Of a stretch of 38,141 nucleotides of DNA, positions 1 through 38,141 are shown piece after piece. Below the pieces are notes generated by a model that did not search any database, had not been told where the DNA came from, and worked only from the letters and a program-made list of their open reading frames with translations. The stretch's first letter is position 1. Every line of letters begins with the position of its first letter. Origin of the DNA: Chryseobacterium gleum (GTDB lineage Bacteria > Bacteroidota > Bacteroidia > Flavobacteriales_D > Crocinitomicaceae); contig CAMAPI010000013.1 of the NCBI GenBank assembly GCA_945860065.1, positions 1 to 38,141 of the forward strand, given 5' to 3'. The position numbers and the translations under genes are program-made.

Positions 1-2
1 AG

Positions 3-383
3 CAAAATAGGGGAATCATTACCAATCCCATTTCTGGTGATCAACTTTGGGACATGGAAGATTTAAATGAAGTCGATCAACAAATATACCTTTTAACAGA
101 TGCCTTGAACAAAGGAGATGTGACACAGCCGAGTATGTACATCGACATCTATGAGCGCAAACAGGGTGTTCGAATCGTTCGATTAGCAGAACGATTCCCG
201 GCACATCAAGCAAATTTGAATGACGATTATGCGCTAATAAAATTGGCAGCTGAAAACGATAAAAAACAAAAAACCATCGATAGTTGGGTAGATAGTAAAA
301 TTGGAAATGCCTATGTTCGCATCGATAAGTCTTACGAATCGTGTGGATTTAGAAATAATTGGACAAAATCAAACGAAAAGTAA
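3..383 (+). CDS. Peptidylprolyl isomerase (SurA/PpiC parvulin-like), C-terminal fragment; gene starts before the window
   Basis: Frame is open from position 3 with no start needed; C-terminus IKLAAENDKKQKTIDSWVDSKIGNAYVRIDKSYESCGFRNNW resembles the C-terminus of Bacteroidetes parvulin-type PPIases encoded next to MoxR. Confidence 0.65.
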   Translation, partial: QNRGIITNPISGDQLWDMEDLNEVDQQIYLLTDALNKGDVTQPSMYIDIYERKQGVRIVRLAERFPAHQANLNDDYALIKLAAENDKKQKTIDSWVDSKIGNAYVRIDKSYESCGFRNNWTKSNEK

Positions 384-384
384 C

Positions 385-1338
385 ATGACGGATAAAGAGA
401 AAATCGATCAACTTGTTCTTGATTATCACGCTTTAAAAAATGAAATTCACAAAGTCATTATTGGACAGGATGATGTGGTTGATCAAGTATTAATCGCTAT
501 TTTTTCCAGAGCACATTGTTTATTAGTTGGAGTTCCTGGTTTAGCGAAAACCTTATTGGTGAACACCATCGCTGAAACCTTGGGCTTATCGTTTAATCGC
601 GTGCAATTTACCCCGGACTTAATGCCATCAGATATTATTGGCTCTGAGATTTTGGATGAAAGCAAGCAGTTTAAATTTATTCCTGGCCCCTTGTTTTCAA
701 ACATCATTCTTGCGGATGAAATCAACCGTACACCTCCAAAAACGCAATCCGCTTTACTGGAAGCGATGCAAGAAAGACGTGTAACGGCTGCTGGAAAAAC
801 ATATGATTTGCCAGCTCCTTTTTTCGTTTTAGCTACACAAAATCCTATTGAACAAGAAGGAACGTACCCGCTTCCTGAAGCACAGTTGGACCGATTTATG
901 TTCCATATTTGGGTTGACTATCCCTCGTATTTGGAAGAATTAGCGATTGTGAAGGCAACGACTTCTGACCACAAAGTGAGTTTGAAAAAGTTGTTAAATG
1001 CACAACAAATCATGGAATACCAAGAATTGGTTCGTCGCATACCAGTGGCTGACAATGTTTTAGAATATGCCGTGAAATTAGTTGCTAAAACTCGTGTGAA
1101 TGCACCTGAAGCTACTCAATTAACGAAAGATTACATCACTTGGGGAGCAGGACCAAGAGCTTCTCAGTATTTAATAGTAGGAGCAAAATGCCATGCCGCA
1201 TTGAAAGGTAAATACTCACCGGATATCGAAGATGTAAAAACAGTGGCAAAAGCGATACTTCGTCACCGTTTGGTGCGTAACTACCGTGCTGAAGCAGAAG
1301 GATATTCCATGGATAGAATCATTGAAGAATTACTTTAA
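385..1338 (+). CDS. MoxR family AAA+ ATPase
   Basis: ATG at 385 in the frame of ORF 301..1338; Walker A-like GVPGLAKT, Walker B LADEINRTPPKTQSALLEAMQERRVT, ATQNPIEQEGTYPLPEAQLDRFM. Confidence 0.93.
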   Translation: MTDKEKIDQLVLDYHALKNEIHKVIIGQDDVVDQVLIAIFSRAHCLLVGVPGLAKTLLVNTIAETLGLSFNRVQFTPDLMPSDIIGSEILDESKQFKFIPGPLFSNIILADEINRTPPKTQSALLEAMQERRVTAAGKTYDLPAPFFVLATQNPIEQEGTYPLPEAQLDRFMFHIWVDYPSYLEELAIVKATTSDHKVSLKKLLNAQQIMEYQELVRRIPVADNVLEYAVKLVAKTRVNAPEATQLTKDYITWGAGPRASQYLIVGAKCHAALKGKYSPDIEDVKTVAKAILRHRLVRNYRAEAEGYSMDRIIEELL

Positions 1339-1642
1339 ATATCGTTCAACTAAGCAATGGTTTTCCATTGTTATTATCGCGGCATTTACCGCGTTAATCG
1401 TCCCGCGTGATTGGATTCACGATTGTTCACATAATAAATCAATCTCTTGTCATGAGACGCATTTTCAAGATGGAGAATGTTATGTATGTGATTTTCAATT
1501 AGCAGCGTTTAACTCACCTGAATTCACCTTATTTTCATTTCAAGCTAGTTTAAATACGTGTTGTATTTGGAGTGTGTGTGAAAAAGAATGCACGGAACGT
1601 GTGCAAAATAAAGAACTACGTGGACCTCCAGTGCTGATTTAA
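1286..1642 (+). CDS. Small Cys/His-rich membrane-anchored protein with C-terminal LRGPP motif; function unknown
   Basis: 118-aa ORF with no in-frame ATG (GTG at 1286 inside moxR, or TTG at 1322); N-terminal hydrophobic segment WFSIVIIAAFTALIV, then CSH..CHETH..ECYVCDF..CC..C..C, ending ELRGPPVLI; lies directly upstream of a TonB receptor. Confidence 0.65.
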   Translation: MLKQKDIPWIESLKNYFKYRSTKQWFSIVIIAAFTALIVPRDWIHDCSHNKSISCHETHFQDGECYVCDFQLAAFNSPEFTLFSFQASLNTCCIWSVCEKECTERVQNKELRGPPVLI

Positions 1643-1678
1643 GTTAAATAAAATCAGTGTCTTACGTAATTTTAAATC

Positions 1679-3919
1679 ATGAAACATTTCTTTTTGGGAT
1701 TCAGTTTGCTTGTTGCTGTGCAAATACATGCGCAATACAAACTGGAAGGTCGCATCGTCGATCGCACAAGCCAGCAAGCAATCCCACTTGCACGTATTTA
1801 CCTTTTGGAAACAGTTCAATTGACATTATCGGATTCATCCGGTTATTTTCAATTTATTGGAATTGTTCCACAAAAAATAACCTTACTTATCGAAGTAAAA
1901 GGCTATGAGTCTGAGAATCTAGTGGTTTCGGAAAAGCTAATAACTCCTTTAAAAGTGGAGTTGAATTTAGCACACATAAACGATGTCGATGAGGTAACAG
2001 TCGATGCCAAATCTATTGAGATTTCCAATCGTCACATGTTTTCTGTTGAATACCAGAAATTGACAAATTTAAATCGCATTTCCACAGTGAATTTGGGGGA
2101 AGCATTAGCGAAAATTCCCGGTGTTTATCAGAGCAGTACGGGAAATGGCATTTCAAAACCGGTTATTCGTGGTATGCAGGGAATGCGGGTAATCACGTTT
2201 ATGAATGGACTGCGTATGGAAGGTCAACAATGGGGGGGCGATCACGGAATGGGGATTTCAGAATTGGGAATCGGATCTGTTGAGGTAGTGAAAGGTCCAG
2301 CGTCTTTGTTATATGGAGCTGATGCGCTTGGTGGAGTGCTCTATTTTGTCGATGAACCATATGCTAGCAATGGAAAACAATCCATAGAATTTCAGCAATC
2401 CATGCACACTTCCTCACTTGGAAGCGCTACGCGCTTTTTGTGGAAGAAATCTGGATCAAAATATAGAGGAATGTTTGGAGTTTCCTATGCTTCTCATGCG
2501 GATTTTCAAACCCCTAATAAACAATTCGCTCACAACACACGCTTCGATGAATTGGTTATGAAAGGCAGTTTCAGTTGGAATAACTCAAAGAGCGTACAGC
2601 ACCTTCGCTTGGTATCCAATCAAATAAAAACAGGTATTCCCGGCGAGACGGATGATAGTGTCATTGAAGCGAATGGATTTCAATCGAATCAACGAGGTCG
2701 TAGCTTTATTCTTCCGACGCAACACTTCCGAAATCACAGTACTTCCTTTGAGAAGAAATGGTTTTTTGCACATCAAGAGTTTTCTGTTTTATTTGGACAA
2801 ACATTGAATCAGTTGATGGAATTCGAGGATTCATTTACTGAAAAAGCCATGCAAATGAACTTATGGAATTCCAGTTTTCAAGCGAAATACACAAAGGAAT
2901 GGCGCGATAAAAACCAATGGACTACTGGTTTTCAAGGAATGATACAGTTCAATCAAAACAATGTAAACGCGGAGGAAATACTCATGCCAAATGCCCATAC
3001 ATTGGATCAAGGAGTCTTTTCAGTGGTAAAGGTTCAAGTTTCGGAAAAATGTCAATTTACAGGAGGGATACGAATGGATTTACGACTGTTAACATCCTTG
3101 GATAGTATTCATGGTCAAGCGCCTATTAAGCGTCAATTTGCGAGTCCGAATGGGTCAATCGGTTTGGACGTTCAGCAATCCAAACAGCTTAGTTGGCAAG
3201 TCCATGCTTCCACCGGTTACCGTGCGCCACATTTAACGGAATTACTAGCGAATGGATTCCATCATGGTGCCTTACGTTATGAAATCGGGTCAGTTAAGCT
3301 CATTTCCGAGCGCGCGCTGCAAATGGATTTTACCGTAAATTATAAGTCAACTCATTTCGATTGGAGTGTAAATCCATTTTACACCTATTTTTCCAATTTT
3401 ATTTATTTGAATCCCTTAGACTCCATCATCGGAGGAATGCCCGTATTTCAATACCAGCAAATGGATCATATTCAGATGTATGGAATTGATTTGAAATTAC
3501 ACTATCATTTACATCGGATCGATAAATTACATATGGAAAGTAACTTGTCCTATTTGCGCTTTGCAGAAGGATCTAGTCAATCCGTTTCCCTCGTACCTCA
3601 ACCTCGACTAGCTAATACCTTAAGCTATCAGATGGATCTCGGAAAAAAATGGAAATTATCCTCCATTGAGTTCACTCAGGCATCCTTTTTTCAACAAAAT
3701 CAAGTTGCTGCGTATGAAAATCCGTCTAGGTTTTATCAACTATGTCATTCATCCGTTCATGTGACCCATACGGGGATACATTTGGTGGAGATTGAATTGA
3801 GTGCGAAGAATATCACTAACTCAAATTACATTGATCACTTGTCTAGATTGAAAAATATTGGCATGCCAAGTCAAGGTAGAAGTTTTATCCTGAGTGTGAA
3901 ATGGAAGTTCAAAACCTAG
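1679..3919 (+). CDS. TonB-dependent receptor with N-terminal carboxypeptidase-regulatory-like domain
   Basis: Signal peptide MKHFFLGFSLLVAVQIHAQ; plug motifs ALAKIPGVYQSSTGNGISKPVIRGMQGMRV, GIGSVEVVKGPASLLYGADALGGVLYF; beta-barrel C-terminus GRSFILSVKWKF. Confidence 0.93.
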   Translation: MKHFFLGFSLLVAVQIHAQYKLEGRIVDRTSQQAIPLARIYLLETVQLTLSDSSGYFQFIGIVPQKITLLIEVKGYESENLVVSEKLITPLKVELNLAHINDVDEVTVDAKSIEISNRHMFSVEYQKLTNLNRISTVNLGEALAKIPGVYQSSTGNGISKPVIRGMQGMRVITFMNGLRMEGQQWGGDHGMGISELGIGSVEVVKGPASLLYGADALGGVLYFVDEPYASNGKQSIEFQQSMHTSSLGSATRFLWKKSGSKYRGMFGVSYASHADFQTPNKQFAHNTRFDELVMKGSFSWNNSKSVQHLRLVSNQIKTGIPGETDDSVIEANGFQSNQRGRSFILPTQHFRNHSTSFEKKWFFAHQEFSVLFGQTLNQLMEFEDSFTEKAMQMNLWNSSFQAKYTKEWRDKNQWTTGFQGMIQFNQNNVNAEEILMPNAHTLDQGVFSVVKVQVSEKCQFTGGIRMDLRLLTSLDSIHGQAPIKRQFASPNGSIGLDVQQSKQLSWQVHASTGYRAPHLTELLANGFHHGALRYEIGSVKLISERALQMDFTVNYKSTHFDWSVNPFYTYFSNFIYLNPLDSIIGGMPVFQYQQMDHIQMYGIDLKLHYHLHRIDKLHMESNLSYLRFAEGSSQSVSLVPQPRLANTLSYQMDLGKKWKLSSIEFTQASFFQQNQVAAYENPSRFYQLCHSSVHVTHTGIHLVEIELSAKNITNSNYIDHLSRLKNIGMPSQGRSFILSVKWKFKT

Positions 3920-4050
3920 GCCCCATAAAAGGCCCATTCTTTTTGGTGTGACAAGTAGTTTTTAACAATTGCCTATTTTGTTGAAAACTGCAACTTATTT
4001 CTTTTTTTAGTTCGGGCGAAAGGGTGTAATTTTATTCAAAATATGAGTGA

Positions 4051-5448
4051 ATGTTTGATGACGACGAAGAAGAATTTGCGGACGGCAGTTTGATCGAAGA
4101 TATCGAACGCTTTGAAGCACATTTAGAGGGAAATACTATGCAATTCATGGATAGTGATCGAATTGAGAACATCATCGATCATTATTTAGTTCATGGTCAA
4201 TATCAAAAAGCAAAGGCGGCATCCGAATTGGGGATTTACCAGTTTGCTTACAATCTTGTTTTTCAATTGCGTAAAGCACAATCCCTTGGTGGACTTGGTG
4301 TATTAAACGAGGCATTGGAAATTGTCCAAGTCCTGGAAAAAAGAATGGAGCCTTCAGCAGAATTGTTTTTAACGAAGGCATCCTTGCATTCACAATTGCG
4401 TGATCACAAAAATGCCATTAAATATTTTCATCTTTCGATAGATGTATCTGATGAAAATGAAACGGATTTTATCTTTCTAGATATTTCTATCGAATACCAA
4501 CGTTTGCATCAGTATAGCGAGGCAATTGAAGTTCTGAAAGAAGCTTTACGCGTCAATAAATACAACGAAAGTGCACTTTATGAACTCGGAAGGTGTTATG
4601 ATATCATGGGTGAGAGTCAAGAAGCTGTAAAATCCTATTCTGAGTTTATTGACGAGCAGCCTTACTCATCCACAGCGTGGTACAATTTAGGCAATGCCTA
4701 CAGTAAGCTAGAAGATTTTGATAAAGCTGTTTGGGCCTATGATTACGCCATTTTGATAAATGACGAATTTGGTCCAGCTCATTTTAATATTGGAAACTCT
4801 TATTTGTCCCTCGAAAAATACCACAAAGCCATCGAGCATTTTGAATTATGTCAAAAACACGACGGTGACGATGCCATGGCGATGTGCTATATCGGCGAGG
4901 CATATGAGCAATTGAATGAGTTCGATTTGTCTAAACATTATTACAAGAAAAGCATTGAAATGGAACCGATGCTACCAGAAGCTTGGTTAGGACTCGGAAT
5001 CGTAGAGGATTTAATAGGAAATACGCGTGAAGGTATTGTGCTGATTCAAAAAGCACTGGATTTCGATCCTGAAAATGCTGGAATTTTTCATGTTTTAGCT
5101 GGGGCCTACGAAAAGCTAGAGCTAAGAGAGGAAACGAAGTTTCATTACGAGAAATCTTTGGAGTTAAACCCTGCGGATGAAGAATGCCTGTCCGATTACA
5201 TCGATTTTCTTAGTAATGAATCACCAAAGGAAGCTTTTAAGTTTCTTCAGCCCTTTTTGGAGGGTGAAAAAGAAAATAGTATCGCTAGGGTTTTAGAAGT
5301 AAATTTACAGTGGCTGCTCGGACAACGAATAGAAGCTATGCGTCTGTATACCAATTGCTTGGAAAAAGATTCCGTCAAAGCAAAAACAATATTTGAAATT
5401 AATCCAAAATTATTGGATGATCATGATTTCTTAAACTTATCCGAATAA
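4051..5448 (+). CDS. Tetratricopeptide repeat protein
   Basis: Many TPR signatures, e.g. SEAIEVLKEALRVNKYNESALYELGRCYDIMGESQEAVKSYSEFIDEQPYSSTAWYNLGNAYSKLEDFDKAVWAYDYAI; acidic N-terminus MFDDDEEE. Confidence 0.9.
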   Translation: MFDDDEEEFADGSLIEDIERFEAHLEGNTMQFMDSDRIENIIDHYLVHGQYQKAKAASELGIYQFAYNLVFQLRKAQSLGGLGVLNEALEIVQVLEKRMEPSAELFLTKASLHSQLRDHKNAIKYFHLSIDVSDENETDFIFLDISIEYQRLHQYSEAIEVLKEALRVNKYNESALYELGRCYDIMGESQEAVKSYSEFIDEQPYSSTAWYNLGNAYSKLEDFDKAVWAYDYAILINDEFGPAHFNIGNSYLSLEKYHKAIEHFELCQKHDGDDAMAMCYIGEAYEQLNEFDLSKHYYKKSIEMEPMLPEAWLGLGIVEDLIGNTREGIVLIQKALDFDPENAGIFHVLAGAYEKLELREETKFHYEKSLELNPADEECLSDYIDFLSNESPKEAFKFLQPFLEGEKENSIARVLEVNLQWLLGQRIEAMRLYTNCLEKDSVKAKTIFEINPKLLDDHDFLNLSE

Positions 5449-5450
5449 CA

Positions 5451-6275
5451 ATGAATTTCAACTTAACATTCATACCGAAAAGAGGCGAAAAACCAAGAAG
5501 CAAAGGACTTACCATGATGATGGATAAAGGTTTGGGTTTACGTGAAACCGAAAACTTTATTGAAGCGTCTAGTCATTTAACGGATATCGTGAAGTTTGGA
5601 TTCGGAACTTCTTATGTAACGAAAAACTTGGAAGAGAAAATTACCATGTACAAAGCAGCAGGTATTCGTCCTTATTTCGGCGGAACCCTCTTCGAAGCAT
5701 TTTATGCGCGTGGAAAGTTTAATGATTACAGAAAAGTCATTGATAAATTCAAATTGGAGTTAGTAGAGGTATCCGATGGGTCCATTATCATTCCTCACAA
5801 TGAAAAGTGTAAACTGATTCACGAGTTATCTAAAGACATGACTGTTATGTCAGAAGTAGGATCCAAAGACTCAGGAATTCTCGTTTCAGCTGCAAAGTGG
5901 GTGAGAAATATGAAAGGTGAATTAGATGCTGGAAGTTGGAAGGTAATCGCTGAAGGACGTGAAGCTGGAAATGTTGGTGTTTTTCGTCCAAATGGTACTG
6001 CACACACCATGCTCATTAACCGCATCATTGCTAGTGTGAAACCAGAAGATATTCTTTGGGAAGCTCCTCAGAAAAACCAGCAGGTTTGGTTCATTAAACT
6101 ATTTGGAGCAGAAGTAAATCTTGGAAATATTGCACCAAACGATATGATTCCGTTGGAATGCCTTCGATTGGGATTGCGTGGGGATACATTCTTTGATTTT
6201 CTTCCGAAGTCCTATGCAGATCGCTTAAAACAAGTGAACGATGACGAGGATGAAATCGACGAAGACGATAATTGA
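5451..6275 (+). CDS. Phosphosulfolactate synthase (ComA)-like protein
   Basis: PRSKGLTMMMDKGLGLRETENFIEASSHLTDIVKFGFGTSYV...KAAGIRPYFGGTLFEAF...LVEVSDGSIIIP...EVGSKDSG is the pattern of the phosphosulfolactate synthase family. Confidence 0.8.
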   Translation: MNFNLTFIPKRGEKPRSKGLTMMMDKGLGLRETENFIEASSHLTDIVKFGFGTSYVTKNLEEKITMYKAAGIRPYFGGTLFEAFYARGKFNDYRKVIDKFKLELVEVSDGSIIIPHNEKCKLIHELSKDMTVMSEVGSKDSGILVSAAKWVRNMKGELDAGSWKVIAEGREAGNVGVFRPNGTAHTMLINRIIASVKPEDILWEAPQKNQQVWFIKLFGAEVNLGNIAPNDMIPLECLRLGLRGDTFFDFLPKSYADRLKQVNDDEDEIDEDDN

Positions 6276-7176
6276 CCCCTTGCAGAATCCTATTTATTCC
6301 TTGCAAATAAAAGGACATAATGGTCCGATTTATAGCATCGATGGAGATGATACCTATCTTTATTCCGCAGCATCCGACAAATTTGTCACACGATGGCTTA
6401 AATCCACCGGTGATCAAGATGCCTTTGCTATTCGTTGCGAAGCAGCACCTTTCTCCATCGCACTTTTTTCACATGCATCGAAAATAGCTATTGGATTATC
6501 AACAGGTCAATTACACATCGTGGATGTTTCTGACAAAAAAGAGCTGCATCACTTTACACAGCACAAGGTTGGAATCTTTGCCATTTTTGAATCCACCTTA
6601 AATCACTTACTCTTTGTGGGAGATGCCGATGGGATTTTAAGTATTTGGGATACGGAAACCATGAAATTAATCATTGTTTTACCTTTGAATTGTGGTAAAA
6701 TTCGGAGCATCAAACACTTGGACCTTAAAACAATCCTCGTGGCAGGTGGAAACGGAGAAATTGTGGTGCTTGAATTGGAATTCATGAATGAAGTCCATCG
6801 TTTTTTTGCACATGAAGAGGGAACATCTGCTATTTGTGTGGACGAATCAGCACGACAAATTATCAGCGGTGGAAAAGATGCGTATTTGCGTTGGTGGGAT
6901 GCGAAGACATTTAAACTCATCAAAGCCCTTCCCGCGCATAAAGGAAATATCTATGGTCTAACCTTCATTGATTCACAGCGTTTTGTGAGTGTTAGTCGCG
7001 ATAAAACAGTGAAAATTTGGGACGGTCAAACGCGTCAAGTATTGCAGAAGTTGGAAGGTAAAAACGGAGGACATCGTCAGTCCATAAATGCACTTTGGAC
7101 AAACCATCAAGGTCAATTTGCCTTTGCCGGTGATGATAAAATGATTCACTACTTTCCCTGCGATGAACAACTTTAG
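6241..7176 (+). CDS. WD40 repeat protein
   Basis: Repeated blades (GHNGPIYSIDGDDTYLYSAASDKFVTRW; AHKGNIYGLTFIDSQRFVSVSRDKTVKIWDGQTRQVLQKLEG). Start ATG 6241 or 6250, overlapping the end of the upstream CDS. Confidence 0.85.
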   Translation: MTRMKSTKTIIDPLQNPIYSLQIKGHNGPIYSIDGDDTYLYSAASDKFVTRWLKSTGDQDAFAIRCEAAPFSIALFSHASKIAIGLSTGQLHIVDVSDKKELHHFTQHKVGIFAIFESTLNHLLFVGDADGILSIWDTETMKLIIVLPLNCGKIRSIKHLDLKTILVAGGNGEIVVLELEFMNEVHRFFAHEEGTSAICVDESARQIISGGKDAYLRWWDAKTFKLIKALPAHKGNIYGLTFIDSQRFVSVSRDKTVKIWDGQTRQVLQKLEGKNGGHRQSINALWTNHQGQFAFAGDDKMIHYFPCDEQL

Positions 7177-7209
7177 TTCATTGTCCGTAATTTTAGCTAA
7201 AATCTCCTC

Positions 7210-9429
7210 GTGAAAAAAATACTCTTACTTTGTTTCATCTTCTTTGGATTGAATTCGTTCGCTCAGTTTCAGTTCAATTTTTCCGATTCGATTCTCGTTT
7301 TCAAGAATGGTAGTTACTTGAATTTAGCATGGAGTGGGGGACACAATAATGCGCAATTTTCGGAAATAGATTATGACTTCGATGGGGACAATGATTTGTT
7401 TGTGTTTGATCGAAGCCATGACCAAGTTCGCTTGTACCGTCATGAAGTGGCCAACGTACAGCATTATTACGTGTCCGATCCAGCTGGATTTTTACGTTTT
7501 CCTCCTGGTTTGCGCTACCGTGCCTATTGCGCGGATTACGATCAAGATGGTAAAAATGATTTGTTTTGTTACACCATTGGTGGTTTAAGGGTGTATAAGA
7601 ACGTTGGCAATGCTTCGATTGGATTACAATGGGAACAATACAGTAATTACATTACCTCCAATTACAATGGACCCCAATTAAATTTATACATCAGTTCTGC
7701 GGATATTCCAGCAATCGTTGACGTAGAAGGTGACGGAGATTTAGATATTTTAACGTATCACATCGGGGGTGAATATTTACAATACCATCAGAATCAAAGC
7801 CAAGAACTTTACGGTCACTCCGATTCGCTGATTTTTGAGTTGAAAAACTCCTGTTGGGGCGGCTATCGTGAGGATGTGACAACAAATGGTGTTTTTTTAA
7901 ACGATAACTCGGGACCTTGTGATGGATCCAATGTTCCAAATCCAGAATTACCGGTCGGGAGTAGTCCAAAAGCACATGCCGGATCTACCGTTCTTGCATT
8001 GGATTATGACAATTCAGGTGTACTTGATTTAATCTTAGGTGATGTTTCCTACACCAATATGATGCTATTGATCAACGGTGGAACGGTTCCGAATTCGAAT
8101 TCAGACATGATCTCGATGAGTACCTCGTTTCCGAGTAATAGTACGCCGATTAATATGCAGTTGTTTGCTGCTGGATTCTATGTTGACGTTGATTTCGATG
8201 GGAAAAAGGATCTACTCGTGACACCAAACGCAAATAATGTGTCTGAAAATGAATCCAGTGTCTTATTTTACAAAAATACGGGTGCCAATTCGCTACCCAA
8301 TTTTGTGTATCAAACGAAATCTTTCTTGCAAAATCAAATGATTGAGCATGGAACTGCCTCTAGTCCACAAATTGTTGACCTCAATAATGATGGACTACTC
8401 GATCTGATTGTTTCCAATTTCTATGCGTACAAGGCCACAAATTCGAAGGATAGCCGCTTGGCGTACTATCAAAATACGGGTTCAATCGGAAATCCAAAAT
8501 TCACGTTTGTGGATGTGAATTTCTTGAATCTTGCGCAGTCTAACCTTGGATTAAGACTCTTTCCAACTTTTGGAGATTTGAACGGGGATGGAAAGCCTGA
8601 TATGTTGATTGGATTAGAAAATGGTAGTGTTGCTTACTATCAAAACACAACGTCTGGATCGAATCCATCATTTGCTTCGCCAATTTTAAATTATACGGAT
8701 CAATCCGGAACTGTGATAAATGTAGGCCAATATGCTTCCCCTCAACTCTTTGATCTGAACAATGATGGTAAGATGGATCTCATCCTTGGTAAAAAAACGG
8801 GAGAACTCAGTTATTATGAAAATACAGGAACGATCGTAAATCCAGCTTTCGTTTTGATGAACAATGAATTAGGCATGTTGGATACGGATTCGCTGACGCC
8901 AGATGGATATTCAGTTCCCCATTTTTTTCGTTTTCAAGACACGACCTACTTATTGTTGGGTTCACATGATGGCGCGATTTATTTTTATGATTCGATTGAT
9001 GCGCATTTATCAAACGGACAAGCATTTCATGAGCGAAGTGCAGATTTCCTCGGTTTAAAAGCAGCGATTGGAGCCTACAGCTCTTGTTTCGTATCAGATT
9101 TAGATCAGGACAACCATCTGGATTTGTTTGTTGGGCAGGATTTAGGTGGATTGTATCATTTGGAAGATGAACCGGGAAGTTCCATGGCTGTTGCAGAAGA
9201 GTCACGCGTATCAATGCACTTGTATCCAAATCCAGCGACGATGGAATTGACCATTTTGTCGGAGCAAAACATCGGATTGATGGATGTTTATTCATTAGAA
9301 GGAAGGTGGATTTGTACTTGGGAAATTTCCAACGGAATGAATGTGTTTTCGCTTTTAGATTTCGATGGTGGACTGTACATCCTGAAAGGACGAACGACAG
9401 GAATCAATCAGAAATTTTGTAAACGATAG
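7210..9429 (+). CDS. Secreted FG-GAP/VCBS-repeat protein with T9SS type A C-terminal sorting domain
   Basis: GTG start, signal peptide MKKILLLCFIFFGLNSFAQ; about nine Ca-binding-like DxDxDGxxDL repeats (DYDFDGDNDLF, DYDQDGKNDLF, DLNNDGLLDLIV, DLNGDGKPDMLIG, DLNNDGKMDLILG); C-terminus MHLYPNPATMELTI...GGLYILKGRTTGINQKFCKR. Confidence 0.88.
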   Translation: MKKILLLCFIFFGLNSFAQFQFNFSDSILVFKNGSYLNLAWSGGHNNAQFSEIDYDFDGDNDLFVFDRSHDQVRLYRHEVANVQHYYVSDPAGFLRFPPGLRYRAYCADYDQDGKNDLFCYTIGGLRVYKNVGNASIGLQWEQYSNYITSNYNGPQLNLYISSADIPAIVDVEGDGDLDILTYHIGGEYLQYHQNQSQELYGHSDSLIFELKNSCWGGYREDVTTNGVFLNDNSGPCDGSNVPNPELPVGSSPKAHAGSTVLALDYDNSGVLDLILGDVSYTNMMLLINGGTVPNSNSDMISMSTSFPSNSTPINMQLFAAGFYVDVDFDGKKDLLVTPNANNVSENESSVLFYKNTGANSLPNFVYQTKSFLQNQMIEHGTASSPQIVDLNNDGLLDLIVSNFYAYKATNSKDSRLAYYQNTGSIGNPKFTFVDVNFLNLAQSNLGLRLFPTFGDLNGDGKPDMLIGLENGSVAYYQNTTSGSNPSFASPILNYTDQSGTVINVGQYASPQLFDLNNDGKMDLILGKKTGELSYYENTGTIVNPAFVLMNNELGMLDTDSLTPDGYSVPHFFRFQDTTYLLLGSHDGAIYFYDSIDAHLSNGQAFHERSADFLGLKAAIGAYSSCFVSDLDQDNHLDLFVGQDLGGLYHLEDEPGSSMAVAEESRVSMHLYPNPATMELTILSEQNIGLMDVYSLEGRWICTWEISNGMNVFSLLDFDGGLYILKGRTTGINQKFCKR

Positions 9430-9431
9430 GT

Positions 9432-10040
9432 TTACTTAACGGCGAATTCAAAGAAAGTCGTACCGTTCAATTCTCCACGTAACTGATCGCCGATTTGTAT
9501 TGGTCCAACACCTGCTGGTGTTCCAGTGTAAATCAAGTCGCCTGTTTTTAGTGTCATGAATTGCGAAACATACGAAATGATTTCATCAATGGAAAAGATA
9601 AAATCCCGTGGATGTCCCGATTGTTTTAACTCATCGTTTTGGAAGAAGGTGAATTCTGCAGTTTCCAAATCGATGTCCGCTTTGTTGATCCATTTATCCG
9701 AAATGGCAGCGCTAGAATCAAATCCCTTTGCCTTTTCCCATGGAAGTCCATTTGCTTTGCAATGTTCTTGTATATCGCGTGCAGTGAAATCAATTCCTAA
9801 ACTAAATTCCGTGTAATATTTATGAGCAAATGCTTTTTCAATGTGTTTTCCTACTTTGTCGATTTTCACAATCAATTCACATTCAAAATGCAAATCTTTC
9901 GTAAAATCGGGATAATAAAAATCACCTTCTCGCAAGATAGCTGTATCTGGTTTTAGAAAGTACAATGGTTCTGTTGGAACAGCCGACTTCATTTCTTTCG
10001 CATGATCGGCATAGTTTCTACCAATGCATATGATTTTCAT
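9432..10040 (-). CDS. Fumarylacetoacetate hydrolase family protein
   Basis: MKIICIGRNYADHAKEM...FHFECELIVKI-like region (DLHFECELIVKI), GIDFTARDIQ, AKGFDSSAAIS, LKTGDLIYTGTPAGVGPIQIGD. Confidence 0.92.
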   Translation of the reverse strand: MKIICIGRNYADHAKEMKSAVPTEPLYFLKPDTAILREGDFYYPDFTKDLHFECELIVKIDKVGKHIEKAFAHKYYTEFSLGIDFTARDIQEHCKANGLPWEKAKGFDSSAAISDKWINKADIDLETAEFTFFQNDELKQSGHPRDFIFSIDEIISYVSQFMTLKTGDLIYTGTPAGVGPIQIGDQLRGELNGTTFFEFAVK

Positions 10041-10870
10041 GGTTTATTGAATTTTTGCTTGAGTAAATCGAGTTTGTCTTCCATCGGAATAGCGTCCTTC
10101 TCTGCTTTGATGCGTTCCATTTCTTTACGCAAAATTTGTTTCGTGTACAAAGGAAAATCCGCTTCGAGCATCCATCCATAGTAGCCAGGTTCTTCTTTGA
10201 ATACTTGGACAACACTTTTGTTTTTGTGTTTTCCGAAATTATAGATTAACTCGTTCTTTGCATTATACGCTAAACGACCAGCGAAATCTGCTAGTTGGAA
10301 ATCTCCGGCTTTGGAGAAGTCAGCCAGTGCATCAATATCCTTTGCTAAGCTCGGGTATTTCTCTAATTGAGCAAGCAACACTTCGTAGGTTGCCAACGTA
10401 TCGTAAATCGCATTGTGCGCATTCTCAATGGTTTTCCCACAATAAAATTGGTACGCAGCAGACAAAGTGCGTTGTTCCATTTTGTGAAAGATATTTTGAA
10501 CGTCCACAAAGCGACGATTGGATAAATCGAAATCATTTCCTGTACGAAGTAATTCCTCCGATAACACAGGAATATCGAATTTATTAGAATTGTATCCAGC
10601 TAAATCCGAAACTCCGATAAAAGCGAGAATTTCTGGTGCTAATTGCGCGAAAGTGGACTCGTTTTTTACCATTTCGTTACTCACGCCATGAATAGCCGTG
10701 CTTTCGTCAGCAATCACCATTTCAGGATTCACCAGGCGACTAAATTCTTCCGTCGTTCCATCAGGGAAAACTTTAAGGATAGCAATTTGAACAATGCGGT
10801 CCTTGGTGATTTGAAGTCCTGTTGTTTCTAAATCAAAAACACACAATGGACGCTTTAGTTGCAGGCTCAT
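10037..10870 (-). CDS. 3'-5' exonuclease (DnaQ/DNA polymerase III epsilon-like) with C-terminal ExoX-like domain
   Basis: VFDLETTGLQITKDRIVQIAILK (ExoI), YNSNKFDIPVL (ExoII), NAHNAIYDTLATYEVL (ExoIII-like), C-terminal FGKHKNKSVVQVFKEEPGYYGWMLEADFP. Confidence 0.9.
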   Translation of the reverse strand: MSLQLKRPLCVFDLETTGLQITKDRIVQIAILKVFPDGTTEEFSRLVNPEMVIADESTAIHGVSNEMVKNESTFAQLAPEILAFIGVSDLAGYNSNKFDIPVLSEELLRTGNDFDLSNRRFVDVQNIFHKMEQRTLSAAYQFYCGKTIENAHNAIYDTLATYEVLLAQLEKYPSLAKDIDALADFSKAGDFQLADFAGRLAYNAKNELIYNFGKHKNKSVVQVFKEEPGYYGWMLEADFPLYTKQILRKEMERIKAEKDAIPMEDKLDLLKQKFNKP

Positions 10871-10876
10871 AACTGC

Positions 10877-12223
10877 TTAAATTGGCATGTTTGGATCGAA
10901 GCTCTCTAAGTAATCAGCCACTCGACGAACAAATTGTCCACCCAATGCTCCATCTACCACACGGTGATCGTAGGAGTGAGATAAGAACATTTTGTGACGA
11001 ATACCAATGAAATCACCTTCCGGTGTTTCGATCACAGCAGGAACCTTGCGAATCGCTCCAAGTGCCATAATTGCTACTTGCGGCTGATTGATAATGGGTG
11101 TTCCCATCACATTACCGAAAGACCCTACGTTTGTTACTGTATAAGTTCCGCCTTGAATATCCTCTGGTTTCAATTTGTTGTTACGTGCGCTGTCTGCCAA
11201 TCCGTTTACGGCTTTTGTTAATCCAATAAGGTTTAACTGGTCCGCGTTTTTAATGACTGGCACGATTAAATTTCCAGAAGGCAATGCTGTTGCCATTCCG
11301 ATGTTGATGTCTTTGCGTTTGATGATCGTTGTTCCTGAAACAGAAACATTGATCATTGGGAAATCCTTGATGGCTTTCACAATAGCTTCAATCAAAATCG
11401 GTGTATACGTAATGTTTTGTCCTTCGCGTTGTTTGAAGGTGTTTTTCACTTTTTCTCTCCATTTCACAATGTTTGTTACGTCCGCTTCCACGTACGATGT
11501 AACGTGTGGAGAAACGTGCACAGACATCAACATGTGGTCAGCAATCAGCTTGCGCATGCGGTCCATTTCGATGATTTCATCACCTGGATTCGGCAGTACA
11601 ATCGGTTCCTTAATTTGCATAAAGGAAGCGTTAGAGGGCGTTGTTGGTAGCGCTGCTTTTACAGGAGCAGCAGATGTATATGAAAGCGCAGCAGCAACTG
11701 GAGCTGAGCCACGATTTTCTAAATAGGAAAGGATATCTTTTTTCGTTACTCGTCCGTCTTGACCTGATCCGGTAATTCCTTCTAATTGACTTGCGGAAAC
11801 CCCTTCTTTTTCAGCGATTTTTCGAACTAATGGAGAAAAGAATTTTCCGTTTACTCCATTTTTTGGAATTGCTGTTGTTTCAGATGAAGTCGCAACCGGA
11901 GCAGCAACTATCGCAGCTGAAGTAGTAGAATCTGCAACAACGGGCGTTTCTTCTTTTGTATTTTGAGTAGTACTTGTTGTGCCATCAGTAGATAAAATCG
12001 CAATCACGTCACCAACTTGTGCAACTTGGTCTTTTTCAAAAAGGATTTTGATTAATACGCCTGCGCCCTCAGATGGAAGTTCATTGTCAACTTTATCGGT
12101 CGCAACCTCCACTAAAGGTTCGTCCATTGCAACGGAATCCCCTACATTTTTCAACCAATTGGTAATGGTAGCTTCTGTCACACTTTCTCCCATTTTGGGA
12201 AGACGGATTTCTATTTCTGCCAT
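10877..12223 (-). CDS. Dihydrolipoamide acyltransferase (2-oxo acid dehydrogenase E2 component)
   Basis: Lipoyl domain EVATDKVDNELPSEGAGVL; peripheral subunit-binding domain FFSPLVRKIAEKEGVSASQLEGITGSGQDGRVTKKDIL; catalytic domain with SHSYDHRVVDGALGGQFVRRVADYLE. Confidence 0.94.
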   Translation of the reverse strand: MAEIEIRLPKMGESVTEATITNWLKNVGDSVAMDEPLVEVATDKVDNELPSEGAGVLIKILFEKDQVAQVGDVIAILSTDGTTSTTQNTKEETPVVADSTTSAAIVAAPVATSSETTAIPKNGVNGKFFSPLVRKIAEKEGVSASQLEGITGSGQDGRVTKKDILSYLENRGSAPVAAALSYTSAAPVKAALPTTPSNASFMQIKEPIVLPNPGDEIIEMDRMRKLIADHMLMSVHVSPHVTSYVEADVTNIVKWREKVKNTFKQREGQNITYTPILIEAIVKAIKDFPMINVSVSGTTIIKRKDINIGMATALPSGNLIVPVIKNADQLNLIGLTKAVNGLADSARNNKLKPEDIQGGTYTVTNVGSFGNVMGTPIINQPQVAIMALGAIRKVPAVIETPEGDFIGIRHKMFLSHSYDHRVVDGALGGQFVRRVADYLESFDPNMPI

Positions 12224-12258
12224 AGTTTACGTGTAAATTGATGTCTTTTACTTGGGCG

Positions 12259-12266
12259 CAAAGTTA
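12259..12266 (-). promoter_or_regulatory. Candidate Bacteroidetes -7 element (TAACTTTG on minus strand) upstream of the E2 gene
   Basis: Plus-strand CAAAGTTA = TAnnTTTG on minus, 35 nt upstream of the E2 start. No well-spaced -33 TTTG element identified. Confidence 0.4.
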
Positions 12267-12291
12267 TGGAAAAAATATGCAAATCGTGTAT

Positions 12292-14241
12292 TTAGTTGCG
12301 ATCGAGTGAACGGAAATTTCGAAGAATACTGCGAATGTCAAATAGCGGCGTATAATCACGTGAGTAAATCAAGAAAAATCGCTCGCGATCTTCTTTTGAG
12401 CTAAGTTGCAGGTGGTCGAATGGTCCAATGATACTTTGCTTTTGTTTGGATTTGGTAAGTGTCTCTTTTTCAGTATATCCAACAAATGTCTTTCTTCCAA
12501 TAAACACGGAAAACAATTGATGAATCAATCGTTTTTTGTACTGAAAGATCCAGATATGAAATGGAAGGGTGAGGATAAATAGTCCAGCGAATACTACATC
12601 TATCAAACGTTTGACACGTTTATTTTCTGGATGACTCAGGGAATTAAAATTAAGTACATACAATTCTCCCGCTCGATCGATGGAGTTACTACCAATGAGA
12701 AAACTTGTGTCTGGTTGCGCGATTTTAAATTCCAGGTCAACAGCGGATGTCTGTGTCATCCAGTGAATGATTTCTGAGGAACTTAAGGACTTGGCAGAGA
12801 AAATGACTTCGTTGATTTTATGTACAGAAACGATTTCACTGAGTTGTGCAAGATTTCCAATACTTCCTGGGAATTTCTCTTGATTAGAAACTCCAATGAT
12901 GGAGTCAATCTGTGGATAGGTGTTTTCTAATAGCTGCTTTACACGCAAGAATTCCGCTTCATCTCCGATTATGGCAAATCTTTTCTTAGGTAATTTGGTA
13001 AGTCCAAGGTTGCCGTGAAAAATGAGTTCGTACAAAAATCGAATCACGAAAAAACTAGCAATATATAGGATTGCGCCTAATAAAATGTACAAACGGGAAA
13101 ACTGCCATTCTTTAGGGAGTAAGGCATAGCTTGACAATATAAAGATGGTTCCGAAGAAAATGGATTTAAAAATCAAACGGTGACGACTTCCTTTGTCATA
13201 GATTCCAAATACCAATCCGGATAACATCCAGGTAAGAGCATAACTTGGAATTAAATAATTCGTCGCGATTTCTGGAAAAAGAATGTCTTTCATTTTCCAT
13301 CTATCCGCTAGGAGGTAAAGTCCACTAAGACTAACAGCAAGATCAATCACAGGAAAGGAAATTTGCTCGATGAACCGGCGAATTATCGAGATGGACGCGC
13401 GTAAATAAATGGCTAAATGTATCGCTGCGGAGAAAAGCTTCGCATTGTTTTGCGAAAAGTGTTTCTTCGCAAAAATGACCATCGCACGGTAAAAAACAAA
13501 GACGTAATTGACGGAACTCTTTTTTGTACTTTCGCCTTTATAGTGTATGATTTTCGTCTCTGGGAAATAATAATTTTTGTAGCCGCCTAATTGAATGCGG
13601 TAGGATAAATCAATGTCCTCCCCGTACATGAAAAATGTTTCGTCTAAGAGTCCAACCTTGTCTAGCGTTTCTTTGCGCATCAACATAAATGCACCACTTA
13701 GTACATCCACCTCATTAGTGTCGAATTCACTCAAATAACCAAGGTGATAGCGTCCAAAACGTTTCGATTTAGGAAAAAGCTTCGATAGTCCAAAAATTTT
13801 GTAAAAAGCCACCATTGGTGTTGGTAATCCACGTTTCGATTCTGGAAGAAAACGTCCTTTTCCATCGACCATCCGTACACCAAGTCCACCCGCATCTGAA
13901 TGCTCGTCCATGAACGAAACGACCTTCGAGAATGTGTCTTCTTCAACAACCGTATCTGGATTTAACAACAATAAGTAACGTGCGTCTGAAATGGATAATG
14001 CTTGATTGTTGGCACGGGAAAACCCAACATTTTCTTTGTTGGCAATTAAATTTATTTGTGGGAATTTGGACTGAACCATTTCAACGGATTCGTCCACACT
14101 ATTATTGTCGATCACAAAAACTTGAACATTTAATGTTTTACTCGCTGCCAAAACAGCATTCAAACATTGTTCTAGGAAATACGTGACATTGTAATTTACA
14201 ATGACAACGCTCAAGTCAAATGTTGGTGTTTGCTTATCCAT
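12292..14241 (-). CDS. Family 2 glycosyltransferase fused to a membrane/Rossmann region resembling the N-terminal half of polyprenyl-phosphate sugar transferases
   Basis: GT2: DLSVVIVNYNVTYFLEQCLNAVLAAS, VFVIDNNSVDESVEMV, LLLLNPDTVVEEDT, DVLSGAFMLMRKETLDKVGLLDETFFMYGEDIDLSYR; followed by TM helices, KKRFAIIGDEAEFLRVKQLLE, and KRLIDVVFAGLFILTLP. Confidence 0.85.
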   Translation of the reverse strand: MDKQTPTFDLSVVIVNYNVTYFLEQCLNAVLAASKTLNVQVFVIDNNSVDESVEMVQSKFPQINLIANKENVGFSRANNQALSISDARYLLLLNPDTVVEEDTFSKVVSFMDEHSDAGGLGVRMVDGKGRFLPESKRGLPTPMVAFYKIFGLSKLFPKSKRFGRYHLGYLSEFDTNEVDVLSGAFMLMRKETLDKVGLLDETFFMYGEDIDLSYRIQLGGYKNYYFPETKIIHYKGESTKKSSVNYVFVFYRAMVIFAKKHFSQNNAKLFSAAIHLAIYLRASISIIRRFIEQISFPVIDLAVSLSGLYLLADRWKMKDILFPEIATNYLIPSYALTWMLSGLVFGIYDKGSRHRLIFKSIFFGTIFILSSYALLPKEWQFSRLYILLGAILYIASFFVIRFLYELIFHGNLGLTKLPKKRFAIIGDEAEFLRVKQLLENTYPQIDSIIGVSNQEKFPGSIGNLAQLSEIVSVHKINEVIFSAKSLSSSEIIHWMTQTSAVDLEFKIAQPDTSFLIGSNSIDRAGELYVLNFNSLSHPENKRVKRLIDVVFAGLFILTLPFHIWIFQYKKRLIHQLFSVFIGRKTFVGYTEKETLTKSKQKQSIIGPFDHLQLSSKEDRERFFLIYSRDYTPLFDIRSILRNFRSLDRN

Positions 14242-14617
14242 TTGCTAAAGCTATACACGATATTTCGATGTTCACATCTAGGGGCAGTCTAGAAACCTGC
14301 ACCGTTTCCCTCGCTGGAGGAATTCCAGGAAAATAAGATGCATAAATGGCATTGACAGCTTGAAAATCGTCTAAATCCTTCAAGAAAATACTCGTTTTTA
14401 CCACCTGTTCGATGTCCAAACCAGCCGCTTCCAACAATGCTTCTATGTTTTTCATGACACGATGCGTAGCCTCTTCAATGCTGTCCATTTCTAATTCACC
14501 AGTGCTTGGATTTAATGGAATTTGTCCGCTAACAAACAACATTCCTCCTGCCAAAATCGCTTGACTATATGGACCAACTGGAGCTGGGGCATTGTGGATT
14601 TGTATGGCTTTTTTCAT
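14234..14617 (-). CDS. ridA: RidA family reactive intermediate/imine deaminase
   Basis: MKKAIQIHNAPAPVGPYSQAILAGGMLFVSGQIPLNPSTGEL...VMKNIEALLEAAGLDIEQVVKTSIFLKDL...PARETVQVSRLPLDVNIEISCIA. Confidence 0.93.
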   Translation of the reverse strand: MKKAIQIHNAPAPVGPYSQAILAGGMLFVSGQIPLNPSTGELEMDSIEEATHRVMKNIEALLEAAGLDIEQVVKTSIFLKDLDDFQAVNAIYASYFPGIPPARETVQVSRLPLDVNIEISCIALANG

Positions 14618-14654
14618 CGTATTTTGTTTATCCTTCGGATTGAGCGATTTTTTC

Positions 14655-14662
14655 TACTTTTG
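14655..14662 (+). promoter_or_regulatory. Candidate -7 promoter element TACTTTTG upstream of the glutamine amidotransferase gene
   Basis: TAnnTTTG match 23 nt before the ATG at 14686, in the divergent intergenic region. Confidence 0.35.
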
Positions 14663-14685
14663 CAAAGTAACAAAAATCAAAGAAC

Positions 14686-15250
14686 GTGAAGGTAGTACTA
14701 GTGGATTTTTATGATTCTTTCACCTTCAATCTGTCTCATTATTTTGAACAACTAAACGTAGAGGTAACTGTCATTCGGCATGATTATTTGAATTTTATGG
14801 AATTAAATTCCTTTGATGCCATTGTTCTTTCACCTGGACCTGGACTTCCATCGGAAAAAAAAAAACCTGATGGAGCTACTGTTGATGTATATCGGAAAGA
14901 AACCCATTTTAGGTGTTTGTTTAGGAATGCAAGCAATCGCATTACACTTTGGCGCCTCCTTGGAAAATCAGCAAGAAGTGAAGCATGGCGTTCAGGAAAA
15001 ATTGATTATCAAAGACCATTCTGGATTGTTTCAAGGACTTCCAGCGGACTTTCTCGTTGGACTATACCATAGTTGGAAAGTAGTGAGTTTACCGGAAGAA
15101 TGGCAAACATCTCAACTTGAAAATGGCGTGGCCATGTCAATCGAAGTCCCGAATCTACAGGTCTACGCTGTCCAATTTCATCCGGAATCTATTTTGACAG
15201 AAAACGGACTTCATATACTCAGTAATTTCATTCAATACGCGAAATCATGA
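14686..15250 (+). pseudogene. Anthranilate/aminodeoxychorismate synthase component II (TrpG/PabA glutamine amidotransferase), split by a frameshift at an A11 run
   Basis: ORF 14686..15072 gives MKVVLVDFYDSFTFNLSHYFEQL...DAIVLSPGPGLPSEKK; ORF ending 15250 continues NLMELLLMYIGKKPILGVCLGMQAIALHFG...QFHPESILTENG. Removing one A from the 14855..14865 run joins them as SPGPGLPSEKKNLMELLLMY. May be a real pseudogene, slippage-decoded, or a sequencing error. Confidence 0.85.
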
Positions 15251-15696
15251 TGTCAAAATTAATGTTGATACTATTTGCAGTGATGGTGCATCTGCAACTC
15301 TCGGCCCAAAGTTGCATAGGCTATTGGATTACCATCGATGATGAAAGTGGACTTAAGAAATCCATCGTGGAATTGTATAAAAAGGATGGGGAAATGCACG
15401 GAAAAGTCGTTTACATCTATAAAAGAGGAAAAGATGGTCCTCATTCTCTATGCGATCAATGCGAAGGAAACCTAAAAAACAAACCAGTGATGGGAATGCA
15501 AATCGTTAAAAATTTGAACTGGGATGGCAGCGAATGGGATGGTGGAACCATTTTAGATCCAGATAACGGCAAGGTCTACGATGCGAAAATTTGGATCAAT
15601 CCAGAAAATTACACAAAACTAAATGTGAGGGGTTACATAGGACCTTTCTTTCGCACACAAACATGGATAAAAACAGAAAAAATCCCTACGGAATAA
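15247..15696 (+). CDS. DUF2147 domain secreted protein
   Basis: Signal peptide MMSKLMLILFAVMVHLQLSAQ; GYWITIDDESGLKKSIVELYKKDGEMHGKVV...GGTILDPDNGKVYDAKIWI...LNVRGYIGPFFRTQTWIK. Confidence 0.85.
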   Translation: MMSKLMLILFAVMVHLQLSAQSCIGYWITIDDESGLKKSIVELYKKDGEMHGKVVYIYKRGKDGPHSLCDQCEGNLKNKPVMGMQIVKNLNWDGSEWDGGTILDPDNGKVYDAKIWINPENYTKLNVRGYIGPFFRTQTWIKTEKIPTE

Positions 15697-15758
15697 AACC
15701 TTTTTGTTACTCCTTTGTTTAACTTTTTATATTAAATCACAAACGAACATTAAACAAA

Positions 15759-18176
15759 ATGAAGTCATTTTTCACCGTCTTATTTACCTTATTAATTTTC
15801 AGTGTCTTGCAAGCTCAGAACGGTGTCGTTCGGGGACGTGTCTACAATGCTCAAACAAATACATCCATTGAAGGCGCAAAAGTGCAACTCATTGAACAAG
15901 CAAAAGGAACCATTACGAAAGTGGATGGGACATTCGAACTCACGGGACTTAAACCGGGTGTTTATTCCTTTAAAGCAGTTTCCATTGGATTTACAGAAGC
16001 GATCATCAATGAAATTACCGTAACCAATGCCAGAGCCGTCGATTTGGACTTCGCACTAGAAGAATTAGTGAGCAACCAAAAGGAGGTCATTGTCAAAGCG
16101 TCCCCATTTGTACGAAAAGCGGAATCGCCTAACTCCTTAAAAACCCTAAATGCAACGGAAATCGAACGACTTCCAGGTGCGAATCGCGATGTGAGTCGAG
16201 TGATTGCTGCATTGCCAGGTGTTGCTTCACGCGCAACGTTTCGAAACGACATCATCATCCGAGGTGGTTCGCCAGGAGAAAATAAGTTTTATTTGGATGG
16301 AATCGAAGTGCCAAACATCAATCACTTTGCAACACAAGGAAGTAGTGGAGGTCCAGTTGGACTTTTAAACGTAAACTTTATTCGCGAAGTAGATTTTTAC
16401 TCAGGAGCGTTTCCTGCAAATCGTGCGAACGGACTCAGTTCTGTCTTAGCATTTAAACAAAAAGATGGAAATAAGGACGCACTTATCTCTAATTTCACCT
16501 TGGGTTCCAGCGATGCAGGTTTAACCTTTGATGGGCCATTGGGTAAAAAAGCAGATTTCATTTTTTCGGCACGGAAATCCTACTTGCAATTTTTATTTAT
16601 GGCTTTGAAATTACCGATTTTGCCTTCATACAACGATAGTCAATTCAAAATCAACTATAAAGTCAACGAGAAAAACAAAGTAACCATCATTGGTTTAGGA
16701 GCTTTGGATAATTTTGATGTGAATACAGACGTGAATGCGTCGGTTACAGATACAGCTGCAAGGGAATACAACAATTTCATCATCAACAACTTGCCGATTC
16801 AAAAACAATGGAATTATACGATGGGTGTCAATTGGATTCACTATTCGAAACACTCGTATCAAAATATTGTCGCAAGTAGAAACATGCTAAATAACGCTGC
16901 TTACCGCTACAAAGACCGCATCGAAACACCAGCAAATTTGTTGCAGGATTACCGATCCTTTGAAGCAGAGAACAAATTCCGTTTTGAGCATACGTATACG
17001 AAAAATGGATGGAAAGTTAACACTGGATTTGCATACGAATACGCGCGTTATTTCTCCTCAACGTATAACAATATCACTATTCAAGGTTTCCCTGTCACGA
17101 TCGACTTTAAATCGAACTTGTTCATGAGTAAAATGGCGGCATTCGGACAAGTGAGTAAAGCTTTCTTCAAAGATAAATTGAATGCATCTTTCGGTTTGAG
17201 AACGGATTTCTCTAATTACTCAAAAAGCATGATGAATCCCTTGGATCAGCTTTCTCCAAGTTTAGCATTGTCCTACCGAATCTCCGATCAAATTGCCTTA
17301 AACGGAAGCGTTGCAAGGTATCACCAATTGCCATCCTACACGATTTTAGGGTATAGAAACGCGCAAGGAACATTGGTCAATCAACAAAATGAAGTCAAGT
17401 ACATTCAAGCAGATCATTTTGTGATCGGAAGTGAATTCTTGACAAAAATGAATTCCCGTTTTACTTTGGAAGGTTTCTACAAAAAGTACAACCGTTATCC
17501 ATTCTCCTTAAAGGATTCTTTGTGCTTGGCGAATGTCGGATCTGATTTCGGTGTCATTGGTAACGAAGAAGTAAAATCCATTTCAAAAGGAAGATCTTAC
17601 GGAATGGAATTCTTGTTTCAACAAAAATTATTTAAAGGTTATTACGCCATTCTTGCTTACACGTTTGTGAACTCGGAGTTTCAGGATAAAAACGGAACAT
17701 ACGTTCCAACAGCATGGGACAGTAAACACATCGTCTCATTGACAGGTGGGAAACGTTTCAAAAATGGATGGGAAATCGGAATGCGTTGGTTGTTTTCGGG
17801 TGGATCACCGTATACTCCATATGATGTGGAAACCTCAACATTGATACAAAACTGGGACATCAATGGACTAGGGGTTTTAGATTATTCTTTGTTGAATACA
17901 CAACGTGAGTCTAGTTTTCATCAATTGAATGTCCGCGTGGACAAAAAATGGTACTTCGAAAAATTGACATTAAATTTCTATTTGGACATTCAAAATGCAT
18001 ATGGATATAAAGCGAAGTTAGCTCCGATTATGCTTGTGGAAACTGATTCCAATGGAACGCCAATTGTTGACCCGGCCAATCCTGGACATTACAAAGCAAA
18101 GTTCATTGCGAACTCTAATGGAATTGTACAGCCAACATTGGGAATCATTGTCGAATTTGCCAACAAGAAAAAATAA
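15759..18176 (+). CDS. TonB-dependent receptor with carboxypeptidase-regulatory-like N-terminal domain
   Basis: Signal peptide MKSFFTVLFTLLIFSVLQAQ; GVVRGRVYNAQTNTSIEGAKV...; plug IERLPGANRDVSRVIAALPGVASRATFRNDIIIRGGSPGENKFYLDGIEVPNINHFATQG. Confidence 0.92.
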   Translation: MKSFFTVLFTLLIFSVLQAQNGVVRGRVYNAQTNTSIEGAKVQLIEQAKGTITKVDGTFELTGLKPGVYSFKAVSIGFTEAIINEITVTNARAVDLDFALEELVSNQKEVIVKASPFVRKAESPNSLKTLNATEIERLPGANRDVSRVIAALPGVASRATFRNDIIIRGGSPGENKFYLDGIEVPNINHFATQGSSGGPVGLLNVNFIREVDFYSGAFPANRANGLSSVLAFKQKDGNKDALISNFTLGSSDAGLTFDGPLGKKADFIFSARKSYLQFLFMALKLPILPSYNDSQFKINYKVNEKNKVTIIGLGALDNFDVNTDVNASVTDTAAREYNNFIINNLPIQKQWNYTMGVNWIHYSKHSYQNIVASRNMLNNAAYRYKDRIETPANLLQDYRSFEAENKFRFEHTYTKNGWKVNTGFAYEYARYFSSTYNNITIQGFPVTIDFKSNLFMSKMAAFGQVSKAFFKDKLNASFGLRTDFSNYSKSMMNPLDQLSPSLALSYRISDQIALNGSVARYHQLPSYTILGYRNAQGTLVNQQNEVKYIQADHFVIGSEFLTKMNSRFTLEGFYKKYNRYPFSLKDSLCLANVGSDFGVIGNEEVKSISKGRSYGMEFLFQQKLFKGYYAILAYTFVNSEFQDKNGTYVPTAWDSKHIVSLTGGKRFKNGWEIGMRWLFSGGSPYTPYDVETSTLIQNWDINGLGVLDYSLLNTQRESSFHQLNVRVDKKWYFEKLTLNFYLDIQNAYGYKAKLAPIMLVETDSNGTPIVDPANPGHYKAKFIANSNGIVQPTLGIIVEFANKKK

Positions 18177-18219
18177 CAATCTAGTCATCTAGTTGAATGT
18201 AGGATCACGGAAAAATCCA

Positions 18220-18227
18220 TATCTTTG
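18220..18227 (+). promoter_or_regulatory. Candidate -7 promoter element TATCTTTG upstream of ndk
   Basis: Exact TAnnTTTG, 19 nt before the ndk ATG at 18246; nearest upstream TTG (18193..18195) gives a longer than usual spacer. Confidence 0.45.
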
Positions 18228-18245
18228 CAATCAAATTAGAAAAAA

Positions 18246-18665
18246 ATGGCAACAAACCGAACTTTTACAATGCTTAAGCCTGATGCAATCGAAAACGGGC
18301 ACATGGGAAAAATCATCGATATGATTATCTCTGCAGGATTCCAGATTAAAGCGATGAAATACACAACTTTATCTGACGATCAAGCAAAAAAATTCTATGA
18401 AGTACACGCTGAGCGTCCTTTCTACGGTGAATTAGTTGAATATATGACTTCTGGACCAATCGTAGCGGCAATCTTAGAAAAAGATAATGCAGTTGCTGAT
18501 TTCCGTGCTTTAATTGGCGCGACAGATCCAGCAGATGCGGCAGACGGAACAATCCGTAAGTCGTATGCAGAAAGCAAAGCGAAAAATGCAGTTCACGGTT
18601 CTGACTCTGATGAGAATGCAGAAATCGAAGGACAATTCCATTTTACAGCGGCAGAGATTTTTTAA
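18246..18665 (+). CDS. ndk: Nucleoside diphosphate kinase
   Basis: [24 protein letters not shown]...[29 protein letters not shown]...[38 protein letters not shown]. Confidence 0.97.
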
Positions 18666-18687
18666 TTTCTGGACAAGCATATTTATG

Positions 18688-18712
18688 AAAAGACCGCATT
18701 GCGGTCTTTTTT
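18688..18712 (+). terminator. Intrinsic terminator after ndk
   Basis: AAAAGACCGC-ATT-GCGGTCTTTTTT: perfect 10-bp stem, 3-nt loop, T run. Confidence 0.9.
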
Positions 18713-18728
18713 CATTCCATAGCATACC

Positions 18729-20324
18729 ATGAAGAATCAAGAAGCCATTGAAAAAAGAAGAACCTTTGGGATTATTTCACATCCCGATGCAGGTAAAACG
18801 ACGCTAACGGAAAAGTTGTTGCTTTTTGGTGGTGCCATTCAATCAGCTGGCGCCGTTAAAAACAATAAAATCAAAAAAAGCGCTACTTCGGATTTCATGG
18901 AAATTGAAAAGCAACGTGGAATTTCCGTTGCGACTTCCGTGATGGCATTTGAATACAATGGAAAACAAATCAATATCCTCGATACACCTGGACACAAGGA
19001 TTTCGCTGAGGACACGTTTAGAACCTTAACGGCTGTCGATAGTGTCATTCTCGTAATCGACTGTGCGAATGGAGTAGAGGAACAAACGCGTAAGTTGATG
19101 GAGGTTTGTCGCATGCGTAAAACGCCGGTGATTATCTTTATCAATAAAATGGACCGCGATGGAAAGGATTCGTTTGAATTGTTAGATGAATTGGAACAAA
19201 GCCTGGATATTAAAGTTCGTCCACTTACTTGGCCAATTGGAATGGGAGACCGTTTTCAAGGCGTTTACAACATCTACCAAAAAGGATTGAACCTTTTCTC
19301 TGCAAACAAAACAAAAATCTCGGACGATGTCGTATCAATAACGGATATTCACGATGCAGCATTGGATGAAATCATCGGTGAAAAGCCTGCAGAAGAATTG
19401 CGCGAAGAATTGGAAACGATTGAAGGAGTTTACGATGCATTTAATCGCGACGCCTATCTTGCAGGTGATATTGCACCGGTTTTCTTTGGTTCAGCCGTGA
19501 ATAATTTCGGTATCAAGGAATTATTAGATACCTTCTGCGAAGTTTCACCATCCCCACGTGGACGTGAGACTGACAAGCGAATGGTGGAGCCGGGAGACGA
19601 TCAATTCTCTGGGTTTGTCTTTAAGATTCATGCGAACCTTGATCCAAAACACCGAGATCGCATCGCATTCTTGCGTGTCGTTTCCGGCAAGTTCGAGCGC
19701 AATACTTTTTATCAGCATGTGCGTTTAAACAAAAAACTAAAATTCCCGAATCCAACTTCCTTTATGGCACAAGATAAAAGTGTCATCGATGAAGCCTATC
19801 CAGGTGATGTAGTTGGATTATACGATACCGGTAACTTTAAAATTGGGGATACCCTGACAGGTGGCGAGATGATGATGTATAAAGGAATCCCGAGTTTCTC
19901 TCCAGAGATTTTCCAAGAATTAGAGAATTTGGATCCATTAAAATCAAAGCAATTGGAGAAAGGAATCCGTCAGTTAATTGATGAAGGTGTCGCGCAGTTA
20001 TTTGTGCAACAACCTGGAAACCGTAAAATCGTTGGAACGGTTGGACAACTTCAGTTTGAGGTCATCAGTTACCGTTTGATTCACGAATATGGTGCGAATT
20101 GTCGCTTCGTTCCGAGAAATTACTTTAAAGCGTGTTGGATCACTTCCGACAATGAAGAACAGATGCAAAGTTTCATGCGGGCAAAATCGAACTACTTGGC
20201 TAGAGATAAAGATGACAACATCGTTTTCTTAGCTGAAACAACGTTCTTGTTGCAGATGGCGGAACAAGACTATCCAGATTTGGTTTTTCACAAAACGTCT
20301 GAATTCAAGTTGGAGCTTTCTTAG
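18729..20324 (+). CDS. prfC: Peptide chain release factor 3
   Basis: [67 protein letters not shown]...[22 protein letters not shown]...[11 protein letters not shown]. Confidence 0.96.
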
Positions 20325-20338
20325 TACTGGAGGAAAGT

Positions 20339-20374
20339 CTCGTTTTTTAGCAAATCTTAAAACGAGGGATTTGC
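20339..20374. repeat. Interleaved inverted repeats downstream of prfC
   Basis: CTCGTTTT (20339-20346) / AAAACGAG (20359-20366) interleaved with GCAAATC (20350-20356) / GATTTGC (20368-20374). Confidence 0.6.
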
Positions 20375-20410
20375 AATCTATCGAAATCATTCATTAAAAA
20401 TAGTAAGCAC

Positions 20411-20496
20411 TGGGATTACGAGCAAGCTCGTTTTCTATTTGGGGCTCATTTCAAACAAAGGTTCACTTTGCTTCGCAAAGCTCGGACTTTTTTTTC
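20411..20496 (+). repeat. Intergenic repeat copy 1 (tRNA-Lys-proximal terminator-like repeat family)
   Basis: TGGGATTACGAGCAAGCTCGTTTTCTATTTGGGGCTCATTTCAAACAAAGGTTCACTTTGCTTCGCAAAGCTCGGACTTTTTTTTCT; near-identical to copies 2 and 3. Confidence 0.92.
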
Positions 20497-20501
20497 TACT
20501 C

Positions 20502-20529
20502 ACTGCATTGCAGGATTTGTAACCTGTGG
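20502..20529. repeat. Degenerate copy of the GCAGGATTTGTAATCCTGC palindromic repeat
   Basis: ACTGCATTGCAGGATTTGTAACCTGTGG versus ACTGCATCGCAGGATTTGTAATCCTGCG at 30417-30444. Confidence 0.7.
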
Positions 20530-20553
20530 ATCGATAACAAACAAACTTAATCG

Positions 20554-20659
20554 TGGTCCTCTGGGATTACGAGCAAGCTCGTTTTCTATTTGGGGCTCTC
20601 ATTCCAAACAAAGGTCCACTTTGCTTCGCAAAGCTCGGACTTTTTTTGTTTTCTCCGCT
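20554..20659 (+). repeat. Intergenic repeat copy 2
   Basis: TGGTCCTCTGGGATTACGAGCAAGCTCGTTTTCTATTTGGGGCTCTCATTCCAAACAAAGGTCCACTTTGCTTCGCAAAGCTCGGACTTTTTTTGTTTTCTCCGCT. Confidence 0.93.
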
Positions 20660-20691
20660 GATGAGATGGATTTTAAACGCGAGAACGATCT

Positions 20692-20795
20692 TGGTCCTCT
20701 GGGATTACGAGCAAGCTCGTTTTCTATTTGGGGCTCATTCCAAACAAAGGTCCACTTTGCTTCGCAAAGCTCGGACTTTTTTTGTTTTCTCCGCT
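20692..20795 (+). repeat. Intergenic repeat copy 3
   Basis: TGGTCCTCTGGGATTACGAGCAAGCTCGTTTTCTATTTGGGGCTCATTCCAAACAAAGGTCCACTTTGCTTCGCAAAGCTCGGACTTTTTTTGTTTTCTCCGCT; 138 bp from copy 2. Confidence 0.93.
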
Positions 20796-20821
20796 TATTG
20801 AAATAAATTTCAAACGCGTTT

Positions 20822-20864
20822 AAAACAAAAAAAGCCCGCTTCTTTCGAAGTGGACTTTTGTTTG
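20822..20864 (-). terminator. Intrinsic terminator of tRNA-Lys (minus strand)
   Basis: Minus strand CAAACAAAAGTCCACTTC-GAAA-GAAGCGGGCTTTTTTTGTTTT: ~11-12 bp stem with T run, directly abutting the tRNA 3' end. Confidence 0.88.
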
Positions 20865-20937
20865 TGATCCCTCTGGGATTCGAACCCAGGGCCCATACAT
20901 TAAAAGTGTATTGCTCTACCAGCTGAGCTAAGGAATC
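20865..20937 (-). tRNA. tRNA-Lys (anticodon TTT)
   Basis: Minus strand GATTCCTTAGCTCAGCTGGTAGAGCAATACACTTTTAATGTATGGGCCCTGGGTTCGAATCCCAGAGGGATCA: acceptor GATTCCT/AGGGATC, D stem GCTC/GAGC, anticodon arm ATACA-CTTTTAA-TGTAT, T arm CTGGG-TTCGAAT-CCCAG. Confidence 0.97.
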
Positions 20938-20951
20938 ATTAAATTCGCGTG

Positions 20952-20982
20952 CAAAGATATGATTATTCTTTTGTTATCCCAA
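20952..20982 (-). promoter_or_regulatory. Bacteroidetes-type promoter for tRNA-Lys
   Basis: Minus strand TTG-N20-TATCTTTG ending 14 nt before the mature tRNA 5' end. Confidence 0.75.
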
Positions 20983-21055
20983 CATTATTTGGGTAATTTT
21001 GAATTTAACTATTGAAATAAAAGCAATGGGCTGATTTTCAAGTGAGAATAAGATA

Positions 21056-21556
21056 ATGAAAGGACCAATTTTATTAGTAGGCATGATGGGCGCAGGGAAA
21101 ACGAGTCTCGGAAAGTCCTTAGCAAAGCAAACCGGACTTCCGTTTTTCGATACGGATGCTTACATTAAGGTTCAGGCAGGACAATCAATTCCCGAAATTT
21201 TCAGCACCAAGGGTGAAGCCGCTTTTCGTAAAATGGAAGAGGAGTGCTTTTACACATTAACATCGAAAGCTCAATGGATCGCAACGGGTGGAGGATTTCC
21301 TTGTTTTAATGACTTAATGGTGAAAATGAAACAACTTGGTACAGTGGTTTATTTGAAATTGACACCTGAAGAATTACATGCTCGAATTCAAAGTGTTGCG
21401 AATCGACCCTTGTTGCAAACGAGTCATCCTTTAAATGAGTTATCTCGACTACTGAACGAACGATCGGAAATCTATGAAATGGCAGATTTTGTCATTAAGG
21501 GAAACCAATCAACCGATAACTTGGTGAAAGAATTTCAGCAACTTGGCTTAATATAA
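21056..21556 (+). CDS. aroK: Shikimate kinase
   Basis: ILLVGMMGAGKTSLGKSLAKQTGLPFFDTDAYIKVQAGQSIPEIFSTKGEAAFRKMEEE...WIATGGGFPCF...NRPLLQ...RSEIYEMADFVIKG. Confidence 0.93.
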   Translation: MKGPILLVGMMGAGKTSLGKSLAKQTGLPFFDTDAYIKVQAGQSIPEIFSTKGEAAFRKMEEECFYTLTSKAQWIATGGGFPCFNDLMVKMKQLGTVVYLKLTPEELHARIQSVANRPLLQTSHPLNELSRLLNERSEIYEMADFVIKGNQSTDNLVKEFQQLGLI

Positions 21557-22225
21557 GTCCTTTCTGAATCCAACATTGAAGATAAAGAAGATGTTAGATA
21601 ATAATTGACTGTTGTATGCCGTCTGGTTACTCGCTTGTCCAAATAGTAAATATTCCCCACTTAAATCTGCATAGATAGTTCCAATAGCTGGAAAAGTATA
21701 CTTAACTCCGGCTTGTAAACCGACACCGATACTTAGAACAGTTCCTTCGCGCTCCTCACCTGGACTAAGAGAATAGTTGTTTGCCCATGTGTATTGTCCA
21801 GTAGCATCTAATGTTTCGTATTTATTTTTCACTTTGTTCACAATCACCATGAAGTTCGAACCAGAATACCCTGAAAATCCATAATCATAGTCGTTGCCAA
21901 TATACCTGCGTGTGCCACCCTCAAATAAGGAGTAATTCGTGGTGCGGTCGTAATTTACTGTAAGATTGTATGGATTAACGGACGTATTATTTCCTGTGGC
22001 ATATGTAGACAAGTTACTGCCTTCGTTCACCGGAAAAAAGTAACTGAAACGACCATAAATGGATTGATCCGTAGATCTTGGAACTTCTATTCCTACATGC
22101 ACATTTGCAAATGATTTCGGAGCACCAAATCCTTTTAATATTCCGGATCCACCATCAAAGCTTACCTGAGTGAATGAGAGAAGTGGAGTCAAAAAGAGAA
22201 AGCTGACAATTAATACTGATTTCAT
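21548..22225 (-). CDS. Putative outer membrane beta-barrel protein, function unknown
   Basis: Signal peptide MKSVLIVSFLFLTPLLSFTQ; alternating strand pattern and terminal FFIFNVGFRKDLY. Confidence 0.65.
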   Translation of the reverse strand: MKSVLIVSFLFLTPLLSFTQVSFDGGSGILKGFGAPKSFANVHVGIEVPRSTDQSIYGRFSYFFPVNEGSNLSTYATGNNTSVNPYNLTVNYDRTTNYSLFEGGTRRYIGNDYDYGFSGYSGSNFMVIVNKVKNKYETLDATGQYTWANNYSLSPGEEREGTVLSIGVGLQAGVKYTFPAIGTIYADLSGEYLLFGQASNQTAYNSQLLSNIFFIFNVGFRKDLY

Positions 22226-22234
22226 AGTGTTTTT

Positions 22235-22750
22235 TTAAGGGAGAAACATGGGGCAATCCTCATCATGTGCACCTTTCAATAGGCCAATGCTGAATAAGAA
22301 TTCCTTCACAATTTCTATACCAACAAATTTAAAGTTCTTTTTGAAGAGTTCAACCCATTCACGCGTATTTTTTAACTCTTGATACTCAAGCCATATTAAA
22401 AACGACCCATATTCCTTTTTTATGGTTATAATTTGACGAGCATTGTAAATCACAGCCTCTATTTTTCGTCTGTTTCGAATAATTTCTGGATTGTTCATAA
22501 GGACTTGAATATCCGTCTCAGTGTACTGAGCAATCATTTCATAGTTATAAGCATCAAAGGCTTTTCTAAAATGTACTTCTCGCTTTAGAATAGTATCCCA
22601 ACTTAATCCAGCTTGATTTATTTCTAAAATAAAACGCCCAAACAGCTCGTAATCATTGGTGATTTTTCTGCCATAAATCGTGTCGTGATATACTCTGTGG
22701 ATATCACCTGGCGGGAGTTTTAAGCAATATTCACAATAACTCATGAACAA
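22235..22750 (-). CDS. DNA-3-methyladenine glycosylase I (Tag)-like
   Basis: CEYC...YHDTIYGRKITNDYELFGRFILEINQAGLSWDTILKREVHFRKAFDAYNYEMIAQYTETDIQVLMNNPEIIRNRRKIEAVIYNARQI...FKFVGIEIVKEFLFSIGLLKGAHDEDC; Cys/His positions match the Tag zinc-site pattern. Confidence 0.88.
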   Translation of the reverse strand: MFMSYCEYCLKLPPGDIHRVYHDTIYGRKITNDYELFGRFILEINQAGLSWDTILKREVHFRKAFDAYNYEMIAQYTETDIQVLMNNPEIIRNRRKIEAVIYNARQIITIKKEYGSFLIWLEYQELKNTREWVELFKKNFKFVGIEIVKEFLFSIGLLKGAHDEDCPMFLP

Positions 22751-22803
22751 TTTTTTGTTGGATGATAAAAATACGCGATTTTTCCTTTAAATTTGTTGAA
22801 ATC

Positions 22804-23772
22804 ATGAACAAGAAACAATACTTCTTCTCTTTTGTTTTGGCGACAATGTCCTTCATTGCCGCACGCTCTTTACAGAAAGCTGGAGTGGAAAATTACTACG
22901 TTAAAAAAGCAAGTAATTTTCAAAAAGAAGATGGCTATTTCGATTTGATTCATCCCAATTCTGTTCAAACCCTTCCAATGGGTGTGCAGCCATTTTCAGA
23001 CATCACCTTGTTAGATTCCACTCATTTAATTGGATTGAATCAAGAACTAGGATCTTTGTACATGTATAACTTGGATGACCATACTGTCGCGCCTTTTTTA
23101 CCTTGGGACCTTGGAGCTAAGATTTGTAATGTGTCCAACCTAGATTCAACATTGGTTTTAGTCGATGATGCCAAACACATTCACTTTTTGCAGGCACCTT
23201 ACGATTCGACTTCTTTGACAACTTTGTCCCTAGAGAATGAGCAATTTGAAGCGACAAGTGTTTGTTTGCATAAAGAAACCAATCGCTTGTTTCTGATTTC
23301 ATCCAATCAAGAACGGGTGGAAGGATACAGTAGTAGCTCCATTTACGCATACAACTTGAATCAACACAAATTAAATCCGCAACCCTTGTTTACGATTTCT
23401 GGCGAGGATGTGGAAGCATTTGCAATTCAAAACAATTTGGTTGTTCCTGACTCGGATTTAAGCATCAAAGACGACACCTTGGAACGCATCAATTTCACGC
23501 CATCTGCCATTGCAGTTCATCCGAAAACGAATGAAATTTATGTTCTTTCTTGCGTGGACCATTCGCTTGTGGTACTAGATCAATTTGGGAAAGTGGTGAA
23601 TTTTACGACTTTGGACAAAACAACATTCTCGAATCCAAGTGCGATGACGTTTAGACCAAATGGTGATTTGTTGATTACCAACGGGAACTTGATGAATCCA
23701 ACAGTGATTCAAGTAAAATGGAATAAGTTGTTCCAATCAAAAGCTGGACACGGACTAATTTTCGGTCGCTAA
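22804..23772 (+). CDS. Predicted secreted beta-propeller-like protein (SdiA-regulated/phytase-like), function unknown
   Basis: ATG 22804 gives MNKKQYFFSFVLATMSFIAA; repeated propeller-like segments INFTPSAIAVHPKTNEIYVLSCVDHSLVVLDQFGKVVNFTTL, NPSAMTFRPNGDLLITNG. Confidence 0.6.
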   Translation: MNKKQYFFSFVLATMSFIAARSLQKAGVENYYVKKASNFQKEDGYFDLIHPNSVQTLPMGVQPFSDITLLDSTHLIGLNQELGSLYMYNLDDHTVAPFLPWDLGAKICNVSNLDSTLVLVDDAKHIHFLQAPYDSTSLTTLSLENEQFEATSVCLHKETNRLFLISSNQERVEGYSSSSIYAYNLNQHKLNPQPLFTISGEDVEAFAIQNNLVVPDSDLSIKDDTLERINFTPSAIAVHPKTNEIYVLSCVDHSLVVLDQFGKVVNFTTLDKTTFSNPSAMTFRPNGDLLITNGNLMNPTVIQVKWNKLFQSKAGHGLIFGR

Positions 23773-24357
23773 AATCCACTTTCTGCAAAACGGACCTTCG
23801 TTAAAAAGCAGGTCAATCATGGACAAATTTGGCGTAAAAGGCTTGCCGTAAGAAAATACTTGTTGATAGGAGTCTAAGGCCCAATGCTCATGTAGCAAAT
23901 AATCATTTTTCGATGTGTCGCCACTGATTCCATTAAATGAATCGGTATACTGAACGGACAAACCTTGATCGAGAACTTCTTCCATTAACCTTAAACAACG
24001 CTCGTTCTTCTCCCACAAATACGTGTCATCGGAAAAAACAATCGCTTTGATTTCACTGGCGTAATCTTCAAAATAAGGGGCTAGGGCATAGGCACTGGTA
24101 ATTGCGCGCCAATGATCATTTTTCCATGTCCCGGAATGATCAATCTTCAATTCCTTTATTTGAATTTTCCGTCCACTTTCATGAAGGGTAGGAATGCTTA
24201 ATCTCAAAAGACCATTCGCTGTAAGAATTTCACATCTCGAACGAATAGTTTGTTTCTGAAAGTGTTCATGAATTTCAATGCAAGGTTCTTCCGCACTTAA
24301 AAATTTACGTAGATAATCAATTGACGGAAAATAAGCTGTTGGAAAAACAGTCATCAA
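23755..24357 (-). CDS. WbqC family protein
   Basis: PTAYFPSIDYLRKFL...EIHEHFQKQTIRSRCEILTANGLLRLSIPTLHESGRKIQIKELKIDHSGTWKNDHWRAITSAYALAPYFEDY. Confidence 0.85.
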   Translation of the reverse strand: MMTVFPTAYFPSIDYLRKFLSAEEPCIEIHEHFQKQTIRSRCEILTANGLLRLSIPTLHESGRKIQIKELKIDHSGTWKNDHWRAITSAYALAPYFEDYASEIKAIVFSDDTYLWEKNERCLRLMEEVLDQGLSVQYTDSFNGISGDTSKNDYLLHEHWALDSYQQVFSYGKPFTPNLSMIDLLFNEGPFCRKWILATEN

Positions 24358-26237
24358 TCAATCATCTTCAGGATGCGATTCCAACGTATTCCCATGTAAG
24401 CACTTTTGGAGAACCAAACGAGTGAAGCTCTACCCACAATGTGATCTTCTGGCACAAAGCCCCAAACACGTGAATCAGCAGAATTGTAGCGATTGTCCCC
24501 CATTAACCAATAGTAGTTTAAAGCGAATGTATAACTCGTTACTTTCTTACCGTCAATGAAAATCCCTGCTTTTGTTTCTTTTAGTTGATGTCCTTCATAA
24601 GCCGTAATAATGCGGCGATACCATGCGACATTTGCTAAAGTTAGTTGAATACGTTGTCCTTTTCTTGGAACTTGGAACTCCTGGAAGTCTGTTGGTGTAT
24701 TATTTACATTGAAGTCCTTCGGAAAGTAACTCAAATTAGCAATACGCTCCATAGAAGTTGGTTGATATCCTTTTTTGTGGCGGTATGCAGGCATTAAAAA
24801 CTTGGAAAGTTTGATGTGAAAATCTTTTTCGATACGTGCTTTTTCACCTTTCGTAAGCGTTAAAATATAGATGTCTGCTTCACGTGTTTCGAAATCGGAA
24901 CGTGTGCCATCTGGCGCATTTTCTAATCCATAACGCGTCATCATTTCTGTCGCAGAAGGGAAACTCACTTTAGATTTCTCAGCTGTGTATTTTAAACATT
25001 GTCCTTCGGTAACCATCGATGGTTTCCCATTCACGTACAACACAGAGTTCTCTACACGCAATACATCCCCCGGAATACCAACGCAACGTTTGATATAGTT
25101 CTCACGCTTATCAACAGGTCTAAAAGTCAACCCGCCGTGCTTTTCCGGCAATCCAACATGATCTTCTGGTCCACCTGGAAATTCTCCTGCAGCCAATTTT
25201 ACACGTGCTTTCTTCTTCCATTGTTCATGCGTTTCAATGAATAAACTGTACATCTGCGATCCAATGGTGCTATCAATTTGCTCAGTAGAGACATTTCGTT
25301 GTTGCAGGAGGTTTCTCATTTGCATTACTTTGGATTGAATTTCCTCGGAGGACTCAAACAAATAACGCGCTTCTTCATTCACAATTCCATGGTAATCATG
25401 TCCCATGAGTCCGTTTGGTGTACGTGGATCGACAATTGCCGTATCTCCAGATGGATAATTAAATACAACAACATCATTGCGATTGATTTTACGGTAACCT
25501 GGTAAACGTGTGTATGTTCCTTTCTCCAAGGTCGTATACGATTTGATGTTTACGAATGGCACAATGTTGTGTACAAGTGGGTAGGATAAGGGAGTCACCG
25601 GAACTTTGGGGCCATATGCCAATTTGTTCACGAATAAGAAGTCACCTACGAGCATCGTTTTCTCCATGGATCCCGTTGGAATTTGGAACGGTTCAAATAC
25701 ATAGGTGCGTATCACACTTGCGGCAACCAATGCCCATAAAAAGGAATCGCCCCATTCTTTCACACGTGTTTTCTCTCCGGGTTTGTCGCGACTCACCATG
25801 TCAAATCCTAAAGCAAGGACATGTCCAACCACAGGTAAGCACATGAATAATACGATATGATCTCCCCATTTTCTAATTTCTACTTCTCTAGAGTTAGACC
25901 AGTTTGTTTCATTCCCAAAGGTTGTTTCAGTGTTCGCAATCTTCGCCATAATCAAATACGGTAAGAAAATTCCTTGAAGTGTGTCCGCAAAGGAGAAGTA
26001 ACCAAAGCGTCGAATGTAGCTCACATTTGCGGCCATCCACATCACTAAATGAACACCAGGGAATAATAACAATAAGCACCACCACGGTTTGTTAGAAGTT
26101 AGTTTGAATACAACAAAATAATTGTATCCCGGAATGAATGCTTCCCATGACTCGCGTCCAGCTTTTGGGAAACTTTTCCACCACATCGCTAAATACGGGT
26201 GAACGATAATCAATAAATAGAAATAGAAAAAACTCAT
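24354..26237 (-). CDS. lepB: Signal peptidase I with large insertions and extended N-terminus
   Basis: Catalytic Ser region FEPFQIPTGSMEKTMLVGDFLFVNKLAYG, Lys region RENYIKRCVGIPGDVLRV, GDNRYNSADSRVWGFVPEDHIVGRASLVWFS; long intervening segments. Confidence 0.93.
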   Translation of the reverse strand: MSFFYFYLLIIVHPYLAMWWKSFPKAGRESWEAFIPGYNYFVVFKLTSNKPWWCLLLLFPGVHLVMWMAANVSYIRRFGYFSFADTLQGIFLPYLIMAKIANTETTFGNETNWSNSREVEIRKWGDHIVLFMCLPVVGHVLALGFDMVSRDKPGEKTRVKEWGDSFLWALVAASVIRTYVFEPFQIPTGSMEKTMLVGDFLFVNKLAYGPKVPVTPLSYPLVHNIVPFVNIKSYTTLEKGTYTRLPGYRKINRNDVVVFNYPSGDTAIVDPRTPNGLMGHDYHGIVNEEARYLFESSEEIQSKVMQMRNLLQQRNVSTEQIDSTIGSQMYSLFIETHEQWKKKARVKLAAGEFPGGPEDHVGLPEKHGGLTFRPVDKRENYIKRCVGIPGDVLRVENSVLYVNGKPSMVTEGQCLKYTAEKSKVSFPSATEMMTRYGLENAPDGTRSDFETREADIYILTLTKGEKARIEKDFHIKLSKFLMPAYRHKKGYQPTSMERIANLSYFPKDFNVNNTPTDFQEFQVPRKGQRIQLTLANVAWYRRIITAYEGHQLKETKAGIFIDGKKVTSYTFALNYYWLMGDNRYNSADSRVWGFVPEDHIVGRASLVWFSKSAYMGIRWNRILKMID

Positions 26238-26244
26238 AATGTCT

Positions 26245-26955
26245 TTATTTTAGTACGTCTTTCATGGTGTAAACTCCTTTTTTACCAAACAGGAATTCGG
26301 CAGCTAAAACAGCTCCTAATGCGAATCCTTTGCGGCTATGGGCAATATGTTCGATGCGAATCGTGTCGATATCCGATGTATACCTCACTTCGTGTGTTCC
26401 TGGAACATTCGGTTCGCGCACTGCGTTAATGGAAATCGCTTTATTTACTTTGTCCTCTGTAGAAAGTTGCCAGGTTGAATACGCGTCGTGTGACATGATT
26501 ATATCGTTTGCCAAACTAACTGCAGTTCCGCTCGGAGCATCTAATTTTTGAACATGGTGAATTTCTTCCATGCTCACAGTATATTCAGGATGACGGTTCA
26601 TGATTTCCGCTAATTTTCGGTTGATTTCAAAGAAAATATTGACTCCAACACTGAAATTACTTGCATGAAGTAGGCTTCCGTTGTTTTCTTGAACTATTTT
26701 TTCCACCTTGGTCAATTCCTGTTGCCATGCGGTTGTCCCAACAACGATGGGGACATTAGCTTCCATACAAGACTGAATGTGAAAAACGGCTAAGTCAGGC
26801 TGAGTAAACTCGATGGCTACATCGACATCTTCCCAATTGACTTCTTGGATCGGATGTGCACGGTTCACACATGCGGTGATTTCATGTCCACGTTCCAACG
26901 CAATTGTCTCAATTGCTTGACCCATTTTTCCATAACCAATCAATCCAATCTTCAT
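26245..26955 (-). CDS. dapB: 4-hydroxy-tetrahydrodipicolinate reductase
   Basis: MKIGLIGYGKMGQAIE, VDVAIEFTQPDLA, IVVGTTAWQ, HASNFSVGVNIFFEINRKLAEIM, EEIHHVQKLDAPSGTAVSLA, IRIEHIAHSRKGFALGAVLAAEFL. Confidence 0.95.
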   Translation of the reverse strand: MKIGLIGYGKMGQAIETIALERGHEITACVNRAHPIQEVNWEDVDVAIEFTQPDLAVFHIQSCMEANVPIVVGTTAWQQELTKVEKIVQENNGSLLHASNFSVGVNIFFEINRKLAEIMNRHPEYTVSMEEIHHVQKLDAPSGTAVSLANDIIMSHDAYSTWQLSTEDKVNKAISINAVREPNVPGTHEVRYTSDIDTIRIEHIAHSRKGFALGAVLAAEFLFGKKGVYTMKDVLK

Positions 26956-26979
26956 AGCAACAAAAATACGTTTTTCACA

Positions 26980-27522
26980 TTAACGAAATTGAAACTTCAA
27001 GTGAATTCCTGCTGATCCGTATCCAAGATACGTTGGAGTGGCTTGAATGCTCAGTTTGTCACTGACATCGAAGTGTAAAAAATGGGCTTCAACACCAGCT
27101 TCAGCAATTTGAATAAAATAAACGGCGGCGCAGCCAAGAATCGACATATCCCGTTTATTTAAATAGGTTTGATATAAACTTAGCACCGCTTGATCGTCAT
27201 AAAGGTCCCATTTCGGATTTAAACTTGAAACATTATCGATTCGGTTTTGGTACTCTGTTTTAAGAGATTTTTGCGTTTGATTATTGACGGTTAAAAAATA
27301 CCCCGTCGTCCCCAAAGCAGCATAAATCAACGGTACCTTCCAAAACGCATGTTTCGGACCATTTTCTCTATGAATGCTATTGTATACTTGTCCGGCTCCT
27401 GGAAGAATCGCTGAGAAAATCATCACTTTCTTATGTTCTGGAAAAAGGGAGTCCTTGATCGCTAGTGGCTGACACCAAGACGACATGCTTGATAAAAGAA
27501 ACAAAATGAGTAGGCGAGACAT
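26980..27522 (-). CDS. DUF5683-like membrane protein
   Basis: KVMIFSAILPGAGQVYNSIHRENGPKHAFWKVPLIYAALGTTGYFLTVNN...YQNRIDNVSSL; position next to parB typical of Flavobacteriia. Confidence 0.75.
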   Translation of the reverse strand: MSRLLILFLLSSMSSWCQPLAIKDSLFPEHKKVMIFSAILPGAGQVYNSIHRENGPKHAFWKVPLIYAALGTTGYFLTVNNQTQKSLKTEYQNRIDNVSSLNPKWDLYDDQAVLSLYQTYLNKRDMSILGCAAVYFIQIAEAGVEAHFLHFDVSDKLSIQATPTYLGYGSAGIHLKFQFR

Positions 27523-28409
27523 TATTTTTTTAATAAGGCCATAACCCGATTCAGTTCAACTTCAGAGGAGAAATGAACAACAACTTTTCCTTTACCGGCT
27601 AAATTTTTATCGATGGAAACCTTTGAACCTAATTTATCACTTAGAAAGGATGTGAAAACTTGTTCACTTGAGCTCAATCCAATTTTCTCTGATTTTGACT
27701 TGGAAATGCTTGTGCTGACAGTTGGTTTCACTAATTGCTCCACCGCCCTGACGGATAGTGATTCGTCAATAATTTGCTGGAAAGCAATTAATTGTTCTTT
27801 TTCGTCATGGATACTTAATAAGGCACGCGCATGTCCCATCGTAATTACTTGGTCACGCACCCCAGCTTGAATGATTGCGGGCAATTTTAACAAACGAATG
27901 TGATTGGCAATATGAGATCTGGATTTTGCTACTTTTTCACTCAATTGCTCATGAGTTAATTTACATTCGTCGATCAAACGCTCATAGGAGAAAGCTACTT
28001 CAATGGCATTTAAATCTTCGCGTTGAATATTTTCCACCAATGCCATTTCAAGCATGGTATGATCATTAGCAATGCGAATGTATGCAGGAACTTCTGTTAG
28101 TCCAGCAAGCTGAGAAGCTCGAAAACGTCGTTCACCAGAAATTAATTGGTAGCGATCGCGTCCCAATTTACGTACGGTCAAAGGTTGAATAATTCCATGC
28201 GTTAAAATTGATTGGCGCAATTCATCTAAGGCTTCTTTTTCAAAGTGTGTTCGCGGATTAAATGGATTAGCTTCAATGAGGTGTATATCGATTAAGGAAA
28301 CAGACCCAACCGTTGCCCCGTTCATCGAAGTGATATCTGTCTCTGAATTTTGCAGTAAGGCGCTTAAACCTCGGCCTAATGCCGGTTGTTTTTTCGAATT
28401 AGAGCTCAT
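27522..28409 (-). CDS. parB: Chromosome partitioning protein ParB
   Basis: LGRGLSALLQ, SLIDIHLIEANPFNPRTHFEKEALDELRQSILTHGIIQPLTVRKLGRDRYQLISGERRFRASQLAGLTEVPAYIR, ALVENIQREDLNAIEVAFSYERLI, HTH region. Confidence 0.96.
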   Translation of the reverse strand: MSSNSKKQPALGRGLSALLQNSETDITSMNGATVGSVSLIDIHLIEANPFNPRTHFEKEALDELRQSILTHGIIQPLTVRKLGRDRYQLISGERRFRASQLAGLTEVPAYIRIANDHTMLEMALVENIQREDLNAIEVAFSYERLIDECKLTHEQLSEKVAKSRSHIANHIRLLKLPAIIQAGVRDQVITMGHARALLSIHDEKEQLIAFQQIIDESLSVRAVEQLVKPTVSTSISKSKSEKIGLSSSEQVFTSFLSDKLGSKVSIDKNLAGKGKVVVHFSSEVELNRVMALLKK

Positions 28410-29211
28410 GATCAATCTCAATTATTTTATCGTCGTTACCAATTTTGGTTAAATCATTTTTCTGTAACAATTCACGTGCAAAGTTAAGGTAATTTATAGA
28501 TCCTTTAGAGGATGCATCGTGCATGATGACTGTTGTTCCATGACTAGAAGCCTCACTTAACGTGGTATTTCGGTGTATAACCGTATCGAAAACCAATTCT
28601 TGAAAATGTGTTTTTACTTCATCCACCACTTGATTCGCTAAACGCAAACGTGTATCGTACATCGTTAAGAGCATTCCTTCTATTTCCAATGTTGGATTCA
28701 GACGTCCTTGAACGATTTTAATCGTGTTTAACAATTTACTCAATCCTTCAAGCGCAAAGTACTCACATTGAACTGGAATCATCACTGAGTCGGCCGCAAC
28801 AAGTGAATTGACCGTAATCAATCCGAGAGAAGGAGAACAGTCAATTAGAATGAAATCATAATCATCCTTCACTTTTTCCAATGTACTTTTTAACAAATAC
28901 TCACGGTTCGGAAGGTTTATCATTTCTAATTCAGCGCCGACTAAATCCAAATGAGATGGAAGAATGTATAAGTTTGGATTATTTGTAGGTAAAATAACAT
29001 CCTTTGGATGCGTGCCATTGACCAAACAATCGTAGATGTTTCGAACGGTTTTTGGGTCGAAGCCAGTCCCGGATGTCGAATTCGCCTGAGGATCAGCGTC
29101 AACGATTAAGATTTTATATTCAAGTACACCTAAACAGCCACCTAAATTTATCGTGGTCGTTGTTTTCCCTACGCCACCCTTCTGATTCGCTATTGCTATT
29201 ATTTTTCCCAT
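28399..29211 (-). CDS. parA: Chromosome partitioning ATPase ParA
   Basis: MGKIIAIANQKGGVGKTTTTINLGGCLGVLEYKILIVDADPQANSTSGTGFDP...DFILIDCSPSLGLITVNSLVAADSVMIPVQCEYFALEGLS. Confidence 0.96.
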   Translation of the reverse strand: MGKIIAIANQKGGVGKTTTTINLGGCLGVLEYKILIVDADPQANSTSGTGFDPKTVRNIYDCLVNGTHPKDVILPTNNPNLYILPSHLDLVGAELEMINLPNREYLLKSTLEKVKDDYDFILIDCSPSLGLITVNSLVAADSVMIPVQCEYFALEGLSKLLNTIKIVQGRLNPTLEIEGMLLTMYDTRLRLANQVVDEVKTHFQELVFDTVIHRNTTLSEASSHGTTVIMHDASSKGSINYLNFARELLQKNDLTKIGNDDKIIEIDHEL

Positions 29212-29361
29212 TCGATTTTTCTGAAAGATAAAAGTACGAGTTGTAGTCGTTTGTTCGACATTTTCAAGAAGGAACTTATTAACGAATTACTATTTTTTTT
29301 GTCAATTAAAATGGACTAGGCATTGTTTTGATGGAAATACGGACAGTTGATGTGCTTTTTG

Positions 29362-29369
29362 TATCTTTG
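29362..29369 (+). promoter_or_regulatory. Candidate -7 element TATCTTTG upstream of the FHA-domain gene
   Basis: Exact TAnnTTTG 24 nt before ATG 29393; no well-spaced -33 element found. Confidence 0.4.
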
Positions 29370-29392
29370 ATCAGAATTTACATACGAACATC

Positions 29393-29797
29393 ATGGATAA
29401 AATTCATCTTCGTATTGGCAGTGCAAGAGACAATCAATTAGTGATTGAGTCTATTGACGTTGCACCGTATCATTTAGAGTTGTTTTGTGACACATCGGGA
29501 AACGTTTTTATAACGGATCTTAAATCAGAACAGGGAACCTTTGTAAACAATAGAAGGCTAGATGGATTCCAATTATTAAAAAAAGATGACCGGGTTCGTT
29601 TTGGTCAAAATCATGAGTTTAAGTGGGAGGGATTTCTTCCGCTTGAGAAGAATGAATACCAAGATTTAGAGGAAGCAGCTATGCCGCCAAAAACGACACA
29701 AAAAGTAAGTTCCGTTTCCAACGTCAGCAACAAGCAGTTGTATGTAATTTATGGCTGTGTTCTATTTCTTATCTTACTGATGTCTTTATATCTTTAA
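29393..29797 (+). CDS. FHA-domain protein with C-terminal transmembrane helix
   Basis: LRIGSARDNQLVIESIDVAPYHLELFCDTSGNVFITDLKSEQGTFVNNRRLDGFQLLKKDDRVRFGQNHEFKW (FHA), ending QLYVIYGCVLFLILLMSLYL. Confidence 0.85.
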   Translation: MDKIHLRIGSARDNQLVIESIDVAPYHLELFCDTSGNVFITDLKSEQGTFVNNRRLDGFQLLKKDDRVRFGQNHEFKWEGFLPLEKNEYQDLEEAAMPPKTTQKVSSVSNVSNKQLYVIYGCVLFLILLMSLYL

Positions 29798-29893
29798 TGC
29801 AAGATAGATGATCATTTTTCTTTCTCGTCAACCATCATGGATGAAAATGAGTTAAATTGAAAAAAAACAGCAAGAAATTTGTTCAAAAAATGG

Positions 29894-29921
29894 TTGCATT
29901 CAGAAAAAATTACTAATATTG
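29894..29921 (+). promoter_or_regulatory. Candidate promoter of rplS
   Basis: TTG (29894-29896) - N17 - TAATATTG (29914-29921), one mismatch to TAnnTTTG, followed by GCACCCCG. Confidence 0.5.
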
Positions 29922-29958
29922 CACCCCGTTTCTGTTTGAACGGCAAAAAAATTGTGAA

Positions 29959-30315
29959 ATGAGCATTATCAGAGAAATTCAAAAAGAACTAACAGTAGCA
30001 AACCAATTGCCTGTATTCGGTGCAGGAGATACCGTAATTGTTTCTTATAAAATTGTTGAGGGTAGCAAAGAGCGTATCCAGCAGTATCAAGGTGTTGTTT
30101 TACAACGTCGTGGAAACGGTGCAACAGAAACGTTTACCGTTCGCAAAATGTCAGGAAATATTGGTGTGGAACGTATTTTCCCAGTGAACTCTCCTTTTAT
30201 TGATGGACTTACCATCGTGAAAAGAGGAGCTGTTCGTAGAGCACGTATATTCTACTTCCGTGAGCGCACAGGTAAATCTGCACGTATCCGTGAGAAAAAG
30301 AAATTTACTGCATAA
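29959..30315 (+). CDS. rplS: 50S ribosomal protein L19
   Basis: [94 protein letters not shown]. Confidence 0.98.
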
Positions 30316-30334
30316 GCTGCAGAAAAATATACAG

Positions 30335-30362
30335 AAGGGGATTCATCGAATCCCCTTTTTTT
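30335..30362 (+). terminator. Intrinsic terminator of rplS
   Basis: AAGGGGATTC-ATC-GAATCCCCTTTTTTT: perfect stem with T run. Confidence 0.92.
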
Positions 30363-30386
30363 ATACATATTTTTTTTGATTGAGAC

Positions 30387-30444
30387 CGCAGGATTGTAAA
30401 TCCTGCGTGACGCAGGACTGCATCGCAGGATTTGTAATCCTGCG
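30387..30444. repeat. Palindromic (REP/BIME-like) repeat doublet
   Basis: Two perfect 9-bp hairpins CGCAGGATT-GTA-AATCCTGCG (30387-30407) and CGCAGGATT-TGT-AATCCTGCG (30424-30444) separated by TGACGCAGGACTGCAT. Confidence 0.88.
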
Positions 30445-30460
30445 TACTTTAAAACGTTCA

Positions 30461-32503
30461 TTATTCAACAATCTCGAACTCCGTGCGACGATTCATCGCT
30501 CGACTTTCCGCATCTTCGTTTGGTACACGCGGCATGCTTTCACCAAAGCCACTAGCGGTCATACGTTCAGTTGAAACACCTTTCTCTTCTAAATATCGTT
30601 TTACTTCTTCCGCACGCGATTGTGAGAGCTGTAAGTTGCTGTCCTCGTTTCCTAAATCATCTGTATGACCGTTGATACGGATGTTCAAGTTTGGATTTGA
30701 CTGTAAATACTTCGCAAAGCCATTCAAAATCACTTGCGCACGTTTATTCAACTCATACGAATCTGTCATATATAAGATATCGGCAATCGTGTAGGGTTTT
30801 CCGGCCACTAAACTGTCGACTTGCATCACTTTCACTTCCACGTGTCGTTCGCTGCGATTCTGTAATTGTTCGCTGCTCACCGTTTGTGCTTGAAAGGCAA
30901 AATTTTCTTTGTTTACGGAAAGGGTGATGTCCTGTTTTTGATCTACTTTCACCACCGCTGCGTATTTCCCGTCTTCCGCGTTGACTTTGAAATTGACCGT
31001 TTCTCCTGTCTCATTATAGGTGATATCAACCGTTGCGTTGCTTACGGCATTTCCGGCCTCATCCTTTAGTTCTCCGCGTAAAATGACTACTTCTTTGGGA
31101 CGAGCGGCCTCATATAAGTCAAAAGAATAAATGTTCCAGTCACCATCCTTAGCGGTGGAGAAATAAGCAACTTTTCCACTTGTGGACACAAATAGTCCCA
31201 ATTCATCCTGTGGAGAATTGATGGGATAGCCAATGTTCTTCGGTTCGGTCCATTTGTCGCCTTCTTTTCGAATGTAAAAAATATCGAGTCCTCCGAGTCC
31301 TTTGCGCGATTTCGTACTCGTGGAAACGAAGTACAGCGTTTCTCCGTCCTGGTGAAAAAAAGGACTCTTATCCTTCGCTGCGGTATTGACGATATCGAAG
31401 GGTTTCGCCATGCTCCACGTTCCGTCTACTTGTTTTTCGGAATAATAAATATCATTGTCCCTTGATCCTTTACGTAAAGTCGCGAAGAACAAGAGTTTTC
31501 CATCCGCTGACAACGATGGCTGCGCTTCCCATCCGTCCTTCGTATTAATGTTTGGACCCATATTGATCAATGGTGTCCACTTGAAATCATTTCCACCACG
31601 ACCACTTCGGGTATACGTTGTTGTATACAAATCGCAATTCAAATAATCTTTGTTGTAGACTTTCTCCACTTTACAGGCACAAATAATCATTTCACGGTTG
31701 TCCACGGACAAAGAAGCGGTTCCATAATTATAAAACGTTCCGTTGTTAAAAGGTTGAGGTAGGGGAGAACCTGGGGAATAAAGGACATCAGACTCTCCTC
31801 GTTCTGAAATCGTAAATTCTTCGCGAATGTTCGTGGCAATATCTCCCAAATTGGTTCGGTCTACCTTGCGCGTATAGAAAAGCAAATCGTTATCTGGAGA
31901 AATCATGGGAAAATATTCGTCTAATTTCGAACTCACGCCTCCCACTTTTTTCGGGATAAAGGGAACGGGATTTTCCACAAGCTCTTTTTGAAACTTGAGG
32001 TCATCCACAATGAGCTGTATTTCTACTTTCTGTGTAGCGTAGGTTTCCGAAAGTCCACTCGGATTGATGCTATCAAAGGCTAAGAATTTTTCTAAAAAAG
32101 GAAGGGCTTTTTCATCCTCCCCATAATTGTACAGGACTTTCCCGCAGTAATAGTAGCAATCGGAGTGAAAACTTGAGCATTTTTGTGACGTTGTTTGATA
32201 GAATAATATGGATTTTTTTAAGAGTCCTTCTCCTTCCTCCGAATTCGGATCTGTCTTCAACTTGAAGCTGGCTTGTTGATAGCACAATTGCGCATAGTAA
32301 TAATAACTTTCCGCGTGATTCGGGTATTTTCGCATCAGCTCGCCAAATTGCGCAGTTTGACTCTTAAAATCATTTGCGGCTACTGCTTCTGTTAATAGTT
32401 TTCGTATCTTCTTATCGTCTGTACCACATGGATCGTCTTGACTCCATGAAATTGAAGTGAGTCCAAGCAGTAGAAATAAAATGAAATGTAATTTTTGCAT
32501 CAT
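30461..32503 (-). CDS. TPR / PD40 beta-propeller / carboxypeptidase-regulatory / OmpA-family protein (PorE-like architecture)
   Basis: Signal peptide; TPR-like N-terminus; KLDEYFPMISPDNDLLFYTRKV, AQPSLSADGKLLFFATLRKGSRDNDIYYSE (PD40); ELKDEAGNAVSNATVDI; OmpA C-terminus LNIRINGHTDDLGNEDSNLQLSQSRAEEVKRYLEEKGVSTERMTASGFGESMP. Confidence 0.9.
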   Translation of the reverse strand: MMQKLHFILFLLLGLTSISWSQDDPCGTDDKKIRKLLTEAVAANDFKSQTAQFGELMRKYPNHAESYYYYAQLCYQQASFKLKTDPNSEEGEGLLKKSILFYQTTSQKCSSFHSDCYYYCGKVLYNYGEDEKALPFLEKFLAFDSINPSGLSETYATQKVEIQLIVDDLKFQKELVENPVPFIPKKVGGVSSKLDEYFPMISPDNDLLFYTRKVDRTNLGDIATNIREEFTISERGESDVLYSPGSPLPQPFNNGTFYNYGTASLSVDNREMIICACKVEKVYNKDYLNCDLYTTTYTRSGRGGNDFKWTPLINMGPNINTKDGWEAQPSLSADGKLLFFATLRKGSRDNDIYYSEKQVDGTWSMAKPFDIVNTAAKDKSPFFHQDGETLYFVSTSTKSRKGLGGLDIFYIRKEGDKWTEPKNIGYPINSPQDELGLFVSTSGKVAYFSTAKDGDWNIYSFDLYEAARPKEVVILRGELKDEAGNAVSNATVDITYNETGETVNFKVNAEDGKYAAVVKVDQKQDITLSVNKENFAFQAQTVSSEQLQNRSERHVEVKVMQVDSLVAGKPYTIADILYMTDSYELNKRAQVILNGFAKYLQSNPNLNIRINGHTDDLGNEDSNLQLSQSRAEEVKRYLEEKGVSTERMTASGFGESMPRVPNEDAESRAMNRRTEFEIVE

Positions 32504-32512
32504 AACGAATTT

Positions 32513-32577
32513 AATGTGCTAATGAGCCAATGTGCTAATTCTTCCCGCTCTCTTTCTCGCTCTGTTTCTCACTCTCT
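32513..32577. repeat. Two adjacent short tandem/direct repeats
   Basis: AATGTGCTAAT (32513-32523 and 32529-32539, separated by GAGCC) followed by ~2.7 units of 12 bp CGCTCTSTTTCT (32546-32577). Confidence 0.75.
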
Positions 32578-33591
32578 AATCATTCCAATCTTCTCGCACG
32601 TAAAATCAATATCCTCCGCCGAAATATCCAAATGCGTCACGAAACGTAACATTCCTGGTCCAAAAGCCATGGCGAGGATCCCGAAGGACATAAACTGTGC
32701 CAATATCTCATCGCGTTTTGCTGGATTTTTCAATTGTACCACTACGATGTTCGTTTCCACACCAAGAACGCCATCCACCCAATTTTGTTTCAAGAAGGTT
32801 TCTTCGAGTTGCTTGGCATGACGATGGTCCTCCGTTAAGCGTTCACGGTTGTGCGTTAACGCGTAGAGTCCACCGGCAGCAATAATTCCCGCCTGACGCA
32901 TGCCGCCGCCCATCACTTTTCTTACGCGACGTGCCTTGTGTATGAACTCACGCGAGCCAACAAGTACGGATCCAACCGGAGCGCCGAGTCCCTTGGACAA
33001 ACAAATGCTGATGGAATCGAAGGCGGCACCGTATTCTGCAGGATTCACTTGATTCACTGCTAAGGCATTGCACACCCGCGCACCGTCGAGGTGAAGGGGA
33101 AGTCCAAGTTTGTCGCAAAGTGCTTTGACTTCTAAAATTTGTTTAAAATCGTATACAGCGCCTCCACCACGATTGGCAGTGTCTTCTAAGGAAACGAGTT
33201 GGGTCAGTGGAAAATGGACATCCAACGGCGGATTGATCCATTGTTCAATTGTTTTCGCGTCAATGCGGCCGCGTTCACCTTTTAACAAGCGAACGGAAGC
33301 CCCACTGTTTTTCGCGATTCCACCACCTTCGTATTTGTAGATGTGACTTTCCTCGTGGCAAATGACTTCACTTCCGGGTTGCACATGGACATTGATGGCA
33401 ATTTGGTTGGTCTGCGTTCCGGAGGAACAAAAAAGTCCAGCTTCTTTCCCAAACATTTGTGCAGCATAGGTTTCCAGGGCGATGATGCTTGGGTCTTCCC
33501 CGAAAACATCGTCCCCAACTTCCGCTAAAAACATCGCTTCCTTCATGGCTGCACTCGGTTTTGTCACTGTATCACTTCGAAAATCAATCAT
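32569..33591 (-). CDS. Low-specificity L-threonine aldolase
   Basis: MIDFRSDTVTKPSAAMKEAMFLAEVGDDVFGEDPSIIALE...FCSSGTQTNQIAI...HLDGARVCNALAV...SICLSKGLGAPVGSVLVGS (PLP lysine), RKVMGGGMRQAGIIAA. Confidence 0.95.
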   Translation of the reverse strand: MIDFRSDTVTKPSAAMKEAMFLAEVGDDVFGEDPSIIALETYAAQMFGKEAGLFCSSGTQTNQIAINVHVQPGSEVICHEESHIYKYEGGGIAKNSGASVRLLKGERGRIDAKTIEQWINPPLDVHFPLTQLVSLEDTANRGGGAVYDFKQILEVKALCDKLGLPLHLDGARVCNALAVNQVNPAEYGAAFDSISICLSKGLGAPVGSVLVGSREFIHKARRVRKVMGGGMRQAGIIAAGGLYALTHNRERLTEDHRHAKQLEETFLKQNWVDGVLGVETNIVVVQLKNPAKRDEILAQFMSFGILAMAFGPGMLRFVTHLDISAEDIDFTCEKIGMIRE

Positions 33592-33614
33592 TACTATTAT
33601 TTTTAACAAAAATA

Positions 33615-34388
33615 ATGAAAATGGAAAGTGAAATCAGTATTGCTGTCGTTTGTTTAGCAGGATCTTTTGCGACTTTTTTTTCCGGATTCGGATTAGGAAC
33701 TATTTTACTTCCCGTTTTCAGCCTGTATTTCCCGATAGAACTCGCTATTTTGGCAACGGCGCTCGTGCATTTCACGAACAATATCTTCAAAATAACATTG
33801 ATGGGGAAGCATTTGGATTTTTCCCTTTTCAAGCGTGTTGGCATCACTGCGTTGATTGGAGCGATTGTCGGAGCGAGTGTGTTGACTTGGGTTGGACATG
33901 CTGGTAATATGTATGCATCTCCCATTTGGGAAGGGAAGTCAATCAGTTATGTGTCCTTTTTCGTCGGATTACTGATGTTGTTTTTCGTCGTTTTTGAGTG
34001 GAAGTCCATTCGTTTCCCTTTTTCACATTCACCGTATTTTCTTCCTTTCGGTGGACTTTTAAGCGGATTTTTTGGAGGATTTTCCGGACACCAAGGCGCC
34101 TTGCGTTCGGCGTTTTTGTCCAAGATTACGCTGGACAAACAATTATTCGTAGCTACGAGCGCCTTGATTTCCTTGTTGATCGATGTTTCGAGAATTTCCA
34201 TATACAGTAGTTCTACAGAGTGGGGACAGTTGAACGTTCGCTTCCTCGTTATCGGTGGATTATCCGCCTTTGCGGGATCGCTATTAGGCAAGAAGTACTT
34301 GAATAAAGTGTCGTATACCTTTATCAAGTGGATGGTAGGACTCTTTTTAACGCTGATGAGCATCTTGATTTTGACGGGAGGAGTTTAA
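33615..34388 (+). CDS. TauE/SafE family membrane transporter
   Basis: ATG 33615 (MKMESEISIAVVCLAGSFATFFSGFGLGTILLPVFSLYFPIELAILATALVHFTNNIFK); multiple TM helices; PFGGLLSGFFGGFSGHQGALRSAFL. Confidence 0.88.
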   Translation: MKMESEISIAVVCLAGSFATFFSGFGLGTILLPVFSLYFPIELAILATALVHFTNNIFKITLMGKHLDFSLFKRVGITALIGAIVGASVLTWVGHAGNMYASPIWEGKSISYVSFFVGLLMLFFVVFEWKSIRFPFSHSPYFLPFGGLLSGFFGGFSGHQGALRSAFLSKITLDKQLFVATSALISLLIDVSRISIYSSSTEWGQLNVRFLVIGGLSAFAGSLLGKKYLNKVSYTFIKWMVGLFLTLMSILILTGGV

Positions 34389-35356
34389 TTTCCTTCGGTC
34401 TTTTCATCCGACACTTCCGCTGCTTTTTTCGGTTCGCCTTTTTTGGACTTTTCTAACTTTTTGAAGAGTTCCGTTTTCACCCCAAATTGATCGATGCTAA
34501 ATTCTTCGAGTTTCTCGCTTTTGTTGGTATACGTGGCTTGGTATTTCAATTTTCCATCCGGATAGTATTCCACGTGTTTCCCAATCGGTAGATTGTTTTG
34601 AAAAAATGCTTGTTGCAGCAGCATTCCTTTTTCATCCACCGTTTTAAATTCACCGTTTTTAAAGCCAATAGACCAATTCTCAACGTGTGCTTCTTTTCCG
34701 CTTTCGTAGAAGTAGGTCCATTTCCCATCTTTTTTCCCCTGCTTGTAATTCAAGCGCATTTCTACTTTTCCGGAATCCGTGTAGGTAATATGTGGGCCAT
34801 CTTGAAGTCCAGCTTTGTAATACACCATTTTGCCAAGTTTGGATTCTCGGTAATAGAACTTTTGAACGCCATCCATTAAGTTGTTTTTGTAGGTATGTAG
34901 TTCGATTGTGTCGTTTCGTTCGTTGTCTTCAAACAGAATGTACTTTCCTTGAAGTAAATTGCTAACGTGGTGGATTTCCCGTTCTTTTCTCCCTGACTCA
35001 TAGAAGACAGTGCTTTTTCCATTCAATTTACCCATGTCATACGATTGAATCGACTGTCGGCAGCCATTGTTGTAGTAGGAGGTGTCTATGCCATCGCGAA
35101 ATCCATCAATGATGTTCAAAGATTCCTCAAGATTCCCGTTTTGATGACAGGTAGCACAAGTTCCGGTATATGGAGTAGCGAAATCGCGTTTCATCACATA
35201 CATGTTTCGCTCATCATCAAAGGAAAGTAGGCTGTAACAGTTTTTGACATTTCGAAAATCACACTTATGGATGTTATTTCCACATGGACTCTCATCCTGA
35301 CTAAAAAGTGGAGTGGAGAAGAAGATGTAAGTAATAAGAAGCACGCAATATTTCAT
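34385..35356 (-). CDS. Secreted MORN/YwqK-like repeat protein
   Basis: Signal peptide; repeats MGKLNGKSTVFYESGRKERE, GLQDGPHITYTDSGKVEMRLNYKQGKKDGKWTYFYESGKEAHVENW, FKNGEFKTVDEKGMLLQQ. Confidence 0.85.
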   Translation of the reverse strand: MKYCVLLITYIFFSTPLFSQDESPCGNNIHKCDFRNVKNCYSLLSFDDERNMYVMKRDFATPYTGTCATCHQNGNLEESLNIIDGFRDGIDTSYYNNGCRQSIQSYDMGKLNGKSTVFYESGRKEREIHHVSNLLQGKYILFEDNERNDTIELHTYKNNLMDGVQKFYYRESKLGKMVYYKAGLQDGPHITYTDSGKVEMRLNYKQGKKDGKWTYFYESGKEAHVENWSIGFKNGEFKTVDEKGMLLQQAFFQNNLPIGKHVEYYPDGKLKYQATYTNKSEKLEEFSIDQFGVKTELFKKLEKSKKGEPKKAAEVSDEKTEGN

Positions 35357-35384
35357 GCTAAGTGGATTAAAATCAAACAGAAAG

Positions 35385-35777
35385 TTACGCTATTTTTTGA
35401 ATCGCTTCCTTCATTTTCTCCGGAATCTCGATCGTGGACTGCGTCTTTGAGTTAAAGCCCACTAAAACGGATGATCCTTTGGTAACTAGCTGATCGTTCA
35501 CAGTGATTTCATAGCCTAAGGTGAAGCTTTTTGTCCCGATTTGTATCGAATACACTTTTACATGGGGAACGTCGTTTAAAACGATTGGTTTTAAGTACTC
35601 GACTTCATTTTTAACCAAAACCACGCCTTCTTCCATCCAATTCCAATGATCACCAACCAAAGCAGAAAAATAATGCATGCGTGCGATTTCGAAATACGTT
35701 AAATAAATTGCATTGTTGACATGGCCTAAAATATCTAAATCGGTTAAGCGGACATGAATACGAGCTGGAGGAATCAT
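35385..35777 (-). CDS. Acyl-CoA thioesterase (hotdog fold, 4-hydroxybenzoyl-CoA thioesterase-like)
   Basis: RIHVRLTDLDILGHVNNAIYLTYFEIARMHYF...VLVKNEVEYLKPIVLND...VTKGSSVLVGFN. Confidence 0.9.
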   Translation of the reverse strand: MIPPARIHVRLTDLDILGHVNNAIYLTYFEIARMHYFSALVGDHWNWMEEGVVLVKNEVEYLKPIVLNDVPHVKVYSIQIGTKSFTLGYEITVNDQLVTKGSSVLVGFNSKTQSTIEIPEKMKEAIQKIA

Positions 35778-37651
35778 TTGTCGAGAATTTGATATTCGGA
35801 ATTATTGCTAATGAATTCAGGAACAATCTTTTTCATTTGGGTGACTAACGCTGTATTATCTTGCTCAACACAAAGTTCCACAAGTGTTTGTATGCGTTGC
35901 ATTTGTTCATCTGTTTCAATGCGCGTATTGGCGATCATGATTTTCTGATGATGTGTTGGAATGGTGTTTTCCTCGTTGGCTAATAATTCCTCGTATAACT
36001 TTTCACCAGGACGCAATCCAGTAAATTTCAGTTCAATGTCCTTTCCAATTTCTAGTCCTGAAAGTTGAATCATTTTTTTCGCTAGGTCCAAAATTTTCAC
36101 AGACTGACCCATTTCAAACACGAAGATTTCCCCTCCTTTCCCCATTGTTGCGGCTTCTAGCACCAATTGACAAGCTTCTGGGATAGTCATGAAAAACCGG
36201 GTGATGCGCTCGTCTGTAACGGTCACAGGACCACCATTTTCGATTTGTTTTTGAAACAAGGGAATAACGGAACCGTTTGACCCAAGTACATTTCCAAAGC
36301 GTGTGGTAATGAATTGTGTTTTTTGTTGTTCGTTCAATTTTTGAACGTACATCTCTGCAATTCGTTTGGAGGCACCCATCACATTTGTTGGATTTACGGC
36401 TTTATCCGTCGAAATCATAATGAATTTTTGCACACTAAATTCAAACGATAAATCTGCAAGAATTTTTGTTCCTTTCACGTTGGTTTGAACGGCCTCTAAA
36501 GGATTCAGCTCCATCATTGGGACATGCTTATATGCTGCGGCATGAAAAACAATGTCCGGTTGAAACGTCTGAAAAAGTTTTCGCATTCTTTCTTGATTGC
36601 AAATATCTCCGATAACCACTTCAAAACACAAGTTTGAAAAATGTTGATTTAATTCAAATTGCAAATCAAATAACGGTGATTCGGCTTGATCCAAGAGAAT
36701 AATGTTCTTTGGATTGAATTGAGCAATTTGTTGAACAAGTCCACTTCCAATTGATCCGGCAGCGCCGCTTACAAGTATGGTTGCAGAAGAGATTTCTTCA
36801 GAAAGCTGTTTGTTTTGTAAGTCGATTGTTTCTCTACCAAGCAAATCCTCAATCCTGATTTTTTTTAATTGCCGTGAACTAAATACCCCATTAATCCAAC
36901 TTTTGGGATTTGGCACTTTTTGCACTTCCATCTTCAAGGAAATGGCTTCATCTAAAACCGCTTGAAGTTTTTCCCCATCTGGATTTTGAATGGCAATAAT
37001 CAAGGTTTTCGCGTTGAGTTCTAATTGAAGCTTAGTGAGTTGTCGGGTACTGAATACTTTAACTCCTTCGATGCGTGTCCCTTGTAGTTTTTCATTATCG
37101 TCAATAAATGCAGCTGCAACTTGATGATTTCGCGTATCTTTCTCTAAGGTTCTTTTGGTAATCAAACCAGAAATGCCAGCTCCATAAATGATGATAGATT
37201 CCTGAAACCCTCTATCTTTGATAGATTCTAGGTACAGTAATTTGATGATAAACCTTCCACCAACAATAAAGAATATACTTGCAAGGAATTCCATCACCAA
37301 CACGGACATTGGGAATAAAAAGAATCCATCCAGTTGATGAAAGCGAATAAGTCCGGCAATCAAAAAGAGCAGGGTACAGCTCAATTCAGCAAGAAAAATT
37401 CGTTTAAGATCCTCTGTCGAAGTATACCGAACAAGTCCTTTTTGAATTTGGAACAAATAGAAAACAATCAGTTTAACTATGATAAAAAACCACAGCGACT
37501 TTGAAAGGATTTCCCATTCTGATTGAATCAAAGAAAAATCCGCCTTGAGGTCAAAGCGGATTAAATAAGCAAAAGCAAGGGCACACAGATGAATGATTAA
37601 GTCCAGAAGAACGACCACCCATCTCGGCGTATTTTGTTTTAATTTAAGCAC
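35774..37651 (-). CDS. CapD/FlaA1-type membrane nucleoside-diphosphate-sugar epimerase/dehydratase
   Basis: N-terminal TM helices, Rossmann IIIYGAGISGLITKRTLE, ILVSGAAGSIGSGLVQQIAQFNPKNIILLDQAESPLFDL, FHAAAYKHVPMMELNPLEAVQTNVKGT, MISTDKAVNPTNVMGASKRIAEM, RFGNVLGSNGSVIPLFQKQI. Confidence 0.95.
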   Translation of the reverse strand: MLKLKQNTPRWVVVLLDLIIHLCALAFAYLIRFDLKADFSLIQSEWEILSKSLWFFIIVKLIVFYLFQIQKGLVRYTSTEDLKRIFLAELSCTLLFLIAGLIRFHQLDGFFLFPMSVLVMEFLASIFFIVGGRFIIKLLYLESIKDRGFQESIIIYGAGISGLITKRTLEKDTRNHQVAAAFIDDNEKLQGTRIEGVKVFSTRQLTKLQLELNAKTLIIAIQNPDGEKLQAVLDEAISLKMEVQKVPNPKSWINGVFSSRQLKKIRIEDLLGRETIDLQNKQLSEEISSATILVSGAAGSIGSGLVQQIAQFNPKNIILLDQAESPLFDLQFELNQHFSNLCFEVVIGDICNQERMRKLFQTFQPDIVFHAAAYKHVPMMELNPLEAVQTNVKGTKILADLSFEFSVQKFIMISTDKAVNPTNVMGASKRIAEMYVQKLNEQQKTQFITTRFGNVLGSNGSVIPLFQKQIENGGPVTVTDERITRFFMTIPEACQLVLEAATMGKGGEIFVFEMGQSVKILDLAKKMIQLSGLEIGKDIELKFTGLRPGEKLYEELLANEENTIPTHHQKIMIANTRIETDEQMQRIQTLVELCVEQDNTALVTQMKKIVPEFISNNSEYQILDK

Positions 37652-37676
37652 ACGTAAAGATAGGAATACTTATGAA

Positions 37677-38141
37677 TTACTTGCTTCGAACCACGGTAAC
37701 ATTTCCATGTTTCAAGATTTCGTTACCTCCATTAGATACTGCCTTCGCGATGTAAAAATAAACTCCTTCTAGCACATCGTCTCCAGATTCATCTTTACCA
37801 TCCCACATAAATGCTGGGTTATCATACTCTCTGATAACTTGTCCCCAACGGTTTAAAATCGTACAATTGAACGTTTTAATTCCTCCAAAGAAAAGTAATT
37901 GGAAATAATCGTTGTTCCCATCATTATTAGGTGTAAACACATTTGGTACTTCAATGTCACAGAAGTAGAAATTAACGGTTGCCGTATCAATAGAGACTCC
38001 ACACATGTTTGTCGTCGACACAATGTATTCACCAGTTTCTGTTACACTGATGGCTGATGTTGTTTCACCAGTTGACCATATATAGCTCACATTTTGAGGT
38101 TGAACCAAGGCTGCCAGAACCTGAGTTTCGCCAATACAAAG
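37677..38141 (-). CDS. C-terminal fragment of a secreted protein with gliding motility-associated (T9SS type B, CHU_C) C-terminal domain; gene continues past window end
   Basis: Frame stays open to the window edge (LCIGETQVLAALVQPQNVSYIWSTGETTSAISVTETGEYIV); C-terminus VPNVFTPNNDGNNDYFQLLFFGGIKTFNCTILNRWGQVIREYDNPAFMWDGKDESGDDVLEGVYFYIAKA. Confidence 0.92.
   Translation of the reverse strand, partial: LCIGETQVLAALVQPQNVSYIWSTGETTSAISVTETGEYIVSTTNMCGVSIDTATVNFYFCDIEVPNVFTPNNDGNNDYFQLLFFGGIKTFNCTILNRWGQVIREYDNPAFMWDGKDESGDDVLEGVYFYIAKAVSNGGNEILKHGNVTVVRSK

Follow-up and report, generated by a model that had tools for sequence, protein, structure and literature searches.

A tandem repeat array between prfC and tRNA-Lys belongs to a dispersed family of small non-coding elements at tRNA 3' ends

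Introduction

The 3' ends of tRNA genes are the best-known landing sites of prophages and genomic islands, which carry integrases. The window analysed in this study, a stretch of 38,141 nucleotides, lies on contig 13 of a 2.15-Mb draft genome (G000), whose closest named relatives, by prfC identity, are Crocinitomicaceae/Fluviicola MAGs. Between prfC and a tRNA-Lys gene it holds a row of three near-identical, terminator-like repeats. An initial annotation suggested that the terminator of tRNA-Lys is a fourth, inverted member of the set, and that the array is a dispersed element, a tandem duplication at a tRNA locus, or a series of short terminated transcripts. Here we ask what the repeats are, and how they came to lie beside a tRNA gene.

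Results

The repeat array and its neighbours

The array consists of three direct copies on the + strand (20410-20494, 20563-20652 and 20699-20788), with units of about 85-110 bp, spacings of 153 and 136 nt and a homology boundary of unit 1 at 20410. It is bounded by the following genes:

18729..20324, + strand: prfC (peptide chain release factor 3), convergent neighbour; an ORF with homologs in 592 loci
20864..20937, - strand: tRNA-Lys(TTT), host gene of the array (ARAGORN; Rfam RF00005, 71.8 bits)
21056..21556, + strand: conserved neighbour 5' of tRNA-Lys in the locus comparison, which we take from sequence recognition to be an aroK-like shikimate kinase

The near-identity of the three units is real (97-98% mutual identity by BLAST, E 5e-36 to 7e-53), and the initial description also holds for the palindrome ACGAG-CAAG-CTCGT, for the spacer and for the hairpin of the terminator, with minor base corrections: copy 1 carries AAAGGTTCAC and TTTTTTTTCTA in place of AAAGGTCCAC and TTTTTTTGTTTT, and copy 2 has 2 additional bases (GGGGCTCTCATTCC). 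A 112-aa mechanical ORF spans the array (20468-20806); it is made up of the repeat and is therefore no evidence for a gene.

The flanks said to be common to the units and the minus-strand tRNA-Lys terminator were recovered by BLAST within the genome itself (75% over 48 nt, E=0.017), and the inverted arms at 20760-20788 and 20822-20850 gave an arm score of 38, the cross-locus median being 17. A unit is one half of something larger: the tRNA-Lys terminator, a centre hairpin and the first inverted unit together form an element of about 139 bp. The inverted kinship claimed for the tRNA terminator stands, but the terminator is the left half of element 1 and not a fourth copy. The units correspond to the right halves of their elements; in copies 2 and 3 the left half is lost or reduced. 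The parts are as follows:

20734..20872, - strand: element 1 entire, including the final 9 nt of the tRNA (covariance model R1, 139.2 bits, with the window in the training set)
20822..20863, - strand: left arm and hairpin 1, which are the tRNA-Lys trailer and terminator and form the left half of element 1 (fold z -4.8)
20789..20821, no strand: hairpin at the centre of element 1, with its convergent terminators on either side (helix 4 of alignment A1, compensatory changes in 4/5 pairs)
20741..20788, + strand: right arm and hairpin 2 of element 1, which are the unit 3 terminator, aimed at the tRNA (inverted arms, folds)
20692..20720, - strand: tail of element 1, palindrome ACGAGCAAGCTCGT at 20707-20720 and then, in tRNA sense, a decayed tRNA-Lys 3' fragment TAATCCCAGAGGACCA at 20692-20707 (sequence)
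20598..20732, - strand: element 2 (unit 2, left half reduced; R1 33.0 bits, E=2e-6)
20554..20582, - strand: tail of element 2, palindrome at 20569-20582 and tRNA-Lys 3' relic at 20554-20569 (sequence)
20445..20594, - strand: element 3 (unit 1, the most diverged, with the relic cut down to CTGGGATTA; R1 30.6 bits, E=9.5e-6)

A direct-repeat scan at the tail of element 1 returned AATCCCAGAGG.

A common plan at other tRNA genes

When the 3' flanks of the 29 tRNA genes found in G000 were tabulated, a common plan was seen at eight of them: Val-TAC, Lys-TTT, Arg-TCT, one Met-CAT, Ser-TGA, Arg-TCG, Ser-GGA and Leu-GAG. From the tRNA 3' end it runs through the trailer, a terminator hairpin with a T-run, the centre hairpin, an A-run and another hairpin to the trailer sequence again, now inverted. 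A full element closes with a tail, in which a short palindrome at the T-loop position precedes the displaced 3' end of the tRNA gene (T-stem 3' strand and acceptor). Elements of the family measure about 140-200 bp and are non-coding; the window array holds only mechanical ORFs. The inverted trailer fits the trailer of its own tRNA best (scores and cross medians are 49 and 16 for Ser-GGA, 49 and 17 for Arg-TCG, 39 and 16 for Leu-GAG), while inner hairpins 1 and 2 are unlike each other in every one of the eight elements. The tail palindrome varies by element type (ACGAGC..GCTCGT, GGGATCTTTAATCCC, or ATTCAGAC..GTCTGAAT).

Sequence homology joins elements at different tRNA loci within one genome, as for Val and Leu-gag (85% over 66 nt, E=6e-15), Lys and Arg-tcg (E=4e-10), and Arg-tct and Ser-tga (E=1e-10). 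The type B tail ATCCACTGCACGTC is exact at Val and Leu-gag, has one variant at Arg-tct and also occurs at the tRNA-Lys of other species. A type B pattern with fixed spacing recovered tRNA-Arg cases only, because the spacing varies.

Distribution and association with tRNA 3' ends

A BLAST search of the own genome with the unit returned the three window copies only, which alone would have suggested a local oddity and spoke against the dispersed family of the initial annotation; the family survives through relatives, the other tRNA loci of G000 and the covariance model. In 60 relatives the same query found copies in several congeneric genomes, all but one (at a contig start with no tRNA) convergent beside tRNA-Lys or tRNA-Arg.

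R1, a covariance model built on the element as a whole, had matches in 72 of 86 congeneric genomes, with 1-17 per genome (12 in G000), and in 100 of 245 genomes of the order, representing 25 of 60 genera and at least 7 families. Strong matches started exactly at an intact tRNA 3' end on the same strand in 101 of the 129 cases inspected (67/86 within the genus and 34/43 outside), a proportion to be read with the fact that the first 9 positions of R1 are tRNA sequence and favour tRNA-adjacent matches; the unit-only BLAST, with a query lacking tRNA sequence, and the type B tail pattern are free of this bias. The host tRNAs were mainly Arg-ACG, Arg-TCG, Arg-TCT, Leu-GAG, Ser-GGA, Lys and Ser-TGA, with single cases of Pro, Phe and Cys. 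Most of the remaining matches were second tandem units, were cut by contig ends inside the tRNA, or lay behind a tRNA 3' fragment without its tRNA. Arrays reach 5 or more tandem units. A pattern for the centre hairpin had no match beyond the window, and a search of Rfam at a permissive E-value gave chance matches only.

Some copies stand without an intact tRNA. Contig 71 of G000 (positions 1-144, locus L298) opens within a tRNA-Lys-like 3' end, behind which comes an element nearer to that of genomes G062 and G082; it may be foreign sequence in the MAG (2.97% contamination) or a displaced copy. At loci L308, L311, L320, L323, L332, L335 and L356, and at L398 and L421 outside the genus, a tRNA-Arg-like 3' fragment with an element has a conserved module on its left, CCCTCCAAATCCTTATAAAAGTTAGATTTTTCGACC (antisense peptide resembling VEKSNFYKDLEGV); this module is possibly the end of a tRNA-Arg-targeting island.

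Signs of insertion and turnover

Several elements are followed by a direct repeat of 15-19 nt of the tRNA 3' end, starting in the T-loop. These repeats comprise 17 nt at tRNA-Val of G000 (AATCCCTCAACTCCCAC), at tRNA-Met of G015 (AGTCCGGTCCCCGCTAC, with a second terminator behind it) and at tRNA-Lys of G020 (AATCCCAGCGGGATCAC), and 19 nt (AATCCGCTATTCTCCACCA, then a second copy of the terminator) at tRNA-Ala of G038, a single-contig genome from another family. At these four loci a regenerated tRNA and an exact displaced 3' fragment at the far end are found together; at the tRNA-Lys of the window the fragment has decayed (TAATCCCAGAGGACCA against GAATCCCAGAGGGATCA), and at Ser and Arg-tcg decay has gone too far for a visible repeat.

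The tRNA-Lys locus is orthologous among congeneric genomes, with an aroK homolog on the 5' side in 24 of 29 loci, and its 3' side carries a type A, B or C element or a plain terminator depending on the species. In G013 and G024 tRNA-Lys has a plain terminator, the locus being empty, though prfC adjoins as in the window. At least six state changes are required at this locus on a 20-genome tree, several nodes of which have weak support. Between tRNA-Lys and a type B remnant, G011 and G022 have a type C element. At tRNA-Lys, type A looks for the most part inherited within one clade, suggesting that movement may be rare.

The tRNA-Arg(TCT) relic in G015 and G089 (loci L156 and L245) reads CCTGAGCGGATCAC, the allele of G000, and their own tRNA-Arg ends in CCTTTCGGGATCAC, showing that the relic is not a recent copy of the present tRNA; tRNA allele recombination would also account for the mismatch.

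Tandem duplication at a tRNA locus, one of the origins initially considered, does occur. Two other arrangements were seen in addition: a segment of terminator plus tRNA-Asn 3' end stands in tandem, with no inverted arms, at tRNA-Asn of G015 (L157) and G038 (L185), and a long terminator-like segment (AAAGCAGAGYGAGAAAGAGAG..) stands in tandem behind tRNA-Leu(CAA) of G015 (L179).

Folding and covariation

The window units and the tRNA-Lys terminator fold better than shuffled sequences (z -2.3 to -4.8). G+C-bearing hairpins with a T-run lie on both strands, so that the features of a predicted pair of intrinsic (rho-independent) terminators are present; a simple terminator pattern scan missed interrupted stems with T7 tails. 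As single-stranded DNA, five regions at different tRNAs folded into an identical four-way junction, in which 20822..20863 of element 1 pairs with 20741-20788.

Given alignment A1 (12 elements, taken at tRNA-Lys and tRNA-Arg loci), RNAalifold arrived at the four-way junction unprompted, and 14 of 34 pairs were kept with both sides changed, which are the compensatory stem changes that the initial annotation had asked about. For the junction, 94.8% of the cells were paired and 38 showed a double change, where shuffled alignments gave 12.6, and slid versions dropped to 43-58% paired cells; the junction was derived from the A1 sequences themselves, and control (b) therefore leans its way. A fold with two separate terminators is also well paired (91.7%, with 15 double changes where 5.0 come from shuffling). 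In terms of sequence, both folds are probably real, with local terminators forming in RNA and the cross being possible in DNA. No Rfam family other than tRNA scored above its curated cut-off.

GIY-YIG genes and a possible island at the same site

Short GIY-YIG ORFs (Pfam PF01541, E=3e-18 and 1e-11) were found directly behind tRNAs: in three tandem copies, the last one truncated, behind tRNA-Phe in G015 (L250, contig 13), in two copies behind tRNA-Asn in G000 (L256, contig 70), and behind tRNA-Arg and tRNA-Met in G004 (L260/L115, contig 38; L255, contig 25). They end in a palindrome (TCCCGCACGTGCGGGA, TCCGCCGCGGCGGA or GAATGCTGAC..GTCAGCATTC) within a residual tRNA fragment, located in its T-loop or anticodon arm, after which come tRNA 3' sequence and a terminator. 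The GIY-YIG genes and the non-coding elements share the same site and have a right junction of the same kind.

A further GIY-YIG ORF, in contig 65 of G004 (L249), has no tRNA and lies between repeated GGCCCTTCGACAGGCTCAGGGACCGG palindromes. In G015, 45 kb separate tRNA-Ser(TGA) from a tRNA-Ser 3' fragment that bears an element (contig 2, positions 183543 and 228456; L174 and L357), a spacing that fits a larger island inserted at the same place and displacing the element.

Discussion

With somewhat more speaking for it than against, we read the repeats as tandem copies of a miniature element, non-coding and directed at tRNA genes, which inserts at the T-loop and gives the tRNA a new 3' end together with twin convergent terminators. 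The element would insert at or near the T-loop, its own copy would rebuild the tRNA 3' end and a new terminator would be brought along; with the 3' end rebuilt and a terminator supplied, insertion would be harmless. Arrays would arise by repeated insertion, or by unequal crossing over between repeats. Since the element encodes nothing, it would be moved in trans. In the cell, the twin terminators would stop transcription from both sides, and a host role as a double terminator in addition to mobility is possible. GIY-YIG nucleases are candidate mobilisers because they share the same site, and a tyrosine integrase acting in trans on the T-loop may be a candidate on an equal footing, given that phage Ms6 uses a site of this kind (PMC1762012) and that tRNA islands likewise leave a regenerated target and a displaced fragment (PMC4383910). 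No mobilising gene was identified inside the elements or linked to them, matches in phage records were confined to the tRNA part of the query, and a search of viral contigs with one exact pattern found nothing. A bolder version of the same reading, in which a new class of miniature mobile element homes into tRNA T-loops across Flavobacteriales, is moved in trans by the GIY-YIG nucleases at the same sites, and is tolerated since the tRNA 3' end is rebuilt by every copy and a twin terminator with a four-way junction comes with it, seems to us unlikely.

The strongest alternative, though we hold it to be less likely, is a host feature under selection, in which twin convergent terminators or a cruciform end transcription both ways and bar antisense RNA from tRNA genes, and are inherited with the tRNA without being mobile. 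Terminator-like hairpins with T-runs on both strands of every element, compensatory change that keeps the stems, G-U pairs in helix 1 of the local-terminator model that suit RNA in the tRNA sense, and the apparently mostly vertical descent of type A at tRNA-Lys in one clade all agree with such a feature. However, it does not predict direct repeats of tRNA ends, arrays of 5 or more units or empty orthologous loci, and a convergent downstream gene, against which insulation would be directed, was found at 5 of 14 tRNAs with an element and 12 of 31 without (Fisher p=1.0, with small numbers and a longest-ORF heuristic), an absence of association that lends simple insulation no support.

Local tandem duplication with template switching, in which replication errors copy hairpin-prone terminators directly or inverted and quasi-palindrome correction keeps the arms matched, appears improbable to us. 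The arms match each tRNA's own trailer and terminator, as such errors would also bring about, and the simple tandem copies of tRNA 3' end and terminator without inverted arms at tRNA-Asn (G038 and G015) also speak for it. Yet switching would copy the inner hairpins too, and hairpins 1 and 2 differ despite the same arms; moreover, unrelated tRNA loci share tails and centre parts, as exemplified by the type B tail.

Least of all do we expect the array to consist of small-RNA genes, each unit specifying an RNA of about 95 nt that has a hairpin at its 5' end, closes with a terminator and is transcribed in the direction of the tRNA: the units fold well on the + strand and P1 of some units has G-U pairs in the + sense only, but a sigma-70 scan found no promoter-like site in 20200-21100 (Bacteroidota promoters differ), leaving the short terminated transcripts of the initial annotation unsupported, no Rfam family scored above cut-off, and the 5' hairpin is explained by the T-loop palindrome and the tRNA relic. 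Integron attC arrays were rejected as no integrase or gene cassettes were seen, and CRISPR-like repeats as the units are terminators with no cas context. An assembly artefact was likewise rejected, the same architecture being present in a one-contig genome and prfC being followed by two units in a near-identical genome (L026).

Under the preferred reading, an element of about 140 bp that carries no gene, stands at as many as several tRNA genes of a genome and occurs in 25 of 60 genera sampled from one order would be a minimal form of tRNA-directed mobility. The tRNA-targeting element gives a testable model of how tRNA genes gain and exchange 3' ends and terminators, and accounts for the repeated occurrence, in these genomes, of tRNA fragments and contig breaks next to tRNA genes. 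R1 and A1 provide a structural model that can be used for annotation.

Searches of open-licence papers for repeats next to tRNA genes, for tRNA-linked GIY-YIG genes and for integration sites in tRNAs turned up no account of these elements, and the family is apparently undescribed and widespread in flavobacteria. Its closest parallels lie in several known systems. Genomic islands that target a tRNA gene regenerate it and leave a displaced tRNA fragment at the far end (PMC4383910), and so does the element; unlike the islands it measures only about 140-200 bp, has no gene or integrase, brings a terminator pair and forms tandem arrays, and because the defining integrase is absent we have not filed it as an island. 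Mycobacteriophage Ms6 integrates in a tRNA T-loop (PMC1762012), and a junction at the T-loop and a duplicated tRNA 3' end are common to both, whereas the residual T-loop of the element holds an inserted palindrome and neither phage nor integrase is present.

Small palindromic units of alternating orientation, non-coding and dispersed, are shared with REP/BIME sequences (PMC2817692); REPs usually exceed 100 copies per genome at many intergenic sites; the element has at most 17 R1 matches, at tRNA ends. With MITE-like small mobile sequences (PMC2229807) it has in common that it is non-autonomous, folded and about 100-200 bp long. It seems to differ from MITEs in having no conserved terminal inverted repeats and no known transposase, its inverted arms differing between loci and no autonomous partner being identified, and in targeting tRNA 3' ends with an end repeat that is tRNA sequence. 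Finally, GIY-YIG homing endonuclease genes (PMC1564403) are coding, unlike the window elements, and the likeness is one of position and junction: in relatives, short GIY-YIG ORFs sit at this very place behind tRNA-Phe, tRNA-Asn, tRNA-Arg and tRNA-Met and finish in a palindrome and tRNA 3' relic of the same kind.
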